Source: Halonotius roseus
GTDB lineage: Archaea > Halobacteriota > Halobacteria > Halobacteriales > Haloferacaceae
DNA length: 64,000 bases
NCBI RefSeq assembly: GCF_006861655.1
Contig: NZ_SESI01000003.1
Coordinates: 186,001 to 250,000 of the forward strand
Direction: 5' to 3'
Shown here in pieces: positions 1-64,000 of this stretch. Position numbers and translations under genes: made by a program. The stretch's first letter is position 1, and every line of letters begins with the position of its first letter. The notes under the pieces were generated by a model. It saw only the letters and a program-made list of their open reading frames with translations. It searched no databases and was not told where the DNA came from.

Positions 1-78
1 GGATTGAACGACAGGGTACAAATCTCTAGTGGATTTACTCGGTGGAAACACAGAGAAGGAACCTTGCTCAGTTGACAT

Positions 79-1236
79 CTACGCCGGCAACCGGCCGGCG
101 CGTTCGAGTCCGCCGAGTACAACGACCGTCGCAACAAGCACGAGTGCCGCGGCGGTGAACACTGTCTCGTAGGCGAATCCGACTTCAATCAACTCACCGA
201 CAACCGAGGAGCCACCCGATTGGGACAGCATCCAGACGGAGCTGAAAACGGCGTACGCGCTCCCGCGAGCCGAGTCCGGCAGCGCGGTCAGAATGTAGGC
301 GTCGGTCGCCGGGAACAGCGCGTGGATGACAAAGCCGATCAGCGCGGAGCTGATCGCTAAGGCGACGAGCCCGTCGAAGGCGACGACCAACAGCAGACAG
401 CCGGCGAAGGAGGCGACGATGCCGAGCAACAGCGGCACCGACGGGAGGTCGTCGGCCAACTCGCCGGCGACGAAGAAGGCGGGGACGCCCGCGGCGAAGA
501 CGATCGTCAGCATCGTCGAGGCCTCGTTCGGCGAGAGCCCGCGAGACTGCATGTAGAGCTCGTAAAAGTTGAACACGCCCTGCCAGACGAAGACGGCGAC
601 GCCGGCTAAGGCGAGGGCGGCGAGGATGATCCGCCACTCCGAGCGCGCGCCGGCCAGCAGCGACCGGTCGGCCGCCCCCGCCGCGGGCATCTCTGTCCGC
701 CGGGCGACAACCACGGTGGCGACGGTGACGACGGCGGTGCCGACGGCGATCGCCCACAGCGAGAGCCGCCAGTCGACCCACAGCGAGACGGCGACCAGCG
801 GCGCGGCCGCGACAGCCGCCACCTGGTTGGCCGCGCCGTGGATCCCCATCACGCGGCCGACGCGATCCGGAAACAGCTCGCTCAACAACGGGTTCGCCGC
901 GACGAAGTAGACGCCGGATGCGGTGCCCATGAAGAACGCACCGATCATCAGTTGGCGGACGGTCACCGCCGCGCCGGCAGCGGCGGCCGACAGCGCGAGG
1001 ATCGTCCCCGAGACGATGACGAGGTAGTGGCGTGGGACTTTGGTGAGCAGCCAGCCCGCCGGCAGTCGGAGTGACGCGCTGCCGACCCACGCGAGCGTGA
1101 CGATGAGGCCGGCGGTCGCCTCGCCGATGCCAAACTCGGCGATGAACACGTCCAGCAGCGGCGCGAAGATGATCCTGGCGAGGTTGAGGAAGAAGACGAG
1201 CCCACACAGCGAGCCAAAGAGGCGTCGGCGACTCAC
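79..1236 (-). CDS. MFS transporter
   Basis: The 385-residue protein is hydrophobic throughout, with about 12 predicted membrane helices. The N-terminal half carries a conserved loop like MFS motif A after the second helix (LPAGWLLTKVPRHYL, about residues 57-71). Length and layout fit a bacterial/archaeal major facilitator. The substrate cannot be read from the sequence. It stands alone, with its 3' end close to the window edge and 94 bp separating its start from the next gene. ATG start taken at the SRRRLF N-terminus, which leaves a short basic cytoplasmic tail before helix 1. A second MFS gene at 40783-41970 belongs to the same superfamily but is not a close copy. Confidence 0.85.
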   Translation of the reverse strand: MSRRRLFGSLCGLVFFLNLARIIFAPLLDVFIAEFGIGEATAGLIVTLAWVGSASLRLPAGWLLTKVPRHYLVIVSGTILALSAAAAGAAVTVRQLMIGAFFMGTASGVYFVAANPLLSELFPDRVGRVMGIHGAANQVAAVAAAPLVAVSLWVDWRLSLWAIAVGTAVVTVATVVVARRTEMPAAGAADRSLLAGARSEWRIILAALALAGVAVFVWQGVFNFYELYMQSRGLSPNEASTMLTIVFAAGVPAFFVAGELADDLPSVPLLLGIVASFAGCLLLVVAFDGLVALAISSALIGFVIHALFPATDAYILTALPDSARGSAYAVFSSVWMLSQSGGSSVVGELIEVGFAYETVFTAAALVLVATVVVLGGLERAGRLPA

Positions 1237-1330
1237 AGCTAGGCTTTGCTCGTGAGGGTTTCAAGCGTTCCGAACTCCGGATTCGTCATCGCAGCGACCA
1301 GTCGGAATTTCGACGCAGAGATAGCTGCTG

Positions 1331-1672
1331 TCAGCCTTCAGTCGGCGGTTCGAGATATGTCTCTACCGCGGCAACAACGCGCTGGACGAACGATTCGGTG
1401 AGTCGGCCCTGTCGGCGGACGAGTGCGGCGTGTTTCGGCGAGGCCACTGTCCACGGTGAGGCGTAGCTCTGTCGCGGCATTCCGCCCTCAACCCAGTCGG
1501 CGTCGTCGATTGAAATACCCGCATCGTGTGCTGTCGTCGTCAACGTGACCGTCATATACTCCTCGTCGCAAAACGGGTGGCGGTCGTTGTTCAGGATGAG
1601 CCACGGTCGAGGGTTTTCGACTGACTTGAATGGATCTGGGCCCCAGACAACATCGCCACGCCGGTAGCTCAT
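1331..1672 (-). CDS. MazF/PemK-like toxin, growth inhibitor
   Basis: The 113-residue protein begins YRRGDVVWG and continues with a PRPWLILNNDRHPF segment and a TVTLTTTAHD strand, the usual opening of MazF/PemK-type endoribonuclease toxins (an SH3-like barrel that cleaves mRNA). I chose the ATG at 1672 rather than an upstream in-frame start because it forms an ATGA overlap with the stop of the upstream winged-helix gene and gives the family-typical N-terminus. The two genes are therefore translationally coupled, as expected for a toxin and its antidote. The family match is good. RNase activity and target are inferred. Confidence 0.75.
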   Translation of the reverse strand: MSYRRGDVVWGPDPFKSVENPRPWLILNNDRHPFCDEEYMTVTLTTTAHDAGISIDDADWVEGGMPRQSYASPWTVASPKHAALVRRQGRLTESFVQRVVAAVETYLEPPTEG

Positions 1673-2025
1673 CCAAGATCCTCCTCGACAGCGTGTTCCA
1701 ACCACTCGTCCATCTTCTCGGGCCCGAAACGGTCGTTCGCGGTTTGCGTACTCTGGGCGAAGCTGGTGTAGGCCGCCACATCGTCGGCCTCACCCAGTGC
1801 CCAGTAGGTGCCCCGGTGTCGAACGAGCCCACGATCTTCGAGCCGCGAGAGCACGACACTGATACTCCCGGTTTTGACTCCAGTCGCCTCGCGAATCTCA
1901 CTTTGCGTGAACGCTTTGTCGGGATGGACAGCGAGAAATTCCATGACACGGTCAGCGTTGGTCTCGCCGTCGTGCTGGAGGCGGTCATCGGGTGCTGATT
2001 CGAACGTCTCGATGTCGATTGGCAT
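1669..2025 (-). CDS. Winged-helix protein, putative antitoxin of the MazF-like toxin
   Basis: This is a 118-residue acidic protein. Residues 20-75 form a MarR-like winged helix: a helix-turn-helix around FTQSEIREATGVKTGSISVV and a wing around RLEDRGLVRHRGTYWAL. It lies immediately upstream of the MazF-like toxin with a 4-nt ATGA overlap. That position fits a DNA-binding antitoxin that represses its own operon, although it is not of the AbrB or RHH type usual for MazE. The ATG at 2025 is chosen over longer readings because upstream codons run into an intergenic region shared with divergent gltX. Pairing as an antitoxin is inferred from context only. Confidence 0.7.
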   Translation of the reverse strand: MPIDIETFESAPDDRLQHDGETNADRVMEFLAVHPDKAFTQSEIREATGVKTGSISVVLSRLEDRGLVRHRGTYWALGEADDVAAYTSFAQSTQTANDRFGPEKMDEWLEHAVEEDLG

Positions 2026-2146
2026 ATGTATTTCTTTGTCGTTTTGTGTATTAGCTGTATTGGATGCGTGGTAGCTGTTCGCGGATCGCCACAGCCCGCC
2101 GTTCGATCCACGCCGCTTTTGACGAGTCACGCGAAACCAACGCTCA

Positions 2147-3868
2147 ATGGATGACGAACTCCGCGAGCGCGTGAAACAGGAAGCCGAGAAACACGCCCTG
2201 TTCAACGCACTCAAACACGACAGCGATCCCGACGTGGGCGCGATCATGGGTCCGCTCATGGGCGAGAATCCCGATTTCCGGCCCCACGGCGACGAGATCC
2301 CGGGCGTCGTCGGCCAGGTCGTCGGCAAGATCGGCCAACTCGACCGCGAGGCCCGCCGCGAACGGCTCGCCGAACTCGATCCCGATCTTGTCGACGAACT
2401 CGACGCCGACGACGAGGGCGACGAGCACACGCTGCCCGACCTGCCGAACGTCGACGACTACGAGCCGATCCGCTTGCGCGCCGCGCCGAACCCCAACGGC
2501 CCGTGGCATCTCGGCCACGCCCGCATGCCCGCGGTCATCGGCACCTACTGCGACCGCTACGACGGCGAGTTCGTCGTCAGATTCGACGACACCGACCCCG
2601 AGACCAAGCGACCGGATCTCTCCGCCTACGACGCGATCCTCGACGATATCGCCTATCTCGGGTTCGAGCCCGACGAGGTGCTGCGGGCCTCCGACCGCGT
2701 CGAGACCTACTACGAGTACGCCCGCGAGCTGATCGAGATGGGTGGGGCCTACACCTGCGATCTGCCGGCCGAGGAGTTCTCGGAGCTCAAACGCGAAGGG
2801 ACGCCCTCGCCGAACCGCGACAAAGACGTTGACACCGTCGCCGAGGAGTTCGAAGCCATGGTTGACGGCGAGTACAGCGCGGGCGAGATGGTGCTCCGCG
2901 TGAAAACCGATATCGAACACAAAAATCCCGCGCTGCGTGACTGGGTCGCCTTCCGCATGATCGACACGCCGCATCCACGCGAGGAGGCCGACGAGTACCG
3001 CTGCTGGCCGATGCTCGATTTCCAGTCCGGCATCGACGACCACCTGACCGGCATCACCCATATCATCCGCGGCATCGACCTCCAGGACTCCGCCAAGCGG
3101 CAGCAGTTCGTCTACGACTACTTCGACTGGGAGTACCCCGAAGTGCTCCACTGGGGCCACGTCCAGATCGATGCCTACGATATCGACATCTCGACCTCAA
3201 CAATCAAGGAACTCATCGACGCCGGCGAGCTTGACGGTTGGGACGATCCACGCGCGCCCACCCTCCAATCGATCCGTCGCCGCGGCATCCGCGGGGAGGC
3301 GGTCGTCGAATCGATGATCGGCCTCGGCATGTCGACCTCGGATGTCGATCTCGCCATGTCGTCGATCTACGCCAACAACCGCGATCTCGTCGACGAGGAT
3401 GCCAACCGCTACTTCTGCGTCCGCGACGGCCAACAGGTGCCAGTTGTCGGCGACGAGAAACCCACTGCCGGCAGCCCGCCGCTACATCCGAACCACGAGG
3501 ATCGCGGCCGCCGGGAGATCCCCGTCGACGACGCGGTACTCATCGAACCGGACGACCTACCGAGCGACGGCGAGCGAATCTGGCTGAAAGGTTACGGTTG
3601 CGTCCGGTACGACAACGGCGAGTTCGTCGTCACCGGCGACGATATCGACGCTGTCCGGGAAGGGGGCGTCGACGTGATCCACTGGGTACCGGCCGACGAT
3701 ACCGTCTCGGTCACGATGCGAACGCCTGACGGCGACGTGACGGGCGAAGCCGAACCGGCCTTTGTCGACACCGCGGTCGACGAGATGATCCAGTTCGAAC
3801 GGATCGGCTTCGTTCGTGTCGACGCCCACGCTCCCGACCGATCGGTTGTCTACTACGCTCACGACTGA
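2147..3868 (+). CDS. gltX: Glutamate--tRNA ligase (archaeal type)
   Basis: The 573-residue class I aminoacyl-tRNA synthetase of the archaeal/eukaryotic GluRS-GlnRS branch charges tRNA-Glu. In archaea it also misacylates tRNA-Gln for later transamidation. An N-terminal extension of about 105 residues precedes the Rossmann domain. The HIGH signature appears as HLGH (residues 121-124, after PNPNGPW). The KMSKS loop is STSTIK near residues 349-354, the degenerate form typical of this branch. The C-terminal third is the beta-barrel anticodon-binding region. The gene is transcribed divergently from the toxin operon, with about 120 bp between starts. Confidence 0.96.
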   Translation: MDDELRERVKQEAEKHALFNALKHDSDPDVGAIMGPLMGENPDFRPHGDEIPGVVGQVVGKIGQLDREARRERLAELDPDLVDELDADDEGDEHTLPDLPNVDDYEPIRLRAAPNPNGPWHLGHARMPAVIGTYCDRYDGEFVVRFDDTDPETKRPDLSAYDAILDDIAYLGFEPDEVLRASDRVETYYEYARELIEMGGAYTCDLPAEEFSELKREGTPSPNRDKDVDTVAEEFEAMVDGEYSAGEMVLRVKTDIEHKNPALRDWVAFRMIDTPHPREEADEYRCWPMLDFQSGIDDHLTGITHIIRGIDLQDSAKRQQFVYDYFDWEYPEVLHWGHVQIDAYDIDISTSTIKELIDAGELDGWDDPRAPTLQSIRRRGIRGEAVVESMIGLGMSTSDVDLAMSSIYANNRDLVDEDANRYFCVRDGQQVPVVGDEKPTAGSPPLHPNHEDRGRREIPVDDAVLIEPDDLPSDGERIWLKGYGCVRYDNGEFVVTGDDIDAVREGGVDVIHWVPADDTVSVTMRTPDGDVTGEAEPAFVDTAVDEMIQFERIGFVRVDAHAPDRSVVYYAHD

Positions 3869-3876
3869 GGCGGCGA

Positions 3877-4137
3877 CTACAGCGTCAGCGTGTAGAGCTG
3901 CTTTCTGGCATCCCGGAAGGACACGCGGGAGTCGACAGCATCGACATCCTCCAGTCGGCTCACAGCCTGCCGAACCGTTCGCGTCGAGAGCAGTGTCGCC
4001 TCGGCAAGCTCGGTCTGGGTGAGTTGCTCGTGGCGATCCAGCTCCTTGGCGACGAGCTTCGCGCTCGGCGGCAACTCGCGGACGGGCTCCCAGCGATCAG
4101 ACGATTCCTGTGTGCTCGCAGCGATAGTGGCACTCAT
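3877..4137 (-). CDS. Small winged-helix DNA-binding protein
   Basis: The 86-residue protein is almost entirely one winged helix. A helical segment (PPSAKLVAKELDRHEQ) is followed by a helix-turn-helix (LTQTELAEATLLSTRTVRQAV) and a wing (SRLEDVDAVDSRVSF), matching small MarR/TrmB-like haloarchaeal regulators. It is convergent with gltX, with 8 bp between the stops. It is divergent from the thioredoxin-fold gene at 4195, leaving a 57-bp shared promoter region that makes that gene a plausible target. No ligand or sensor domain is visible. Confidence 0.8.
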   Translation of the reverse strand: MSATIAASTQESSDRWEPVRELPPSAKLVAKELDRHEQLTQTELAEATLLSTRTVRQAVSRLEDVDAVDSRVSFRDARKQLYTLTL

Positions 4138-4194
4138 CGGTAGTTGTCGGTAGTCGATTCTCTGTGATAATACTTTCTACATAGAATATAACTT

Positions 4195-4836
4195 ATGAGC
4201 ATAACGGCTGCGGAGCCACGACCTGACGCCAGTGCCGAAACGGATTTGCTCGTGGCACCCTCAGTTGCCGATATGACGCTCAAGGAGTCTGACTCCGAAC
4301 TAGATCGTGGCGACACCGCCCCCGATTTCGAGCTTCGTGGCACCGACGGCGAACACTACAGCCCAGCCGATTTCGCCGACAACGACGCCCTCCTCATCGT
4401 CTTCACCTGTAACCACTGTCCGTACGCCCAAGCGAAATTCGACCACCTCAACGAACTCAGCGACGCGTTCGACGACGCCGCAGTCGTCGGCATCAACCCC
4501 AACGCGAACACGGAGTACCCCGATGACTCCTATGAGAACATGGTCGAACTCGTCGCCGACGAGACGATCGATTATGATGCCTACCTCTACGACGAAACCC
4601 AGAACGTCGCCCGTGAGTACGGCGCGGTCTGTACGCCCGACCCCTTCCTCTTCCGCCGCGTCGACGACGAGTGGGTGTTGGCGTATCACGGTCGGCTGGA
4701 TGATGCGCTCGATCCCGACTCGGAGCCGACCGAGTTCTACGTCGAGGAGGCCATCGAGTCGATTCTCGCCGGCGAGGAGATCGAGCATCCGGATCGACCC
4801 TCCCGCGGCTGTTCGATCAAGTGGCGGGAAGAATAA
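4195..4836 (+). CDS. Thioredoxin-fold / AhpC-TSA-like protein
   Basis: The protein is peroxiredoxin/thioredoxin-like. After an opening DRGDTAPDFEL segment it has a CNHCPYAQAK active site, a CxxC pair in the position of the redox-active cysteines, and later a cis-proline-like TPDPFLF segment. This family is a putative thiol-disulfide oxidoreductase or peroxidase of the cytoplasm. The ATG at 4195 sits about 30 bp after an AT-rich TATA-like stretch (4165-4175), which would give a leaderless mRNA. The ATG at 4273 (MTLKESDSELDRGD) matches where conservation seems to begin and would give 187 residues, so the start is uncertain. Confidence 0.85.
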   Translation: MSITAAEPRPDASAETDLLVAPSVADMTLKESDSELDRGDTAPDFELRGTDGEHYSPADFADNDALLIVFTCNHCPYAQAKFDHLNELSDAFDDAAVVGINPNANTEYPDDSYENMVELVADETIDYDAYLYDETQNVAREYGAVCTPDPFLFRRVDDEWVLAYHGRLDDALDPDSEPTEFYVEEAIESILAGEEIEHPDRPSRGCSIKWREE

Positions 4837-4852
4837 CTACGCGGCGTCGTCG

Positions 4853-5296
4853 TTACTCATCAGCGTCGCCGCCAGCCAGCTCGATCGCTTCGCGGGCGTT
4901 CGCCACTGCTTTCTCGTGTTTGGCTGGATAGGCTTCAACTTTCGCGCGCAGGGTGATCCCCTCGCCCAACCGAACGAGGCCGTTGAACGCGGCCTGTTTG
5001 TCGAGCCGGAGGAAAAACGAGCAGTTGTCGTCGACGCGGTCGTCGAGTTCCTCAAGCACACGGTCGATGGCGTCGAGTTCGGCCAACCGATCGAGGACGA
5101 CCCGCATCCCGTCGGCACTCTCGACGCGCGCCGAGAGGACGACGATCCGGTCGCCGTGGTGGCCCGTGTTCGTGACGCGATCGATCTCGAACTCTTCGGC
5201 CAGAAAGTGCCGCAGGGCGTCCTCGACCCGCTTTTCATCCTCGGTCGCATAACAAAACGTCCGCAGATCGATATAGTGAAACGGGACTCGGGGCAT
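4853..5296 (-). CDS. Archaeal exosome-associated RNA-binding protein (DUF54 type)
   Basis: A 147-residue protein that begins PRVPFHYIDLRTFCYATEDE and contains the GHHGDRIVVLSARV segment. This pattern belongs to the archaeal RNA-binding family annotated as a predicted exosome subunit (COG1325-like). It is probably a cytoplasmic RNA-binding protein tied to RNA processing or the exosome. The start at 5296 gives the family N-terminus. A longer reading back to 5350 is in frame but adds a Cys/Arg-rich stretch that does not look native. It converges on the thioredoxin-fold gene with a 16-bp gap. Confidence 0.8.
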   Translation of the reverse strand: MPRVPFHYIDLRTFCYATEDEKRVEDALRHFLAEEFEIDRVTNTGHHGDRIVVLSARVESADGMRVVLDRLAELDAIDRVLEELDDRVDDNCSFFLRLDKQAAFNGLVRLGEGITLRAKVEAYPAKHEKAVANAREAIELAGGDADE

Positions 5297-5421
5297 GGCG
5301 GCCCTTCGAGAGCGGCCCGAAAAAGGGCACTCATCCGGCGCGAGGAACAACTTTGTTCGAGCAAAAGAGGGATCCAGTAGTCCACAACAGTTATTGTCTC
5401 GTTAAACGTTACATGTAATGT

Positions 5422-6102
5422 ATGGCGAGACAAATGCAGAGTGGTGATCGATCTGATCAAGCGACGATTGGATTACCGATTCCACCCCCAGAACCCGACC
5501 TCTTCCGACATGGTGCCACGACAGACGTGCTCAGGGTGCTCGTCGATAATCCATACAAGCAGTTCACGGTTCGTGAACTCGGGCGACTCACCGACAACGC
5601 CGCACAGTCAGTCAAGCGGGCTGTCGATGTCTTGGAACCGAACGGGCTCATTGTAGCGACGCCCGAGGGAAATCGCCGACTCATCAGTATCAACCGTACC
5701 AGAGTATCGATTCCTGATGATCCGATCCTCCGAATCCCACAACCGGAGTTTCAGCAGCCCGTCCGGACGGCAATCAAGCAACTGCAGGCCGAAATCGAAT
5801 CGACCGCCGGTATGCTCCTGTTCGGCAGCGTCGCTCACGGGGACGCCGACCGACAAAGCGACATCGACCTGTGGATGCTTGCGACGGAGCGCGGCGTCCA
5901 ACACACGGCGAACGAGATTGCGAAAGAACTTGGACAACAGCAGTTCGATGGCGACCGATACGAGTTCCAGATTCTCGTTGAAACACCCGACTCAGCCCGG
6001 TCGCAAGCCGACCGTCTCAGAGACATCTTTACTGACGCCATCACGCTCGTCGAGAACGAGGAACTCACATCATTGAAACAGGAGGTGTTGAACAGTGGCT
6101 GA
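5422..6102 (+). CDS. Winged-helix plus nucleotidyltransferase (MNT) protein
   Basis: A 226-residue two-domain protein. Residues 30-90 form a winged helix (YKQFTVRELGRLTDNAAQSV), and residues 110-225 form a minimal nucleotidyltransferase. The MNT signature is intact: GSVAHGDADRQSDIDLWML contains the GS motif and the metal-binding DxD (SDIDL). It overlaps the HEPN gene that follows by 8 nt. Together they form a MNT/HEPN module. In characterised MntA-HepT pairs the nucleotidyltransferase AMPylates the HEPN RNase and so neutralises it. Here the extra winged helix suggests that it also autoregulates its operon. Antitoxin function is inferred from the family. Confidence 0.88.
   Translation: MARQMQSGDRSDQATIGLPIPPPEPDLFRHGATTDVLRVLVDNPYKQFTVRELGRLTDNAAQSVKRAVDVLEPNGLIVATPEGNRRLISINRTRVSIPDDPILRIPQPEFQQPVRTAIKQLQAEIESTAGMLLFGSVAHGDADRQSDIDLWMLATERGVQHTANEIAKELGQQQFDGDRYEFQILVETPDSARSQADRLRDIFTDAITLVENEELTSLKQEVLNSG
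6081..6087 (+). promoter_or_regulatory. Shine-Dalgarno site for the HEPN gene
   Basis: GGAGGTG lies 7 nt before the GTG start at 6095, inside the end of the MNT gene. It complements the anti-SD end of haloarchaeal 16S rRNA. It supports the GTG start and independent translation of the second gene in the pair. Confidence 0.7.
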
Positions 6103-6610
6103 TGAACCGACGCGGCTCACGGAAGCCCTCGCACGGACGGAAGACGCATTTGACGGGCAGTTCGGTCGTCCCGAGTACGAAGATGGACTCGATCCGGATA
6201 GCCACAGTCCTGCCGTACTCCAACTCCGAAAGGCATGCCGCCTGCTTGACGCCTGTCGGCTCCTTCGTGAACACGATGGCTATCATACGAGCGTCATCGA
6301 GATGTCGTTTGCAGCCATCGAGCGAACGCTTGAGTTCTACGCGCTGACAGGCTCAAACGACACGATTGATGACTTCCGTGAGGGCCATACTCGTGCGTAT
6401 GATCGGGCCGCCGATCTCAACGTAATCACTGATTCGACAGCACGTCGGCTGAAACAACTCTATCGCAACAACCGGGCGGCCGCGTACTATCGCACGACAG
6501 TCGCGGCTGCACAGCAGGCGACAGCCCTGTTCGAACTGGCAGTCGAGCTCCACGAATATGTCCAGCACTTCGCGCAAGCCACCCACGAATGTCACTGCGA
6601 CCGACAGTAG
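6095..6610 (+). CDS. HEPN-domain protein, partner of the MNT protein
   Basis: A 171-residue, all-helical, HEPN-like protein that starts with GTG at 6095 and is preceded by a strong SD inside the MNT gene. The segment around residues 60-75 (SVIEMSFAAIERTLEFYAL) and the region LKQLYRNNRAAAYYRTTVA align with HEPN helices. The canonical RNase motif Rx4-6H is not intact: RNN is followed by RAAAYYR, with tyrosine where histidine would be expected. Either this subfamily uses another residue or the nuclease is inactive. The C-terminal HECHCD stretch is His/Cys-rich. It is translationally coupled to the MNT gene as a putative toxin-antitoxin pair. Confidence 0.8.
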   Translation: MADEPTRLTEALARTEDAFDGQFGRPEYEDGLDPDSHSPAVLQLRKACRLLDACRLLREHDGYHTSVIEMSFAAIERTLEFYALTGSNDTIDDFREGHTRAYDRAADLNVITDSTARRLKQLYRNNRAAAYYRTTVAAAQQATALFELAVELHEYVQHFAQATHECHCDRQ

Positions 6611-6657
6611 ATCCGCGCGGCTAGCTGCGTTGTGGCTCTCCCGCCGCAATACCGGGC

Positions 6658-6665
6658 TAAATATA
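6658..6665 (+). promoter_or_regulatory. TATA element of the nop5-fibrillarin operon
   Basis: TAAATATA ends 24 bp before the nop5 ATG at 6690, in otherwise GC-rich DNA. This spacing implies a leaderless transcript, the usual haloarchaeal arrangement. Confidence 0.65.
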
Positions 6666-6689
6666 CGAATCCCTGCGTTCGTATGAGAT

Positions 6690-7580
6690 ATGACTCCCAA
6701 CGCCGCTGATTCAGGGTGGTTTGAATCAGTTGACAGCGGTGATCTCGCCGGCGCGGCCGACGCTATCAGGCGGGGCTCCGCCGACGCTCCAGCGGATTGG
6801 CCTGCGCAAGCCGTCGAAGCGGGCGTCGCCGCCGACACCGATGATTACTACGCCCAACTCAGAACAGCCACCATCGACGCCGCCCGCGAGGCTGTCGCCG
6901 AACGCGAAGGAGCCGACGACCAGCAACTCCTCCATGCCGTCCGCGCGATGGACGACGCCACCCGAACGGCCAACGAACTCGCCGAACGCTGCACCGAGTG
7001 GGCGAACACCCAGTTCGACGACGTTGCCAGCGGCATCGACGGTGCGCGCGAAATCGCTACCTGCGAACCGGACGACCCAGTCCAAGAGCGGGTCGTCGCG
7101 CTAGCGACCCGTATCGACAACCTCGCAACCGAGGCCGACGAGCTACGGGGGTTCATCGAACGCTTGGCCCCGGAGGTCGCACCCAACCTCGCGGAGATGG
7201 CCGGCCCTGTGCTCGCGGCGCGGCTCATCTCGCTGGCCGGCGGCCTCGACTCGCTGGCGAAGAAACCCAGCGGCACCGTCCAGGTACTCGGCGCGGAGGA
7301 CGCGCTGTTCGCTCATCTGGCCGGCCGCGGCTCCTCGCCGAAACACGGGATCATCTACACCCACCCCTACGTCAACGGCACTCGCCCGGAAGATCGCGGC
7401 TCGGCGGCCCGCGCGCTGGCCGGCAAGCTGACGATCGCCGCCCGCATCGACCACTACAGCGGCGACTTCCGGCCGGGGATCCACGACGAACTCGACGACC
7501 GGATGGCGACGATCCGCGCGCGAGCGGACGATGGCGACGGTGGAGGCAACGTCGACGGCGACACGGAGGAAGAACAATGA
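6690..7580 (+). CDS. Nop5/Nop56-type C/D box RNP core protein
   Basis: The 296-residue scaffold protein of the archaeal C/D-box sRNP positions fibrillarin for 2'-O-methylation of rRNA and tRNA. Residues 90-165 form the coiled-coil region. The C-terminal NOP domain is clear in two blocks: AGPVLAARLISLAGGLDSLA, then HGIIYTHPYV with the NGTRPEDRGSAARALAGKL stretch that contacts L7Ae and the k-turn. An acidic D/G-rich tail of about 20 residues follows. Its stop overlaps the fibrillarin start (ATGA), giving the usual archaeal nop5-flpA operon. The N-terminal domain is short and divergent, as in other haloarchaea. Confidence 0.93.
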   Translation: MTPNAADSGWFESVDSGDLAGAADAIRRGSADAPADWPAQAVEAGVAADTDDYYAQLRTATIDAAREAVAEREGADDQQLLHAVRAMDDATRTANELAERCTEWANTQFDDVASGIDGAREIATCEPDDPVQERVVALATRIDNLATEADELRGFIERLAPEVAPNLAEMAGPVLAARLISLAGGLDSLAKKPSGTVQVLGAEDALFAHLAGRGSSPKHGIIYTHPYVNGTRPEDRGSAARALAGKLTIAARIDHYSGDFRPGIHDELDDRMATIRARADDGDGGGNVDGDTEEEQ

Positions 7581-8206
7581 CCAACCTCCCAGACGGCATC
7601 CAGCGACGTGAGTTCGACGGTCGACAGCGGCTGGCGACGCGCGGCCAGCCGGTTTACGGCGAACCGACCGACGGCGAGTGGCGGTGTTGGGACGCCGGCC
7701 GGTCGAAGCTCGGTGCGATGCTCGAAGCCGGGATGGAGATCGACCTTGTCGGCGGTGAGGGTGTTCTCTATCTCGGTGCGGCCAGCGGGACGACCGTCAG
7801 CCACGTCGCCGACTTCGCGGGGCCGACCTACGCCGTCGAGTTCGCGCCGCGCCCGATGGGCGACCTCCTTGACGTGGCCGAGGCTCGCAACAACCTCTTT
7901 CCGCTGCTGAAAGATGCCCGCAAGCCCGATACCTACAGCCACATCGTCGAGAGCGACCTCGACGTGCTCGTCCAGGATGTCGCCACCCGCGGGCAGGCGC
8001 GCGTCGCCGTCGACAACGCCCGCTTCCTCACCGACGACGGCCAGCTACTGCTGGCGATCAAGGCCCGCAGCGAGGATGTGACCGCCGACCCCGAGACCGT
8101 CTTTGATTCAGTTTGTGACGAATTGACCGAGGCCTACGAGATCATCGACCGCCAGCGGCTCGCTTCCCATGACGACCACCTCGGCGTCGTCGCCCGCAAA
8201 CGATAG
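7577..8206 (+). CDS. flpA: Fibrillarin-like rRNA/tRNA 2'-O-methyltransferase
   Basis: A 209-residue SAM-dependent methyltransferase and the catalytic subunit of C/D-box RNPs. It shows the fibrillarin motif I VLYLGAASGTTVSHVADF (SAM binding), then YAVEFAPRPMGDL and DVLVQDVATRGQA, and ends with DHLGVVARKR. The start is the ATG that overlaps the nop5 stop by 4 nt, so the two subunits are translationally coupled at 1:1. A much longer in-frame reading inside nop5 is a shadow. Length is slightly below the usual 225-230 residues of archaeal fibrillarins. Confidence 0.95.
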   Translation: MTNLPDGIQRREFDGRQRLATRGQPVYGEPTDGEWRCWDAGRSKLGAMLEAGMEIDLVGGEGVLYLGAASGTTVSHVADFAGPTYAVEFAPRPMGDLLDVAEARNNLFPLLKDARKPDTYSHIVESDLDVLVQDVATRGQARVAVDNARFLTDDGQLLLAIKARSEDVTADPETVFDSVCDELTEAYEIIDRQRLASHDDHLGVVARKR

Positions 8207-8273
8207 TCGTCGCCTTATCGAGAGCCACGTGCTGATTCGAGGGTGTTATCCCTGAGTAATCGGTACGCCGGAT

Positions 8274-9392
8274 ATGGACAGACGGACGTTCCTCGGAGCA
8301 GTTGGGAGCACAGGCGCGGTCGCAGTTGCGGGCTGCACTGGCGACAGCGGGAGCAACGACACCCCCGAAACGGTCGGCGAGTGGGCCGGCGACGGCACCA
8401 TCGAGTTCGGGCTGCCGCCGTTCCAAGATGCCGAACAGCTCAACGAACAGTACGCGCCCGTTTTCGAGTGGCTCGCCGACGGCTTCGACGGCGTCGATAC
8501 TGTCGAGGGCGTCCAAACGACGAGCTACAGCGCGACCGTCGAGAGCGTCGTCAACGGCCACACCGAGATGGCGAACCTCTCGCCGATCATCTCGGTGTTG
8601 GCCCGCGAGGACGGCGTCAACCCGCTGGTGATCAACTGGTCACACGGCGCGGAGAGCTACCATTCCTACATCGCTACCCACGCGGATTCGGATATCGAGA
8701 GCCTCGAAGATATCGCGGGGTCGACGATTTCGATGGTCGACCCGCTGTCGTCAAGCGGCGGGCTCTTCCCGCGGTATATGCTCGCACAGGCCGGCCTCGA
8801 CGCCGGCACCGTGAACGCACAGCCCGACGATTTCGAAATCCAGTGGGCTGGCACCCACCCTGCCTCGCTGGCGGCCTTGGAGAACGGCCACGTCGACGCG
8901 GCGGCCTACGGTGATTTCCAGCATCCAGACGACGACAACATCGTCAAAGTCGCCGAAAGCAACCCGATCCCGTTCGACCCGCTCGTCGCCAAACCCGACA
9001 CCCCTGATGCGATCCAGCAGGCCCTGATCGAGCGACTCATCAACACGCCGGAGTCGGCGCTCGAAGACCACCGGATCGACCGCTTCGGCGAGATCGCCGA
9101 GGGCACCTACGACCCCGTTCGCGGCGTCGCCGAGGAGATGGGCGTCGAGATCGACACGCTCGAACCAGAATCCGAATCGGACTCGGAAACCAACGAGTCG
9201 ACCACGAACGAGTCGGCGACCAACGAGACGACGATGAACGGGTCGACGACAAACGAGACAACGATGAACGGATCGGAGACCAACGAGTCGACCATGAACG
9301 GATCGGAGACCAACGAGTCGACCATGAACGGATCGGAGACCAACGAGTCGACCATGAACGGATCGACCAACACCAACGAAAGCGGTGCCTAA
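8274..9392 (+). CDS. phnD: Phosphonate-type ABC transporter substrate-binding lipoprotein
   Basis: A 372-residue PhnD-like periplasmic-binding protein anchored outside the membrane. The N-terminus has a twin arginine (DRRTFLGAVG) and a lipobox ending AVAGC at residue 21. The binding domain (residues 40-300) shows PhnD-family features: TTSYSATVESVVNGHTEMA, then MVDPLSSSGGLFPRYML and AALENGHVDAAAYGD. The last 70 residues are a low-complexity Asn/Glu/Ser/Thr tail with 10-residue repeats (see the repeat feature). It is the first gene of a D-C-E operon. The substrate may be phosphonate, phosphite or phosphate. No C-P lyase genes are in this window. Confidence 0.9.
   Translation: MDRRTFLGAVGSTGAVAVAGCTGDSGSNDTPETVGEWAGDGTIEFGLPPFQDAEQLNEQYAPVFEWLADGFDGVDTVEGVQTTSYSATVESVVNGHTEMANLSPIISVLAREDGVNPLVINWSHGAESYHSYIATHADSDIESLEDIAGSTISMVDPLSSSGGLFPRYMLAQAGLDAGTVNAQPDDFEIQWAGTHPASLAALENGHVDAAAYGDFQHPDDDNIVKVAESNPIPFDPLVAKPDTPDAIQQALIERLINTPESALEDHRIDRFGEIAEGTYDPVRGVAEEMGVEIDTLEPESESDSETNESTTNESATNETTMNGSTTNETTMNGSETNESTMNGSETNESTMNGSETNESTMNGSTNTNESGA
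9211..9360 (+). repeat. 30-bp in-frame tandem repeats in the phnD 3' end
   Basis: Three perfect 30-bp copies (9271-9300, 9301-9330, 9331-9360) follow about two degenerate ones. Each encodes the decapeptide GSETNESTMN. The perfect copies indicate recent expansion, and the repeat number is probably variable between strains. Confidence 0.9.
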
Positions 9393-9428
9393 CCACGCCT
9401 CACACGGTTGGCACCCAGCTCCCACACC

Positions 9429-10133
9429 ATGCTCGAAATCGAGAGCCTGACCCGACGCTACGGGGACGAACTCGCAGTCGACGGGCTCTCAACGCGGCTG
9501 GCACGTGGCGAGCTAACTGTTCTCATCGGCCGCTCCGGCGCGGGCAAAACAACGTTGTTGCGGTGTCTCGACCGATTGGAGTCGCCAGATGCGGGAACGA
9601 TCAGCGTCGACGACGCGTCGCTTGCGGCGACCGACGCCGCCCTCGTCTTTCAGTCGGGCGCGCTCGTCGACGGCAAATCAGCCCTCGAAAACGTCCTTGA
9701 CGGCGCGCTCGACCGCGAACCCGCCTGGCGCGAGCTGGTCGGCTGGCACTCGGCGAGTGAGAAGCGCGTCGCGGTCGAACGCCTCCACGACGTGGGGCTG
9801 GCAGGCTACGCCGATCGCCCGGTCGAAGCCCTCTCGGGCGGCCAACAGCAGCGCGTCGGCATCGCCCGCGCGCTCCACCAGCGACCCGACGTGCTGTTGG
9901 CCGACGAACCCGTCGCGTCGCTGGATCCCGAAACCGGGCGATCGGTGTTGGCGGTGTTGTCGCGGGCCGTCCGCGAACACGACCTGATCGGCCTCGTGAG
10001 CCTCCACCAGCCGGGGTTGGCGACGAGCGTCGCCGATCACTATCTCGGTATGGAACACGGAGGGTTGGTGCTCGATCGGCCGGCAGCCGATGTCGACAGC
10101 GGGGATATCGAGGAGGTGTACGCCGATGGGTAG
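9429..10133 (+). CDS. phnC: Phosphonate-type ABC transporter ATP-binding protein
   Basis: This 234-residue ATPase has all ABC motifs: Walker A GRSGAGKTTLL, Q-loop VFQSGALVDG, signature LSGGQQQRVGIARALHQ, Walker B VLLADEPVASLDPETG and H-loop LVSLHQP. It powers import with the PhnE permease. I start it at the ATG giving MLEIESLTRRYGDEL, the usual ABC opening. A TTG 21 bp upstream is also in frame. It lies 36 bp after phnD and overlaps phnE by 8 nt. Confidence 0.93.
   Translation: MLEIESLTRRYGDELAVDGLSTRLARGELTVLIGRSGAGKTTLLRCLDRLESPDAGTISVDDASLAATDAALVFQSGALVDGKSALENVLDGALDREPAWRELVGWHSASEKRVAVERLHDVGLAGYADRPVEALSGGQQQRVGIARALHQRPDVLLADEPVASLDPETGRSVLAVLSRAVREHDLIGLVSLHQPGLATSVADHYLGMEHGGLVLDRPAADVDSGDIEEVYADG
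10111..10118 (+). promoter_or_regulatory. Shine-Dalgarno site for phnE
   Basis: AGGAGGTG lies 7 nt before the phnE ATG at 10126, inside the phnC coding region. It decides the start in favour of 10126 over the in-frame ATG at 10090. Confidence 0.7.
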
Positions 10134-10998
10134 CCACGAGCAGGGCGATACGGAGTCCCCCAGCGTCGACCGCGAGTTCCGTCGCCACCAGCACCGGTGG
10201 CGACGCCGGTTTGCCATCCGAATCGCCGCCGTCATCGCCCTCGCGGTCGGCGTCGGCGTCACCGCCCGCTGGCTCGGCTTCGATCTCGCGTATCTCTACG
10301 CCCACCGCGAGAACCTGTGGTCGGTGCTGATCGAGGAGATGGTCGCGCCCCGGGCGTTGTGGGCCCAGCTCCAGGGTGATGCAGGGCTGTTGGTGTCGGC
10401 GGCGGCCGAGACGCTCGCTATCGCCGCCGTCGGCACCGCAGTCGGCCTGCCGGCCGCGCTCCTGTTGGGGACGCTCGCAGCGAGCAACGTGACGCCGCGG
10501 CCGGTGCATACCTCGGTTCGCCTCCTGCTCGGCGGGGTGCGAGCCGTCCCGAGTATGGTGTACGCGCTGTTGTTCGTCATCCTTGCCGGCCTCGGCCCGG
10601 TCGCCGGCGCGTTGGCGATCGCCGTCGGAACGGTCGGTGATCTGGGGCGGCTGTTCGCCGACGAGATGGAGGAGATCGACGAGCGGCCGGTCGAAGCCGT
10701 CGCCTCGACCGGCGCGGGCGCGACCGCGACGACCGCCGCCGCCCGGCTGCCGCAGGTGACGACCGCCTACATCGCGTGGACGCTGTTCTATCTGGAGATC
10801 AACGCCCGGAAGAGCTCCGTGCTCGGGATCGTCGGCGCGGGCGGGCTCGGCTTCCCGCTGATCATGGCATTTCGGGCGCGCAACTACACCCGCGTGATGG
10901 CCGTTATCGTCGTGGTGCTCGTGTTGATCGTCGGTGTCGAAACCGCGGCCAACCGGCTTCGCGGGCGGCTCAAATCAGACCGGCGGGTCGATCGATAG
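10126..10998 (+). CDS. phnE: Phosphonate-type ABC transporter permease
   Basis: A 290-residue permease with about six membrane helices and a charged cytoplasmic N-terminus (QHRWRRRFAIRIAA). The EAA-like loop typical of binding-protein-dependent permeases is visible in the AVASTGAGATATTAAARLPQ region, followed by FYLEINARKSSVLGIVGAGG, which is characteristic of PhnE. Start set by the strong SD at 10111-10118. It overlaps phnC by 8 nt and ends the operon. The stop codon lies inside a short degenerate repeat. Confidence 0.92.
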   Translation: MGSHEQGDTESPSVDREFRRHQHRWRRRFAIRIAAVIALAVGVGVTARWLGFDLAYLYAHRENLWSVLIEEMVAPRALWAQLQGDAGLLVSAAAETLAIAAVGTAVGLPAALLLGTLAASNVTPRPVHTSVRLLLGGVRAVPSMVYALLFVILAGLGPVAGALAIAVGTVGDLGRLFADEMEEIDERPVEAVASTGAGATATTAAARLPQVTTAYIAWTLFYLEINARKSSVLGIVGAGGLGFPLIMAFRARNYTRVMAVIVVVLVLIVGVETAANRLRGRLKSDRRVDR

Positions 10999-11075
10999 TC
11001 CCCTAAGCTGGGTGGTCGACCCGTAGTCCCACAGGTTGGGTGGTCGACCGATGGTTCCGCAAGCTGGTGTCGAGC
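10996..11075. repeat. Degenerate 28-bp repeats after phnE
   Basis: Two 27-nt units (10996-11022 and 11024-11050) match the pattern TAGTCCCMYARGYTGGGTGG followed by TCGACC. A third, weaker unit lies at about 11052-11078. The first begins at the stop codon of phnE. Function is unknown. It could be a local duplication or a terminator-related structure. Confidence 0.5.
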
Positions 11076-11158
11076 GGGGTCGACCGTGCGATCACAGCCA
11101 CTCGCCCATCCCGCCGGGTTCAGGAGGTATTTACGAATCCGTTTCCTACGGCGGCCTA

Positions 11159-12232
11159 ATGGAGACAGGCTCGGGCGACGTATTCAACCGATCCGGAACG
11201 ATCGGCATCGAAGAGGAGTTCTTTATCGTCAACGACGCGGGCCGACCCGTCTCAGGGATTCAGGAGCTGATCTACGACAGCGAGCCGCCGGCGATCCTAC
11301 AGGATCGACTCGATCACGAGCTCTTCCAGTGTACCATCGAAACGCAGACGCCGATCATCGAGGAGCCAGGCGAGGCCGAATCGACGCTGCTGGCGATCCG
11401 GGAGGCCCTCACCGAGCACGCCGAAGCCCACGGCTTTCAGATCGCCGCTGCCGGGCTACATCCGGCCGCCAAGTGGCAAGAGCTCGATCACGCGACAAAG
11501 CCGCGCTATCAGGCGCAACTCGACCGGATCCAGTACCCACAACACCGCAACACGACTTCGGGCCTACACGTTCACATCGGCGTCGACGACGCTGATAAGG
11601 CAGTCTGGATCGCCAACGAACTCCGGTGGTATCTCCCGCCGCTGCTCGCCCTGTCGGCCAATTCGCCGTACTGGAACGGGTTCGACACGGGGTTGGCCTC
11701 GGCGCGAGCGAAGATATTCGAGAACCTTCCCAACACTGGTATCCCGACACAGTTTGCAGATTTCGAGGCCTACGACCGGTTCGAACAGCGGATGGTCGAT
11801 CACGGCGCGATCAACGACCGCGGCGAGCTCTGGTTCGACGTGCGACCCCACACCGGGCTCGGGACGGTCGAGGTGCGCACGCCGGACGCCCAGTCCGATC
11901 CCGAGATCGTCCTCGCGTTCGTCGAGTACGTCCACGCGCTCGTCGCGGATCTGGCAGCTCGCTACGAGGACGGCGAAGCACAACCGCAACTCCGCCGGGA
12001 GCTGCTCGATGAAAACAAGTGGCAGGCGATCCGACACGGCCACGAGGCGACGTTTATCAGCCGCGACGGCGAGGGAACTATCGATCTCGCCGCGTTTGTC
12101 GACCGCGAGTGCGACCGCCTCGGCGTCGACGGCCTCAGATCGGTCTTCGAGCGCGACAGCGGCAGCCAGCGACAGCGACAGCTGATTGACGAGAAGGGGA
12201 TGGACGCGCTGTGTGACTCCCTGCTCATCTAA
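11159..12232 (+). CDS. gshA: Glutamate--cysteine ligase (GCS2 family)
   Basis: This 357-residue enzyme joins glutamate and cysteine to form gamma-glutamylcysteine, the main low-molecular-weight thiol of halophilic archaea. Family landmarks: [12 protein letters not shown] near the start, [58 protein letters not shown] and [18 protein letters not shown] (metal and substrate loops of GCS2 ligases). The ATG at 11159 matches the haloarchaeal N-terminus (METGSGD) and lies about 31 bp after a TATA-like GTATTTACGA. No gshB is adjacent, as expected in a lineage that does not make glutathione. Confidence 0.92.
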
Positions 12233-12263
12233 TCCGTCCGTTTGGATCCGACACAAACGTTTT

Positions 12264-12282
12264 TGTTGGTTCACAACCAACA
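12264..12282. promoter_or_regulatory. Perfect inverted repeat, candidate operator
   Basis: TGTTGGTT and its exact complement AACCAACA are separated by CAC and end 10 bp before the ATG at 12293. In a leaderless promoter this overlaps the TATA/initiation region, so binding would block transcription. The gene it precedes encodes a winged-helix protein, which makes autorepression likely. Confidence 0.6.
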
Positions 12283-12292
12283 TATTGTAGCC

Positions 12293-12934
12293 ATGAGCGA
12301 CGAAACCGAGACGGGCGAGGATGCCGTCGACGACGCGAACACCGAAGAGATGGGCACAGAGATCGATGACGACGGGGGGCCGCGGGCTGAGCTCCAGAAG
12401 ACCAAACAGCGACTTGAAGCCGAAGCCGACCGAGCAGTCGCGGAGTTCGACGAGGGGATCGTCGACCTGCTGGCGTGGCTGTTGGATACCGAAACCCGGG
12501 CGCGGATCTACGTCTATCTCCGCCAACACCCACACAGTACGAGCGACGAGATCGCCGAAGGAACGGGGTTATATCCGAGCACCGTCCGGGAGGCACTGGC
12601 CGATCTCCACGAGGATGACGCGGTCGAACGCGCGAAACGCGACAGCGACGGCGCGGGCAACAACCCCTACGAGTACGAGGCGATCGCCCCCAGCAGCCTC
12701 GTCCGCGGCGTGGTGGGCGAGGTACAACACGAGCTTAACACCGTCTTCACGCTGGAATCCGACACCTCGGAAGCCGAGACCGACGATGGGCCGGTGACGA
12801 TCACGATCGACGGCCCAGACGGTGAAGGCGATGACGCCACAGACAGCGATGAAGCCGACGACGATGACGCCGTCGATGTCGACACCGATAGCAGCGACGG
12901 CGACAGCGATCCCGACGAGAGAGCAGACGTTTAA
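12293..12934 (+). CDS. Winged-helix transcriptional regulator with acidic tail
   Basis: The 213-residue protein has three parts: an acidic leader followed by a short coiled coil (AELQKTKQRLEAEADRAVAE, residues 35-60); an ArsR/TrmB-like winged helix (residues 65-125) with TRARIYVYLRQHPHSTSDEI and GLYPSTVREALADLHEDDAV; and a tail of about 70 residues almost wholly Asp/Glu/Ser/Thr. The start at 12293 follows a perfect 8-bp inverted repeat that could be its own operator. coaD begins 22 bp downstream, probably on the same transcript. The ligand is unknown. Confidence 0.82.
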   Translation: MSDETETGEDAVDDANTEEMGTEIDDDGGPRAELQKTKQRLEAEADRAVAEFDEGIVDLLAWLLDTETRARIYVYLRQHPHSTSDEIAEGTGLYPSTVREALADLHEDDAVERAKRDSDGAGNNPYEYEAIAPSSLVRGVVGEVQHELNTVFTLESDTSEAETDDGPVTITIDGPDGEGDDATDSDEADDDDAVDVDTDSSDGDSDPDERADV

Positions 12935-12956
12935 GCCTACACGCCCCAGCGAGGGT

Positions 12957-13442
12957 ATGAACGTGGCACTGGGTGGAACATTCGACCCCGTTCACGACGG
13001 GCATCACGCCTTGTTCGAGCGGGCGTTCTCGCTGGGCGATGTGACCGTTGGGCTCACCTCGGACGCGCTGGCTCCGAAGACGAGAGCGGTCGATCGGCCG
13101 GTTCGGGACTACGAGAAACGGAAGGCAGCCCTCGAAAGCGAACTCGAACCGCTGGCGGCCGCCCACGACCGCGAGTTCGAGATTCGGACGCTCAGTGAGC
13201 CAACCGGGATCGCCACCGAACCGACGTTCGACACCATCGTCGTCTCACCGGAAACGGTTGAAGGAGCCGAGCGGATCAACGAGTTGCGCGTCGACGACGG
13301 CCTCGACGCGCTCGAAATCGAGGTTGTCGACCACGTGATGGCCGAGGACGGCGAGCGCATCTCCTCAACGCGGATTTTGAACGGCGAGATCGACCGCCAC
13401 GGAAATCTGACACCGGCAGCAAGCGGTCGACAGCCCGAGTAG
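12957..13442 (+). CDS. coaD: Phosphopantetheine adenylyltransferase (archaeal)
   Basis: A 161-residue nucleotidyltransferase of the cytidylyltransferase fold that makes dephospho-CoA from 4'-phosphopantetheine and ATP. It shows the GGTFDPVHDGHH motif (T/HxGH nucleotide-binding signature) at residues 6-17, the TSDALAPKT segment, and near the C-terminus the GERISSTRILNGEID block (ISSTRI motif). It begins 22 bp after the winged-helix regulator and converges on the TFB-like gene with an 8-bp gap. Start by the canonical MNVALGGTFDP. Confidence 0.93.
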   Translation: MNVALGGTFDPVHDGHHALFERAFSLGDVTVGLTSDALAPKTRAVDRPVRDYEKRKAALESELEPLAAAHDREFEIRTLSEPTGIATEPTFDTIVVSPETVEGAERINELRVDDGLDALEIEVVDHVMAEDGERISSTRILNGEIDRHGNLTPAASGRQPE

Positions 13443-13450
13443 CGAGGGAG

Positions 13451-13759
13451 CTACCAGCTCGGCGCCTGAAACCCAGCGGACTCCAGCAGCGATTTCCACC
13501 GCGAGTGGACGCTGAGCCGGGAGACACCCATCGCGTCGGCGACGGCCTGCTGGGAGCGTTCCTCGCCGGCGATAAGCGCGCCGGCATACAGGCTGGCGGC
13601 GGCGACCGCCGGCTTCGATCGATCGTCGTCGGGGATATGAGTGAGAAAGAGGTCGCCGGCGGTGGTGCGCGCTTCCTTGTCGATATCGAGCTCCTCGGCC
13701 GCCGACGCAATCTGATCGAGCCACGGCTGATTTTCGACCTGCTCGCGCGCGCTGTACAT
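13451..13759 (-). CDS. Small TFB-like (TFIIB cyclin-fold) protein
   Basis: A 102-residue protein equivalent to a single TFIIB core repeat: residues 12-97 give IASAAEELDIDKEARTTAGD, a KPAVAAASLYAGALIAGE helix and a QQAVADAMGVSRLSVHSRWK helix-turn-helix. A normal TFB has a zinc ribbon plus two such repeats, and both the ribbon and one repeat are absent. It may be a transcription regulator derived from TFB that competes with or assists initiation, a short paralog seen in several haloarchaea. It is convergent with coaD and divergent from the phosphorylase gene, with 58 bp between starts. Confidence 0.78.
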   Translation of the reverse strand: MYSAREQVENQPWLDQIASAAEELDIDKEARTTAGDLFLTHIPDDDRSKPAVAAASLYAGALIAGEERSQQAVADAMGVSRLSVHSRWKSLLESAGFQAPSW

Positions 13760-13817
13760 ACCGACCCGTTTGGGGGCTACACAACAAAGCTTTGCCCCCC
13801 GCTGGGCAACCGTCGGT

Positions 13818-14543
13818 ATGGCGACACAGCCGCATCTGTCGGTCGAACCGGGCGACTGTCATGAGATCGCACTCATCCCCGGCGACCCCGGCCGCGTCGA
13901 TCGCATCGCCGACCAGTGTACAAACGTCGAACACCTCGCACAGAACCGCGAGTACAAGCTTGTCAACGCCGAATACAAGGACACACCGCTGACGATCTGC
14001 TCGACGGGGATCGGCTGTCCCTCCGCCGCCATCGCCATCGAGGAACTCAACGCGGTCGGCGTCGAGACCGTCATCCGCTGTGGGACGACCGGCGCGCTAC
14101 AGTCCGATATCGAGATCGGTGATATGATCGTGGCGACCGCGGCAGCCAAGGAGGAAGGGACAACCAAACGCTACGAGTCGGCTGTCTACCCCGCCGCACC
14201 GGACTACGCGGTTCTCAGCGCGCTTGTTGACGCTGCCGAGGCCAATGATGAGGACGTGCATATCGGCCCGATCGTCTCCGACGACGCCTTTTATGCAGAA
14301 ACCGAGGACTACGTTGACGACTGGGAGGCCGCAAATCTGCTGGCCGTCGAGATGGAGGCCGCCGCGGTCTTCTCGCTGGCCCGCCGAAAGGGGATGGGGG
14401 CCGGGGCGATCTGTACGGTCGATGGTAATCTCGTCGAGGGCACCCAGAAGGGAGCCGATGGCGACGAGGAGCTGCCACCGAAGGCGCGAAACAACGTCGA
14501 ACGCGCGATCACGATCACACTGGAGGCCGCCGCAGAGCTCTGA
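13818..14543 (+). CDS. udp: Uridine phosphorylase-family nucleoside phosphorylase
   Basis: A 241-residue PNP/UDP-family enzyme that splits nucleosides with phosphate in pyrimidine salvage. Visible landmarks: IPGDPGRVDRIADQ (phosphate loop), STGIGCPSAAIAIEELNAVG, VIRCGTTGAL and AVEMEAAAVFSLARRKGMGA, the substrate-binding block with Glu-Met-Glu. Start taken at MATQPHLS, since the 16 in-frame residues before it lie over the promoter region. Substrate preference between uridine and purine nucleosides is not certain from sequence alone. Confidence 0.88.
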   Translation: MATQPHLSVEPGDCHEIALIPGDPGRVDRIADQCTNVEHLAQNREYKLVNAEYKDTPLTICSTGIGCPSAAIAIEELNAVGVETVIRCGTTGALQSDIEIGDMIVATAAAKEEGTTKRYESAVYPAAPDYAVLSALVDAAEANDEDVHIGPIVSDDAFYAETEDYVDDWEAANLLAVEMEAAAVFSLARRKGMGAGAICTVDGNLVEGTQKGADGDEELPPKARNNVERAITITLEAAAEL

Positions 14544-14629
14544 TCGATCGATCGCGTTCAACCATCACGCTGGCGACTGCCCGCCCGCACAACCGGAGTC
14601 CTTAGGCTGTCACGGAGCCAGAAGGTGGT

Positions 14630-15100
14630 ATGACACCGACCCGGCGGCAGTTTGGGGCGACGGCGGCGGTGCTGACGGTCGGTCTGGCCGGCTGTCTCAC
14701 CGGCGAGCCGGGAACCGGCTTCGACGAAGGCGACGTTGACGAAGAGCCCACGAGCGACGACACCGCAGGCGAACGCGACGAGACGACCCAGCAGTTGGTC
14801 AACAATCTCGACGAACGCGGCCTGACCGTCCGGTCGACGACAACGACCCAGGACGCGATTCGGCTGACAGTACAGACGACCGGCGACAGCGACACCAACA
14901 TCCAGATCGCCGCCGGTGCGTTTGCGACGCTGCTCAACAGTGAGCCGACCGTCGAGCGCGAGCTTCGGGTGCGCGTCGAGGATCGCGGGCTCAGCGAGGA
15001 GCGGTTCTGGATCGAGGCCGCGTGGGCCCGGGAGTTCCTCAACGACGAACTCAGTGACAGCGAGTATCTCACGCTGATTGCTGACACACGACGCGAATAG
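14630..15100 (+). CDS. Tat lipoprotein of unknown function
   Basis: A 156-residue exported lipoprotein. The N-terminus has a twin arginine (TRRQFGATAAV) and a lipobox GLAGC at residues 18-22, followed by an acidic Asp/Glu/Thr linker. Residues 60-150 form a compact alpha/beta domain (IRLTVQTTGDSDTNIQIAAG, ERELRVRVEDRGLSEERFWI). I do not recognise the domain with confidence. It is probably tethered to the outer face of the membrane. It stands alone between the phosphorylase gene and a strong hairpin. Confidence 0.8.
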   Translation: MTPTRRQFGATAAVLTVGLAGCLTGEPGTGFDEGDVDEEPTSDDTAGERDETTQQLVNNLDERGLTVRSTTTTQDAIRLTVQTTGDSDTNIQIAAGAFATLLNSEPTVERELRVRVEDRGLSEERFWIEAAWAREFLNDELSDSEYLTLIADTRRE

Positions 15101-15136
15101 CCAATTTTTGAGAATCGCATGACAGCGGTGACTTCA

Positions 15137-15167
15137 GGCACCGCCTGAGCCGGAGTCAGGGGGTGCC
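15137..15167. terminator. 12-bp hairpin between the lipoprotein and DUF1102 genes
   Basis: GGCACCGCCTGA pairs with TCAGGGGGTGCC with one mismatch across a 7-nt loop, 36 bp after the lipoprotein stop. No U-tract follows. It may act as a terminator or processing structure that insulates the DUF1102 cluster. Confidence 0.5.
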
Positions 15168-15247
15168 AGCCGATATTCAGGCACGGCCAGCCAGCCGATC
15201 AGGCAGCGTGATACAAAGTGTAAGGGTCACCTACTGGTAAGTACACC

Positions 15248-15739
15248 ATGAGACTAACACGACGCAACACACTCATCGGACTCGGCGCGGTCGCGGCAGG
15301 CGCGGGCGTAATCGGCGGCACGGGCGCGTTCACATCTGTGGAAGCAGACCGGTCGATCTCAATCGAATCGACAGATGACAGCAGCGCGAACGTCAATTTC
15401 GTTGTTGACAGGATGGACAAACACGACAGTCTAAGCGATCCTGGGGACGATACCGTTGCACTGGACTTTGATGGCCTCAATGTGAACTCGACCACGACCT
15501 ACGATGACGCGTTATCAATCACTCCCCAAGGAAGCAACGGCCCCTACGACGTGACTGTTTCGTTGGTAGACGGAAACGGCGACAGTATCAGCTGGGTCAC
15601 CACCACGGTAAACAACGGGACTGGCGTCTCCGGCGGTACACAGGTTGATGTCGATATCGTAATCGATCTCACAGAGAACGATGCAAGTTCGTTCCCAACT
15701 GACGCCGTCCTCGAAATCTCGGTTAGCCAGAGCAACTAA
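15248..15739 (+). CDS. DUF1102-like exported protein
   Basis: The 163-residue protein opens LTRRNTLIGLGAVAAGAGVI and continues GTGAFTSVEADRSISI. It is a SipW/Tat-like signal plus the GAFTSVEADR sequence that marks DUF1102-type haloarchaeal surface proteins, distant relatives of the TasA/camelysin group. The mature part (residues 35-163) is predicted all-beta and Asp/Ser/Thr/Asn-rich (TIDLTEN-like strands), with no Cys and no membrane anchor, so it is secreted or assembled outside the cell. It is the first of four consecutive genes with this kind of N-terminus, and closely resembles its neighbour at 15824. Confidence 0.8.
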   Translation: MRLTRRNTLIGLGAVAAGAGVIGGTGAFTSVEADRSISIESTDDSSANVNFVVDRMDKHDSLSDPGDDTVALDFDGLNVNSTTTYDDALSITPQGSNGPYDVTVSLVDGNGDSISWVTTTVNNGTGVSGGTQVDVDIVIDLTENDASSFPTDAVLEISVSQSN

Positions 15740-15746
15740 GCCGGGA

Positions 15747-15765
15747 ATCCAGTTTTACACTGGAT
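15747..15765. terminator. Hairpin between the two DUF1102 paralogs
   Basis: ATCCAGT pairs perfectly with ACTGGAT across a 5-nt loop, directly after the first DUF1102 stop. It could attenuate transcription and set the ratio of the two paralogs. Confidence 0.45.
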
Positions 15766-15823
15766 CTTTGCGTATCGGGGCTTCACACAGAAACACACCG
15801 CAGCAAACGGAAACTAACACACT

Positions 15824-16393
15824 ATGCAACTCACACGACGAAATACGATTATCGGGCTCGGAACAGTCGCCGCAGGCGCGGGCATCATCAGCGGCAGCGG
15901 TGCGTTCGACTCGGTTGAAGCAAACCGATCCTTCGAGGTCAGCGTCACCGGTGACGGCGGGGCACTCCTTGGGCTCAACGCAACCAACGACACGATCGCA
16001 GGGGAAGAACCCGGCGGAGCCGGTGGCAACGAGGTAATTTTCTTCGAGATCAACGATAGCGAAACGGGCGGTGACGCCTCGCTTAACGAGGATTCAACAA
16101 CTCGGTTTAATGATGCATTTTCGATCACAAATAACAACGATCAGACAGTGCTCGTGAGTATTCTTCTCCCTAGCGGGATGGAGGGCGTCTCTTTCACGCT
16201 GGCTGACGAACGCGCCCTATATGACCAACCAGGTTCCAGCCCAACCGATTTGGTCGAAGAATCTGTCGAGCTAACTACCGGCGAATCCATCTCGCTTGAT
16301 CTCCAAATTGACACGACCGAAGATGGCGGCTACGTCGAGCCAGCGGAAGGAGAGCCCTACCAGATCACGATCCGGGCCGTGTCTGTCCAGTAG
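15824..16393 (+). CDS. DUF1102-like exported protein, paralog
   Basis: The 189-residue paralog of the preceding gene has nearly the same leader (LTRRNTIIGLGTVAAGAGII, then GSGAFDSVEANRSFEV). The mature domain continues with TGDGGALLGLNATND, the D-x-x-A-L-L-G-L segment typical of DUF1102, then beta-rich sequence ending in YQITIRAVSV. No C-terminal anchor. It is presumably a surface or fibre subunit exported like its neighbour. It lies 84 bp after the first paralog, with a small hairpin in between. Confidence 0.82.
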   Translation: MQLTRRNTIIGLGTVAAGAGIISGSGAFDSVEANRSFEVSVTGDGGALLGLNATNDTIAGEEPGGAGGNEVIFFEINDSETGGDASLNEDSTTRFNDAFSITNNNDQTVLVSILLPSGMEGVSFTLADERALYDQPGSSPTDLVEESVELTTGESISLDLQIDTTEDGGYVEPAEGEPYQITIRAVSVQ

Positions 16394-16455
16394 GCTCAAA
16401 CCTACAGCCATCGTAGTATCGCCCCGAACGAACATCGAAGAGAAATCACACAGTC

Positions 16456-17400
16456 ATGTCACGTATGAACCGCCGCCGGGCACTCATCTACATCGGGACG
16501 CTGGCCTTCGGGGCCAGCGGCTTCGTCGCCAGCGGCGCGTTTAGCACGGGCTCACAGGGGAGTCTCGGGGATAACTGGATTCAGGTCGCAGGAACGGATC
16601 AGGCGGTAAGCTTCGAGTCACCACAGCAGGTCGATGGCGGCGACGGCAGCAGCGGCGACGGTGCTGACGGTGGTGCGGGCACCGGCGAGGATGGCACCAA
16701 CGGCGATGACGGTACCGACGATGGGACGAACGATGGAGGCGAACAGACCGACGACGGTACCAACGACGGTACCGAGGGCGAAACCGACGAGCAGCCACAG
16801 GACGAAACCGACGACGGAACTGGCGGTGACGGCGGTGACGATGGGGTCGATGACGGCGGTGACGACGGTGGCGAAACCGTCACCACACGCGTACAGGTCG
16901 TCACAGAGCCGAACAACCCCGGCAACGCGGTCAACGGAACCGGCTCGGCATCCTGGAGCGGACAGATTGTCGCCTCGGAGGTCGTCCGCGGCACCAGCGA
17001 CGGTTTCTTCCGTGGGGTTCGAGCGCGTGACGTGAACCAAAACGCGACCTCGACGATCGGCCGCCTCGACAACGGCTATCCGAACGGCGAGGCTGCGTTC
17101 ATCATCGCCAACGTCGGCCCAGCCGAGAGCGGCAACCCAACCGGCTCGGTCAGCCTCACAGCGACACTGTTCGCCGACGGTGCGGTACTTGAGACCGACC
17201 AGCTACGATTCCCCTACCGCGTTGTCGACACCGGCGGAACAACGGTCGCCCGCGGGGAGAACCTGTTTTCGGCCGGTGGCGTCACGCTGGCTGACGGCCA
17301 CGTCATCGAGGTTGTGATCGTCGTCGACACGACCGACGGCGACGACGACCTCGAACGGCTCGACACGCTCCAGTTCACCGCAACGGGGGTGGGGAGCTGA
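16456..17400 (+). CDS. Exported protein with SipW-type leader and Asp/Gly/Thr linker
   Basis: A 314-residue protein. The leader (MNRRRALIYIGTLAFGASGF, then ASGAFSTG) matches the neighbouring DUF1102 proteins. Residues 55-145 are a low-complexity G/D/T/E linker built from repeats such as GDDGTDDGTND. The C-terminal 165 residues form a beta-rich domain (TTRVQVVTEPNNPGNAV and VSLTATLFADGAVLETDQLR). No known catalytic motif. The next gene starts inside its stop codon (TGATG), so the two are translationally coupled and probably act together at the cell surface. Confidence 0.78.
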   Translation: MSRMNRRRALIYIGTLAFGASGFVASGAFSTGSQGSLGDNWIQVAGTDQAVSFESPQQVDGGDGSSGDGADGGAGTGEDGTNGDDGTDDGTNDGGEQTDDGTNDGTEGETDEQPQDETDDGTGGDGGDDGVDDGGDDGGETVTTRVQVVTEPNNPGNAVNGTGSASWSGQIVASEVVRGTSDGFFRGVRARDVNQNATSTIGRLDNGYPNGEAAFIIANVGPAESGNPTGSVSLTATLFADGAVLETDQLRFPYRVVDTGGTTVARGENLFSAGGVTLADGHVIEVVIVVDTTDGDDDLERLDTLQFTATGVGS

Positions 17401-18713
17401 TGGCACCACGTCGTGGCGGCGGCGGGCTCAGCCGCCGAGCAGCGTTAGCACTCATCGGCGGTGGCGGCCTCCTAGGTATCAGCTCGACGGGCGCGTTCGA
17501 TCAGGTGCGGGGCCAACGGCCGTTCGATCTCTCGGTCAACGACGACAACGCACTACTCGGCATTGAGATTTTCAGTCCGATCGAGATCAGCAGCTCGCCG
17601 GCAACCGTCGATATCCTGGAGCTGCAGAATCGGTTTCCGGACGCCGACCTGACCGAGATCTCAGTTACCACCGACAACAGTCTTCTCTCAGTGGAATCGC
17701 TCTCCGGTGTCACGCTACAGCCAGCTGAAACGCGAACGATCAGCGGAACGGTCTCGGCAGCCCAAAGCACCACCCAGGAGGTGACACTAACGATCACCGT
17801 CAGCACCGATACCGAACAGATTGAGACGACACGAACGGTCGATGTCGTTGCCGATCTCGCCGCCGGACTACCGGAAGGCTGCCCGGTGTCGCTCAACATC
17901 TCCGTCGATGTGGGTGGCTCCCCACGAGATGGCAGCACCGTCAGCGGCGACATCACCAACGAGGATATCGCCGGCGATATCACCGTCGGCGGCGACATCG
18001 AGCTCAAAAACAGCCGTGTTGACGGCAACGTGACCGCTGGCGGCGATGTCACGCTCAGCAACAACACCGAGATCAGCGGCTCGGTCACTGCTGGCGGTGA
18101 CATGTCTGTCAAGAAGGCGACCGTTGGCAACGGACTTGACGCTGGCGGCGATCTTACCGTCGAGACAAACTCTGTGATCGGCGGTGGGGCCATCGCTGGC
18201 GGCGACATGAGTATCAAGAAGGCGACGTTTGGCGGCGGGCTCACCGCCGGCGGTGATGTCACCATCGAGACGCAATCGACGATCGGTGGCGCGGTCGAAG
18301 CCGGCAGCGACGGCGATGTGACAATCAAGCAAACGACCGTCTGTGGCGCGGTAGATGCCGGCGGCGATGTGAGTGAGATCCTCAACACAAACATCGGCGG
18401 CAATGTGACCGCTGGCGGCGATGTCACGCTCAAAAACAAGGCAACTGTCTTCGGGAACGTCATCACGGATCCGGAGGGTGATGTCGATGTCGGAAACAAC
18501 GCGGTGGTCAAAGGCAAGGTCGATGCAAGCGGTGATGTGACCGTCAACGGAACAGTCGAGGGCGGTGTCTTCGCTGATGGCGAGGTTGACGGCACCGGGA
18601 CGATCAACGGAAACGATCCGCGCCCATCAAGCGGAGGGAACAACAATAACCAACCAGGCGGAGGGCCACCGGGTGGAGGGCCACCGGGTGGAGGGCCACC
18701 AGGCCAACAGTAG
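17400..18713 (+). CDS. Exported DUF1102-like protein with bactofilin-like beta-helix
   Basis: A 437-residue protein. Residues 1-45 form a leader (RRAALALIGGGGLLGI, then STGAFDQV) like its neighbours. Residues 45-165 form a beta domain beginning FDLSVNDDNALLGIEI. Residues about 193-400 consist of some 12 repeats with an 18-residue period and consensus VTAGGDVTLKNxTxIxGx. This is the spacing of one coil of a right-handed beta-helix, as in bactofilins and other polymer-forming proteins. A Gly/Pro-rich tail (repeats of GGGPP) ends the protein. Bactofilins are normally cytoplasmic, so an exported version with this repeat is unusual. It probably forms surface filaments. Confidence 0.82.
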   Translation: MAPRRGGGGLSRRAALALIGGGGLLGISSTGAFDQVRGQRPFDLSVNDDNALLGIEIFSPIEISSSPATVDILELQNRFPDADLTEISVTTDNSLLSVESLSGVTLQPAETRTISGTVSAAQSTTQEVTLTITVSTDTEQIETTRTVDVVADLAAGLPEGCPVSLNISVDVGGSPRDGSTVSGDITNEDIAGDITVGGDIELKNSRVDGNVTAGGDVTLSNNTEISGSVTAGGDMSVKKATVGNGLDAGGDLTVETNSVIGGGAIAGGDMSIKKATFGGGLTAGGDVTIETQSTIGGAVEAGSDGDVTIKQTTVCGAVDAGGDVSEILNTNIGGNVTAGGDVTLKNKATVFGNVITDPEGDVDVGNNAVVKGKVDASGDVTVNGTVEGGVFADGEVDGTGTINGNDPRPSSGGNNNNQPGGGPPGGGPPGGGPPGQQ

Positions 18714-18876
18714 GATGATCGATCCTAGTTTCGTCGATATCGGGCACCGCTTGGAATGGGCAATCGAGACGGTGACCCGCAGGACTATTTGCGTCGCCCA
18801 CTAGTGACACACCGTGGATGGCGGCGTCACGACGGACGACAGATCGCTCATCATCGCTGCTGTGGTGGGCTCATAG

Positions 18877-19659
18877 ATGACTGACGACAGCGACACAGCG
18901 TCTCCCAGCGATGCCGCTACAGAACGCCCACTCAGTATCGGTCTCTGGGAGCCCAACGAAACGCCGATCGAATCCGAGCTACAAACCGGGCTCCCCGAGG
19001 CCGATCTCACCGTCGTCGGCCGCGATGTGAGCCCGCTGGAGGTACACGCGGTTGATTGTCTGGTCGTTGATTGCTCAGTAGCGACCCCGGAGCCGGCAAC
19101 GATCTACGAGGAGCTACGCCAGCGGTATCCGGAGAAACCGCTCGTCGTGATCACCACGGGCGGCGACACAGATTTCATCGAGCGCGTCGAGACCGCAGCA
19201 CACACGGCGCATGTCCCACGAACAGAAACAGGGATTCCGACCGCGCTGGTGTCAGCACGCGGCAAGCGGCTGGCGGCACGATCGTTTGCGACCGGTGAGA
19301 GCGAATCCGACGACCCAGCAGAAACCCAGCGATCGATGCCACAACAGCTCGGGCTGTGGGTGCTGTGGGCGATCGCGGTCGCAACCTACGGGATCGGCGA
19401 CTCGTTGTCGACGATCATCGCGGTCTACTTTGTCGATGGGCTCGGGGAGGGCAACCCGCTCGTCGCGGTGCTGCTTGCGGAGTTCGGGATCCGCGGCCTG
19501 TTCGGCCTCAAGATCATCGTTTTCCTCGTCGCCGTCGGCATCAACCTCCAGTCCAAGAAGCGCGGCGATTGGCTCGGCTACTACGGACCGCCGGGCTTTG
19601 TCGCGCTGCTCGGGGCCGTGCTGACAGCCTCGAATCTTATCGCCATCGCAACAGCCTAG
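18877..19659 (+). CDS. Receiver-like domain fused to a multi-helix membrane domain
   Basis: A 260-residue protein. Residues 18-135 resemble a response-regulator receiver: alternating strands and helices, with VDCLVVDCSVATPEPATI in the place of the phospho-acceptor strand and KPLVVITTGGDTDF in the place of the switch strand. The acidic pocket is not fully recognisable. Residues 155-260 contain about three membrane helices (GLWVLWAIAVATYGIGDSLS, then LFGLKIIVFLVAVGINLQS and GFVALLGAVLTASNLIAIA), resembling small DUF5658-type membrane domains. Its 3' end overlaps the convergent gene by 4 nt (CTAG). Function unknown. Confidence 0.78.
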   Translation: MTDDSDTASPSDAATERPLSIGLWEPNETPIESELQTGLPEADLTVVGRDVSPLEVHAVDCLVVDCSVATPEPATIYEELRQRYPEKPLVVITTGGDTDFIERVETAAHTAHVPRTETGIPTALVSARGKRLAARSFATGESESDDPAETQRSMPQQLGLWVLWAIAVATYGIGDSLSTIIAVYFVDGLGEGNPLVAVLLAEFGIRGLFGLKIIVFLVAVGINLQSKKRGDWLGYYGPPGFVALLGAVLTASNLIAIATA

Positions 19660-20417
19660 GTATCACCGTCATCGACGGGTTCCGCACGGAGTGTCCACGT
19701 CGTGTTGCCATCGACTGCGAGATAGCCGATCCCGCCGACATCCCGTTGTTGTGGATCAGTTCGGCCGACAAGACTCTGGATCAGCGGTTCGACGACCTCG
19801 CCGTTGCTATCAACAAGCGATAGCGAGTAGTCGATATCCTCGTCGCCGACGGAGAGACTAAATTCGATGGCCTGTTGGCTGCCGAAATCGATCGGCCCGA
19901 TCACCGCATCGAGCCCATCGTTGAACACAATCGGTGGCTCCAGTTCCAGATCGATCTCGTCGGTGTCGTAGGCCGGCACATCGTACACTGTCGCCGTCCA
20001 GTCGGCACTCGCCTCCTGAACCGCAAGCTGGTACTCCCCCGGCGGTGGGTTGATCAGATTGCGCCCGGTAAACGGACCGAGCACCTCGATCACGCGGTAC
20101 TCCTCGTCGCTCGCTGTCGACACCAGCGTCACCAGAAACCGCTCGTCTGAGGCCGCATCGCCGGCGTCAGTGTCGATGATCGTCGGCCCATCACGCACCA
20201 ACTCGAAGGAATCGGTCGTCGCTTGCCCCGATCCCGAAAGCGAGATCGGCTCGATCTCACCCGAGCCATCGGCGGTCGGATACGGCGGGTAGGGTGCTGT
20301 CGGAACCCCCGGCGGCCCAAAGCCGACATCATCGCTCAACAGCACGTAGCCACCGACACCCCCCACGCCGATCGCACCACCAGCCGCAGCCGCCGCAAGA
20401 TACTGTCTGCGTTCCAT
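19656..20417 (-). CDS. Tat-exported protein of unknown function
   Basis: A 253-residue protein. The N-terminus ERRQYLAAAAAGGAIGVGGV is a twin-arginine leader, followed by a Pro/Tyr-rich segment (APYPPYPTADG). The remainder is beta-rich with no Cys. It includes YRVIEVLGPFTGRNLINPPP and PPGEYQLAVQEASADWTATV, the style of exported Ig-like or carbohydrate-contact domains. No recognisable catalytic residues. ATG at 20417 chosen because it places the twin arginine at residues 3-4. It shares CTAG with the convergent gene at its 3' end. Confidence 0.75.
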   Translation of the reverse strand: MERRQYLAAAAAGGAIGVGGVGGYVLLSDDVGFGPPGVPTAPYPPYPTADGSGEIEPISLSGSGQATTDSFELVRDGPTIIDTDAGDAASDERFLVTLVSTASDEEYRVIEVLGPFTGRNLINPPPGEYQLAVQEASADWTATVYDVPAYDTDEIDLELEPPIVFNDGLDAVIGPIDFGSQQAIEFSLSVGDEDIDYSLSLVDSNGEVVEPLIQSLVGRTDPQQRDVGGIGYLAVDGNTTWTLRAEPVDDGDT

Positions 20418-20460
20418 ACTGGCCGCAGACTCCCCCATCCCCTAAGTTCACTGCTTTGAT

Positions 20461-20474
20461 TCTCAGATCTGAGA
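20461..20474. promoter_or_regulatory. 14-bp perfect palindrome in divergent promoter region
   Basis: TCTCAGATCTGAGA lies 44 bp before the exported-protein start at 20417 and about 150 bp before the HD-domain gene. It is a candidate regulator-binding site. No partner protein is identified. Confidence 0.4.
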
Positions 20475-20621
20475 GCCGCTGTGGGTGGCTGATCGGCAGC
20501 GTCGACACGCGAAACACCAAAATCTGTCACTCTGCGGTCGGAGTGTCGTAACGCCTAAGAGTCAAACGGCCGTTTCTCCCTACAATGAATCAGTTACCAC
20601 ATTGTGACCGGGGGTGGCTCC

Positions 20622-21335
20622 ATGGGTGTTGAGATCAAGGAGTCGCCGGTCAGCGACGACGCCCGCGCGGAGATGGAGCAGTTTGTCTACGATTATCTGG
20701 CCGCCAGCGTCGAAACCGAGGATGACGGCGGGCGCATGCGGTGGTATCCGTGGCACAGCGCGGAGTACCGATTTAACCACATTCTCAACGTCGCCGAACT
20801 CGCCGAAACGATCGCCGAAGCGGAGGGGGCCGACACCGATATCGTCGTTGTCGCCGCGTTGTTTCACGATGTCGCAAAGCTCGACGCGCCCCAGGATCGA
20901 CACGCCGAGGAGGGGGCGAACGTCGCCCGCGAGTATCTCGAAAGCCGCGGGGAGTACCCGGCGTCGTTTATCGACGCGGTCTGTCAGGCGGTCGCCAACC
21001 ACTCCTTTCAGGGGCCGCTCTCGGAGGTGTCGCTGGAATCCCGCTGTCTGATGGAGGCCGACGTGCTCGATAAGGTTGGGGCCAACGGCACCGCACTCAT
21101 GCTGTTGCGGATGGGGTATGAATCACGTACCCATATGGACGCCGCCCGGATGGTCGACCGCGTGCTCGAACGCGGGAAGGATCACCTCGACCGCGTCGAA
21201 TCCGATACCGCCGAAAGCATCGGCCACAAGCGACTCAAACGCGTCAAATGGTTCCGCGAGTGGCTGGAAAGCGAGGTCGCCGAGATGACCGCCGAGCGAC
21301 CCGAGGAGCCGCCGACCGACGTGAGCGAAGACTGA
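20622..21335 (+). CDS. HD-domain metal-dependent phosphohydrolase
   Basis: A 237-residue soluble HD-superfamily hydrolase. The metal motif is complete: HILNVAELAETIAEAEG (first His), LFHDVAKLD (HD pair), VANHSFQG (later His) and MEADVLDKVGANG (final Asp). These enzymes remove phosphate from nucleotides or related molecules. The substrate here is unknown. Start at 20622 gives MGVEIKESP. A GTG 18 bp upstream is in frame. The Ste24-type protease gene begins 98 bp downstream. Confidence 0.88.
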   Translation: MGVEIKESPVSDDARAEMEQFVYDYLAASVETEDDGGRMRWYPWHSAEYRFNHILNVAELAETIAEAEGADTDIVVVAALFHDVAKLDAPQDRHAEEGANVAREYLESRGEYPASFIDAVCQAVANHSFQGPLSEVSLESRCLMEADVLDKVGANGTALMLLRMGYESRTHMDAARMVDRVLERGKDHLDRVESDTAESIGHKRLKRVKWFREWLESEVAEMTAERPEEPPTDVSED

Positions 21336-21432
21336 CGAGCACCAACGAGCGATCGGCGACAGTCGCCAATCGTGACGGCAGTCCGACCACAGCGCGTCAC
21401 CGTTTAGCCGATCGACCGCGTTGGCACCGATA

Positions 21433-22731
21433 ATGCAACTGTCAGCGATCACAGTCGGGGTGTTCGCGCTGTTGGTCACGACGCGGGCGGTCTTTTCGTT
21501 CCTGGCGATCCGGAACGTCCAGTATGCCGACCAGCTAGTGGCCAAACACCGCGAGTGGCTCGGATCGACGCTCGGCATCGACGACAGCGACGAGCTCCAG
21601 GACTACCACCGGCTCACCACGGCGATCGGTGAACTGGAGTCTTGGATCGGGCTCGCCGCGGTGGTACTCGTCATCTATGGCGGCGGCCTCTCGTGGGTTG
21701 TCGACCTGTTGGCGGCGACCGGCCTCTCGGTCGTCCTGCAAGGCGTCGTGTTCTTTGTCGGCCTGGCGGTCGCCGCCCAACTGGCGTCGATCCCGTTTCG
21801 TCTCGTTTCGACGTTTGGAGTCGAGGAGGTTTTCGGATTCAACAACCAAACACCAACCCTGTTCGTCCGCGATACGCTGGTGCAACTCGCCTTATCTGTC
21901 GGGTTCGTGGCGATCCTGGGCGGCGCGGTGCTGGCCGCGATCGAACGGCTTCCGACGCTGTGGCCCGCGGCGGCGTGGGGACTGTTCGTCGTTGTCTCGT
22001 TGGTAATGCAGATCCTCTATCCGCGGGTGATCGCGCCGCTGTTCAACGATTTCGAACCGGTTGCCGACGGCGAGCTACGCAAGGCCATCGAAGATGTCTT
22101 CGAACGCGCCGGGTTTGCGACATCGGATATCTACACCATGGACGCCAGCCGGCGATCCACACAGCTCAACGCTTACTTCATCGGCTTTGGCCGAACAAAG
22201 CGTGTTGTGCTGTTCGACACGCTTGTCGAGAAGATGGAACAGGCCGAGCTACAGAGCGTTCTCGCCCACGAGTTGGCCCACTGGAAGGAGGCCCACATCT
22301 GGAAACAGTTCGCCGCGGGCGCGGTTCAGATGGCTGTCGTCGTCGCCGCCCTCGGCTGGCTGGTCGATTTCGAGCCGCTGTATACGGCCTTCGGGGTTCC
22401 GGCGTCGGCAACGTACGCCGGCCTGTTGCTGGCCGCTCTCATTGTCACCCCGCTACTGCAGTTTACCGCGCCGCTTTCGAACGCGCTCTCGCTGGCCCAC
22501 GAGCGGGAGGCCGATGCCTACGCCGCCGAGGTGATGGGCTCCCAGCCGATGATCGATGCCTTGGGCCGGCTGGCCGGCGAAAACCTCGCCAACCCGTTCC
22601 CGCACCCGTGGTATGCGAGGTTCCACTACAGCCATCCACCGATCCCGGAGCGGATTCGGCTGTTGAGCGACCGCACTGACGGCGATGCGACAGATTCGGC
22701 ACCACAGCCGCCGGCAACCGGAGACGACTGA
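21433..22731 (+). CDS. M48-family membrane metalloprotease (Ste24/CAAX type)
   Basis: A 432-residue polytopic membrane protease. The zinc motif HELAHWKEAH (about residues 276-285) and the distal SLAHEREADAYAAEVM (third zinc ligand Glu) define M48 peptidases. NAYFIGFGRTKRVVLFDTL upstream is the Ste24-like stretch. At least five hydrophobic segments surround the catalytic helix. These enzymes clip membrane proteins or prenylated peptides. The bacterial relative HtpX does quality control. Start at 21433. The next gene overlaps by 1 nt (TGATG). Confidence 0.92.
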   Translation: MQLSAITVGVFALLVTTRAVFSFLAIRNVQYADQLVAKHREWLGSTLGIDDSDELQDYHRLTTAIGELESWIGLAAVVLVIYGGGLSWVVDLLAATGLSVVLQGVVFFVGLAVAAQLASIPFRLVSTFGVEEVFGFNNQTPTLFVRDTLVQLALSVGFVAILGGAVLAAIERLPTLWPAAAWGLFVVVSLVMQILYPRVIAPLFNDFEPVADGELRKAIEDVFERAGFATSDIYTMDASRRSTQLNAYFIGFGRTKRVVLFDTLVEKMEQAELQSVLAHELAHWKEAHIWKQFAAGAVQMAVVVAALGWLVDFEPLYTAFGVPASATYAGLLLAALIVTPLLQFTAPLSNALSLAHEREADAYAAEVMGSQPMIDALGRLAGENLANPFPHPWYARFHYSHPPIPERIRLLSDRTDGDATDSAPQPPATGDD

Positions 22732-23150
22732 TGGCCGACCCCGGCAGCTACGTGTTGGTCGTCGCTGTCGAAGCCCCGACCACGATCGAGGTTGGCGCGC
22801 TCGGCGACCGCGAATTTACAGCCGGCGGCTACGCCTACGTCGGCAGCGCGTTCGGCCCCGGCGGGCTCTCGCGGGTCGATCGCCACCGCCGGGTCGCCAG
22901 CGGCGACCACGACACCCGCCACTGGCATATCGATTATCTGCTCGGTGCGACAGCAACCCGGCTTGCGGGCGTCAAAACGTATCCCAACGAGGACATCGAG
23001 TGCGCGCTGGCAACGGCGTTCGCTGATGCCGGGTGTGAGCCGGTCGCTGCATTCGGAGCCTCAGACTGCGACTGCAACAGTCATCTGTGGGAGCTTGACA
23101 GACTATCGCTCCCGGCAGCTGTCAAAACAGTATCAGAGGAGACAGCTTAG
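22731..23150 (+). CDS. DUF123 / GIY-YIG-like protein
   Basis: A 139-residue protein of the DUF123 family, a distant GIY-YIG nuclease relative. GSYVLVVAVEAPTTIEVGAL, then AGGYAYVGSAFGPGGLSRVD, DTRHWHIDYLLG and GASDCDCNSHLWEL are the conserved blocks. Related domains occur fused to endonuclease III in archaea, which suggests nucleic acid binding or nuclease activity. Translation is coupled to the protease gene. Its 3' end overlaps gltB by 4 nt (CTAG). Confidence 0.85.
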   Translation: MADPGSYVLVVAVEAPTTIEVGALGDREFTAGGYAYVGSAFGPGGLSRVDRHRRVASGDHDTRHWHIDYLLGATATRLAGVKTYPNEDIECALATAFADAGCEPVAAFGASDCDCNSHLWELDRLSLPAAVKTVSEETA

Positions 23151-26100
23151 TCGTCGCTTGAGACAGCCCCGGTGTCAGGCCCGGCCTCGGCTGCGGCGGC
23201 CGGCGTCTCCGGGAGCTCCTCGCGCACGTCGTCGGCACCTTTGTTCTCGATAGAGTTGCGGTAGGCCTCCGGGAAGATCCGGACGAAATTACTAACCTCG
23301 GCGGCCCAGTCATCGAGTAGCTCGGCGGCACGCTCGCTGTCGGTGTACTCGGCGTGGTTCTCGACCATCCGGGTCAACATGCGCTCGTCCTTCTGGGTCA
23401 GCTCCTCGGAGAGCGTGACCATCTCCGTGTTGAGCTTGGACTCGAACTCGCCGTCAGGGTCGTAGACGTAGGCGACGCCGCCGGACATCCCGGCAGCGAA
23501 GTTGCGCCCAGTCTCACCCAGCACGGCGACAACGCCGCCGGTCATGTACTCACAGCCGTGGTCGCCGACGCCTTCGACGACGGCTTTCACACCGGAGTTG
23601 CGAACGCCGAACCGCTCGCCGGCGACGCCGTTGATGTAGGCCTCACCTTGGGTCGCCCCGTAGAGGGCGACGTTGCCGATGAGGATGTTCTCGTCGGCGT
23701 CGTAGGCCGCTGTCGGTGGGGTCTCGACGATGAGTTTCCCGCCCGAAAGCCCCTTACCGAGGTAGTCGTTGGCCGCACCGGTGAGCTGCATCGTTACGCC
23801 GTCGGCGAGGAACGCCCCGAAGCTCTGGCCGGCGATCCCATCGAAGTCGATGGTGATCGTATCGTCGGCCAGCCCCGCACCGCCGTACTCCGTCGAGATC
23901 TCATGGGAGAGCGTCGCGCCGACCGCGCGGTCGACGTTGGAGATCTCCTTGTCGAGGGTGACGGGCTGGCCGGATTCAAGCGCGGGTTCGGCCTCGTCGA
24001 TCAGCTCCCAGTCGAGTTGGTCGTCGATGTCGGCGTGTTGCTGCTCGCGGGTCTTCCGCCGCTGGTCGCCGGCGGTCGGCGCGATGACCGTCGAGAGATC
24101 GAGATGCTTGGCCTTCTCGTGGTCGGTCTCCCGTTGGCTGAGCAGTTCCGGTCGGCCCACCATCTCCTCGATGGAGGTAAAGCCAAGCTCGGCCATGATC
24201 TCCCGGAGCTCCTGGGCCATGAACGTCATGTAGTTGATGACGTGCTGTGGCTCGCCGGGGAACCGCTCGCGGAGGTTTTCGTCCTGCGTTGCGACGCCGA
24301 CCGGACAGGTGTTGGCGTGACACTGCCGGGCCATCACACAGCCCGCCGTGACGAGCGAGGCGGTGCCGAAGGTGTACTCCTCCGCGCCGAGCAGCGCGGC
24401 GATCGCCACGTCGCGGCCGGTCTTCATCCCGCCGTCGGCGGTGATCTTGATCCGGTCGCGCAGCCCCGTGGCACACAGCATCTGGTTGGCCTCGGCGACG
24501 CCGAGCTCCCACGGCAGGCCGGCGTTTTTGATCGACGTTTTCGGTGACGCGCCGGTACCACCGGAATCGCCGGAGACATGAACCACATCAGCGTTGGCCT
24601 TGGCGACGCCTGCCGCGATGGTGCCGATGCCGGCTTCGGAGACGAGTTTGACGTTGATGTCGGCGTCAGGGTTGGCCGCCTTGAGATCGTGGATCAGCTG
24701 TTTGAGATCCTCGATGGAGTAGATATCGTGCAGCGGCGGCGGCGAGATGAGGCCGACACCCGGTGTTGCGTACCGGACGTGGGCGATCATCTCGTTAACC
24801 TTCTTGCCAGGCAGGTGGCCGCCTTCGCCGGGTTTTGAGCCCTGGGCCATCTTGATCTGAATCTCCTCAGCGGAGGTCAGGTAGTGCGAGGTAACGCCAA
24901 AGCGGCCGGAGGCGACCTGCTTGACGTTACACTCCTTTTCGGTGTCGAACCGTTCCGGCGGTTCGCCGCCCTCGCCGGTGTTGGATTTCCCGCCAAGGCG
25001 GTTCATGGCGATGGAGTTCGTTTCGTGGGCTTCTGGCGAGAGGCTGCCCAGGCTCATCGCGGCCGTCGAGAAGTTCTCGACGATCTCGTGGATCGGCTGT
25101 ACCTCCTCGATGTCGACGGGCTCGCGGTCGGCATCAAATTCGAGCAGCCCGCGAAGCGTCTGAAGGTTCTCGTTTTGATCGTTGATGAGCTCAGCGAACT
25201 CAAGATACCGATCGTAGTCGCCGCTCCGGACGGCCTGCTGGAGCGTACCGACCGTCTCGGGGTTCCACTGGTGGTAGATCCCCGACGAGCGGTGTTCGTA
25301 CTCGCCTTGGGTTTCCAGTTCGGGGTCGCTCCCGAAGCCGACAGCGTGTCGCGTCCGTACGTCGTCTTCGATCACGTCGAGGCCGATGCCCTCCGTCCGG
25401 ATCTCGGTGCCCTCGAAGTATTCGGCGATGAGATCGGAGCTGAGCCCGACGGCCTCGAAGATCTGGGCACCCTGGTAGGATTCGACCGTCGAGATCCCCA
25501 TCTTCGCCATGATCTTCAGCAGCCCGTGTTCGAGTGCGTGGATGTAGCCCTCGATGGCCTCCTCCTCGTCGGCGCCGTCAGGGCCGGCACACAGATCGGA
25601 GATCGTCTGGTAGGCGAGATACGGGTTGACCGCGCCCGCGCCGTAGCCGACCAGCGTGGCGAGATGGTGAACCTCACGGGGGTCGCCGGATTCGACGACA
25701 AGCCCGACATCAGTCCGCAGCCCGTGGCGGACAAGATCGTGGTGGACGCCACCCGTTGCCAGCAGGCTCGGGATCGGAATCCGCTCTTCGTTGGTGCCGC
25801 GATCAGAGAGGACGATGATATCCGCGCCGTCGTCGATGGCCGCCCGGGCGTCATCCCGAAGTCGTTCGATGGCGGCTTCGAGTTCCGTTTCCGGGTCGTA
25901 CGTCATATCCAGCGTCGTGGTCTCGAAGCCGTCCTCGTCGCGGTCGAGATCCTTGATACTCGCCGTCTGCTCGTCGGAGAGCACCGGCGATTCAAGGACA
26001 AGCTGGTGGGCGTGTTCCGGCGACTCGGTCATCAGGTTTCGCTGCTTGCCGAGTCGGGACTGAAGACTCGTCACCAGCTCCTCGCGGATGTAGTCGATCG

Positions 26101-27694
26101 GCGGGTTCGACACCTGGGCGAACAGCTGTTTGAAATACGTGAACAGCGGGCGGTTGAACTCCCCGAGCACCGACAGCGGGGTGTCGTCGCCCATCGAGCC
26201 GACGGGATCCATCCCCTGGTTGGCCATCGGCTCCAGCAGGTGTGTGAGTTGATCTTGCGTGTAGCCGAAGGCAGCCTGGTGAGCGCGCAGGGAGTCGACA
26301 TCGCCGTGTGGTTCGAGGCTGTCACCGGCGATGTCGTCGAGTTCCTGTTGGTGTTCGTCGACCCACTCGCCGTACTTGTCGTCGGTGAGCTCGTCGAAGA
26401 CCTCGGCGTCGGGCGTGACTTCGCCCTTCTCGGGGTCGGCAACGAAGATCTGGCCGGGCTGGAGGCGGCCGCGTTCGCGGATCTCACTCGGGTCGGTCTC
26501 GATCGCGCCAACCTCGCTGGCGGCGATCAGCGTGTTGTCCTCGGTGATGTCGTACCGACAGGGCCGCAGCCCGTTGCGGTCGAGGACGGCGGCGATCTTG
26601 TCGCCGTCGGTCGCGGCGACGAGTGCGGGGCCGTCCCACGGCTCGACGAGGCTGGCGTGGTAATCGTAGAAGTCCTGCCGGTCAGGATCCATCGAGTCGT
26701 CGTTCTCGTGGGCCTCCGGGATCAGCATCCGGAGGATATGCGGCAGGTCACGGTCGGAGTGCATCAACAGCTCGATGGCGTTGTCGACGCTGGCGGTGTC
26801 GGATTGGCCGGCCTCGGTGACCGGCTTGAGCGTCTCGATATCCTCGCCGAAATCCTCGTGGGCGAGCTGGTTTTCGCGGGCGCGCATCCAGTTGATGTTG
26901 CCGCGGATCGTGTTGATCTCGCCGTTGTGGATGATCCGCCGGTACGGATGGGCGAGATGCCACGCGCCGAGCGTGTTCGTCGAGAACCGGGCGTGGACGA
27001 GCGTCAGCGTTGTCTGCAGCCGCTCGTCTGTGAGATCCGGGTAGTAGCCGGCGAGCTGTTCACCCTTGAGCAGCCCCTTGTAGACCAGCGTTTTGCGGTG
27101 GAGCGAACAGACGTAGAACCGGCCCGCACCATCGATCTCCTCGGCGGCCGCTTCGAGCTCGCGGCGCGCAAGGAACAGTCCGCGATCAAAAGCGTCGTCA
27201 GCCATCGACTCGGCCGGGGTCACGAAGACCTGCCACACATCGGGTTCAGAATCGAGTGCGGTTTGGCCGAGATCGCTGTTGTCCGTCGGGACATCCCGCC
27301 AGTGGAAGACCTCGAGGTCGTGGTCGGCGAGCGTGGATTCGAAGATGTCGACGAGCTGCTCTCGAACGTCGTCGTCCTGTGGCATGAAGATCGAGCCGAC
27401 AGCATAGGTCTCCGGGAGGTCGCCGACAACGGCCTCGAAGAACGTGTCGGGGCGTTGGATCATGATGCCGGCTCCGTCGCCGGTGGCTTCCTCGGCACCG
27501 GTCGTTCCGCGGTGTTCGAGATTGCTGAGTAGTTCGATGCCGTCGGCGACGACATCGTGTGAGGCACCGCCGTCGAGATCGACGACCGCACCGACGCCGC
27601 AGTTGGATTTCTCATCGGTCGGGTCGGCGAGCCCGACGGGTTCACCATGCGCATCGTCCGCCTGCGCATGCGACTCACTGTGATACTTGGCCAT
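23147..27694 (-). CDS. gltB: Glutamate synthase, large subunit (ferredoxin-dependent type)
   Basis: The 1515-residue enzyme converts 2-oxoglutarate and glutamine to two glutamates, the key step of nitrogen assimilation with glutamine synthetase. Domains in order: class II glutaminase, with Cys32 (KSNCGVGAVVD) as the likely N-terminal nucleophile after removal of a 31-residue propeptide; central domain; FMN/Fe-S synthase domain with GCVMARQCHANTCPVGVATQ ligating the 3Fe-4S cluster; and C-terminal GXGXG beta-helix (FAAGMSGGVAYVYDPDGEF). No small subunit gltD is adjacent, so ferredoxin is the probable donor. Start chosen for MAKYHSES. An upstream ATG is in frame but lies over the promoter. Confidence 0.95.
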   Translation of the reverse strand: MAKYHSESHAQADDAHGEPVGLADPTDEKSNCGVGAVVDLDGGASHDVVADGIELLSNLEHRGTTGAEEATGDGAGIMIQRPDTFFEAVVGDLPETYAVGSIFMPQDDDVREQLVDIFESTLADHDLEVFHWRDVPTDNSDLGQTALDSEPDVWQVFVTPAESMADDAFDRGLFLARRELEAAAEEIDGAGRFYVCSLHRKTLVYKGLLKGEQLAGYYPDLTDERLQTTLTLVHARFSTNTLGAWHLAHPYRRIIHNGEINTIRGNINWMRARENQLAHEDFGEDIETLKPVTEAGQSDTASVDNAIELLMHSDRDLPHILRMLIPEAHENDDSMDPDRQDFYDYHASLVEPWDGPALVAATDGDKIAAVLDRNGLRPCRYDITEDNTLIAASEVGAIETDPSEIRERGRLQPGQIFVADPEKGEVTPDAEVFDELTDDKYGEWVDEHQQELDDIAGDSLEPHGDVDSLRAHQAAFGYTQDQLTHLLEPMANQGMDPVGSMGDDTPLSVLGEFNRPLFTYFKQLFAQVSNPPIDYIREELVTSLQSRLGKQRNLMTESPEHAHQLVLESPVLSDEQTASIKDLDRDEDGFETTTLDMTYDPETELEAAIERLRDDARAAIDDGADIIVLSDRGTNEERIPIPSLLATGGVHHDLVRHGLRTDVGLVVESGDPREVHHLATLVGYGAGAVNPYLAYQTISDLCAGPDGADEEEAIEGYIHALEHGLLKIMAKMGISTVESYQGAQIFEAVGLSSDLIAEYFEGTEIRTEGIGLDVIEDDVRTRHAVGFGSDPELETQGEYEHRSSGIYHQWNPETVGTLQQAVRSGDYDRYLEFAELINDQNENLQTLRGLLEFDADREPVDIEEVQPIHEIVENFSTAAMSLGSLSPEAHETNSIAMNRLGGKSNTGEGGEPPERFDTEKECNVKQVASGRFGVTSHYLTSAEEIQIKMAQGSKPGEGGHLPGKKVNEMIAHVRYATPGVGLISPPPLHDIYSIEDLKQLIHDLKAANPDADINVKLVSEAGIGTIAAGVAKANADVVHVSGDSGGTGASPKTSIKNAGLPWELGVAEANQMLCATGLRDRIKITADGGMKTGRDVAIAALLGAEEYTFGTASLVTAGCVMARQCHANTCPVGVATQDENLRERFPGEPQHVINYMTFMAQELREIMAELGFTSIEEMVGRPELLSQRETDHEKAKHLDLSTVIAPTAGDQRRKTREQQHADIDDQLDWELIDEAEPALESGQPVTLDKEISNVDRAVGATLSHEISTEYGGAGLADDTITIDFDGIAGQSFGAFLADGVTMQLTGAANDYLGKGLSGGKLIVETPPTAAYDADENILIGNVALYGATQGEAYINGVAGERFGVRNSGVKAVVEGVGDHGCEYMTGGVVAVLGETGRNFAAGMSGGVAYVYDPDGEFESKLNTEMVTLSEELTQKDERMLTRMVENHAEYTDSERAAELLDDWAAEVSNFVRIFPEAYRNSIENKGADDVREELPETPAAAAEAGPDTGAVSSDD

Positions 27695-27715
27695 ACACGA
27701 ACCGAGCAATCGCCC

Positions 27716-27767
27716 GAATAAATGCCTGCTGATGCGAAAATAAGGGTTCCTAATTCCCATATTAGGA
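27716..27767 (-). promoter_or_regulatory. gltB promoter with upstream inverted repeat
   Basis: On the minus strand a TTTATT TATA-like element sits about 25 bp before the gltB ATG at 27694. About 25 bp further upstream, CCTAAT and ATTAGG (27749-27754 and 27761-27766) form an inverted repeat with a 6-bp spacer. Upstream of the TATA box is where an activator would bind. Link to nitrogen control is inferred. Confidence 0.45.
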
Positions 27768-27931
27768 GGTATTAATAATTGATAGTTAGTAAGTTGAAAC
27801 GATCCTCCCAAATCAGATCAAACAATCATGTGAGATTCGATCCGAGAGAGTCGCTACGGTCAGAGAAAAAGCGTCCCGATCGTCAACGAGGCGATGGGCG
27901 AGAAGAGATCATCCGCTGCCGCGCCGGTCAG

Positions 27932-29395
27932 TTAGTAGTTCTTGGCGAAGTAGGCGGTCTGGGTGGCGTCGTCGCCACAGATTGCACACGTTTCTTCATC
28001 CCCAACAGTCTCCTCGTCGTCGAAGGGGCACATCACGATCTCGGCGGCCAGCGGCTCCTTGATCGGCTCCTCACACTCCTCGTCGCCACACCACGGTGCT
28101 TTGACGTAGCCGCCGTGTTGGCCGAGCGTCCCGAGTATCTCCTCGCGGGAGTCGGCCTCGCGGACGCTGTCTTCCAAGTTCTCCTCAGCCGTGGCGTACA
28201 GCTTGGCATAAACCTCGTCGAAGTGCTCTTGGATCGTGTCGCCGATATCGTCGCGGTCGGCCGTCGTCGACTCGCCGTCGGGGCGGTGGATGATCGTGAC
28301 CTCGTCGTCTTCGACTTCATGCGGGCCGATCTCGATGCGGACGGGGACGCCCTTCAGCTCCCACTCGTTGAACTTGAACCCAGGATTGCGCTCGTCGCGG
28401 TCGTCGAGTTCGACGCGAACGCCGCTGTCGGCGAGGTCGTCGGCAACGTCGTCGGCGTAGTCGAGCACGTCGTCTTTGGTGTCTTCCTGCCAGATCGGAA
28501 CGACAACGACCTGCTCGGGTGCGATTGTCGGCGGGAGGACGAGGCCCTGATCGTCGGAGTGCGTCATGATCAGCGCGCCGAGTGCGCGCCACGAGAGCCC
28601 CCACGAGGTCGTGTGGGCGGGCTGGGTTTCCTCGTCCTCGTCGGAGAACGTGATATCGAACGCTTCGGCGAAGGAGGTGCCGAGGTGGTGGCTGGTGCCG
28701 GCCTGCACCGATTTTCCGTCCGGCATCAGGGCTTCGACGGTTGTGGTTTTGTGCGCACCCGGGAACTTGTCGTGATCCGGCTTTTGGCCCTTCAGGACGG
28801 GAATCGCAAGCAGATCCTCGTAGAGCTCAGCGTACTGATCGAGGCGAGTCATCGTTTCGTCCCACGCCTCGTCGTGGGTCTCGTGGGCCGTGTGGCCCTC
28901 CTGCCAGAGGAATTCCTTCGTTCTGAAGAACGGTTTTGTCTCGGTGGCTTCCCACCGGACGACCGAACACCACTGATTGACTCGCAGCGGGAGATCGCGG
29001 TGGCTGCGCACCCACTGGGCCATGTAGGGGGCGATGATCGACTCGCTGGTCGGGCGGACGGCGAGGCGTTCGTCGAGTTCGTCGTGGCCGCCGTGGGTGA
29101 CCCACGCGACTTCGGGGTCGAAGCCTTCGACGATGTCTTTCTCCCGTTCGAGATAGCTCTCGGGAATGAACAGCGGGAAGTAGGCGTTCTGGACGCCGGT
29201 CGATTTGAACGCCGCGTCGAGTTCGCCCTGAATCGCCTCCCAGAGGGCGTACCCGCGTGGGCGCGTCACGATGAATCCGCTCATCCCGTCGGGGCCGTAG
29301 TTTGCGAGGCCGGCCTTCTTGACGACCTCGGCGTACCACTCGCCCGTGTTGTGCTGTTTGCTCTCAGTGATTCCGAGATCTTGCTCGCTACTCAT
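27932..29395 (-). CDS. proS: Proline--tRNA ligase (archaeal/eukaryotic type)
   Basis: The 487-residue class II synthetase charges tRNA-Pro. The class II motifs are present: VRPTSESIIAPYMAQWVRSH (motif 2 region begins here), RVNQWCSVVRWE with RTKEFLWQEGHTAH (motif 2), and TSWGLSWRALGALIMTHSDD (motif 3 region). The C-terminal domain ends with cysteines at CGDEECEE, MCPFDDEE and CAICG, the zinc site of the archaeal/eukaryotic-type ProRS, and finishes in a Tyr carboxylate. Start at 29395 gives MSSEQDLGITESKQ. It is convergent with nothing and lies 237 bp from gltB in the same direction. Confidence 0.96.
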   Translation of the reverse strand: MSSEQDLGITESKQHNTGEWYAEVVKKAGLANYGPDGMSGFIVTRPRGYALWEAIQGELDAAFKSTGVQNAYFPLFIPESYLEREKDIVEGFDPEVAWVTHGGHDELDERLAVRPTSESIIAPYMAQWVRSHRDLPLRVNQWCSVVRWEATETKPFFRTKEFLWQEGHTAHETHDEAWDETMTRLDQYAELYEDLLAIPVLKGQKPDHDKFPGAHKTTTVEALMPDGKSVQAGTSHHLGTSFAEAFDITFSDEDEETQPAHTTSWGLSWRALGALIMTHSDDQGLVLPPTIAPEQVVVVPIWQEDTKDDVLDYADDVADDLADSGVRVELDDRDERNPGFKFNEWELKGVPVRIEIGPHEVEDDEVTIIHRPDGESTTADRDDIGDTIQEHFDEVYAKLYATAEENLEDSVREADSREEILGTLGQHGGYVKAPWCGDEECEEPIKEPLAAEIVMCPFDDEETVGDEETCAICGDDATQTAYFAKNY

Positions 29396-29548
29396 TGCCG
29401 GCACTCCGCAACCGGGACAAATAAACTCGGTGTGTTGGCGTTGGAGGCCGCCGACAGCCGCGCTGGCAACCGCCGACACCCCCGCAACGGTCGTGGTACC
29501 ACGACTCTCGCAAGGGTTATCCCCCGGTGACCTGTACGTTTGATTGCA

Positions 29549-29743
29549 ATGGCACACGGCAAAGTTGATTTCTTCAACGACACTGGCGGCTACGGATTTA
29601 TCGACACGGACGATGCTGACGACGACGTTTTCTTCCACATGGAGGATGTCGGCGGCGAGGATCTCACAGAAGGCGAGGAGATCGACTTCGATATCGAACA
29701 GTCCCCGAAAGGCCCGCGCGCGACGAACGTCGTTCGCAACTAA
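29549..29743 (+). CDS. cspA: Cold-shock-domain protein
   Basis: A 64-residue single cold-shock domain that binds single-stranded RNA and DNA. It carries both RNP motifs: GGYGFIDTDD (RNP1) and DVFFHMED (RNP2). The beta-barrel pattern is complete (KVDFFNDTG to ATNVVRN). It is more acidic than bacterial CspA, as expected for a halophile. It is divergent from proS with about 150 bp between starts. The ATG at 29549 gives the standard MAHGKVDFFND. Confidence 0.95.
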   Translation: MAHGKVDFFNDTGGYGFIDTDDADDDVFFHMEDVGGEDLTEGEEIDFDIEQSPKGPRATNVVRN

Positions 29744-29876
29744 CTACAGTCCTCGCCTCACGGCGACACTGCAATTTTCATTCTTTCAATCGCTGAGTCG
29801 ATTCGCTCGGCAACCGCAGTCATCCGACATATCTAGCAGCCGCAGTCATCCGACAGGCCCGGCAGCCGCCGCCCTG
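29744..29876. other. Intergenic segment with 26-bp-period direct repeat
   Basis: No gene is visible. Two 19-nt repeats (29811-29829 and 29837-29855; one mismatch) of CARCCGCAGTCATCCGACA stand 26 bp apart. A T-rich run (TTTTCATTCTTT near 29776) just after cspA may be its termination site. The segment leads into a structured element. Confidence 0.5.
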
Positions 29877-30005
29877 GCGGACTGAAAGGGCGAAACGCGC
29901 TCGGCGAACCCGGACGACGCAAGCACCGCAGGAGTGAGCAGCGCGAACGACGAGGAGCGCAGCGAGTCCCGGGAGCCGAGCGCGTTGAGGGCTTTCTACG
30001 TGTTG
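29877..30005 (+). repeat. Dispersed covarying stem-loop element, copy 1
   Basis: The conserved core around CGACGCAAGCACCGCAGGAG and ACGACGAGGAGC is enclosed by a perfect 12-bp stem (AACGCGCTCGGC at 29894-29905 with GCCGAGCGCGTT at 29975-29986). The flanks are GACTGAAAGGG before and GAGGGCTTTC after. The same core with different but still complementary stems occurs at 42034-42309. It lies in the gap between cspA and the macrodomain gene. It encodes no protein. It is a mobile-type or RNA-structured intergenic element, function unknown. Confidence 0.8.
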
Positions 30006-30036
30006 TCACACTCGACACCGATACTACCAGAACTGT

Positions 30037-30543
30037 CTAGTCCCGAACCGCATCAGCGACCGACTGCAACGACTCGTACTCCGAATCCGAGTAGGCGATC
30101 ACACGCACATCAGTCAGAGACGACGACTCGTAGTCAGCGATCACCGAGCAGATCAGTTCCGCGCCGCGCTCGAACTCGAAGCCGGCGACGCCGGTGCCGA
30201 GAATCGGAAACACAATCGACTCACACCCCAATTCATCAGCTTGCTCCAACGTGTTCCGCGTCGCATCCCGAATACTCGCTTCGGTCGCCTGCCCATCTCC
30301 GTAGTGCGGCATCGCCGCTGCATGGATCACGTACTCGGCGTCGAGGTCATAGGCGTCGGTGACGGCAACCGCGCCGAGATCGACCGGGCCGTTCGCCATC
30401 GCTTCCGCGTTGATGTCGCCGCCCGCACCGCGGCGGAGCGCGCCGGCAACGCCGCTGCCCATTTTGAGGCTCGTTCCCGCCGCGTTGACTAAGGCGTCGG
30501 CCTGTTGGGCCGCGATATCGCCTTGGATGACGGTGAAGTTCAT
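30037..30543 (-). CDS. Macrodomain (ADP-ribose-binding) protein
   Basis: A 168-residue stand-alone macrodomain (Appr-1''-p processing fold). It begins FTVIQGDIAAQQADALVNAA (with the NAA of the adenine site), then KMGSGVAGALRRGAGGDI (ribose/diphosphate loop), EYVIHAAAMPHYGDGQA and VFPILGTGVAGF (second phosphate loop). Such proteins bind ADP-ribose, and many hydrolyse ADP-ribosyl or O-acetyl-ADP-ribose groups. Start ATG 30543 gives MNFTVIQGD. A structured repeat element and then cspA lie to its left. Confidence 0.92.
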   Translation of the reverse strand: MNFTVIQGDIAAQQADALVNAAGTSLKMGSGVAGALRRGAGGDINAEAMANGPVDLGAVAVTDAYDLDAEYVIHAAAMPHYGDGQATEASIRDATRNTLEQADELGCESIVFPILGTGVAGFEFERGAELICSVIADYESSSLTDVRVIAYSDSEYESLQSVADAVRD

Positions 30544-30624
30544 ACCAGACAGTACGAGCCTACGTCAGTAGAGTTTTTGCCGGCTACAAGCGAATCCGGC
30601 GCACTGTGGCCACACGACGGCCCG

Positions 30625-30870
30625 TCAGCGATGGGTATCGATCCACTCACACCACGCACGGAAGTCGTCAGCCCCGCACTGATCGGCGATGTTCTGTAGC
30701 GTCCCGATACGAACGCGGTCGTGCAGCGGAACAGTGACGGTTCGGGTTTCGCCGGTTTCTGGGTGCGTGTATTTCAAAATCACATGATCGCCGCGTGTTC
30801 GATCACGTCTGTAGTCGAATTTGCGCAACACGCTGACGATATCTTCACCGGAAAAATCCCGTGAGACCAT
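30625..30870 (-). CDS. hicA: HicA-like toxin (mRNA interferase)
   Basis: A small 81-residue protein with the double-stranded-RNA-binding-like HicA fold: EDIVSVLRKFDYRRDRTRGD is followed by HVILKYTHPETGETRTVTV and PLHDRVRIGTLQNIADQ. The Gly-Asp-His in RGDHVILKY is in the position of the catalytic His of HicA. It lies 3 bp after the HicB-like gene and is probably co-translated. Predicted to cleave mRNA ribosome-independently, in the way known for the family. Confidence 0.85.
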   Translation of the reverse strand: MVSRDFSGEDIVSVLRKFDYRRDRTRGDHVILKYTHPETGETRTVTVPLHDRVRIGTLQNIADQCGADDFRAWCEWIDTHR

Positions 30871-30873
30871 TGC

Positions 30874-31077
30874 TCACGAATCAAACCATGGTGCATCCGG
30901 TTCCGGGGCTGCTGTATCATCGTTTCGGGCTTCAGCAGTCAGCTCCGTTGCCTCGTCGAGGTTTTCGAGGGCTTCCTGTCGGGTTGGCCCCTGACTTGCT
31001 ACTCCAGCCTCCTCATCGATAGCCGACCACCACCCGTCATCCTCTTCGATCAGCCGAATTTCTCGGCCAGTGCTCAT
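30874..31077 (-). CDS. hicB: HicB-like antitoxin
   Basis: A 67-residue acidic protein with the degenerate RNase-H-like HicB core (IRLIEEDDGWWSAIDEEAGV, then ASQGPTRQEALENLDEAT). There is no separate DNA-binding domain, so it is the short type. It should neutralise the HicA-like toxin encoded 3 bp downstream. I start it at MSTGREIRLIE (31077). A longer in-frame reading extends 48 bp further upstream, into AT-rich leader DNA. Confidence 0.85.
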   Translation of the reverse strand: MSTGREIRLIEEDDGWWSAIDEEAGVASQGPTRQEALENLDEATELTAEARNDDTAAPEPDAPWFDS

Positions 31078-31181
31078 ACCAGCTATTAGGCCGGAATATT
31101 GGATAAACGTTCGGACGACGTTCAAACCGGTAACCCCCGTGTCAGCGCGAAGTCAAGTACCTCCAGTACGTACACATAGCA

Positions 31182-32168
31182 ATGAGCGACGCACCACCAA
31201 CCCCCGGCATTCACCACGTCACCTGCATCGCTGGCGACCCCCAACAGAACATGGATTTCTGGGTCGAAACGCTCGGCCTCCGGCTCGTCAAGCGGTCGAT
31301 CAACCAAGACGACCCCAGCACCTACCATTTCTTTTTCGCTGACGCCGAGGGCACCCCCGGCACCAGTATGACGTTCTTCCCGTGGGAGAACCTCCGACAG
31401 GGGAAGGTCGGCTCCGGACAGGTCTCCCGCACCGCCTTCCGCGTCCCCGAGGGCAGCCTCGAGTTCTGGGAGGATCGCTTCGACGACTACGGCGTCGATT
31501 ACGAGGATCGAGTCGAGCGGTTCGGCGAGACCGTCCTCCCGTTCTACGATCCCGACGGCTTGCCTGTCGAACTCGTCGAAGTCGAGATCCCAGAGGACGA
31601 CCCGACAGTTCCGTGGACCGAGTTCGTTCCCGAAGACGCCGCGATCCGCGGCTTTCACTCGGTGACGCTGTGGCTGGCCGATCCCCAACGCACCGAGGAG
31701 GTGCTTCGAACGATGGGTCTCGAAGAAGCCGGCACCGAGGAATCACCGGGCGATACGCCAGGCGACGAGCGCACGCGATTCGAGGCAACCGGCACCGTCG
31801 GCAAATACGTCGACGTGTTACCAACTATTGAGGGCGCGCGGCAGGGTCACGGCACCGTCCACCACGTCGCCTTCCAGACACCAAGCGACGAGGATCAGAT
31901 GGCGATGCGGAAGGCCGTCTCCGCTCAGGGCGTTCGTCCGACTCAGCAGATCAACCGCCACTGGTTCCGATCGGTGTACTTCCGAGAGCCAAACGGGATC
32001 CTGTTCGAACTCGCCACCAGCGGGCCGGGCTACACCAGCGATGAACCCCTCGACGAACTCGGCGAGAAACTAATCCTGCCGGGGGAGTTCGAGGATCAAC
32101 GCGAGCAGATCGAATCCGGTCTCAGCGACGTGACGATCCCGCGCGGCGAGGCAGTCGACGCCGACTAA
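31182..32168 (+). CDS. VOC-family ring-cleaving dioxygenase-like protein
   Basis: A 328-residue protein with two vicinal-oxygen-chelate repeats. The metal-ligand histidines appear in GIHHVTCIAG (residues 9-18), then GFHSVTLWLAD and TVHHVAFQTPSDED, with a Glu in ILFELATSGPG. This organisation matches the MhqO/PcpA-type glyoxalase/dioxygenase family that opens hydroquinone-like rings. It lies divergently from the hicB start, sharing a 104-bp promoter with a GTAC-N5-GTAC motif near 31156. The substrate is not known. Confidence 0.88.
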   Translation: MSDAPPTPGIHHVTCIAGDPQQNMDFWVETLGLRLVKRSINQDDPSTYHFFFADAEGTPGTSMTFFPWENLRQGKVGSGQVSRTAFRVPEGSLEFWEDRFDDYGVDYEDRVERFGETVLPFYDPDGLPVELVEVEIPEDDPTVPWTEFVPEDAAIRGFHSVTLWLADPQRTEEVLRTMGLEEAGTEESPGDTPGDERTRFEATGTVGKYVDVLPTIEGARQGHGTVHHVAFQTPSDEDQMAMRKAVSAQGVRPTQQINRHWFRSVYFREPNGILFELATSGPGYTSDEPLDELGEKLILPGEFEDQREQIESGLSDVTIPRGEAVDAD

Positions 32169-32173
32169 TCCCC

Positions 32174-32485
32174 TTACTCCTCATCCGGCCAGTCATCCGG
32201 CAGTCGAGACAGCGTCGCTGCGATCACGAACTCGTCAAGCTCCGTCCGCTCCCGCAGCCACCCGGCCGCGTCCCGATGAGCGTCTTGGCCGTTCGGAATA
32301 TAGATGCCATCCGAAGACTGCACGACGAATGAGAGATCAAGCACCTCAGTTTCAAGTGTCGTTCGCAGTTCGTCATGATCCCCTGTCCCGGCAACCAATC
32401 GTACGAGTTCGGCTGCCGGGATCGGCGATCCCCAGGAGTGACGACGGGCGAGTTTCCAGACGAAGGTTGCCGCAGCGTCCGTCAT
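32174..32485 (-). CDS. Hypothetical protein
   Basis: A 103-residue protein with no family I recognise. Two helical segments (AAATFVWKLARRHSWGS and AGWLRERTELDEFVIAATLS) flank a DLSFVVQSSDGIYIPNGQDA strand region. No Cys and no membrane segment. Acidic and well-coded, with codon use like its neighbours. It converges on the dioxygenase gene with a 5-bp gap. A TTG or ATG choice at the start differs by only two codons. Confidence 0.6.
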   Translation of the reverse strand: MTDAAATFVWKLARRHSWGSPIPAAELVRLVAGTGDHDELRTTLETEVLDLSFVVQSSDGIYIPNGQDAHRDAAGWLRERTELDEFVIAATLSRLPDDWPDEE

Positions 32486-32612
32486 CAGCAACTCCTATTT
32501 TCTATTGGCACGTAGAGATATTCAAACAAGACAGACATGAGTGTCCAATGCGTTTAACATCACGGCCAACAAACAACGAGTACACTCAGCGTCTGAGACA
32601 ACATCCCCGCCT

Positions 32613-32963
32613 ATGTCACGCCAACAAACACCCGATACGGACGAACCCACCTCGCTTGCCGAACTGCGAGACGAGTATCCAAGCGGGTGGCGAATCCTCA
32701 TCCAAAACGAAAGTGTCGGCTACATGCTCGATGCGTTACTGGATGCCCTCCCCGGCTCGGAGTTTACGAAATCCGAGCTCGCTCGGGAAGCCGGTGTCAG
32801 CCGCCAATCCGTGTACACCCATCTCGATCTGTTGCTCGCCCTCGGCGTTCTCACCCCCGTCGAAAACGCCTCGCCTGAACGGTACCGCGTGACCGCCGAC
32901 AGCGACCTCCTCACGCTGCTTCATCAGGTCAACGGACTGGTCAACGAGCGGCTCTCTGAGTAG
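32613..32963 (+). CDS. Winged-helix regulator
   Basis: A 116-residue protein that is mainly one winged helix. MLDALLDALPGSEFTKSELA leads into a helix-turn-helix (REAGVSRQSVYTHLDLLLAL) and a wing (GVLTPVENASPERYRVTADS). A short helix follows. The acidic, Thr-rich N-terminal 20 residues are likely unstructured. Alternative upstream start at 32541 is possible, but the ATG at 32613 is a better N-terminus. It is divergent from the hypothetical gene and convergent with the next one, so its target is unclear. Confidence 0.8.
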   Translation: MSRQQTPDTDEPTSLAELRDEYPSGWRILIQNESVGYMLDALLDALPGSEFTKSELAREAGVSRQSVYTHLDLLLALGVLTPVENASPERYRVTADSDLLTLLHQVNGLVNERLSE

Positions 32964-32964
32964 G

Positions 32965-33474
32965 TCACCGCATGGCTGGATCGTCGGCGTCGATCGGCAC
33001 CCCAAACGGACTCTCACTCTCCCGCCAGTTCCACCCCGGCAGCCGCGTCTGAAAGCCCGCCGCCAACGCGGCGTCAAGGTCGTCGGCACCGGCTGTCTCC
33101 TCGTCATCGCCGTGGGTGTAGATATCCGCGAAGTGGAACGTCGCCTCGGCGAGCATCGCCAGCGGCTGGCCGCCCGCGATCGTCGCCGCGAGCCGACGAC
33201 CCAACACCTCGTCGACGACAAAGCCCGGATAGTCGCCGTCGACATCGAGTTCCCGCAGGAGGCCCACGTAGCCGGCGATGTTGACCGCCCGGTCACCGTC
33301 AGCGAAAACACGGTCGACTTCGTCGTGGTAGCCGGCCTCGCTCACCGCGTCGACATCGGTTTCGAAGGCCCGCCCGAGGCGGCTGCGGGTGTCGTTGATC
33401 AGCGGGACGATGACATCGGCACGGCGGCGAACCCACTCGTGTTCGGCGGCCACACGATCCGGCGTGAGATGCAT
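32965..33474 (-). CDS. Conserved-looking haloarchaeal protein of unknown function
   Basis: A 169-residue, mostly helical, acidic protein with three segments of note: TPDRVAAEHEWVRRRADVIV near the N-terminus, GRRLAATIAGGQPLAMLAEA in the middle, and a tail rich in Asp and Trp (LPGWNWRESESPF). No signal peptide, Cys cluster or known motif. It begins with a good haloarchaeal-like MHLTPDRV start. It stands between the winged-helix gene, which is convergent with a 1-bp gap, and the long leader of the aCPSF1 gene. Confidence 0.6.
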   Translation of the reverse strand: MHLTPDRVAAEHEWVRRRADVIVPLINDTRSRLGRAFETDVDAVSEAGYHDEVDRVFADGDRAVNIAGYVGLLRELDVDGDYPGFVVDEVLGRRLAATIAGGQPLAMLAEATFHFADIYTHGDDEETAGADDLDAALAAGFQTRLPGWNWRESESPFGVPIDADDPAMR

Positions 33475-33749
33475 ACCCGAAGCGAGGCGACGAGCCGGCT
33501 TGGATTTGTGGGTGAGTCAGAGAAAGTACGATCGGGAAACGACCCGGTTGCGAAGGGGTTTTATAACGAGGATCGTATAAAGCGAACTAAGCGGGTTTTC
33601 GCTGCCTGTTCCCGCATGCGCAGCTATCAGCGCGTATTCAGTATGTTCCATCTCGACCGACACTACCCACGGCGTCCCGACAACACGTGGGTGCAGTCCG
33701 GCGGGGTGGCAACCGGCGAGGCGGCGATCAGCGCAGGTTTTGTTGACGT
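33475..33749. other. Long intergenic leader before the aCPSF1 gene
   Basis: No gene is seen in these 275 bp. TATA-like TTTTATAAC (33558-33566) would place a transcript start about 160 nt before the aCPSF1 ATG, unlike the leaderless norm. Two potential hairpins lie in the leader: GCGGG/CCCGC near 33589-33617 and CCCACG/CGTGGG near 33667-33692. Confidence 0.5.
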
Positions 33750-35675
33750 ATGAGCTCAGTAGATAAGCAACTTGACGACCTACAAGCGGAGATCGACGAA
33801 GAAGTTCCACCCGACATCACTGTCTCGGATGTGAAATACGAGGGGCCGGAGCTGGTGATCTACACCCCACACCCCAAGCAGTTCGCGGAGGACGGCGACC
33901 TCATTCGGTCGCTGGCCAGCAAGCTCCGCAAGCGGATCACCGTCCGCCCGGATCCGGAAGCACTCTCGGATCCACAGAAAGCGGACTCGAAGATCCGGTC
34001 GGTGATCCCCGACGACGCCGGTGTCACCGATCTCGATTTCCACGAGGATACCGGTGAAGTCGTCATCGAAGCACAAAAACCCGGGATGGTGATCGGCCGA
34101 CACGGCTCGACGCTCCGGGAGATTACCCAGGAGGTCGGCTGGACGCCGGAGGTCGTTCGGACGCCGCCGATCGAATCCTCGACGGTCTCAAACGTCCGAA
34201 ACTTCCTCAAACACGAACGCGAGGAGCGACGCGACGTGCTCGAACGCGTCGGCCGACAGATCCACCGCGAGGAGATCGGCCGCGAGCAGTGGGTTCGTAT
34301 CTCGACATTGGGCTGCTGTCGGGAGGTCGGCCGCGCGGCGTTTCTGCTCCAAACCGCCGAAACCCGCGTTCTCATCGACTGCGGCGACAAACCCGGTGCG
34401 GAAGGCGAGGTGCCCTACCTACAGGTGCCGGAAGCACTCGGTGCGGGCGCAAACTCGATCGACGCGGTCGTGCTCACCCACGCCCACCTCGATCACTCCG
34501 CGCTCATCCCGCTGCTGTTCAAATACGGCTACGATGGGCCGATCTACTGTACGGAGCCGACACGGGATCTGATGGGGCTCCTCCAGCTCGATTATCTCGA
34601 TGTAGCGACCAAGGAGGGTCGGACGCCGCCGTACGAATCAGACCAGGTCAGAGAGGCGATCAAACACGCGATCCCCCTGGAGTACGGCGACGTGACCGAC
34701 ATCGCCCCCGACATCAAGGTCACCTTCCACAACGCAGGCCACATCCTCGGCTCGGCGGTCACACACTTCCATATCGGCGACGGCCTCTACAATGTCGCCT
34801 TCTCCGGCGATATCCACTACACCGATACACGGCTGTTCAACGGCGCGGTCAACGACTTCCCGCGGGTCGAAACCCTGGTTCTGGAGTCGACCTACGGCGG
34901 CCGCAACGACTACCAGACCGATCAGGCCGACTCCGAGGAGAAGCTGCTTGAGGTCATCAACGAGACCTACGACGACGGCGGGAAAGTCCTCATTCCGGCG
35001 TTCGCCGTCGGCCGATCACAGGAGATCATGCTCGTCTTAGAGGAAGCGATGCGAACCGGCAAAATCCCGGAGATGCCGATCCACCTCGATGGGATGATCT
35101 GGGAGGCGACAGCGATCCACACCACCTATCCGGAGTATCTCCGCGATGACCTCCAGGATCGCATCTTCCACGAGGACAAAAACCCGTTCCTCGCCGACCA
35201 GTTCAACCACATCGACGCCGGCGAGGAGGAACGCCAGGAGGTCGCCGACGACGAGCAGGCGATCATCCTTTCGACCTCGGGGATGATCACCGGCGGCCCG
35301 ATCATGTCGTGGCTCCGGCATCTCGGCACCGACCCGGACTCCCGGCTTGTCTTCGTCGGCTACCAGGCCCAGGGAACGCTCGGCAACCGCATCCAGAACG
35401 GCTGGGATGAGATCCCGATCAACAGCGATTACAACGGCGGTCGCGGCGACACGCTCACGCTGAACATGGCTGTCGAAACCGTCGATGGCTTCTCCGGCCA
35501 CGCCGACCGCAAGGGGTTGATGGACTTCGTGCGGACGATGAACCCACGGCCCGAAAAGATCCTCTGTGTCCACGGCGACGAACGCTCGGTTCAAGACCTC
35601 TCATCGGCACTCTACCACGAGTTTGATATCCGGACATTTGCCCCAAAAAACCTCGAAACGTTCCGGTTCCGCTAA
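33750..35675 (+). CDS. KH/beta-CASP ribonuclease aCPSF1 (FttA)
   Basis: This 641-residue metallo-beta-lactamase-fold nuclease is the archaeal counterpart of CPSF73 and the factor that ends transcription genome-wide in archaea. Domains in order: KH-like region (residues 1-145, with KPGMVIGRHGSTLREITQEV), MBL domain with HAHLDHS (about residues 244-250) and NAGHILGSAVTHF, then beta-CASP with TGGPIMSW and a C-terminal zinc-binding SGHADR motif. N-terminus MSSVDKQLDDLQAEID is typical. A 160-nt structured leader precedes it. Confidence 0.95.
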   Translation: MSSVDKQLDDLQAEIDEEVPPDITVSDVKYEGPELVIYTPHPKQFAEDGDLIRSLASKLRKRITVRPDPEALSDPQKADSKIRSVIPDDAGVTDLDFHEDTGEVVIEAQKPGMVIGRHGSTLREITQEVGWTPEVVRTPPIESSTVSNVRNFLKHEREERRDVLERVGRQIHREEIGREQWVRISTLGCCREVGRAAFLLQTAETRVLIDCGDKPGAEGEVPYLQVPEALGAGANSIDAVVLTHAHLDHSALIPLLFKYGYDGPIYCTEPTRDLMGLLQLDYLDVATKEGRTPPYESDQVREAIKHAIPLEYGDVTDIAPDIKVTFHNAGHILGSAVTHFHIGDGLYNVAFSGDIHYTDTRLFNGAVNDFPRVETLVLESTYGGRNDYQTDQADSEEKLLEVINETYDDGGKVLIPAFAVGRSQEIMLVLEEAMRTGKIPEMPIHLDGMIWEATAIHTTYPEYLRDDLQDRIFHEDKNPFLADQFNHIDAGEEERQEVADDEQAIILSTSGMITGGPIMSWLRHLGTDPDSRLVFVGYQAQGTLGNRIQNGWDEIPINSDYNGGRGDTLTLNMAVETVDGFSGHADRKGLMDFVRTMNPRPEKILCVHGDERSVQDLSSALYHEFDIRTFAPKNLETFRFR

Positions 35676-35676
35676 C

Positions 35677-35847
35677 TTAGGGGAGTTCCTTCCACTGTTT
35701 CCCGCAGTTCGGACAGGTTCGAAGCGCGTAGACCTCGTCGGGCTTGTTTTGTCGTTTGAGCGTCTCTTCGCACTCGCTGCAGGCGATCCGCTCGTAGTTG
35801 TCCTTGTAGAGGTCGCCGTTCCGGAGCCCCTTCCGTGTCGATTTCAT
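35677..35847 (-). CDS. Small CPxCG-type zinc-finger protein
   Basis: A 56-residue protein with two Cys pairs, CSECEE and CPNCGK, forming one zinc-ribbon-like finger (ERIACSECEETLKRQNKPDE, then VYALRTCPNCGKQWKELP). It resembles the small haloarchaeal zinc-finger proteins of the HVO_0758 type, which affect swarming or biofilm traits. That assignment rests on remembered size and pattern. The start MKSTRKGLRNGDL at 35847 is chosen. A longer reading with two extra cysteines is in frame but starts in noncoding-looking DNA. It converges on aCPSF1 (1-bp gap). Confidence 0.82.
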   Translation of the reverse strand: MKSTRKGLRNGDLYKDNYERIACSECEETLKRQNKPDEVYALRTCPNCGKQWKELP

Positions 35848-36566
35848 GTCCGCCCTTTTGGCTTGGAGCCTAAAAGCATCCCGTGTGCCGGGCGTCCGAC
35901 AGTACTGACACCCCAAAGACGTCGCTGTCGACAACGAGCATCGGATTGAAAAGGAGTGGCCGCCCGGATGTGAGAGGCGAGTGGAGTGTGGTGGTCGTCA
36001 GTACGTTGGGGTTGTGGTCGCACATCCGTCACCCGGTGGGGGAGTGGCCAACAGATCGAGAGCCACAGCAGCGTGTGGGTGACCGACCACGATTTGTCCG
36101 GGGTGAGCACACTGTCGGCTCACAGCCCGGCGTCCCGCCTCAGCCGCCGTCCGCTGTCACCTCCGATCTTAACATTACCTAAATCAAAGCGGTGCGATGT
36201 ATAAATACTGCACGGTGCGCAAAGATATCGTGATAAGCATGGAGTAAATTAGGTTGTTTGCTGATATTGTTCGATATAACTGAACTATTCAGTGGGGTAG
36301 TTGACAACTGTGTTTCTCACCGGTAGAAGACACAAGGCTCACAGCGTGGTTCGGTGAGAGATCGGAGCAAGACGAGGCGAGGAGCGCGGCGGATGATCCG
36401 GTCGAGGACGCCCCGATCCCCGAGATGGATCCTGCCGCGTGGCGCGGGCGTGGCGACGAGCGGTGTATCTGCCGACAGTTGACGAGAAAAGCGTCAGTAC
36501 GTCGGCATCACATTGTATATCGTTGCGGCGTATAAACCCACCGTCCGCGCCGCGACCGAGCGGCGG
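35848..36566. other. Long intergenic region with possible structured RNA and decayed reading frame
   Basis: No convincing gene in 719 bp. 35950-36180 holds several inverted repeats: CGGATGTG (35965-35972) with CACATCCG (36021-36028), and GTGAGC/GCTCAC near 36103-36123, plus a repeated GGAGTGGCC. A TATAAATA at 36200-36207 reads either way. 36180-36320 is AT-rich. 36330-36480 holds an open frame reading SAADDPVEDAPIPEMDPAAW, haloarchaea-like but without a good start, possibly a gene remnant. Confidence 0.4.
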
Positions 36567-37379
36567 TTACCGGCGATCGTCGAGTGCGGGAAACGACGAC
36601 CGAACCTCATCGACAGCCGCCGGCTCGATGGTCGCCGTGATCGTCGTCGACGCGTCGCCGGCGGTAGCCCGGGCTGTCCCCCACGGATCGTATATCGCCG
36701 AGCGGCCACACAGCTGTGCGTCGGCCGCGGGGAACGAGCCGGTTCCGTTGACCGCGATCAGATACGAGAGGTTCTCGATCGCGCGGGCCCGACCCAGCGT
36801 TTCCCAGTGTTCGATCCGGGGATAGGGCCACGCGCTCGGGACGACAAGACAGTCGACACCACGGTCGAGCAGCCGGCGGTACAGCGACGGAAACCGGAGA
36901 TCGTAACAGGTCGTCGTGCCGATCGTCAGCCCGCCGAACTCGACGACAGAGAGTGAGTCGCCAGCCACCAACAGCTCAGATTCGGCGGAGTCGTACCCAA
37001 ACAGGTGGTGTTTCCGGTAGACGCCACGCCGCTGTCCGTTTCGATCGAAAAACACCGAGGTGTTGGCGTAGCCATCAGCGGCCGGTACGTCGTAGCCGGC
37101 CGCCGCACTGGCGGCGAGATCCTCAACGACGCTGCCGGCGACGAAAGCGATGTCGTTGTCGGCGGCCATCTCGGCAAGGCGGTCGAACAGCGGGTCGTCA
37201 AGGCCGGCGACCTGGGTCGAATAGTCATCAAACGCAAAGAAGCCGACGAGAAACTGTTCGGGGAGGACGGCGAGGTCGGCACCCTCGGCGGCGGCATCGA
37301 CGACCGCCTCGCGGGCCTGATCGAGATTTGTCTCGACAGCTCCCGACTCGATCCCGAGTTGGATCGCGGCGACCTCCAT
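36567..37379 (-). CDS. Carbon-nitrogen hydrolase (nitrilase superfamily)
   Basis: This 270-residue enzyme carries the full Glu-Lys-Cys triad of the nitrilase fold: VLPEQFLVGFF (Glu), VYRKHHLFGYDSAES (Lys) and TIGTTTCYDLRFPSLYRRLL (Cys). Such enzymes hydrolyse C-N bonds of amides, omega-amides or nitriles. The substrate is unknown here, but an omega-amidase-like role is common. It begins 2 bp after the SRPBCC gene stop, probably as part of a three-gene minus-strand operon (37856 to 36567). Confidence 0.9.
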   Translation of the reverse strand: MEVAAIQLGIESGAVETNLDQAREAVVDAAAEGADLAVLPEQFLVGFFAFDDYSTQVAGLDDPLFDRLAEMAADNDIAFVAGSVVEDLAASAAAGYDVPAADGYANTSVFFDRNGQRRGVYRKHHLFGYDSAESELLVAGDSLSVVEFGGLTIGTTTCYDLRFPSLYRRLLDRGVDCLVVPSAWPYPRIEHWETLGRARAIENLSYLIAVNGTGSFPAADAQLCGRSAIYDPWGTARATAGDASTTITATIEPAAVDEVRSSFPALDDRR

Positions 37380-37381
37380 CG

Positions 37382-37801
37382 TCAGCTGATCTCCGCCCGA
37401 AGCGCGGCCTCAAGATTGTCGAGTTCGGCATCGAGGTTGCGTTTGAAAAACCGCTCGACGCCGGGGAGCTGTCCGTCGACGACAAACTCATTGCGGAGCT
37501 GACAGCCGCCGTCGGTTTCGGTGATCGTATGCTCGCCGGTCACCCGGAGGGCGCGTGAGCGACCCTCGAATTTGACGCGGGTTGGGGGCTCTCGAATCAG
37601 ATCTTCGGTTTCGACGGCAACCGTCGAGTTGAGCAGCGGGATCGGCAGCTTCACCTGCCACGTCGCACGGTTCTCGTCGTGGATCTCGTAGCTGTCGACA
37701 ACGCTGATCGCGCTGGCGCGTTTGGCCGGGTCGGCGATAAACGTCCAGATCTGCTCGCCGGGAACGTCGAACTCGAAGGTCCGTGAGACACGGACGGTCA
37801 T
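37382..37801 (-). CDS. SRPBCC-fold (START-like) protein
   Basis: A 139-residue protein of the polyketide-cyclase/START superfamily. TVRVSRTFEFDVPGEQIWTF is the usual opening strand-helix with the Trp after the first helix, followed by alternating strands (EIHDENRATWQVKLPIP and RVTGEHTITETDGGCQL). It has a hydrophobic ligand pocket by family. The ligand is unknown. Start at 37801. An in-frame extension upstream into the previous gene's spacer is rejected. It lies 54 bp after the small HTH gene and 2 bp before the nitrilase. Confidence 0.82.
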   Translation of the reverse strand: MTVRVSRTFEFDVPGEQIWTFIADPAKRASAISVVDSYEIHDENRATWQVKLPIPLLNSTVAVETEDLIREPPTRVKFEGRSRALRVTGEHTITETDGGCQLRNEFVVDGQLPGVERFFKRNLDAELDNLEAALRAEIS

Positions 37802-37855
37802 TACAGAGCGCAGGACGGGGAGTGTAAAAAATGACGCGGAAGCGGCCGTCGGCAC

Positions 37856-38080
37856 CTACTCGGGGGTGACACGCCACGTCGTCGAGCGGGCGCGGCTCCA
37901 TTTTTCGATGTCGACATCGTCGGATTTCTCGGCGAGCTGCGGCAGGCGGACACCAACCTGCTTCGAGGAGAGGCCGATCGCCTCGGCGATGGTCTTCGCC
38001 CGGAAGTATCGCTCACCGCGTGCGACGCTGTCGCGGAGATAGGCGACGATGCGTTGTTCCTCCTCGGTGTACTCTGTCAT
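37856..38080 (-). CDS. Small winged-helix protein (DUF7123-like)
   Basis: A 74-residue protein that begins TEYTEEEQRIVAYLRDSV and contains a helix-turn-helix (GERYFRAKTIAEAIGLSSKQ) and a closing RSTTWRVTPE strand, matching a conserved haloarchaeal family annotated as DUF7123. Probably a small DNA-binding protein or a partner of the SRPBCC gene that follows 54 bp downstream. Functional role unknown. Confidence 0.75.
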   Translation of the reverse strand: MTEYTEEEQRIVAYLRDSVARGERYFRAKTIAEAIGLSSKQVGVRLPQLAEKSDDVDIEKWSRARSTTWRVTPE

Positions 38081-38165
38081 CTACGATCACTAGGGGGCTG
38101 AACGGCTTAATGATTACGTCGGCAAGCGAAGGTGGCAATCAAATCGGCGGGGGAAGAGCTCGATA

Positions 38166-38351
38166 TCAGGCGTCGTACAGTTGGAGTGCAGCCACCGAGA
38201 GCCCGGCGGCGACGACCGCCGCCGCGAACCCCCAGGCTTTGATGAGCTGTGTGCCGCCGGCGAACATAACCCCGGCTCCGAGCACCGCCACCGTGCCACA
38301 GGCGATCGCAATACCAACTCCCTTGTCGGTTGTCATACCGTGGGTAGCCAT
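38166..38351 (-). CDS. Small two-helix membrane protein
   Basis: A 61-residue protein with two membrane segments (VGIAIACGTVAVLGAGVMFA and GFAAAVVAAGLSVAALQLYD) and a short hydrophilic N-terminus. It resembles small DUF7525-type haloarchaeal membrane proteins. An internal ATG at 38336 (MTTDKG) is an equally good start. It is isolated between the PhoU-like gene and the DUF7123-like gene. Confidence 0.65.
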   Translation of the reverse strand: MATHGMTTDKGVGIAIACGTVAVLGAGVMFAGGTQLIKAWGFAAAVVAAGLSVAALQLYDA

Positions 38352-38423
38352 ACCGGCGGCTTCGACACCTGTATGCTTAGTTCATTCGAACGCACACAGC
38401 GTGAATCGATCGTGGGGAGACCT

Positions 38424-39452
38424 CTACTTGATCTCGACGTGATCGGACTCCTCGTTGAGCGCGAGGTTGGCCGCGATCTCGGCGTTGCGCATCGCGTACT
38501 CGGCGGTATGCTGGAGGCTGACGAGCACCTCACGGATCTGTAACAGATCCTTGTTTGGGAGCTCCTCCAGATCATCGAGGATCTCCTGTTCGCGGTCGGA
38601 GATCTCTCCGAAGAGGTGTCGACACCGGATCGTGAGATCGTAATCGCGTTCGACGACGGCGCGAACAGCCATCTCGGTCAGCTCGTCGATCTGGTCGGTG
38701 AACTCCCGGATCCGGCGGATCGTCGAGCTGTCGACATCCGGCATCTCGTCGGCTGAGGCGACGATCTCGGCGATATCCTCGGCGTTGTCGGCGGTGAGTT
38801 CGAGATTTTTCGCCACCGATCGGTAGCCGATCAGCGGGAAACTGGAGTCCAGCCCGACAGCCCGACAGAGGTTGGGGTTCTGGTAGGCGGTGAAGATGAG
38901 CCGAAGCAGCAGGACAAAGATCTTGTTGGCCTGTCGCTCGCGGTTGAGCGCGCGCTCGGCGAGATCGCTGTTGCCGTGGGCCAACGCCTTGATCGCCTCC
39001 GAACGCATCGTGCTCCCGGTGTTTTCGAGCCGCTCTAAGAGGTTATCGAGCGTGAAATCCTCCGGGTCGGCCGAACACCGGATGGCGATGCGCTCCGGCG
39101 TCTCCTCGATCACGCCGAGACCCATCAGCTGTGTTTCGGCCTGATACACCGCGTTGATGTGTTCGGAATCAAGGGCGTCGGACTCCATCTGGACGTGGAT
39201 CACCCGCCGACCGAGCACGTATTGGGCGATGATCGCTCGCTCGACAGAGCCCGCATCGAGGTTGTCGGCGTGGATCACCGCCTCGCTTTCGCCGGTGCTG
39301 GCCGACTCCGGCAACACCGTTAGCGTCCCCTTTCCGCCCATCCGGATCGAGACCTCATCACCCTTTTCGACGTAATGCTCTTTGGTCCACTCCGCCGGCA
39401 GCGTCATCGCCAGCGTCGACGGCCCCAGCCGCTGTACCTTCCGTGTTTCCAT
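38424..39452 (-). CDS. AbrB/PhoU-domain regulator of phosphate uptake
   Basis: The 342-residue protein joins an AbrB/MazE-like DNA-binding domain (METRKVQRLGPSTLAMTLP, residues 1-50) to two PhoU helical bundles (residues 90-330). The first carries ARRVIHVQMESDALDSEHIN and SEAIKALAHGNSDLAERALN, and the second includes AVRAVVERDYDLTIRCRHLF. PhoU proteins damp phosphate uptake systems. The fused DNA-binding head implies direct transcription control. A palindrome 30 bp upstream may be its own operator. Confidence 0.9.
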   Translation of the reverse strand: METRKVQRLGPSTLAMTLPAEWTKEHYVEKGDEVSIRMGGKGTLTVLPESASTGESEAVIHADNLDAGSVERAIIAQYVLGRRVIHVQMESDALDSEHINAVYQAETQLMGLGVIEETPERIAIRCSADPEDFTLDNLLERLENTGSTMRSEAIKALAHGNSDLAERALNRERQANKIFVLLLRLIFTAYQNPNLCRAVGLDSSFPLIGYRSVAKNLELTADNAEDIAEIVASADEMPDVDSSTIRRIREFTDQIDELTEMAVRAVVERDYDLTIRCRHLFGEISDREQEILDDLEELPNKDLLQIREVLVSLQHTAEYAMRNAEIAANLALNEESDHVEIK

Positions 39453-39481
39453 ACCCTTTCTCGGGGACAGGTCATCTTAAT

Positions 39482-39493
39482 TGTATGCATACA
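39482..39493. promoter_or_regulatory. 12-bp palindrome before the PhoU-like gene
   Basis: TGTATGCATACA lies 30-41 bp before the ATG at 39452, over the expected BRE/TATA position. A dimeric AbrB-type regulator such as the gene's own product could bind it. Confidence 0.5.
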
Positions 39494-39607
39494 CGGGGTA
39501 TCGAACAACAAATGTTGAACTGATATCGTGACTACAGTAGATATTAATATGTGGTTGTCTCACATGAATTGCACCTACACGCGATTACAGACAGCACACA
39601 CCACACG

Positions 39608-40672
39608 CTACACAACGCGGAGCATGCGTGTTTCGAACCGACCGACCCGCACCTGCCGCCAGCCACGGAGCTCGGCGTCAAGCTCTGGGTCGTCAGTATC
39701 GACACGCAGGACACGGAGGTCGTCAAGCTTCGACCGCGAGGCGACGACCTCGACGCTCGCATTTCGGATCACGGCCGGCGAAAGCTGGGGGTTGCCGCGG
39801 CCAAAGATGAACCCTTGGCCGCCGATCGGGGAGACGATGATCGTGTTGGTCTCGCCTAACGCATCCAGAATCTCGGCTTCGCTTGCGTCGGTTGCGAGCA
39901 CCTGCCCATCACGCCACACGTCAACACCGAGTGGTGAGCCCACGAAGCCGAGAGCCGATTTGATCGCTCCGAGCGTCGACCCCGGCCCGAGGATGTAGGT
40001 CGTTTCGGGATCGACATCGCCGGCGATCCCCTCGGCGAGGGTCTCAACGGTGCCGCCGCCGCGCTGTTTGGCCGACTGGAGGCCGTCGGCGACCGGCACC
40101 GACGCGATCGCCCGGAGCTCCGGGCTGACCTCGCCGGCCCGGTAGTCGTCCTCGTCGATATCCATGACCTCCCGCTGTTCGGTGCGATCGAACTCGACGA
40201 CGATGTCGGCGGCGGCCTCCGGCGAGACCGCAAACACCGACGAATAGACTTTGACGCCCGCGGGCACACCAAGCAGCGGCACGTCGGTATCGGCCAGCGC
40301 GTCGGCAACGTCGGCCGCGGTGCCGTCGCCGCCGACGAAGACAACGAGATCGACGCCAGCTTCGAGGAATGCGTCGACGGCGGCCGCGGTGTCGGCTGCG
40401 GTCGTGTCGGCTGTGTTTGTGCCGGGCTCGAAGGCGATTTTCGGCTCGAAGCCAACCTCTCGTACCTCGGCGGCTCCCATCGGCTCGCCCGCTGTGAGGA
40501 GATCGATTTCGGCGTCGCGCTCGGCCAACCGCGTGAGCATCCGGCGGGCGCGCTCCGGCGCACGGGGCTCCGCGCCGCGCTGTCGGGCTTCGGCGACCTT
40601 GCCGTCGGTTCCCTTGAGGCCGACCCGACCACCCATGCCGGCGATCGGGTTAACGAGGACGCCGAGTCGCAT
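39608..40672 (-). CDS. ATP-NAD kinase family protein
   Basis: A 354-residue member of the COG3199-type NAD-kinase-like family. The key motif GGDGTAADVADAL (GGDGT at residues 114-118) is present, followed by LLGVPAGVKVYSSVFAVSPEA and TYILGPGSTLGAIKSALGF. The MRLGVLVNPIAGMGG start is typical. It probably phosphorylates NAD or a related substrate, but the family is distinct from the standard NadK. It is divergent from the MFS gene at 40783, with 110 bp between starts. Confidence 0.88.
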   Translation of the reverse strand: MRLGVLVNPIAGMGGRVGLKGTDGKVAEARQRGAEPRAPERARRMLTRLAERDAEIDLLTAGEPMGAAEVREVGFEPKIAFEPGTNTADTTAADTAAAVDAFLEAGVDLVVFVGGDGTAADVADALADTDVPLLGVPAGVKVYSSVFAVSPEAAADIVVEFDRTEQREVMDIDEDDYRAGEVSPELRAIASVPVADGLQSAKQRGGGTVETLAEGIAGDVDPETTYILGPGSTLGAIKSALGFVGSPLGVDVWRDGQVLATDASEAEILDALGETNTIIVSPIGGQGFIFGRGNPQLSPAVIRNASVEVVASRSKLDDLRVLRVDTDDPELDAELRGWRQVRVGRFETRMLRVV

Positions 40673-40782
40673 ACTAACTGGTGGTGTGGCGTCGTGAAAA
40701 GCCCCCTGTCTGCGGTGTCGCCGGTGGCGGCAGCCCGCCAGCGGATCGGAACACACTCCCCTTCCCGTCGTCGACTCCGGGT

Positions 40783-41970
40783 ATGGCACTTCGGGGGCTC
40801 CGTGGCGACGGGCGCGGGTGGACGCTGCTGGCGATCGCGTCGGGCTGGGTGTTCGTCCTCGGCGGCCGGTTTCTCGTGCCGGCCGTCCTCCCGCAGGTGA
40901 AAAATACCTTCGCCGTCAGCGATGTCGGAGCCGGCGTGGCGATCACGATCATCTGGGCAACCTACGGCCTGATGCAGACGCCCGCGGGCCTGCTTGTCGA
41001 CCGCATCGGCGAGCGGAAACTGCTCGCCGGCAGTGCTGTTCTCACGGCGACCAGCGTCGTCGTCATCGGCGCGGCCCCGGCGTTCGCCGCGTTCATTGTC
41101 GGCTGTGCGGGGTTCGGACTGGCGACCGGCCTCTACGGCCCGGCGCGTGGCACCGCCCTCTCGCGGGCGTTTCCCGACCACGACGGGGCGGCCATCGGCG
41201 CGACGCTGGCGGCGGGCTCGGTCGGCTCGGCTGTGTTACCGCTGGCGGCTGGCTCGCTTGTCGGCGAGATCAGTTGGCGACTGCTCGTCGGCGGATTAGC
41301 TGTCCCACTCGTCGCGCTCGGCGTGGTGATCTGGGCGACGGTGCCGTCGTTCGACAACGGCGACGGGGCGACTCCAGACGACGGGACGAGTACAAAACTC
41401 CCGGTCGGAGACGTGCTCGCGGCGATCCGCACCCGGCAAGTCGCGGTCGCGTTGACCGCGCTGACGCTGATGACGTTCGTGTTTCAGGGTGTCTCGGCGT
41501 TTTACGTGACCTACCTCACTTCGGTCAGTGACTTCGCCCAATCGACGGCGGCGGCGATGTTCTCGCTGGTCTTTGTCGGCGGCGCGGTCGCCCAGGTCGC
41601 CGCCGGGGGGCTCGCCGACGCCGTCGGCGACCGACCGGTGTTGGTCGCGGTCTCCGCGGCGACGATCCCGGTGCTCGTTGCGATCCCGATGCTTGACAGC
41701 GTGATCGGAGTCGCCGCGGCATCGCTGCTGCTTGGGATTCGACTGGGCGTTCCTGCGGTCTCGAACGCCTACATCATCGCTATCCTCCCCGAGTCCGTGA
41801 CGGGAGCGGCGTGGGGCGTCCTTCGGACGACGAGCTTCATGCTTGCGGCAACGGGCTCAACTGTCGTCGGCGTGATGGCCGACAACGACCTCTTCGACGA
41901 GGCATTTTTCCTGCTCGCCGGACTGACCGCGCTCGGGACGCTGTTGTACACCCGGCTGCCGGATCGATAG
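40783..41970 (+). CDS. MFS transporter
   Basis: A 395-residue transporter with about 12 hydrophobic segments. It has motif-A-like LLVDRIGERKLLAGSAVLT after helix 2 and a second copy ADAVGDRPVLVAVSAATIP after helix 8, as in typical MFS half-repeats. GFGLATGLYGPARGTALSRA lies near helix 4. No substrate can be assigned. I start it at MALRGLRGDGRGWTL (40783) to exclude a long non-native N-terminus. Downstream lies the inverted pair of structured repeats. Confidence 0.87.
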   Translation: MALRGLRGDGRGWTLLAIASGWVFVLGGRFLVPAVLPQVKNTFAVSDVGAGVAITIIWATYGLMQTPAGLLVDRIGERKLLAGSAVLTATSVVVIGAAPAFAAFIVGCAGFGLATGLYGPARGTALSRAFPDHDGAAIGATLAAGSVGSAVLPLAAGSLVGEISWRLLVGGLAVPLVALGVVIWATVPSFDNGDGATPDDGTSTKLPVGDVLAAIRTRQVAVALTALTLMTFVFQGVSAFYVTYLTSVSDFAQSTAAAMFSLVFVGGAVAQVAAGGLADAVGDRPVLVAVSAATIPVLVAIPMLDSVIGVAAASLLLGIRLGVPAVSNAYIIAILPESVTGAAWGVLRTTSFMLAATGSTVVGVMADNDLFDEAFFLLAGLTALGTLLYTRLPDR

Positions 41971-42033
41971 TAACCGCGCCAGCCAGATCGGTCGCGGCCG
42001 GGGTCGTGTTCAGATAAGCTGAAGAAACTCGAA

Positions 42034-42154
42034 CCATCTCGAAAGCCCCGACTCGCTGGTGTCGGGGGGCTCGCTGCGCGCTTCGGGCCTGCGGCCCTGC
42101 AGTGCTTGCGTCGCCCGCCTTCCGCCAGCGAGTCGCCCCTTTCAGTCCCGCCCG
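42034..42154 (-). repeat. Dispersed covarying stem-loop element, copy 2 (inverted)
   Basis: Read on the minus strand this matches copies 1 and 3: GGGACTGAAAGGGGC, then CGACGCAAGCAC and a GCAGCGAG block, ending in GGGGCTTTCGAG. The stem is CGACTCGCTGG (42049-42059) with CCAGCGAGTCG (42125-42135), 11 bp, perfect, and different from both other copies. Confidence 0.8.
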
Positions 42155-42175
42155 ACTGCAGCTGATTGACCTGTC

Positions 42176-42309
42176 GACCCGGGTGGGATTGAAAGGGGCC
42201 GGCGTCTCGCCGAACCCGGACGACGCAAGCACCGCAGGAGTGAGCAACGCGAACGACGAGGAGCACAGCGAGTCCCGGGAGTCGAGACGCCGGGGGCTTT
42301 CGAGGTGTT
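42176..42309 (+). repeat. Dispersed covarying stem-loop element, copy 3
   Basis: Its core is nearly identical to copy 1 (CGACGCAAGCACCGCAGGAG, then CGAACGACGAGGAGC). The stem is CCGGCGTCTCG (42199-42209) with CGAGACGCCGG (42283-42293), 11 bp, perfect. It stands head to head with copy 2 across a 21-bp spacer. The whole 42.03-42.31 kb region is therefore a large imperfect inverted repeat. Confidence 0.85.
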
Positions 42310-42391
42310 CGCAATCCAATCGCACTAAGCTGAACAGTACCGGCAGCCAGATCTCAAACACTTAACAGGGTCGGCATGCTACCGCGAGATA

Positions 42392-42499
42392 ATGATCCCA
42401 CTGACCGCGCCGCTGCCGATCTTTGAGACGGCCGCCGTTGTGTTGGTTGCGAGTCTGCTGTTGACCCTCGGCTGGCTGGCCCACCTGTTTCGGTCATAG
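42392..42499 (+). CDS. Possible 35-residue membrane protein
   Basis: A short open frame: MIPLTAPLPIF, then a single hydrophobic helix (ETAAVVLVASLLLTLGWLAH) and LFRS before TAG. Codon use is GC-rich at the third position like its neighbours. A TTAAC-type element about 28 bp upstream would give a leaderless start. It lies 9 bp from the 3' end of the convergent CinA-like gene. Too short to be certain. Confidence 0.4.
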   Translation: MIPLTAPLPIFETAAVVLVASLLLTLGWLAHLFRS

Positions 42500-42508
42500 A
42501 CAGCCGCG

Positions 42509-43279
42509 TTACGAGGTGTCGCCGTCGTCAACATCGTTGCTGTCGGCGATATCGCCGTCGTCGACAGCGTCGACATCATCGCCATTGTCGATATCGGCAA
42601 CCGTGACCTGCTCGGCGAACCAGTCGGCGGCCGCGACGACAGCGTCAGAATCACCGCCGCGGAACTTCACGCGAACGTACTCACCCGGATAGCTGCCGAC
42701 ATCGACAGCGAACCGCTCTTGAACTGTTTCAAGCCGATCAAGCAGCGCGCTTTCGGGTTCGTCGGCAACGACCATCTCGGTGTAGATCGGCTCGCCACTA
42801 AATTCGGCGGCGACATGCTCAAACATCGCTTTCATCTCCGCGGGAACCCCCGGAAACACGTAGATCGATTCGATAACCGCGCCGGGCGCGACACCGACCT
42901 CGTTGGGTAACATTCGCGCGCCGGCCGGCAGATCGGTGGTGCCAGCGTCGAGATCATCGGCACTGTAGCCGCCCTCGCTGGTGAGCCATGCTTCCGCTGC
43001 GGGATGGTGTTCGAGCTCGCGGCCGACCGCCGCGGCGACAGCCGCCATCGTGCGGTCGTCGTGGGTCGGCCCCAGCCCGCCGGTGACAACGACCGCGTCG
43101 GTGGCAGCCCGATACTCGTTGACGACGGCGGCGATCACCTCGATCTGATCGGGGACGGTCGTCATCCGGGTGACGGTACAGCCGCGGTCGGTCAGCTGGG
43201 CTGCGAGCCACGCGCTGTTCGTGTCGACAGTTTCGCCGGCCAGCAGCTCGTCGCCGACCGTGACGATGGCGACATTCAT
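42509..43279 (-). CDS. CinA/MoaB-type molybdopterin-binding-domain protein
   Basis: A 256-residue protein. The MoCF-BIOSYNTHESIS-type fold is visible as NVAIVTVGDELLAGETVDTN, then VVTGGLGPTHDDRTMAAVAA and GVAPGAVIESIYVFPGVPAE, as in the N-terminal domain of CinA, here without the C-terminal nicotinamide-nucleotide amidase. The C-terminus carries a run of Asp residues (DNGDDVDAVDDGDIAD). It is the last gene of the tfe operon, overlapping the preceding gene by 4 nt. The substrate is unknown. Confidence 0.85.
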   Translation of the reverse strand: MNVAIVTVGDELLAGETVDTNSAWLAAQLTDRGCTVTRMTTVPDQIEVIAAVVNEYRAATDAVVVTGGLGPTHDDRTMAAVAAAVGRELEHHPAAEAWLTSEGGYSADDLDAGTTDLPAGARMLPNEVGVAPGAVIESIYVFPGVPAEMKAMFEHVAAEFSGEPIYTEMVVADEPESALLDRLETVQERFAVDVGSYPGEYVRVKFRGGDSDAVVAAADWFAEQVTVADIDNGDDVDAVDDGDIADSNDVDDGDTS

Positions 43280-44025
43280 TCGTTGTCCTCGTCGTCAAGC
43301 CCCATCTCGACGCGTGTCTCGTGCAGGCGATCGATCTGCCGGCGGTAGTAGTAGAGCCCGCCGACAGCGATCGCCGAGAGAATCCCGATGATGGCCCCGA
43401 AGATCGTGAGATCGTTCTGCTTGTAGTACTGCACCAGGATCGAACTCGACTCCACGTTCTCCCAGGTCACACGAACCCGGTTGTCGACCCGTTCGGTCGT
43501 CGCCCCCGCTGGAACCGTGTTGCTGAAGAGGAAGAAGTCCATCCGGCTCCCCTCCGGGAGGAGAACCTCATAGGAGCCCTCGATGTAGACCGGCAGCGTC
43601 AGCCGTCGAGGGGTCGCCCCGGCAGTAAACGCGAGGCGACCGTCAGCGGGGGTGGTGACGTACACCTCATCCGGCGTCTGGTCGATCTCGCCGCGGGCCC
43701 GGAGCTCCGTCCCGGAGATGACGGTACCGTTCTCGTAGCGGAATCGGACAGCCGAGATGTCGAGTGGCCCTTCTTGGCCGATGCTGGTCGGCTGATACAG
43801 CCGGAGTCGCTGGTCGGCCGAGACGTTGTAGACGGCTTGGAGCTCCGAGCCGGTATCCAGCGTCAGGCTGACGTTGCGATCGGTCTCCCAGTCGTAGGCC
43901 GCGGCCGGCTCGGCGTCGAGTACGTCGTCGCTGATCTCGCCGCCACCGGTGACGTAATCGAGACAGCCGGCCGTCACCGTGAGGGTGAGCACCGCGAGGA
44001 CGGCAAGGCCGAGGCGTCGATTCAT
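43276..44025 (-). CDS. Membrane-anchored lipoprotein (DUF5803-like)
   Basis: A 249-residue exported protein. Signal peptide with lipobox TVTAGC (Cys21), a beta-rich extracellular domain (residues 25-200), and near the C-terminus a transmembrane helix (LTIFGAIIGILSAIAVGGLY) with a basic stop-transfer (YYRRQIDRLHETR) that puts the tail in the cytoplasm. Lipid anchor plus helix is unusual but consistent with the haloarchaeal DUF5803 family. Operon partner between the DUF2110 gene (1-nt gap) and the CinA-like gene (ATGA overlap). Confidence 0.8.
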   Translation of the reverse strand: MNRRLGLAVLAVLTLTVTAGCLDYVTGGGEISDDVLDAEPAAAYDWETDRNVSLTLDTGSELQAVYNVSADQRLRLYQPTSIGQEGPLDISAVRFRYENGTVISGTELRARGEIDQTPDEVYVTTPADGRLAFTAGATPRRLTLPVYIEGSYEVLLPEGSRMDFFLFSNTVPAGATTERVDNRVRVTWENVESSSILVQYYKQNDLTIFGAIIGILSAIAVGGLYYYRRQIDRLHETRVEMGLDDEDNE

Positions 44026-44026
44026 G

Positions 44027-44698
44027 TTAGTCGTCGCCGATCACAGCCCGAAGCTCCGCCGGGAGGTAGTCACCGATCGCCGCCAGCAGGCCGGGCGGAT
44101 CGGTGCCCTCACCGCAGATGATCGACTGTTCGAGCAGGCCGAGTCGTTCGACGGTAACGATATCCTGGGCGTGGCCGGCGCGGTTGACCGTCGCCCGCAC
44201 CTCGCCGCGGGTCGCGCTGTTGACGTTGACGCGGCCGGGGCCGCGCGGCCACTCGTAGAGCCGGTCGCGTTCGGCGTCGGTGAGACGCGAGGGGTCGCCA
44301 TAGACGAACTGCATCGGGAGATGTTGGACGAGCCCGAACCGCTCGCGGATCTGGGTCGGGGTTCCCTGGCCGAGGCCGAGTTCGCTGGCTGGGATTCGGA
44401 TCTCCTCGCCGGCGTCGAGGGTGATCCCGTCGTCATCCCACGATTCGAGCGTGCCGGTGTAGGTCTCGCCGTCCTCGAAGTGGTCGGTGATCTCACCCCA
44501 CTCCGCCCGGAGAGCGTTGCGAGCGGCGGTCGCGTCGTCGCCGGTGATCGTCACCGTGACGAACTGGTCGCTGCGGACGCCGATCTCGCTGTCGACACGG
44601 AGGTCGCCGACAGTGTTGTCGAGCAGCGAGCCGAGACTTTTCAGGGCTCGCTGGCGGGCGTCGCCCTCGACGTAGCATTTGGTGGCTAAGACAACCAT
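44027..44698 (-). CDS. DUF2110 family protein
   Basis: A 223-residue acidic cytoplasmic protein that matches the archaeal DUF2110 pattern (VVLATKCYVEGDARQRALKS, QFVTVTITGDDATAARNALR and RVNVNSATRGEVRATVNRAG). The function of the family is not known, but the gene is commonly next to tfe. It starts immediately after the tfe stop with no gap, so the two are expressed together. Confidence 0.8.
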   Translation of the reverse strand: MVVLATKCYVEGDARQRALKSLGSLLDNTVGDLRVDSEIGVRSDQFVTVTITGDDATAARNALRAEWGEITDHFEDGETYTGTLESWDDDGITLDAGEEIRIPASELGLGQGTPTQIRERFGLVQHLPMQFVYGDPSRLTDAERDRLYEWPRGPGRVNVNSATRGEVRATVNRAGHAQDIVTVERLGLLEQSIICGEGTDPPGLLAAIGDYLPAELRAVIGDD

Positions 44699-45232
44699 TT
44701 AGTCGGCGTCCGCGTGGATGTCGACGTTCAGTTCCTCACGGAGGGCCGCGCCGCGTTCCTCCATCGCCTCGACAAGGGCGTCGTTGTCCATCGATTCAAG
44801 CGGGGAGGCACACTCCGGACACTGGAACCCCTGATCCATCGCCTCGCCGAACTCAAAGCGGATCGAACAGACCTCACAAAGGTAGAACTCGTGGGTGCGC
44901 TCGTACTCCTCGCGTTCCTCGATCGCCTCCAGCAGGCGTTCCATCTCCTCTTCGAGATTTTCGGGGATGTTGTCGTAGTGGAACGTCCACAGGTAGGTGA
45001 GCCAGCCCGAATCCTCGTCGCGGACACGGCGGTAGGAGGCGAGATCGTTCTCGTAGAGAATGAAGAGGGCGCGGCGCACATCGTTGAGTTCGAGATCGAG
45101 TTCCTCGGCGAGCTCCTCGTCGGTCACCTCACCCTCCGGCGGCGCGGCGGCGACCGGCATCCCTTCCGGGCCGACCAGTTCGTGGAGGTATTTTTGGATA
45201 ACTGGATCGTTCAGTAACTCCTCAAAAGCCAT
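44699..45232 (-). CDS. tfe: Transcription factor E (TFE, TFIIE-alpha homolog)
   Basis: A 177-residue general transcription factor that helps open the promoter with RNA polymerase, TBP and TFB. The N-terminal extended winged helix spans residues 1-95 (PVIQKYLHELVGPEGMPVAA, EVTDEELAEELDLELNDVRR). The C-terminal zinc ribbon has its four cysteines at CEVCSIRF and CPECASPL. A linker helix joins the two. It is the promoter-proximal gene of a four-gene operon (tfe, DUF2110, DUF5803, CinA-like). The start at 45232 gives MAFEELLNDPV. Confidence 0.93.
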   Translation of the reverse strand: MAFEELLNDPVIQKYLHELVGPEGMPVAAAPPEGEVTDEELAEELDLELNDVRRALFILYENDLASYRRVRDEDSGWLTYLWTFHYDNIPENLEEEMERLLEAIEEREEYERTHEFYLCEVCSIRFEFGEAMDQGFQCPECASPLESMDNDALVEAMEERGAALREELNVDIHADAD

Positions 45233-45319
45233 TGGCGAATCCTCGGCGATGAACTCGGTTAAAAGCTCCGACTGGCGAAACGTCGGGGGTGATCCTCCCA
45301 CTCAGAACATCAAAAAACA

Positions 45320-45331
45320 TTATATTTTTAT
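45320..45331 (+). promoter_or_regulatory. TATA element of the HEAT-repeat gene
   Basis: TTATATTTTTAT, in an AT-rich stretch, ends 24 bp before the ATG at 45356. The region between 45233 and 45355 is shared with the divergent tfe operon. Confidence 0.6.
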
Positions 45332-45355
45332 CATAGTGAGCGATACCGTCAAACA

Positions 45356-46633
45356 ATGGCTGGCCGCCCCTCCCCACGGAACACGGATCAGCTCTACGCG
45401 CTATCCAACCGGGGAGAGTACGGCACGCTGATCAGATATATCCGGAATCACAACGACGAAAGCGTTCGGTTTGGGGCCGCTGGCGTCCTTTCTGAGTCGA
45501 TCGAGGGGTTCAAAGAGGAGGTAACCCCACAACTCCAGCAAGCACTCGTCGAATCGGTGTTGAACGATCCCAGCGATGACGTTCGGGCGGCCGTCCTCAA
45601 CGTCCTCCTTGCGATCAACGAATCGACGATCGACACCATCATCACACGGTTGGAGACCGACCCACAATCGACGCCGACCGGCACCCCATACCCACTGATC
45701 CTCACCAAATGGCACGCCAAACCCCGAGCCCCGCTCCGATTTCTTGCGGTCGCTGGCTTCGGACGGGCTCGAAGCAGAAACACGATCGAAAAGCTCCGAA
45801 CCACGATCATCCGCGAGGAGAACATGCGCGTGCTCCGCCGGGCGATCGAGGAGGGTGGGGCCGTTGGCGACGAACGGTTTGTCACGCCGATCCAAGAGCA
45901 TCTCCGACTTGACAACGAGAAATACGAGGGCACAACAAAAAGCAAACAGGTCACACGGGTCAAAGAGGCCGCCGTCGAGGCATTGGTCAAGATCGGATCC
46001 AGCGGGGCTTACGAGGCGTTGTTGACCGCCTCCCGTAGCTCCGACGAGACGCTCAAGGAACACGTGATCAGCGAGATCGGCAAGTTCGGGGCCCAAGATA
46101 CGATTGACGTTGTCGTCGACAAACTGGATGCCGATGACAACGAGACGCTACGGCAGGAGGCCGCCGAGGGTGTCATGACGACGTTCAGAGAGTCCGATTT
46201 CGAAGACGGCCACTCGGTTCGACAGCGGACGATCGAAAAGATCGATGAGGAGATCTCGACGGAGGTCTCCGAGGAGTTTGCGACGATCGTCTCGGAGGCA
46301 CCGCGAAACGCCGAAAAGCGGAACGCGGCGTGGCTGTTGGGCCAACTGGAAAGCGAGACCGATATCGCGGTCGACTCCCTGCTGGATGCATTAAACGACG
46401 ACGACGAGTATCTCCGGACGATCGCAGCGGCGAGTTTGACCAACATCGATCATTCGAAGCTAGAGGAGAAGGTCGACGCCGTCCTCGACACGGCCGACGA
46501 GGATTCGGAGGCTCACAAGCTGGCGTCATTCCTCAAATCACATCTCACCAACGACGCGGAAGCAGCGAAAAAGGAGCTGGTCGATTATCGGTACGTGTCG
46601 AAGCCCAGCGACTACACGGTTGATCGGGCGTGA
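45356..46633 (+). CDS. HEAT-repeat protein
   Basis: A 425-residue, almost entirely helical protein with recurring paired-helix repeats. Examples are VRAAVLNVLLAINESTIDTI, VKEAAVEALVKIGSSGAYEA and LRTIAAASLTNIDHSKLEEK, each with the Asp/Arg turn pattern of HEAT/PBS lyase repeats. HEAT proteins are scaffolds or binding surfaces. No catalytic domain or membrane segment. Neighbouring genes do not reveal a partner. A clean TATA at 45320 supports the start. Confidence 0.85.
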   Translation: MAGRPSPRNTDQLYALSNRGEYGTLIRYIRNHNDESVRFGAAGVLSESIEGFKEEVTPQLQQALVESVLNDPSDDVRAAVLNVLLAINESTIDTIITRLETDPQSTPTGTPYPLILTKWHAKPRAPLRFLAVAGFGRARSRNTIEKLRTTIIREENMRVLRRAIEEGGAVGDERFVTPIQEHLRLDNEKYEGTTKSKQVTRVKEAAVEALVKIGSSGAYEALLTASRSSDETLKEHVISEIGKFGAQDTIDVVVDKLDADDNETLRQEAAEGVMTTFRESDFEDGHSVRQRTIEKIDEEISTEVSEEFATIVSEAPRNAEKRNAAWLLGQLESETDIAVDSLLDALNDDDEYLRTIAAASLTNIDHSKLEEKVDAVLDTADEDSEAHKLASFLKSHLTNDAEAAKKELVDYRYVSKPSDYTVDRA

Positions 46634-46674
46634 TCTTCTAGGTAGAACAGTGTGATCACCCGATCAAACCCAAC

Positions 46675-47232
46675 TTACGCGCCATCGTCGCCGGAGTCGT
46701 CGGATGAAACGACTTTTTTACCGGTCGCTTTCGGAACCACCGTTCGGTCGGCGTCGCTCCACTCCTGGCTCAGCTCCCGACCCTCGAAGAACCGATCCAA
46801 AAACACCGCCAGCCCGGCGACCTCCGAGTGGGGCTGATTGGTCACCCCGACGTTCCAGTCGGCGTGTTCGTACAGTTCGAAGGGCACCTTCTCGCCGCCA
46901 ACGACGACAAGCAGCGGGTCGGTGTCGACAGCCACCCGGATCTCACCCTCGACATCCTGGATCGGCAGCCCGTACATCGTGAGATGGGCGACCGGGCCAT
47001 CCCAGTTGCGGACGACCGCCGCCTGGCTGTCGGTTTGCTCGATCTCGAAGGGGCCGCCGAATCGGTCGGTGATGTCGGCGACCGTCTCGGCGGCCTGCGT
47101 GGCGTTGTCGGGAAGAACCACGCGATCCGCGCCAAGGGCGCGAGCCGTGAGGCCGACGTGGGTCGTCATCCGGTCGTCCCGTCCGGGCCGGTGGCCGTAC
47201 CGAAGCACGACGACCTCCTGTGAACCCTGCAT
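46675..47232 (-). CDS. tRNA (cytidine(56)-2'-O)-methyltransferase, Trm56
   Basis: A 185-residue SPOUT-fold methyltransferase. QGSQEVVVLRYGHRPGRDDR is the characteristic aTrm56 opening, followed by MTTHVGLTARALGADRVVLP and the SAM-knot segment PLLVVVGGEKVPFELYEHAD. It methylates the 2'-OH of C56 in the T-loop of tRNAs, an archaea-specific modification. Start at 47232 (MQGSQEV). It lies 51 bp downstream of the menE-like gene and in the same direction. Converges on the HEAT-repeat gene. Confidence 0.9.
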   Translation of the reverse strand: MQGSQEVVVLRYGHRPGRDDRMTTHVGLTARALGADRVVLPDNATQAAETVADITDRFGGPFEIEQTDSQAAVVRNWDGPVAHLTMYGLPIQDVEGEIRVAVDTDPLLVVVGGEKVPFELYEHADWNVGVTNQPHSEVAGLAVFLDRFFEGRELSQEWSDADRTVVPKATGKKVVSSDDSGDDGA

Positions 47233-47283
47233 ACCCAACCGGTGTCGACGACCCAGGGTGTGGGTTTCGGTTTCCGCCGGTGG

Positions 47284-49068
47284 TCACCCGCTGTCGCTGT
47301 GGTCGGCATCGTCGTCGACATCGGATGCAGTATCGTCATCGGCATCGACCACAGCATCGTCGCTCGCGGCGTCAGATTCGGCGTCGGGGATGGGCTCGGT
47401 GTCGGTTGGCGGCGTGGTCGATTCCGGTTCCTCGGCCGGCGACGCCGGCGACGGTGGCCGTCGATCGGCGACCAGTGCTCCACTCTCGGGCGCATCGTCG
47501 TCGACAGCGTCAGCAGCCGCCGGCTCAGTCGGCTGTTCCGACTCGGATGGATCGTCGTCGACTGTTTCGATCGGTGGCTCGGTCGAACCGCTCTCCTTGG
47601 CTGCGGTCACGGCCTCGCGGACGGCCGGGCGATCGATCGAGCCGGAAGCGGTTCGGGGAATCTCGTCGGCAAAGACGATCGTTTTCGGGCATTTGAACCC
47701 CGCGAGATGCTCCCGGCAGTGGCTGTCGACCGCCTCGACGGTCAGATCGTCGACAGCGGGCACGACGAGCGCGGTGACGCGTTCACCCCACTCGTCGTCG
47801 GGCACCCCCACGACCGCGGCTGCCTCGATCGACTCGTGGTCGGTGATCACAGCGACGATCTCGCCCGGATCGATCGTCTCCCCGCCGCTGGTGATCCGGT
47901 CGTCGATCCGGTTGACGACAAACAGCGAGCCGTCCTCGGCTTGGTAGCCGACATCGCCGGTTCGGAGGCCGTACCGGCAGAACGCCTCGCGGTCGTCGCC
48001 GTAGTAGCCGGGGGTTACCGTCGGCCCGCTAACGACGAGTTCGCCGGACTCGCCGGCCGCAACCGGCTCGTCGTCGTCACCGAGCACCGTTACCTCTGTC
48101 CACAGCAGCGGGCGGCCAACGGTTCCCGGTCGGTCGAAGGCGTCGGCTGGCCGGGCGGTCGCCACCTGGGAGGCGGTTTCGGTCATCCCGTAGGTCGGAT
48201 GTACCGGCACCGAGTAGTTCTCACAGCGCTGTATCAGCGCGTCGTCGGCCGGCGCGCCGCCAAGGAGGACGACCCGCAGCGAATCCGACAGCGTCCCGCG
48301 TCGATCCAACATCCCTTTGAGCATCGTCGGCACCAGCGACACCACCGTCACGTCGTAGCGATCGAGATCGTCGGCGGCCTGCCCGGGATCGAAGTCGGAA
48401 CGCAGCACCACGGCCGTCCCGTACAGCGTCGACCGAAAGATCGGGGCGATCCCGCCGACATGATACAGCGATAGCGTCAGCAGCCAGCGATCGGCGGGGT
48501 CGACGCCGAGCCGGAACGCCGAGGCGATCGCACTCGAAAGCAGGTTCCCCATCGTCAACACGACCGGCTTCGGTCGACCGGTCGAGCCGGAGGTAAAGAC
48601 GATCAGCTGTGGCTCCTCGCGTTCCCACCCAACAGGATCGATCGACGCCGGCTCGACATTCTTGAACGATTTGACGGCCGCCCACTGTGGCTCATCGACC
48701 GAGGCGATCGGCACCGCGTCGACAGCCTCGACGGCAGCCGGCTCGGTGTCGATATCACAGACGACGAGCGTGAGATCCAGCTGGTCGATCTGTGCACCAA
48801 GTTCCTCGGCTGTCAATCGGTGGTTCAGCGGAACAAGCGTGACGCCGAGCCGCTGGGCAGCATGAAGAAGACAGACGCCCAGAAACGTTCGCGGCAGCAG
48901 GGTGCCGACCTGGTCGCCGGCGTCGACACCAAGGTTGGCCAGTCGACCGGCGGTCTCGTCGACAGCGGCGTCGAGACCGCTGTACGACCATCGGGTGTCG
49001 CTGTCGGCGTCGATCACCGCGAGATCATCGGGGGTTGCCGCCGCGCGGTGGGAAAGCCAGTCACGCAT
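47284..49068 (-). CDS. menE: AMP-forming CoA ligase, menE-like
   Basis: A 594-residue acyl-adenylate ligase. The AMP-binding P-loop FTSGSTGRPKPVVLT lies near residue 155. It is followed by the YGMTE motif (HPTYGMTETASQVA), RTGDVGYQAEDGSL, and a hinge VNRIDDRITSGGETIDPGEI. The family resemblance is closest to o-succinylbenzoyl-CoA synthetase of menaquinone synthesis, but no other men genes are in the window. The last 100 residues (after AVREAVTAAKES) are an Asp/Glu/Ser/Pro tail not part of the usual fold. Confidence 0.8.
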   Translation of the reverse strand: MRDWLSHRAAATPDDLAVIDADSDTRWSYSGLDAAVDETAGRLANLGVDAGDQVGTLLPRTFLGVCLLHAAQRLGVTLVPLNHRLTAEELGAQIDQLDLTLVVCDIDTEPAAVEAVDAVPIASVDEPQWAAVKSFKNVEPASIDPVGWEREEPQLIVFTSGSTGRPKPVVLTMGNLLSSAIASAFRLGVDPADRWLLTLSLYHVGGIAPIFRSTLYGTAVVLRSDFDPGQAADDLDRYDVTVVSLVPTMLKGMLDRRGTLSDSLRVVLLGGAPADDALIQRCENYSVPVHPTYGMTETASQVATARPADAFDRPGTVGRPLLWTEVTVLGDDDEPVAAGESGELVVSGPTVTPGYYGDDREAFCRYGLRTGDVGYQAEDGSLFVVNRIDDRITSGGETIDPGEIVAVITDHESIEAAAVVGVPDDEWGERVTALVVPAVDDLTVEAVDSHCREHLAGFKCPKTIVFADEIPRTASGSIDRPAVREAVTAAKESGSTEPPIETVDDDPSESEQPTEPAAADAVDDDAPESGALVADRRPPSPASPAEEPESTTPPTDTEPIPDAESDAASDDAVVDADDDTASDVDDDADHSDSG

Positions 49069-49107
49069 CGCCGATCACCGGTCGACTGACAGGGGGTACC
49101 CGCATGC

Positions 49108-49539
49108 TCAGGACTCCGCGGCCCGCACGGTCAACACCGGACAGGGTGCGGCGCGGACGACGCGTTCGGTCACACTCCCTAACAGGACGCGGTCGAGCCC
49201 GGTTCGACCGTGGGTTCCCATGACGATGAGATCCGCGTCGACGGCGTCGGCGTAGTCGGTGATCTGCTCGTGTGGGGAGCCGACCGAGACCTCGGTGACG
49301 GTCTCAACGCCGGCGTCGGCGGCGCGCTCGGCGATAGTGTCGGTGGCTTCCGCGGCCCGGGTTTCCAGACTGTCGAGTACCTGCTGAGAGCTTACATCGA
49401 GTGAGGCGTACGCCGAGCTGTCGACGACCGACAGCGCGTGCAGGGTCGCCCCGCAGTCCGCCGCGAGATCGATGGCGTGATCGACGGCCGCGCCGGCCGG
49501 CTCGCTGCCATCAGTTGGGACGAGGATTGTGTCGTACAT
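49108..49539 (-). CDS. Universal stress protein (UspA family)
   Basis: A 143-residue single-domain Usp. It begins YDTILVPTDGSEPAGAAVDH and carries the ATP-binding signature LIVMGTHGRTGLDRVLLGSV, the G-x2-G-x9-G-(S/T) motif. It should bind ATP and act in stress tolerance by family. It is upstream of the menE-like gene by 39 bp in the same direction. TATA-poor upstream region of 140 bp is shared with fau-1. Confidence 0.93.
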   Translation of the reverse strand: MYDTILVPTDGSEPAGAAVDHAIDLAADCGATLHALSVVDSSAYASLDVSSQQVLDSLETRAAEATDTIAERAADAGVETVTEVSVGSPHEQITDYADAVDADLIVMGTHGRTGLDRVLLGSVTERVVRAAPCPVLTVRAAES

Positions 49540-49679
49540 ACCTCAGTGTTCGCCGCGCCGGGACATAATAACTTGGCCACTATCCCATCGCATGAAACGC
49601 CAGCGGCGACAGCCGAACCAACAACATTTCAAACAGCGTCGCTACCTACAACCCAGTATGCACACGTCCGGAGGCAGCG

Positions 49680-51149
49680 ATGAGTGAGCCGACCACGGAC
49701 GACCACCGCGTCCGGATTCGCGGGATCTACACGACCGCGCTGACGAAGCTGGCCCTCGATACTGGCTGGAGGGTCGTCGACGCCTCAGCCCCGATCGAAC
49801 GCCGGTTCGACGCCGACCTTGAGGACGGGGGCCACGATGTCGCCATCGAGACAACAGCCGACCGACAGGGCGTCGGCGTCGCCGGCGCGCCCGCGGCGGT
49901 TGAGACGGTGACGAGCCGCCTCGCCGTGATCGGTATCGACACCTGCTGGTGGAGCGATCCGGCCCCCGTCGGCGCGGTCGTCGACGGCCAGGTCACCGAC
50001 ACCACGGGCCGAGGGGCGATCGTCGATCTTGGGTCGACCGAGGGGTATCTCCCCTTTGCTGCGGTCGAGAGCCACATCGACACCGGCGACACGGTGCGGG
50101 TACAGGTACGGGAGTCGACGCCGCCGTGGGCGGGTGATCGCCGCCGACTGGATGGCGGGATCCGTGTCTCGACCGACCTCGTGACGCTGCTGCCTGAGGA
50201 GGGCTCGGCGACCGTCGACAGCCATGACGACGCCGCCGCCCGCGAACTCCTCGGGATGGCCGATCTGATGGACATTGATGCTCCTGACGGCTGGCGGATT
50301 CAGTGGCACCACGCCGCCACCGAGGCATCGATGGACGAGCTGCGAGCAGCGTTGGAGACGGCGACCGAACAGGCCGAAACAGTCGCCGAGGAATTGGCTG
50401 GCGACACTGGTGGCGATGCTGCTGGCGAAGCCAACAAGAATGAGACTCCACGGGAGGTGTTCAGCCAGCGAGCCGGCGCGTGGTGTTGGTTCGGCCGCGA
50501 ATCACGGTTTGCCCTCGATGGGATTCGCCGCGAGGTGACCGACACGATGGCCGGCCACCACCGTATCAAAGCCGGCAGCGACGGGGCGAGCGCGGCGGTC
50601 GACCTCGTCGAATCGCTCTGTTCGACCGACGAACTCGGCGACGCTGACGCCGACTTTCCCTTCGCTGTCGTTGCCGACAACTTCGGACCAACCGTCGGCG
50701 ACAACATCGAGATCAACCACGGCAAACCCGACGGGCGGCTGTTTAGTCTTGGGTCGGGCACAGTCACCGAACGGGACGCCGACTCGATCACCCTCGTCCG
50801 CGAACTTTCCGGCGGTGGTCGCTACGATGGGTTGGACGTGCCGCGCTCCGACGGCGACACCGCGACAACAACGTTCCAGGAAGGGCGGTGGTGGTATCCA
50901 ACCGTCTACCGCGACCGCAACGAGGAGCTCATCGGCACCTACGTCAACGTCTGTACGCCACTGGAATGTTTTCCGGACGGCGTTCGCTACATCGATCTCC
51001 ATGTCGACGTGCTGAAATATCCTGACGGCACCGTCGAGCGCGTCGACGACGACGAACTCGACGAGGCTGTCGACGAAGGGGAGATTACCGAGGAACTGGC
51101 TGAGAAAGCGAGAGCCGTTGCGACCGCGTTGGAAACGTCGCTGTCGTAG
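49680..51149 (+). CDS. FAU-1-like RNA-binding protein / probable ribonuclease
   Basis: A 489-residue archaeal protein of the FAU-1 type, related to bacterial RNase E/G. It has an S1-like RNA-binding domain (about residues 95-150: GAVVDGQVTDTTGRGAIVDL) and a C-terminal DUF402 domain (WYPTVYRDRNEELIGTYVNV). FAU-1 binds AU-rich RNA and processes pre-5S rRNA in a studied archaeon. SD GGAGG precedes the ATG. Ends with a helical Glu/Asp-rich tail. It converges on the NifU-like gene. Confidence 0.88.
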   Translation: MSEPTTDDHRVRIRGIYTTALTKLALDTGWRVVDASAPIERRFDADLEDGGHDVAIETTADRQGVGVAGAPAAVETVTSRLAVIGIDTCWWSDPAPVGAVVDGQVTDTTGRGAIVDLGSTEGYLPFAAVESHIDTGDTVRVQVRESTPPWAGDRRRLDGGIRVSTDLVTLLPEEGSATVDSHDDAAARELLGMADLMDIDAPDGWRIQWHHAATEASMDELRAALETATEQAETVAEELAGDTGGDAAGEANKNETPREVFSQRAGAWCWFGRESRFALDGIRREVTDTMAGHHRIKAGSDGASAAVDLVESLCSTDELGDADADFPFAVVADNFGPTVGDNIEINHGKPDGRLFSLGSGTVTERDADSITLVRELSGGGRYDGLDVPRSDGDTATTTFQEGRWWYPTVYRDRNEELIGTYVNVCTPLECFPDGVRYIDLHVDVLKYPDGTVERVDDDELDEAVDEGEITEELAEKARAVATALETSLS

Positions 51150-51182
51150 CTGTCTGTGGCGTGGTGCTGTCTCGTGGGCGGC

Positions 51183-51509
51183 TCAGAAGTGGCCGGCCGA
51201 CTCGTTGGAGTACTGCACGTCGCCGCCGCGGCCGCCTTCGACCGTGTCCGCGCCGGTGTCGCCGGTCGAGGGCACCTTGACCTGCACATCCTCGATCTCC
51301 TCGAACTCCATATACATATCGCGCTTGATGTTTTGGGCGGTGACGTTTGAGATCCCACAGCCCGAGCAGGTGCCGCCGAGTTCGACGACGACCTGGCCGG
51401 TCTCGGGGTCAGCCTCCCTGACCATGCTTGTCCCGCCGTGCATCTGGATGATCGGCATCTGTTTGACCATCCAGGTTTCAACGCGGGATTTGAGGCTCTC
51501 GTCGGTCAT
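51183..51509 (-). CDS. NifU C-terminal-domain protein (Fe-S scaffold)
   Basis: A 108-residue protein that is mainly one NifU C-terminal domain. [20 protein letters not shown] is followed by [20 protein letters not shown] with the C-x2-C pair (CSGC) that ligates an Fe-S cluster. The acidic C-terminal 30 residues ([14 protein letters not shown]) are extra. It is a likely Fe-S scaffold or carrier. ATG start at 51509 gives [10 protein letters not shown]. Confidence 0.88.
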
Positions 51510-51617
51510 ACCACCCTCTATGGGCTCAACGTATGGGTAAGTTGCGGTTCCAGCAGTCGGGACAGCGATGAATAATCGTGAGCAATGTGGGGCTCAGATC
51601 GATGACCGATCTGTCGC

Positions 51618-52586
51618 TCAGAGCTTCGAACGATCGCCCGTCCCGCCGGTGAGCGCGCTGGCGACCGCGCCCTTCACGACCACGTCGTCGCCGAGTTCGG
51701 TGAGATTGACCTCGGGGATGTTCGTCATCACCATCTCATCGAGGCGGTCGCGGATCGGATCCAAAACGAGGTTAGGGTTGTTGAGCGCGACCGCGCCGCC
51801 GACATTGATCACGAGTGGCGCATAGGCGTGGATGATGTTGGCGACGCCCATCGCGTTCCAGTGGCCGAGCTGGTCGATAACGTGGTCGGCGAACTCGTCG
51901 TCGCCGGCGAGATCGAAGATCGAGGCCGCCGAGAACTCCGGATCGTCGAAGGCGAGTTCGGTGTCGATCGGATCCTCGGCGTGGAGGCGTTCGGCGTAGC
52001 GGGGGATGTTGTTGCCCGAGCAATAGGCCTCCCAGTGGCCGTCGTGGCCGCAGCCACAGGTCATGAACCCGTGTGGGTCGAGTGTCATATGGCCGACCTC
52101 GCCGGCGTTGCCGTCCCAGCCACTGATGACGTGGCCGTCGACACAGACGCCCGCGCCGATCCCCGAGGAGATAGTGAGATAGACCATATCGTCGGGGTTG
52201 CGCTCGCTGTGGAACCGCTCGCCGATGACGCCCGCGATGGTATCGTTGTGCAGATACACATCCTCGGTTGCCAACAGCTTCGAGATCGGCCCGGTAAGCG
52301 GGATGCGGTCGATCCGATCCGGGAGGTTCGCCGGGTTTTCGACCGCGCCCGCGGCGAGATCCAGCGGCCCGATCGAGCCGATGCCGCAGGCGGTAACTGT
52401 CCCTGGAGTTACGCCGGCCTGCCCGCAGGCCGCGCGGATCGCATCGAGAATGGCTTCGGTGACCGCGATCCCGGTCGGCCCGCGCGGTGTTTCGGCCGTG
52501 GCACTCCCCAGAATCGTCGCCGAGCTATCGGCGACAACGGCCCGGATGTTCGTCGCCCCGAGGTCGACACCCACGTAGACGGCCAT
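51618..52586 (-). CDS. glk: ROK-family glucokinase
   Basis: A 322-residue sugar kinase of the ROK family. It has the phosphate-1 loop VYVGVDLGATNIRAVVADS, the HLGHWNAM-type sugar-site residues, and the ROK zinc region TCGCGHDGHWEAYCSG. In this region the usual third Cys is replaced by His, as in other haloarchaeal glucokinases. C-terminal VINVGGAVALNN and DDVVVKGAVASAL complete the fold. It phosphorylates glucose with ATP (or polyphosphate in some relatives). A GTG 3 bp upstream is an alternative start. Confidence 0.88.
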   Translation of the reverse strand: MAVYVGVDLGATNIRAVVADSSATILGSATAETPRGPTGIAVTEAILDAIRAACGQAGVTPGTVTACGIGSIGPLDLAAGAVENPANLPDRIDRIPLTGPISKLLATEDVYLHNDTIAGVIGERFHSERNPDDMVYLTISSGIGAGVCVDGHVISGWDGNAGEVGHMTLDPHGFMTCGCGHDGHWEAYCSGNNIPRYAERLHAEDPIDTELAFDDPEFSAASIFDLAGDDEFADHVIDQLGHWNAMGVANIIHAYAPLVINVGGAVALNNPNLVLDPIRDRLDEMVMTNIPEVNLTELGDDVVVKGAVASALTGGTGDRSKL

Positions 52587-52738
52587 CACCCGACTTCGGG
52601 GAGCGACCGCACTTAATTAGGACGTTTTTACTCGCCGCGGGAACCCCGAGGCAGCGATCGATCTGGATACAAGCCGCACAGTGGGGCACAAATGGATCGC
52701 CAACAGCACCACGCCGCAGCTGTCGGCCGTCGGTGTGT

Positions 52739-53122
52739 TCAGTAATCCGGGGCGTCGTCTTCGACTTCCCGCTTGAGTGACTCCCGTCGGGATTTGGCGT
52801 CCCGGCCGGTCGCCTCAAGCAGGAACTCGTTTTTCAGCGAGACAGCTTCCTCGGCCGCGGCGGCGTCGCCGTCGGCGATGACCTCCTCGGCGGGCCGTTC
52901 CTCAAAGTGAACGGCGATCTTGTCCTTTTTACCGCTGTATTCGGCGGCCCCAGCGAGGATGCGTTTGAAAACGGCGTTGTCGGGGTCGTCAACGACGTAC
53001 AGCTCGTGGCCGTTGTGTTCTTCGGTGCCGGTGACGGTGCCGAAATACGATTCAACTGTGTCTTTCAGATCGGGGATGCGGTCGTCGAGATGCTCCCCGC
53101 GGCGCATCTTGTACTCCTTCAT
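52739..53122 (-). CDS. DUF5611-like small protein
   Basis: A 127-residue acidic protein that matches a haloarchaeal DUF5611 pattern: MKEYKMRRGEHLDDRIPDLK with VESYFGTVTGTEEHNGHELY and the EYSGKKDKIAVHFEERPAEE segment. No motif points to an activity. The C-terminus is a charged helix (ESLKREVEDDAPD). It stands between glk and nadE. Function unknown. Confidence 0.75.
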   Translation of the reverse strand: MKEYKMRRGEHLDDRIPDLKDTVESYFGTVTGTEEHNGHELYVVDDPDNAVFKRILAGAAEYSGKKDKIAVHFEERPAEEVIADGDAAAAEEAVSLKNEFLLEATGRDAKSRRESLKREVEDDAPDY

Positions 53123-53231
53123 TGCCCGCCGATTAGCAAGGGGATGGTTTACCGCTTTCGTCGTCGTGATCTACCAGCGTGTTGGGATGTTTACCCCAGC
53201 GTCGTGAGTGCGGTGCGACCGACGGAGCCGA

Positions 53232-54068
53232 TCACTCACCGAGCGGATCGGGTGCCGGCGGCATCGAACGCTTGTGCTCGCTGTCCGCAACAAGGGATTC
53301 GACACGCCGGATCTGGTCGTGGTCGACGCCGTCGAGCGTGCGCAGCGTCGCCGCCGTCGACAGCGGGCCATCGACGTGGAGTGCGAGGATTGCGTCTACG
53401 GTATCGTAATCGAGCCCGAGCTCATCCTCATCGGTTTGGCCGTCCCACATCCCGGCGGTCGGCGTCTGGGCGACGAGATCGGCGGGGACACCCACGGAGT
53501 CAGCGAGCTGTCGCACCTGCTGTTTGTAGAGCCCGCCGATAGGGTTACAGTCGACGGCCTGATCGCCGTACTTCGTGAAGTAGCCGGTCATCGCCTCCGC
53601 GCGGTTGCCGGTGCCGAGAACGACCCGATCTTCGGCGTTGGCGACAAAGTAGTTGAGCACGGCGCGCGTGCGAACGTAGACATTACCCATCGCCATTCGA
53701 TCCTCGGTCGCGCTGGGAACGGCCTCGAAGATCTGCTCGGCGATCGGCTGGATCTCGATGATATCGTACTCGATGCCTAACTCCTCGGCGACGCGCTCGG
53801 CATCGCTCATGTTGTCCGGGTTGTTGACCTCGCTGGGCATGACGAGCCCATGGAGGCCGTCGGTACCGAGGGCCTCGACGGCGAGATAGGCGGTTGTCGT
53901 CGAGTCGATGCCGCCCGAGAGGCCGAGCGTCGCGCCATCGGCGTCAGCATCATCGACGGTGTCCTCGATAAACGAGACGAGCGTCTCGCGGACGGTTTCG
54001 AGTTCGGACGCCGAAAACCGGAGGTCAAGCGGGGCGGATTCAGAGAGGACGGGCGTGGTAGCGGACAT
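53232..54068 (-). CDS. nadE: NH3-dependent NAD+ synthetase
   Basis: This 278-residue N-type ATP pyrophosphatase makes NAD from deamido-NAD and ammonia. The PP-loop is LGLSGGIDSTTTAYLAVEAL (SGGIDST), and the synthetase motifs GTGNRAEAMTGYFTKYGDQA and KQQVRQLADSVGVPADLVAQ follow. There is no glutaminase domain, hence the use of ammonia. Start at 54068 (MSATTPVLSES). Upstream is the AT-rich region of the tubulin-like operon, with a TTATTAG element about 24 bp before the start. Confidence 0.95.
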   Translation of the reverse strand: MSATTPVLSESAPLDLRFSASELETVRETLVSFIEDTVDDADADGATLGLSGGIDSTTTAYLAVEALGTDGLHGLVMPSEVNNPDNMSDAERVAEELGIEYDIIEIQPIAEQIFEAVPSATEDRMAMGNVYVRTRAVLNYFVANAEDRVVLGTGNRAEAMTGYFTKYGDQAVDCNPIGGLYKQQVRQLADSVGVPADLVAQTPTAGMWDGQTDEDELGLDYDTVDAILALHVDGPLSTAATLRTLDGVDHDQIRRVESLVADSEHKRSMPPAPDPLGE

Positions 54069-54283
54069 AACACACATGTGGTCTGGATGAACTAATAACC
54101 TTCTCCCAGGAACAAAAGCGGGGCAATTGATTACAGTATAACGAATATACCCGGAGTACAGTTGGGACGTAGCATCAGAGATCCTATAGAGATATCAATA
54201 CATTATTTCACTAATCAATTATTTGACTGTATTTTGTCAATCGGGAATTTTATTGGATACTGTAATAACTTATCGTTCGAAGG
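54069..54283. other. AT-rich divergent promoter region of nadE and the tubulin-like operon
   Basis: This 215-bp stretch is markedly richer in A/T than the surrounding chromosome. TTGAC (54223-54227) and GTCAA (54236-54240) form an inverted repeat about 43 bp before the ATG at 54284, a candidate operator. TTTATTGG about 30-37 bp before the ATG is the likely TATA element. No gene is seen. Confidence 0.5.
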
Positions 54284-57200
54284 ATGAACCTCCCAGACAG
54301 AATATTTGCCGTAGGCGGGGCAGGGAAAGCCGTTACCTACGAGTTATTGGGTGCAACGTGGGTGCAGGAAGCGGTGTTGCAGCCGCGGCCTGATCCACGT
54401 TCGTTGACAGTAACAATAATCGATACCGCCGAGGAAGAGGAAAACCGTGATTTCGAGCGAATCCATGAGCTCGAAGAAGAGATCCAAGAGACGAAAGATC
54501 GGCTCAGAGAGGAGAGTGATGGACGCGGCCGTCCCGGTGAGATCACCATCGAGTATCTCCCGCTGACCCGGAACATTCAGCTCCACGATCAAAACGACCT
54601 GATCGGCGAATCGGCGGTGCCACGGATCGCATCAGGAAAGGGGATGAGCGAGGACAACTGGTGGCTCAAACCGGAGTTCATCAACGAGAACCTTGATTTT
54701 GCCACCGGCGTCGTTCGGAAGCGCGGGCTTGGCAAGGGGTTGTACTACAAGGCGTATGCCGAAGACGACGACGTTCGCACCTCGATCGACCTCCCGCGGC
54801 GAGGGAAGGTAGCGGTGATCGCCGGACTGGGAGGCGGATCAGGTTCAGGCATCTTTATCGATCTCGTCCGCGATCTTAAACAGACGAACCGAACGGCCGA
54901 GATGACGCTGTTTGGCATTCTACCGAACGACGATGAGGGAGATGCCGAAACCGCAAACGCACACGCCGCCCTCTCGGAGATGGAGTATCTGAGCCTCCAA
55001 GGCGAGGATATCTTCAAGGATAAGATACTGGTACCGATTGATCCGACCGGGTTCGGAGGGAAGAAGGCAAACATCCTCCAGTCATCGGACGCACTGATCG
55101 AGTTTGACCGTGCGATGGTCTATCTCATCGCAACCTACTACAACATGATGGATATGGAGGATCCGTTCGCCGATCTTCCCTCCTACGCGCCATTTATCAT
55201 CGGCGTGCCACAGGTCGTTCGCTACAACGTCGATGAGATACAGGACGCAAAATCGGTGATGAGTGAAATCCTGACGGCCAAACAAGACGCCTCCGAGGCG
55301 GAGGCGGATATCTATGCAGGGGTCGATCGGTTCCTCTCCAGAGAGTGGAGTCCCGAGGGGCCGGAAGGTGAGCTTCATGACGCAGATCGCTCCGATCTTG
55401 AAACGCGGCTCGAAGAGATCAAATCGCTGCTTGAGTTCGACCTCTTCACCGAACTGGAGTACGAATCGGTCTCGATTTACAAGGACATCATCTCACAGGC
55501 CGAGTCGGAATCCGAAGATATCACCGAACAGATCGAGGTGATCGGTGGATCGATCCGAGCCGGGACAACAGATGTCGGCGGCGAAGCCGATCAGTTCGTC
55601 GACAGCACCGACAAACAGCTCGGTGATGTCGCAAAGAACGCGCTGAAACGGCTGGCACAGCGAAAGGATCTGCTCTACCGACTTCGAGGGATCGATGATA
55701 CGCAGGTACAGAACACGATCAGCTACCTGCTCGCGTTAGAAACCGACACGGTCAGCCCAGGGGTCAGACTCAATCAGCTCGAAGCAAAGCTTGAGGACGC
55801 CCAAGAGCGAAAAGAGCGGCTTACAGCTGACCTCGAAGAGACTGCCGCGGAGTTGGAAGAGCAGCGTCGGAAACAGCAGGATGAGATCGACCGACAGGTC
55901 GACAACTGGGATCATGCTGCGCGACCGATCTACGAGGAGTACACCGAATGTCAATCGATCCCGGTTGAGTCGATCACCGATGATCTGGAGGTGGCACTCG
56001 ACGAGTACGCCAGAGAGGTCGAAAACGCCGATTCCGAGGAGCTTGTTGAATCGCTCAACGATGCGGAGGTGCGGAGCGCGCTGAATGAACTCTCCGATGA
56101 GTTCGAGTCACTGGGGATCAGTAGCAGCGACATAAAACGGCGTATCAACTCCTCGCTGAAGGATCTGCAGGCCGTTCGAAGCGCGTTTATCAAGATGAAC
56201 GAGGAGGAGGGAACCCTCGAATCGTTGGCGCCATGGGAAACTTCCTCAGAGGAAGAACGCGAGGAAGCACAGCGAAACTACCGGATGAAGACGAATCAAC
56301 TCGAAGACAAGGAGGTGTTTACCGTCTCAAGAACCGGTGATTCGATCTCTATCGACGCTGAGTTCGATGGACGAGAGCTGGTTAGAACCGTCGAAGACGA
56401 AATCGATCACCGACGGCAGTCGCTTCTCAGTGAGGCACGATCGGTTCTTGAGGAGGAGCACTCCTCGGCGATGGACGAGCTCCAACGACAGCTTGAGGAT
56501 AGTGCGAGCTTCGGTGATCTCACCATGATCATCGAGGAATGCATCGAAGAGGAGGTCTTAGAGACAGAGGAGATTCAGGCACGCCACGACGAGCTTGAAT
56601 CTGATCTGGAAGCGGCAGAGAAATCCGTCGAACGGTACGACGGAACCGCTGACCTGTTCGAGGAGCTGAACAAGCCACGCGAAAAGCTGCTCACCGCCGA
56701 AGAGGAGTATCGAGACCACCAGACAGAGTACGAGGAAAGCCGGGATACCGATGTCGCCACACAGGACGAATCCTACGACTACATCAAAACGATTCAGCCC
56801 CAAAACATCCTCCAGATACGGGAGGATACCGATATCGGTCAGAGTAAGCTCTTCGACGATCAGACGGAACGACAGCGACTCCGTGGCTCGCTCGAAGAGT
56901 TAGCGCGGAAAGCACAGGATCCACAGTACACCGGGCTCAGAAAACGTCGGATCAGCGACGATCGAGCGCGGTACAACGAGATGAACCTCGTTGTCGGTGT
57001 GATGAGCCAGGCGATCGATTCGATCGGCGACGTTGCCGACCTCGAAGGCGAATTCAAGGGAGCCTACAACCTCGGGGCCGGCGGTGAAAACTACGCCTCG
57101 TTCCCGGTTGAGGCCGGCGGAAACTGGGATGTCGGTCTCGGAATGTTCATCGGCGGGATCTTCCTTGATAATCTCCGTGCGGAGGTTGAGGCCGACGGCT

Positions 57201-57454
57201 ACCACACCGGTTACAAAGCCCGTGAGGGAGCGGAGGATACGGACATCCTTGTCCACCACAACCACAAGCTTGACGAAGGGTGGTATGTCAGGCGGACAGA
57301 TGTGCTCAACATGGAGAATCAAAACGATGTCAGGTTCTTCCTGCGAGATGAGGCCGAGATCAGGGAGGATCTTCTGAACGACTACCTCGAAACGGTGCGG
57401 TTCAGTGATACAGCCGAAACAGATGATCAGGTTGAGACGGATACGGAACGATGA
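54284..57454 (+). CDS. Tubulin/FtsZ-superfamily protein with coiled-coil regions
   Basis: A 1056-residue protein. The N-terminal domain has the tubulin-like GTP-site signature: AVGGAGKAVTYELL (residues 9-22) for the first loop, IIDTAEEEE (45-53), and the glycine-rich T4 motif GLGGGSGSGIFIDLVRDLKQ (181-200, with GGGSGSG like GGGTGSG). It belongs to the divergent Tubulin_2-like group, not FtsZ or CetZ. Residues about 480-610 and 720-900 are Glu/Arg-rich coiled coils. The C-terminal 120 residues form a conserved domain with GAYNLGAGGENYASFPVEAG. No membrane segment. First gene of a four-gene set, it overlaps the membrane GTPase gene by 4 nt. Confidence 0.88.
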   Translation: MNLPDRIFAVGGAGKAVTYELLGATWVQEAVLQPRPDPRSLTVTIIDTAEEEENRDFERIHELEEEIQETKDRLREESDGRGRPGEITIEYLPLTRNIQLHDQNDLIGESAVPRIASGKGMSEDNWWLKPEFINENLDFATGVVRKRGLGKGLYYKAYAEDDDVRTSIDLPRRGKVAVIAGLGGGSGSGIFIDLVRDLKQTNRTAEMTLFGILPNDDEGDAETANAHAALSEMEYLSLQGEDIFKDKILVPIDPTGFGGKKANILQSSDALIEFDRAMVYLIATYYNMMDMEDPFADLPSYAPFIIGVPQVVRYNVDEIQDAKSVMSEILTAKQDASEAEADIYAGVDRFLSREWSPEGPEGELHDADRSDLETRLEEIKSLLEFDLFTELEYESVSIYKDIISQAESESEDITEQIEVIGGSIRAGTTDVGGEADQFVDSTDKQLGDVAKNALKRLAQRKDLLYRLRGIDDTQVQNTISYLLALETDTVSPGVRLNQLEAKLEDAQERKERLTADLEETAAELEEQRRKQQDEIDRQVDNWDHAARPIYEEYTECQSIPVESITDDLEVALDEYAREVENADSEELVESLNDAEVRSALNELSDEFESLGISSSDIKRRINSSLKDLQAVRSAFIKMNEEEGTLESLAPWETSSEEEREEAQRNYRMKTNQLEDKEVFTVSRTGDSISIDAEFDGRELVRTVEDEIDHRRQSLLSEARSVLEEEHSSAMDELQRQLEDSASFGDLTMIIEECIEEEVLETEEIQARHDELESDLEAAEKSVERYDGTADLFEELNKPREKLLTAEEEYRDHQTEYEESRDTDVATQDESYDYIKTIQPQNILQIREDTDIGQSKLFDDQTERQRLRGSLEELARKAQDPQYTGLRKRRISDDRARYNEMNLVVGVMSQAIDSIGDVADLEGEFKGAYNLGAGGENYASFPVEAGGNWDVGLGMFIGGIFLDNLRAEVEADGYHTGYKAREGAEDTDILVHHNHKLDEGWYVRRTDVLNMENQNDVRFFLRDEAEIREDLLNDYLETVRFSDTAETDDQVETDTER

Positions 57455-58896
57455 GTTTCGGAGACCTAATTAGGGACAACAGCGAAAAACTGCGGCTCGT
57501 CGGCTACTTCGTCGTCGTGATCGCCGTCGCCGCACCGCTGTTTAGCTCACTCGGAGAGGCGTGGCAACGGTCAGACATCTTCAAACAGCTCATCCAGACA
57601 CCAGGAGCCCTCGGAATCGTCAGCGTCGAACAGCTGTCAGCGTTTCTGTTTGGGGTGTACGCTGGCCTACTCTTGCTGTTGATCCTTGATCCGAAAAAGC
57701 GGATTCAAGGGTTGTTACTCGGGTTTGGAACGATCTCGGCACTGATCGCGCTGCAATCTCAGGGGCTATTCCTCCCGAATATCGATTTTGTTGCTAATAT
57801 CCCCCTCGTTGTGGGTGGTGTCGTACTTGGCGGAATCGCCGGCGGCGGACGAAACCTCTTCGAAATTCAGACCGCTGACGCACTCGAGTTCCGGCGTGCA
57901 GCCAGCCTGCTGTTTTTCATCCTCTCGGCAATCACCATCGTCGGGTTGATCGAGTATCACGTCAGCTTCCCACAGGTCATCAATCCTGTTTTCGGGGAAG
58001 GAACGGTAGATATTGTTGTTCCAGACAACCCGTCGGTAGAGTTCAACTCCGGCGGACTCATTGGAAATGTCGTCCTCTCGGTGATATTCATCGTCACGTT
58101 GCGGAGCTTCTTCGAGTACGACTCGGCTGAAGACTTCTTTATTCTCGGCCCGGTTGGCTCGGGGAAATCGCTCTTCTTGGTCGGTAAGTATCTCGAAGCA
58201 CTCGACGATGCAGCCGCCCGGGACGCAGACACACCGATGACACCGAGTGCGGATCTCATGGAGCTGGTCAGCGAGGTTGATGCCGCATCCGAGGACGCGG
58301 GCTGGGAGCTCGGTGCAACTGCCGTCGACGATGTGAAAAATCTGGAGTTTAATTACGTCAAAGGAAGCGTTTTCCCGAAAAACATCCGTATCGGGAGCCT
58401 CGACTACGCCGGTGAGTATCTCGATCAGTTGCCGAATGCGTTGGCGAGCGCACCCGAGGAGATCGACGACTCGATCCTCCGGCGGCTCGCCCAGCGGGTG
58501 CGGGAAGCTAACACCCTGGTGTTGATTCTCGATATGGAGCGATACGAGGGCGATGAATCGCTGGGTATCGAGTCCTATTTCGACATCCTAGATGCGACTG
58601 ACAGCACCAAAGTGCTGCTCGTGGCAACAAAATGTGACGTGCTAGCCGAGGAGTTCGAAGACGAGATGGGCCTTGATCCGGTGATGTACTTCGACGATTT
58701 CAAAGACTACGTCAACGAGACGCTTGTCCAGAACGATCAGACGGTTCGGACACTGGTACAGGACACTGCTGGGTCGGAGATCCATCCGGTGTACTATCAG
58801 ACGACCGAGCGAAACGGCGAGCGGGTGCCGATGCGGGATGTAAACGGGAACGTACAGACGATGGGATTCAACGAACTGCTCGACAAGATGGGGTGA
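57451..58896 (+). CDS. Polytopic membrane protein with Ras-like GTPase domain
   Basis: A 481-residue protein. The N-terminal half has about six membrane helices (residues 17-35, 61-79, 86-104, 113-131, 151-169 and 202-220). The C-terminal half is a P-loop GTPase: Walker A GPVGSGKS (233-240), G3-like DYAGE (318-322), a Walker-B-like LVLILDMERYEG region, and G4-like TKCD (393-396). So it resembles a membrane-tethered Ras/SRP-type switch facing the cytoplasm. It shares an ATGA overlap with the tubulin-like gene, so the two are translationally coupled. Confidence 0.85.
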   Translation: MSFGDLIRDNSEKLRLVGYFVVVIAVAAPLFSSLGEAWQRSDIFKQLIQTPGALGIVSVEQLSAFLFGVYAGLLLLLILDPKKRIQGLLLGFGTISALIALQSQGLFLPNIDFVANIPLVVGGVVLGGIAGGGRNLFEIQTADALEFRRAASLLFFILSAITIVGLIEYHVSFPQVINPVFGEGTVDIVVPDNPSVEFNSGGLIGNVVLSVIFIVTLRSFFEYDSAEDFFILGPVGSGKSLFLVGKYLEALDDAAARDADTPMTPSADLMELVSEVDAASEDAGWELGATAVDDVKNLEFNYVKGSVFPKNIRIGSLDYAGEYLDQLPNALASAPEEIDDSILRRLAQRVREANTLVLILDMERYEGDESLGIESYFDILDATDSTKVLLVATKCDVLAEEFEDEMGLDPVMYFDDFKDYVNETLVQNDQTVRTLVQDTAGSEIHPVYYQTTERNGERVPMRDVNGNVQTMGFNELLDKMG

Positions 58897-58902
58897 TCAA
58901 TC

Positions 58903-60546
58903 ATGTCAACACTCACAGTTTACGACGCACAAGGAAACGAATACTCCCCAACAGGTGATGCAACGGGGACGAACCAGCGAATCAAACAGATGGCCCTCGC
59001 AAGCTTGCGAGTTGCTATCAAACCAACCGAGCGGCAGGTGACCGGCTACTTCCGCGCGAAGGAAACACCGAACTCGCGGGCCGAACAGTTCTACGGCGAG
59101 TACACCGATCGGAACACCGCCGAACCGCTCACCGACTTTGTCAACGCCGTTCGCACGCAGATCGATGAGTGGAACCACACACTTGACGAGTCAGATGACT
59201 CGATGGCGGTATTCAACGCGCTGACGAACCAGCGGCGCGCGACGGTACCCGGCACGGATAAAGATATCCGGATTCTAGAGGAGTTGGCCGGTGATCGGGA
59301 GGTTGCAGCTGTCGGTGTCTCCAGCGCGAACGAGGCCGTCGGGCTGTTACAGGAGTTTGCCGATGAACACTCGGTAGCGATCGCGGACTCCACAAACACC
59401 GACGCACTCTCGGAGTTCGATATCGTCATCGCCACCGGTCGGCATCAGGGTATCGAGCCACTCGGCCAGACGACAGGACGGTGGAAGGAGGCGAAGCAGT
59501 CGCTCAAACGGGAGCTTGTCGACGAAGAGATCAGCTCAATTACGGAGTCAGTCCGAACGCTCAAGCGAGACTTTGGGCTGTCGAGCGGTGAGATCCAGCG
59601 AAAAGTCTCAGGGCTTGAGGCCCCCGGTTCAAGCGGTGGAGGACGCTCACAGCTCGGTGGCTCTGCGTCGACCGGTGAGAAGCTGAAGCGAACGCTTCTG
59701 TCGCCGCAGGTTGGGAAGTATCTGTTTATTGGGGCGATCGTTTTGATCGTGCTGATTGGTGGATACTTTGGTGCAACTCAATTGGGTATTTTAGGATCAC
59801 CACCTGAAATCAGTGGAGAAGTTGTTGATGAAAATGGGGAACCAATTTCCAATGCAAGCGTTACAATAACAAATCCGGATGGAAATATCAATCCGGCTAA
59901 TCAGAATGAAACATCGGAGTATACTGCCACAACAGATAATAATGGGGAGTATAGCTTAGAATTAGAGAGCGGAGAAGGGACATATGATATATCATACGAT
60001 GGTGAATCATATGAAGATGTAGAACCGCCGAATGCAAGCATTGATTTCCCCAAAGAAGAGAGCAGTCCGGATTCAAGTGGAAACGAGTCTTCTGGATCAA
60101 TCATTCCAGACTGGTTGCCAGTCGGTGGAAGTAGCAGTCAAAACAGTGATACACAAAATAGCGGCTCCGAAAGTGGGAGTCAAGAGACTGAGGGAGACAC
60201 AAGTACTAGTGGATCTGAAAGTGATAGCGGAAACCAAGAACAAGTATTTCGCTTTTTGAATGGTACTGTTGTAGATCGGAACGGAAATCCTGTTTCATTT
60301 GCTAATGTTTCCATTGAATACGGGAGTGGTGAAAAATTAACGGAAGAACAACAAACAGGACAGGATGGCCAATACCGATACGAAAATGTCCCGTATGAAG
60401 GAAATATTCAGAATATAACATTAGTTTGGAAAGCAAATGAGGAAGGATATATCCAAGAAAATACAGAAAGTCTGGATTTAGGTGAATTTTTAAGTAATGA
60501 GGAAGACGGTGTTTCGAGGGAGATTCAGCTGACTCAAGAGGCGTAA
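58903..60546 (+). CDS. Single-pass protein with extracellular beta-sandwich repeats
   Basis: A 547-residue protein. Residues 1-265 are cytoplasmic and acidic, with no recognised domain. A single membrane helix spans residues 271-293 (GKYLFIGAIVLIVLIGGYFG). The C-terminal 250 residues lie outside: a carboxypeptidase-regulatory-like beta domain (about 300-375, ISGEVVDENGEPISNASVTI), a Ser/Asn/Asp linker, and a second such domain (about 448-545, LNGTVVDRNGNPVSFANVSI). DNA before residue 283 is GC-rich and after it AT-rich. It follows the GTPase gene by 6 nt, in the same operon. Confidence 0.8.
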   Translation: MSTLTVYDAQGNEYSPTGDATGTNQRIKQMALASLRVAIKPTERQVTGYFRAKETPNSRAEQFYGEYTDRNTAEPLTDFVNAVRTQIDEWNHTLDESDDSMAVFNALTNQRRATVPGTDKDIRILEELAGDREVAAVGVSSANEAVGLLQEFADEHSVAIADSTNTDALSEFDIVIATGRHQGIEPLGQTTGRWKEAKQSLKRELVDEEISSITESVRTLKRDFGLSSGEIQRKVSGLEAPGSSGGGRSQLGGSASTGEKLKRTLLSPQVGKYLFIGAIVLIVLIGGYFGATQLGILGSPPEISGEVVDENGEPISNASVTITNPDGNINPANQNETSEYTATTDNNGEYSLELESGEGTYDISYDGESYEDVEPPNASIDFPKEESSPDSSGNESSGSIIPDWLPVGGSSSQNSDTQNSGSESGSQETEGDTSTSGSESDSGNQEQVFRFLNGTVVDRNGNPVSFANVSIEYGSGEKLTEEQQTGQDGQYRYENVPYEGNIQNITLVWKANEEGYIQENTESLDLGEFLSNEEDGVSREIQLTQEA

Positions 60547-60640
60547 ATCTTAGATATCTGATGAATAGTAAGGGTGCTGCTGAAAATTGTTGAAAACATA
60601 CCCAGAATCTTTTTTACCACTATCAGTATGTCATCCAATA

Positions 60641-62911
60641 ATGAACAACGAGAAAATAAATGCCGTTGATGAATTACGCGGGAAACCAACACGGCGACGG
60701 GTGCTACATACAACTGCGGTCGCAGCCGGTGTTCTCGGTGGCGTGACAGCCAGCAGCACCAATGTGACAGCACAGGAAGAAGCAGGCAACGAACAGTGGT
60801 CGTTCAACACTGGGGGAACGATCACCTCCTCACCCACGATCGTCGACTCCTTCGTCTACTTCGGCAGCGACGACGGTAACATATACTCCCTGAACGCCTC
60901 CAACGCGTTCGAACGGTGGGCGTTTTCGACCGGTGGCAGCGTCCAGTCGTCACCGACCGTGGTGAGTGGTATTGTCTTTGTCGGGAGCCAGGACAACACC
61001 CTCTATGCGATCAACGCCGAATCCGGTGAGGAAGAGTGGGCCTTCAGCACTGGCGGAGCTGTCAACTCATCGCCAACAGTCGTCGATGGAACAATCTTCG
61101 TTGGGAGTAACGACGGAACAGTATATGCTGTAAGTGCCTCATCGGGACAGGAAGCGTGGACGTACGAGACCGGCGGAGCCGTCGAATCATCTCCGGTCGT
61201 TGTCAACGGAAGCGTCTTCGTCGGCAGCGATGACGGCACGTTGTATGCGATCAACGCCGACTCGGGTGAGGAACAGTGGACGTTCGAGACCGGTGGCAGT
61301 ATCCAGCGATCACCGACGGTGGCAAACGAAACAGTCTATGCCAGTAGTGAAGACGATGTGCTGTACGCTGTCAGCGCATCTGGCGGTGAAGAGCAGTGGA
61401 CGTTCGAATCCGAGTTTGGTGACCTCTCGACGCCAACCGTGGCGTCGGCGGGCTCGTTCGTCAGAGACACCGTCTTCGTCGGTGATCTCACCGGAACAGT
61501 GTACGCGCTGAACGCGGAACTCGGCGGAAGCCGATGGGAGAACGATCTCCAAGATGGCACTGGGACACCGACCGTTGTTCAATCAAACGTCTTTTTCGGG
61601 AACCGAAACGCCACCTACGCGCTCGATGTGGACACCGGCTCCGTCGATTGGGATATCAATTCCGAGATGACCTCCACTCCGACCGTTGCCGACGGAACGA
61701 TGTATTTCGGTAGTGGATCCACTCTCCGTGCGATTAACTCCGGTACCACATCATCAAGCGAGGGATCACGGACAAGACTCGGGACACTGGGCCATCCACC
61801 CGATTGGGCGTATGCTGATCAGACGATCGAAATCGATACCGAAGCACCACCATCAGGTGACGATGACAGTCCGCCAACAGACGATGGGGACGACAGCCCA
61901 CCAGCAGATGATGGGGACGATAGCCCGCCAGTAAACGATGACGACGGCCCGCCACCGTCAAACCCCGATGATGGCCTCGGGATGGTTGCCGCCGGCGGAG
62001 CCGGTGTCGCTGTGCTCGCGGGCATCGGAGGAGCCTACAAATGGCTCAGCAGTTCAGATAGCGATCGACAGCAGCGGGATAGCTTTGAGGAGGAGACACC
62101 GTCGGAATCACCCGATGTCCAAGATGAGGTAATCGAAGCAACTGATACGGCAGACGCCACAGATGATGTCGACCCGGATGTGCTCCGAGACGATGCCGAT
62201 GAACTCGTTGTCGATGCGACTGCGGCCCGAGAAGAGGGGGATTTGGCGACAGCCATCTCACTGTATGATGAAGCTCTCGATCTCTACAGGACAGCAGCCG
62301 ACGAGATCGACGACGAAGACACCAAAGACGAGCTGAAAGAGACGATCGCACAGACTAACTCCGATCGGGAAACACTCAGTCAGATCCAGAGCCGGCGTGG
62401 CGACCTCACGGAGGCGTTACAGCTCGGCGAGACAAGTTTCCAGACAGCAGTTGCAGCCCATGTGAACGGCGAGTACACTGTTGCCAAGCTTCGGTACCGA
62501 CAGGCCCGCGATCAGTATCAGCGCGCGCTGGACGAGCTCACAGGAAGTGACCACGAGCTGCTCAGTGAAGCGGTGCAGGTGGCTGTCGACCGCGAAAAGG
62601 ATATCAGCCCAGGAGCAGTTTCGACGGTGATCGATCTCTCCGAGGAGACGATCGACGCGCTCACAGAGGCCGGCATCGAGACGGTGGCTGATCTACAGGA
62701 TGCACAGACAACGTCAGCAGACGATGGTGAGATCGAAACGATCAATCCGGTCGAAGAGCTTCGGGAGGAAGGGACGATCACGGAGGAGGTAGCCGCACAG
62801 CTCACCGCACTGTACTGGTGGCACGATCAGGAAACGTACCAGGTTACGACCGAGGCGGCGATCCGTCAGCGATACGATCAGTCATCGGCCGGATACGAGG
62901 CAACAAAATAG
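60641..62911 (+). CDS. Tat-exported PQQ-propeller receptor with cytoplasmic TPR/HhH tail
   Basis: A 756-residue protein. A twin-arginine leader (TRRRVLHTTAVAAGVLGGVT) is followed by seven or more PQQ-type blades (each near ...VFVGSDDGTLYAINADSGEE) forming a beta-propeller of about 320 residues outside the cell. An Asp/Pro linker (DDGDDSPPADDGDDSPP) leads to a membrane helix (GMVAAGGAGVAVLAGIGGAY). Inside are an acidic region, a TPR-like helix pair (AAREEGDLATAISLYDEALD) and a helix-hairpin-helix (ETIDALTEAGIETVADLQDA). It has its own T-rich promoter-like spacer after the preceding gene. Confidence 0.82.
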   Translation: MNNEKINAVDELRGKPTRRRVLHTTAVAAGVLGGVTASSTNVTAQEEAGNEQWSFNTGGTITSSPTIVDSFVYFGSDDGNIYSLNASNAFERWAFSTGGSVQSSPTVVSGIVFVGSQDNTLYAINAESGEEEWAFSTGGAVNSSPTVVDGTIFVGSNDGTVYAVSASSGQEAWTYETGGAVESSPVVVNGSVFVGSDDGTLYAINADSGEEQWTFETGGSIQRSPTVANETVYASSEDDVLYAVSASGGEEQWTFESEFGDLSTPTVASAGSFVRDTVFVGDLTGTVYALNAELGGSRWENDLQDGTGTPTVVQSNVFFGNRNATYALDVDTGSVDWDINSEMTSTPTVADGTMYFGSGSTLRAINSGTTSSSEGSRTRLGTLGHPPDWAYADQTIEIDTEAPPSGDDDSPPTDDGDDSPPADDGDDSPPVNDDDGPPPSNPDDGLGMVAAGGAGVAVLAGIGGAYKWLSSSDSDRQQRDSFEEETPSESPDVQDEVIEATDTADATDDVDPDVLRDDADELVVDATAAREEGDLATAISLYDEALDLYRTAADEIDDEDTKDELKETIAQTNSDRETLSQIQSRRGDLTEALQLGETSFQTAVAAHVNGEYTVAKLRYRQARDQYQRALDELTGSDHELLSEAVQVAVDREKDISPGAVSTVIDLSEETIDALTEAGIETVADLQDAQTTSADDGEIETINPVEELREEGTITEEVAAQLTALYWWHDQETYQVTTEAAIRQRYDQSSAGYEATK

Positions 62912-62966
62912 CGCAACCGGATCGAACCAGCGGGTTTATTTTTCCAGGCGCACACCAGTTTTCCGT

Positions 62967-63037
62967 GCGCCGTTGGTCCAGTGGTAGGACAGAGCCTTCC
63001 CAAGGCTCTAGCCCGGGTTCAATTCCCGGACGGCGCA
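62967..63037 (+). tRNA. tRNA-Gly (anticodon CCC)
   Basis: The cloverleaf can be drawn by hand. Acceptor GCGCCGT (62967-62973) pairs with ACGGCGC (63030-63036), with discriminator A at 63037. The anticodon stem GAGCC/GGCTC encloses the loop TTCCCAA (anticodon CCC, 62999-63001). The T-arm CCGGG TTCAATT CCCGG is complete. CCA is not encoded. It lies 55 bp after the PQQ-receptor gene. Confidence 0.93.
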
Positions 63038-63092
63038 TGGTACTATCCCTACACGCTGAGTGGAGAAACCGTTAAAATCACGCGTACTGAGG

Positions 63093-63803
63093 CTACGATG
63101 AGGACTCTCGTTGGCGCAGATATTGGACAGAGAGTCCGACACTGAATGCGAGAACCGCAACCGGAACGGAAAAGCCGCCGTCGGCAGCGAACGACACGGT
63201 GTTACCCTGAATGACCTGCATCCAAATCGGGGCAGTGTTGGCTAACAGTGCGGCCCCAAGTCCGGTCAAACAGATGCTCATCAACACGTCGTAGTTCCGC
63301 ATCGCAACGATACCGGCAACGATCCCGACAACAGCCGCGATCCCGAGAATTCGGATCAGTTCTTCCTGTGGCAGTGCAGCAAACCGAAACAGATCAAGGG
63401 CGGCAAGCGGCGAAGATTCGATCCCGGTCGACGCCACCTCACGTGGTGTCGCTTCTATTTCACGGCCGAGAAGCGTAAAGAAAACCGCCGCAACGCCGGC
63501 GGTAAACCCGGCGATCCCAGCAGCGTATCGGGTGGCCATACGGATGAGCCCGGCACCCAAAAGCGCGCCAACAGCTGTGAGTACAGCAGTTATTGCCAGA
63601 ATCTGTGAGGTCTCGAAACCACCATTTGAGATCAGACGTGGGAGACCGATCCAGCCGATTGCACCGCCAGCGGCCCCGCCACCGATCCAGCCGATCACGT
63701 TTAGAATGGTATCCGCTAAGTTGTAGCCGGCGACGGCCAATAAGAGACCAACGAGGGTTACGGTACCGAGAATCGTTGCAGTAAGTGGATCAATACCGAT
63801 CAT
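63093..63803 (-). CDS. Multi-helix membrane protein, unknown function
   Basis: A 236-residue protein that is hydrophobic over nearly its full length, with about seven membrane helices (IGIDPLTATILGTVTLVGLL at the N-terminus, and GGFSVPVAVLAFSVGLSVQY near the end). A short basic C-terminus (YLRQRESSS) follows. No recognised family. It may resemble small haloarchaeal membrane proteins with Gly-rich helices. It converges on the tRNA-Gly and lies beside the tubulin-like gene cluster, but has no visible link to it. Confidence 0.65.
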   Translation of the reverse strand: MIGIDPLTATILGTVTLVGLLLAVAGYNLADTILNVIGWIGGGAAGGAIGWIGLPRLISNGGFETSQILAITAVLTAVGALLGAGLIRMATRYAAGIAGFTAGVAAVFFTLLGREIEATPREVASTGIESSPLAALDLFRFAALPQEELIRILGIAAVVGIVAGIVAMRNYDVLMSICLTGLGAALLANTAPIWMQVIQGNTVSFAADGGFSVPVAVLAFSVGLSVQYLRQRESSS

Positions 63804-64000
63804 CGATAACTCTACAGTACGTTACAAAGGTTACGCGTGTTATAATTTGTTTTTGACGAAAGATATGTAACAGTGTAATTCAGTACAACATCCGAGGATT
63901 TGTGGTTGTAGGTGCGACCTGTGCCGGCAAAATAGCCTCTGATACTCGGAAGACAATCACTACATATCAGTCGACAGTCAGTGACGAGGAGCGTCAAGCA
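63804..64000. other. AT-rich sequence at the window end, no gene seen
   Basis: The 197 bp up to the window edge are AT-rich and hold no convincing coding sequence. They include the promoter region of the membrane protein gene at 63093-63803. Confidence 0.5.

Follow-up and report, generated by a model that had tools for sequence, protein, structure and literature searches.

A stalked tubulin-like protein, a membrane G protein and a surface protein with an exchangeable ectodomain form a conserved unit in haloarchaea

FtsZl1 proteins rank as some of the most divergent relatives of tubulin, and CetZ proteins are the tubulin-like shape proteins of archaea. The FtsZl1 family was described, together with a predicted membrane-remodelling system, from genome comparison (Makarova & Koonin 2010, PMC2875224). 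Its type locus is Huta_2050-2056 of Halorhabdus utahensis, an organism in which FtsZl1 is accompanied by a membrane GTPase and kinases; a vWA protein is found in the majority of FtsZl1 operons (PMC2875224). No experimental work on any archaeal FtsZl1 protein was found in the literature since the 2010 description. The GAP1-N2 type DO-GTPase systems combine a GTPase, a downstream partner (often with a C-terminal transmembrane segment and cadherin) and a tubulin/coiled-coil protein, occur in variants with HSP70/DnaJ or kinases, and reside in mobile neighbourhoods (Kaur et al. 2020, PMC7159879). PQQ proteins are not mentioned in the main text of that study.

The locus analysed here lies in a window of 64,000 nt from Halonotius roseus (contig NZ_SESI01000003.1), the term window denoting the whole stretch of DNA that was analysed. 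Gene order, co-occurrence, the folds of A and B, (predicted) topology, the pattern of constant and variable domains and the insertion were established by computation. Four genes, A to D, occupy window positions 54284-62911, all on the + strand in the ORF listing; A and B overlap by 4 nt and B and C are separated by 6 nt, a layout that had been proposed in a first-pass annotation and is confirmed by the ORF coordinates. The features are as follows.

54284..57454, + strand: gene A, FtsZl1/Tubulin_2 protein of 1056 aa (Pfam PF13809, AlphaFold, Foldseek)
A residues 1-~318, ~319-823 and ~825-1040: tubulin nucleotide-binding domain, coiled-coil/helical stalk and C-terminal domain, respectively
54830..54850, + strand: T4 nucleotide-binding loop GGGSGSG, A residues 183-189 (sequence)
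57451..58896, + strand: gene B, membrane GTPase of 481 aa (AlphaFold, Foldseek, G motifs)
58903..60546, + strand: gene C, single-pass protein of 547 aa, N-in/C-out (Pfam, predicted topology)
58903..59610, + strand: CN domain of C, residues 1-236, the conserved domain of the third gene (profile)
60641..62911, + strand (listed start TTG 60587): gene D, PQQ propeller, transmembrane segment and cytoplasmic tail (Pfam, start region)
62036..62908, + strand: cytoplasmic tail of D, the 'DT' domain (profile occurrence)
54036..62966, no strand: inserted segment between nadE and tRNA-Gly(CCC), absent from congener G066
62966..63038, + strand: tRNA-Gly(CCC), the flank bounding the insert, outside the module

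Gene A encodes a member of the FtsZl1 (Pfam Tubulin_2) family. Its product passes PF13809 with an E-value of 1e-7, over the cut-off, and its match to Tubulin (PF00091) is below the cut-off. The AlphaFold model (pLDDT 85) has helices at residues 366-819, followed by a mixed helix/strand C-terminal domain, and the best PDB matches in Foldseek were all tubulin/FtsZ structures, with OdinTubulin first. Structure prediction thus yielded the tubulin fold, and the initial view of A as a divergent tubulin/FtsZ-superfamily protein with a GGGSGSG signature and long coiled coils holds. Within the loop, G183, G184 and G189 are invariant in 45 sequences. The architecture is that of the FtsZl1 system, with an N-terminal FtsZ-like domain, a long coiled coil and a C-terminal domain, the last described as mostly helical in PMC2875224 and mixed helix/strand in A; a 562-aa paralog without the stalk aligns to A residues 1-~320 and ~802-1038. 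CetZ proteins gave the best canonical tubulin-superfamily matches to the A profile in the same genomes and have the T4 loop and the GxLPxxDEG...NA region in common with A. However, the stalk of A and its C-terminal domain set it apart, and only 58 columns, from T4 to H5, align. In the profile alignment with CetZ, no match extended beyond the nucleotide-binding core into T6-H7-T7 and the C-terminal domain. H7/T7 escaped detection by profile alignment, their assignment coming only from the predicted structure and a local look at motifs, and, as profiles gave no alignment for the catalytic T7 loop of FtsZ, polymer-coupled GTP hydrolysis by A is uncertain. The putative H7 is followed by an acidic stretch, EDPFAD, whose conservation is limited to the clade of the window.

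The product of gene B had been annotated as a membrane-embedded GTPase, which agrees with its predicted helices, Rac/Cdc42/Rab-like model and G motifs. Membrane helices lie within residues ~11-222 and are followed by a Ras/Rho-like G domain (~225-481). The AlphaFold model (pLDDT 82) contains six helices of membrane length, so that both ends of the protein would be cytoplasmic; Foldseek matched it to Rac/Cdc42/Rab (E ~1e-4). The motifs G1 (GPVGSGKS, K239 in the window's B), G3 (DYAG(E)) and G4 (TKCD, D396 in the window's B) are conserved across the window's clade, and a TxKD-type motif is likewise present in the diverged, operon-linked GTPase of the FtsZl1 system, which is membrane-bound in archaea. 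No B homologue was found in the phage collection. Gene C encodes, as proposed, a single-pass protein with beta-sandwich ectodomains: one transmembrane segment (residues 274-292) is predicted to place the N-terminus inside and the C-terminus outside, and the two ectodomains, each CarboxypepD_reg-like (two Pfam matches), carry N-glycosylation sequons. The CN domain matched no Pfam family, including the GAP1 model. Among relatives of C the cytoplasmic domain is constant and the ectodomain is exchanged between homologues.

Co-occurrence was assessed in 294 haloarchaeal genomes, 37 of which carry FtsZl1. The genome of Haloferax volcanii, used as a control, gave no Tubulin_2 match. B was present in all 37 (p = 3e-40) and the CN domain in 33 of them (p = 9e-36), both by Fisher tests that ignore shared ancestry. 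Across loci, A and B, and likewise B and C, mostly overlap or lie only a few nt apart. The CN profile matched in 36/294 genomes, every one of which has a B homologue; seven genomes contain B without FtsZl1, in most of them with CN beside B, and the B-C pair can therefore act without A. The H. utahensis type locus was recovered and contains homologues of the window's A, B and C (identities of 44% for A, which aligns end to end, 47% for B and 29% for the cytoplasmic part of C). The statement in the first-pass annotation that no described system with this combination was known is consequently not supported for the core, as FtsZl1 with a membrane GTPase and kinases was reported in PMC2875224 and a tubulin with a DO-GTPase and a membrane-tethered partner was reported in bacteria (PMC7159879). 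To this core, known from the 2010 genome comparison, the present analysis adds its tight conservation and its variable outward-facing parts: in haloarchaea, FtsZl1 and a membrane G protein make up a strict unit, joined in nearly all cases by a surface protein with swapped heads.

The neighbours of this unit differ from those of the described FtsZl1 system. The module has no vWA or OmpA gene (no vWA protein was found among A-D or the scanned flanking proteins, and one lies beside a divergent relative), and a PQQ-propeller protein with a TPR/HhH-like tail takes the place of the kinase-like proteins, which adjoin A in many loci including that of H. utahensis. The nearest kinase found lies at 73054, ~10 kb from the window's module, in backbone that the congener shares. 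A link to ESCRT/Cdv through a coiled-coil and AAA pair (CdvB/Vps4-like) ~7.5 kb downstream, just beyond the end of the window, was considered and rejected, since this pair belongs to the congener's backbone; it co-occurs with FtsZl1 in only 2 genomes of 14, no more than expected, and the CdvB match is not significant.

Gene D matches PQQ_2 at 1e-48. The early description of its product as a Tat-type PQQ propeller with a cytoplasmic TPR/HhH-like tail is upheld by the PQQ blades and the single transmembrane segment, the tail signal (MIT/TPR) being weak (MIT 7e-6, below cut-off). Translation probably starts at ATG 60641 rather than at the listed TTG 60587, because the former directly precedes the Tat-like signal; the resulting gap of ~94 nt after C means that D may have its own promoter. 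Conservation as a four-gene block, put forward earlier as a check, applies to the A-B-C trio and not to D, which was seen directly downstream of the trio only in the window and in Halohasta; at other loci D-type genes lie upstream or in inverted orientation, are unlinked, or are missing altogether. A four-gene operon was therefore rejected, D being no fixed neighbour of the trio. The tail itself occurs in 10/294 genomes, all 10 FtsZl1-positive (p = 3e-10, at genus level 2e-4; Fisher, ignoring shared ancestry), and lies near FtsZl1 in six of these ten. It is fused to the propeller here and elsewhere to CARDB, HEAT repeats or a transmembrane segment alone. D is thus a variable accessory of the FtsZl1 module, yet its tail is statistically tied to FtsZl1 genomes, and the recurring tail marks further partners of the unit.

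We give roughly even chances to a mechanism in which transmembrane input acts on a G-protein switch in the membrane that governs a tubulin-like assembly, and a polymer controlled from outside the cell is plausible. In such a scheme, A would be a cytoplasmic, stalked tubulin-like GTPase able to polymerise, and B a Ras/Rho-type switch held in the membrane. The constant cytoplasmic domain of C would physically bind the switch and so couple B, and hence A, to the outside, where the variable beta-sandwich ectodomain would meet the S-layer or an external ligand. D may provide accessory transmembrane input, with its propeller outside and its tail docking on the module, a role that kinase-like proteins may fill in other species. 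Signals would run from sensing by the ectodomain, or from kinase input, to a changed nucleotide state of B, upon which A would be recruited to or released from the membrane and its assembly would locally reshape or reinforce the envelope. A wider version is tentative and somewhat doubtful: a transferable archaeal pathway leading from exchangeable receptors through a membrane-held Ras/Rho-like switch to a stalked tubulin-like polymer, in which the TPR/HhH tail of D would be a dedicated docking domain that had not been reported before. If true, it would represent receptor-to-tubulin signalling outside eukaryotes.

The bacterial systems suggest another reading, which we consider unlikely: a haloarchaeal branch of the DO-GTPase 'conflict' systems, with B as a GTPase threshold switch, C as a GAP1-like partner fused to a transmembrane segment and ectodomain, and A as an NTP-driven assembly or effector, acting in defence against viruses or competitors or in cell death and not in shape control. 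The gene order is that of Kaur et al. 2020 (PMC7159879), and both have a GTPase, a downstream partner with optional transmembrane segment and ectodomain, a coiled-coil tubulin, variable accessories and a mobile (plasmid or island) setting. DnaJ/Hsp70/VWA proteins and a second GTPase are found near divergent relatives of the module, B has the glutamate of DYAGE, and 9 of 28 B homologues gave marginal DO-GTPase2 matches (E 0.001-0.05). However, none of these reaches the curated cut-off and part of the signal is generic to P-loops, the window's B has no such match, and a genome scan with the DO-GTPase model PF19993 returned generic P-loops and nothing over the cut-off. The window proteins, CN included, pass neither GAP1 nor DO-GTPase models, FNIII and vWA proteins are absent from the locus, the island contains no toxin-like effector, and the only PADLOC defence match among A-D is a marginal one to a coiled coil.

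Membrane remodelling or vesicle machinery devoid of a sensory role, in which C and D would only anchor the assembly to the S-layer, is quite improbable in our view. Remodelling was proposed for FtsZl1 in PMC2875224 and the ectodomains of C resemble structural repeats, but the kinase-like and TPR/HhH tails on accessories, together with ectodomains that can be exchanged, are more suggestive of signal input. Haloarchaea commonly encode PQQ propellers, and this, the separate start region and the lack of a fixed position would fit D being an unrelated gene that lies by chance beside a three-gene FtsZl1 unit; the restriction of the tail to FtsZl1-positive genomes and its frequent proximity to FtsZl1 make this very improbable. 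Control of assembly by the membrane switch is the reading we prefer. The results name testable interactions in genetically tractable archaea, such as Haloarcula japonica or a Halorubrum strain, which carry the module, and make it possible to choose between membrane remodelling and defence, the two guesses published so far.

The module is a low-GC inserted island, with GC of 0.50-0.58 in the four genes versus 0.63-0.64 outside. Integrase-type direct repeats were not seen flanking the insert. In the congener, nadE is followed by a short gap and then the identical tRNA-Gly, and the module is absent. The A-B-C trio is also present on a Methanohalobium plasmid, as confirmed by profile; islands and plasmids are the vehicles on which the unit passes from genome to genome.

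The four open reading frames described in the first-pass annotation exist at the positions it had given:

54284–57454, + strand: gene A, tubulin-like protein FtsZl1
57451–58896, + strand: gene B, membrane GTPase (4-nt overlap with A)
58903–60546, + strand: gene C, single-pass protein with a cytoplasmic CN domain (starts 6 nt past B)
60587–62911, + strand: gene D, Tat-type PQQ propeller protein with a cytoplasmic tail (listed TTG start; alternative ATG at 60641)

The listed TTG start of D at 60587 is probably wrong, because the ATG at 60641 stands immediately before the twin-arginine signal. The host belongs to the same haloarchaeal family as Halorubrum. The core of the module is already known through genome comparison: A and B belong to the FtsZl1 system, described from Halorhabdus utahensis (PMC2875224), whose locus shares 44% (A), 47% (B) and 29% (cytoplasmic part of C) identity with the window. 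In H. utahensis kinases lie on either side of A, and other genomes also have kinase domains flanking A.

Among 294 haloarchaeal species genomes, FtsZl1 (E < 1e-15) was present in 37, B in 44, CN in 36 and the D tail in 10. B accompanied FtsZl1 in 37/37 genomes and CN in all 36, and CN was found in 33 of the 37 FtsZl1 genomes. The seven genomes with B and no FtsZl1 gave FtsZ/CetZ-type matches only, or none; in six of these loci CN adjoins B according to a local profile, some of its scores being low. The distribution across 21 genera speaks against common descent as the sole reason for the co-occurrence. Genes A to C are also carried together by pMETEV01, a plasmid of Methanohalobium evestigatum; this methanogen belongs to a different class, and B and C of the plasmid were confirmed by profile. 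A TnpB gene and a gene for an S-layer-type protein lie near them (locus L154).

A is a tubulin-superfamily protein. It matched Pfam Tubulin_2 over the cut-off (E 1e-7) and Tubulin/FtsZ (PF00091) below it, and a profile built from 45 homologues matched PDB chains of TubZ, FtsZ and tubulin across residues ∼153–229. The best PDB matches of the AlphaFold model (pLDDT 85) were tubulin/FtsZ structures only, with OdinTubulin on top (E 8e-5), so that the absence of a tubulin fold, named beforehand as grounds for rejecting the proposal, was not what was found; the target-relative TM-scores of 0.30–0.54 make the likeness a partial one. Residues ∼366–819 form long, strongly charged helices. This stalk acts like an insert that separates two domains, since stalkless paralogs of 560–562 residues in Halorubrum aquaticum and H. 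rubrum (loci L060, L100 and L101) join residues 1–∼320 straight to ∼802–1038 (A numbering). Their T4 loop is degenerate, and no B homologue was found beside them. The 2010 study (PMC2875224) was unable to identify T6-H7 in FtsZl1. In our model a strand (246–251), a 26-residue helix (264–289), the acidic loop EDPFADLP and a strand (304–314) run in the order S6-H7-T7-S7. This putative H7/T7 region is a lead only, because the A–CetZ profile alignment reaches T4-H5 alone and conservation of the acidic loop is confined to the window's clade.

B is a membrane G protein. Its AlphaFold model (pLDDT 82) has six membrane-length helices followed by a G domain that matched Rac, Cdc42 and Rab in the PDB (E 1e-4); the even number of spans predicts that both termini are inside. 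The motifs GPxxSGKS, DYAGE and ATKxD are almost invariant within the window's clade. The bacterial GAP1-N2 DO-GTPase systems, described later, have the same general design with tubulin, HSP70 or kinase themes, and the GTPase's downstream partner can bear a transmembrane segment and cadherin domains (PMC7159879). B and C of the window have this layout but fail the curated DO-GTPase and GAP1 models, and the module is therefore regarded as similar in design rather than filed as a member. A divergent haloarchaeal clade (loci L064–L072, L105, L106 and L113) often carries two B-type GTPases, some copies having lost the P-loop, and sometimes neighbouring DnaJ, Hsp70, VWA or Mrr-type nuclease genes; with its two GTPases, DnaJ, Hsp70 and VWA it links the FtsZl1 and DO-GTPase descriptions. 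Judged against the main texts of PMC2875224 and PMC7159879, neither of which mentions PQQ, several points are new: the counts for co-occurrence of the three parts in haloarchaea, the plan of C with a constant inside and a variable outside, a family of D tails linked to FtsZl1, the paralogs that lack the stalk, the predicted structures of A and B, and the empty site (see below).

The CN domain of C (residues 1–236) is cytoplasmic and constant, and matched no Pfam family. In the window it is followed by one transmembrane segment (274–292) and two CarboxypepD_reg ectodomains; relatives keep CN and change the exported part, which can be CarboxypepD_reg, CARDB or another beta-sandwich, or be nearly missing. 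A basic stretch ahead of the membrane segment and sequons beyond it support an N-in, C-out topology. D consists of a PQQ propeller, one transmembrane segment and the tail, which is its informative part. All 10 of the 294 genomes with the tail have FtsZl1 (p = 3e-10; co-occurrence significance is overstated because genomes were treated as independent), as do 6/6 when counted by genus (p = 2e-4), and in 6/10 genomes the two are near each other. Elsewhere the tail is fused to CARDB, HEAT repeats or a transmembrane segment alone. Halonotius roseus has four copies; one paralog (L134:7031–8539) is a HEAT-repeat fusion in which no export signal was seen, apparently a fully cytoplasmic family member. 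In Halorubrum a nearby PQQ protein has, in place of the tail, a region with phmmer likeness to protein kinases and no Pfam score for it.

Gene order, topology and the constant/variable pattern point to a scheme in which B would be a membrane switch, C a surface-reading partner attached to it, and D or kinases optional further inputs, all acting on a stalked tubulin-like assembly made of A. That these parts bind one another and that A assembles is inferred, as is the final output. The tubulin fold and the S-layer-type ectodomains make envelope or shape remodelling our first choice of output; the main rival is defence.

The GC content of the four genes is 0.50–0.58 versus 0.63–0.64 outside. In a congener without the module (genome G066), nadE is followed by a short gap, the identical tRNA-Gly and collinear downstream genes; this empty site indicates gain in the window's genome, loss in the congener being less likely. 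Neither an integrase nor a flanking repeat turned up at the insert, and the plasmid-borne relatives fit a mobile history. Directly past the tRNA, a multi-pass membrane protein of 236 aa, its family unknown (63093–63803, − strand), was not found at the corresponding place in the congener, and so was possibly acquired too. Among the backbone genes downstream of the window lies an IS605-type TnpB gene (L053:10127–11359, in a locus reaching past the window end). In this locus, shortly past the window end at 70419–72281 in window numbering (L053:11420–13279), a 235-aa coiled-coil protein, found in 14/294 genomes and unlinked to FtsZl1, adjoins an AAA ATPase that matched the CdvC model over its full length, below the cut-off; the two are a possible haloarchaeal Cdv/ESCRT-like pair.
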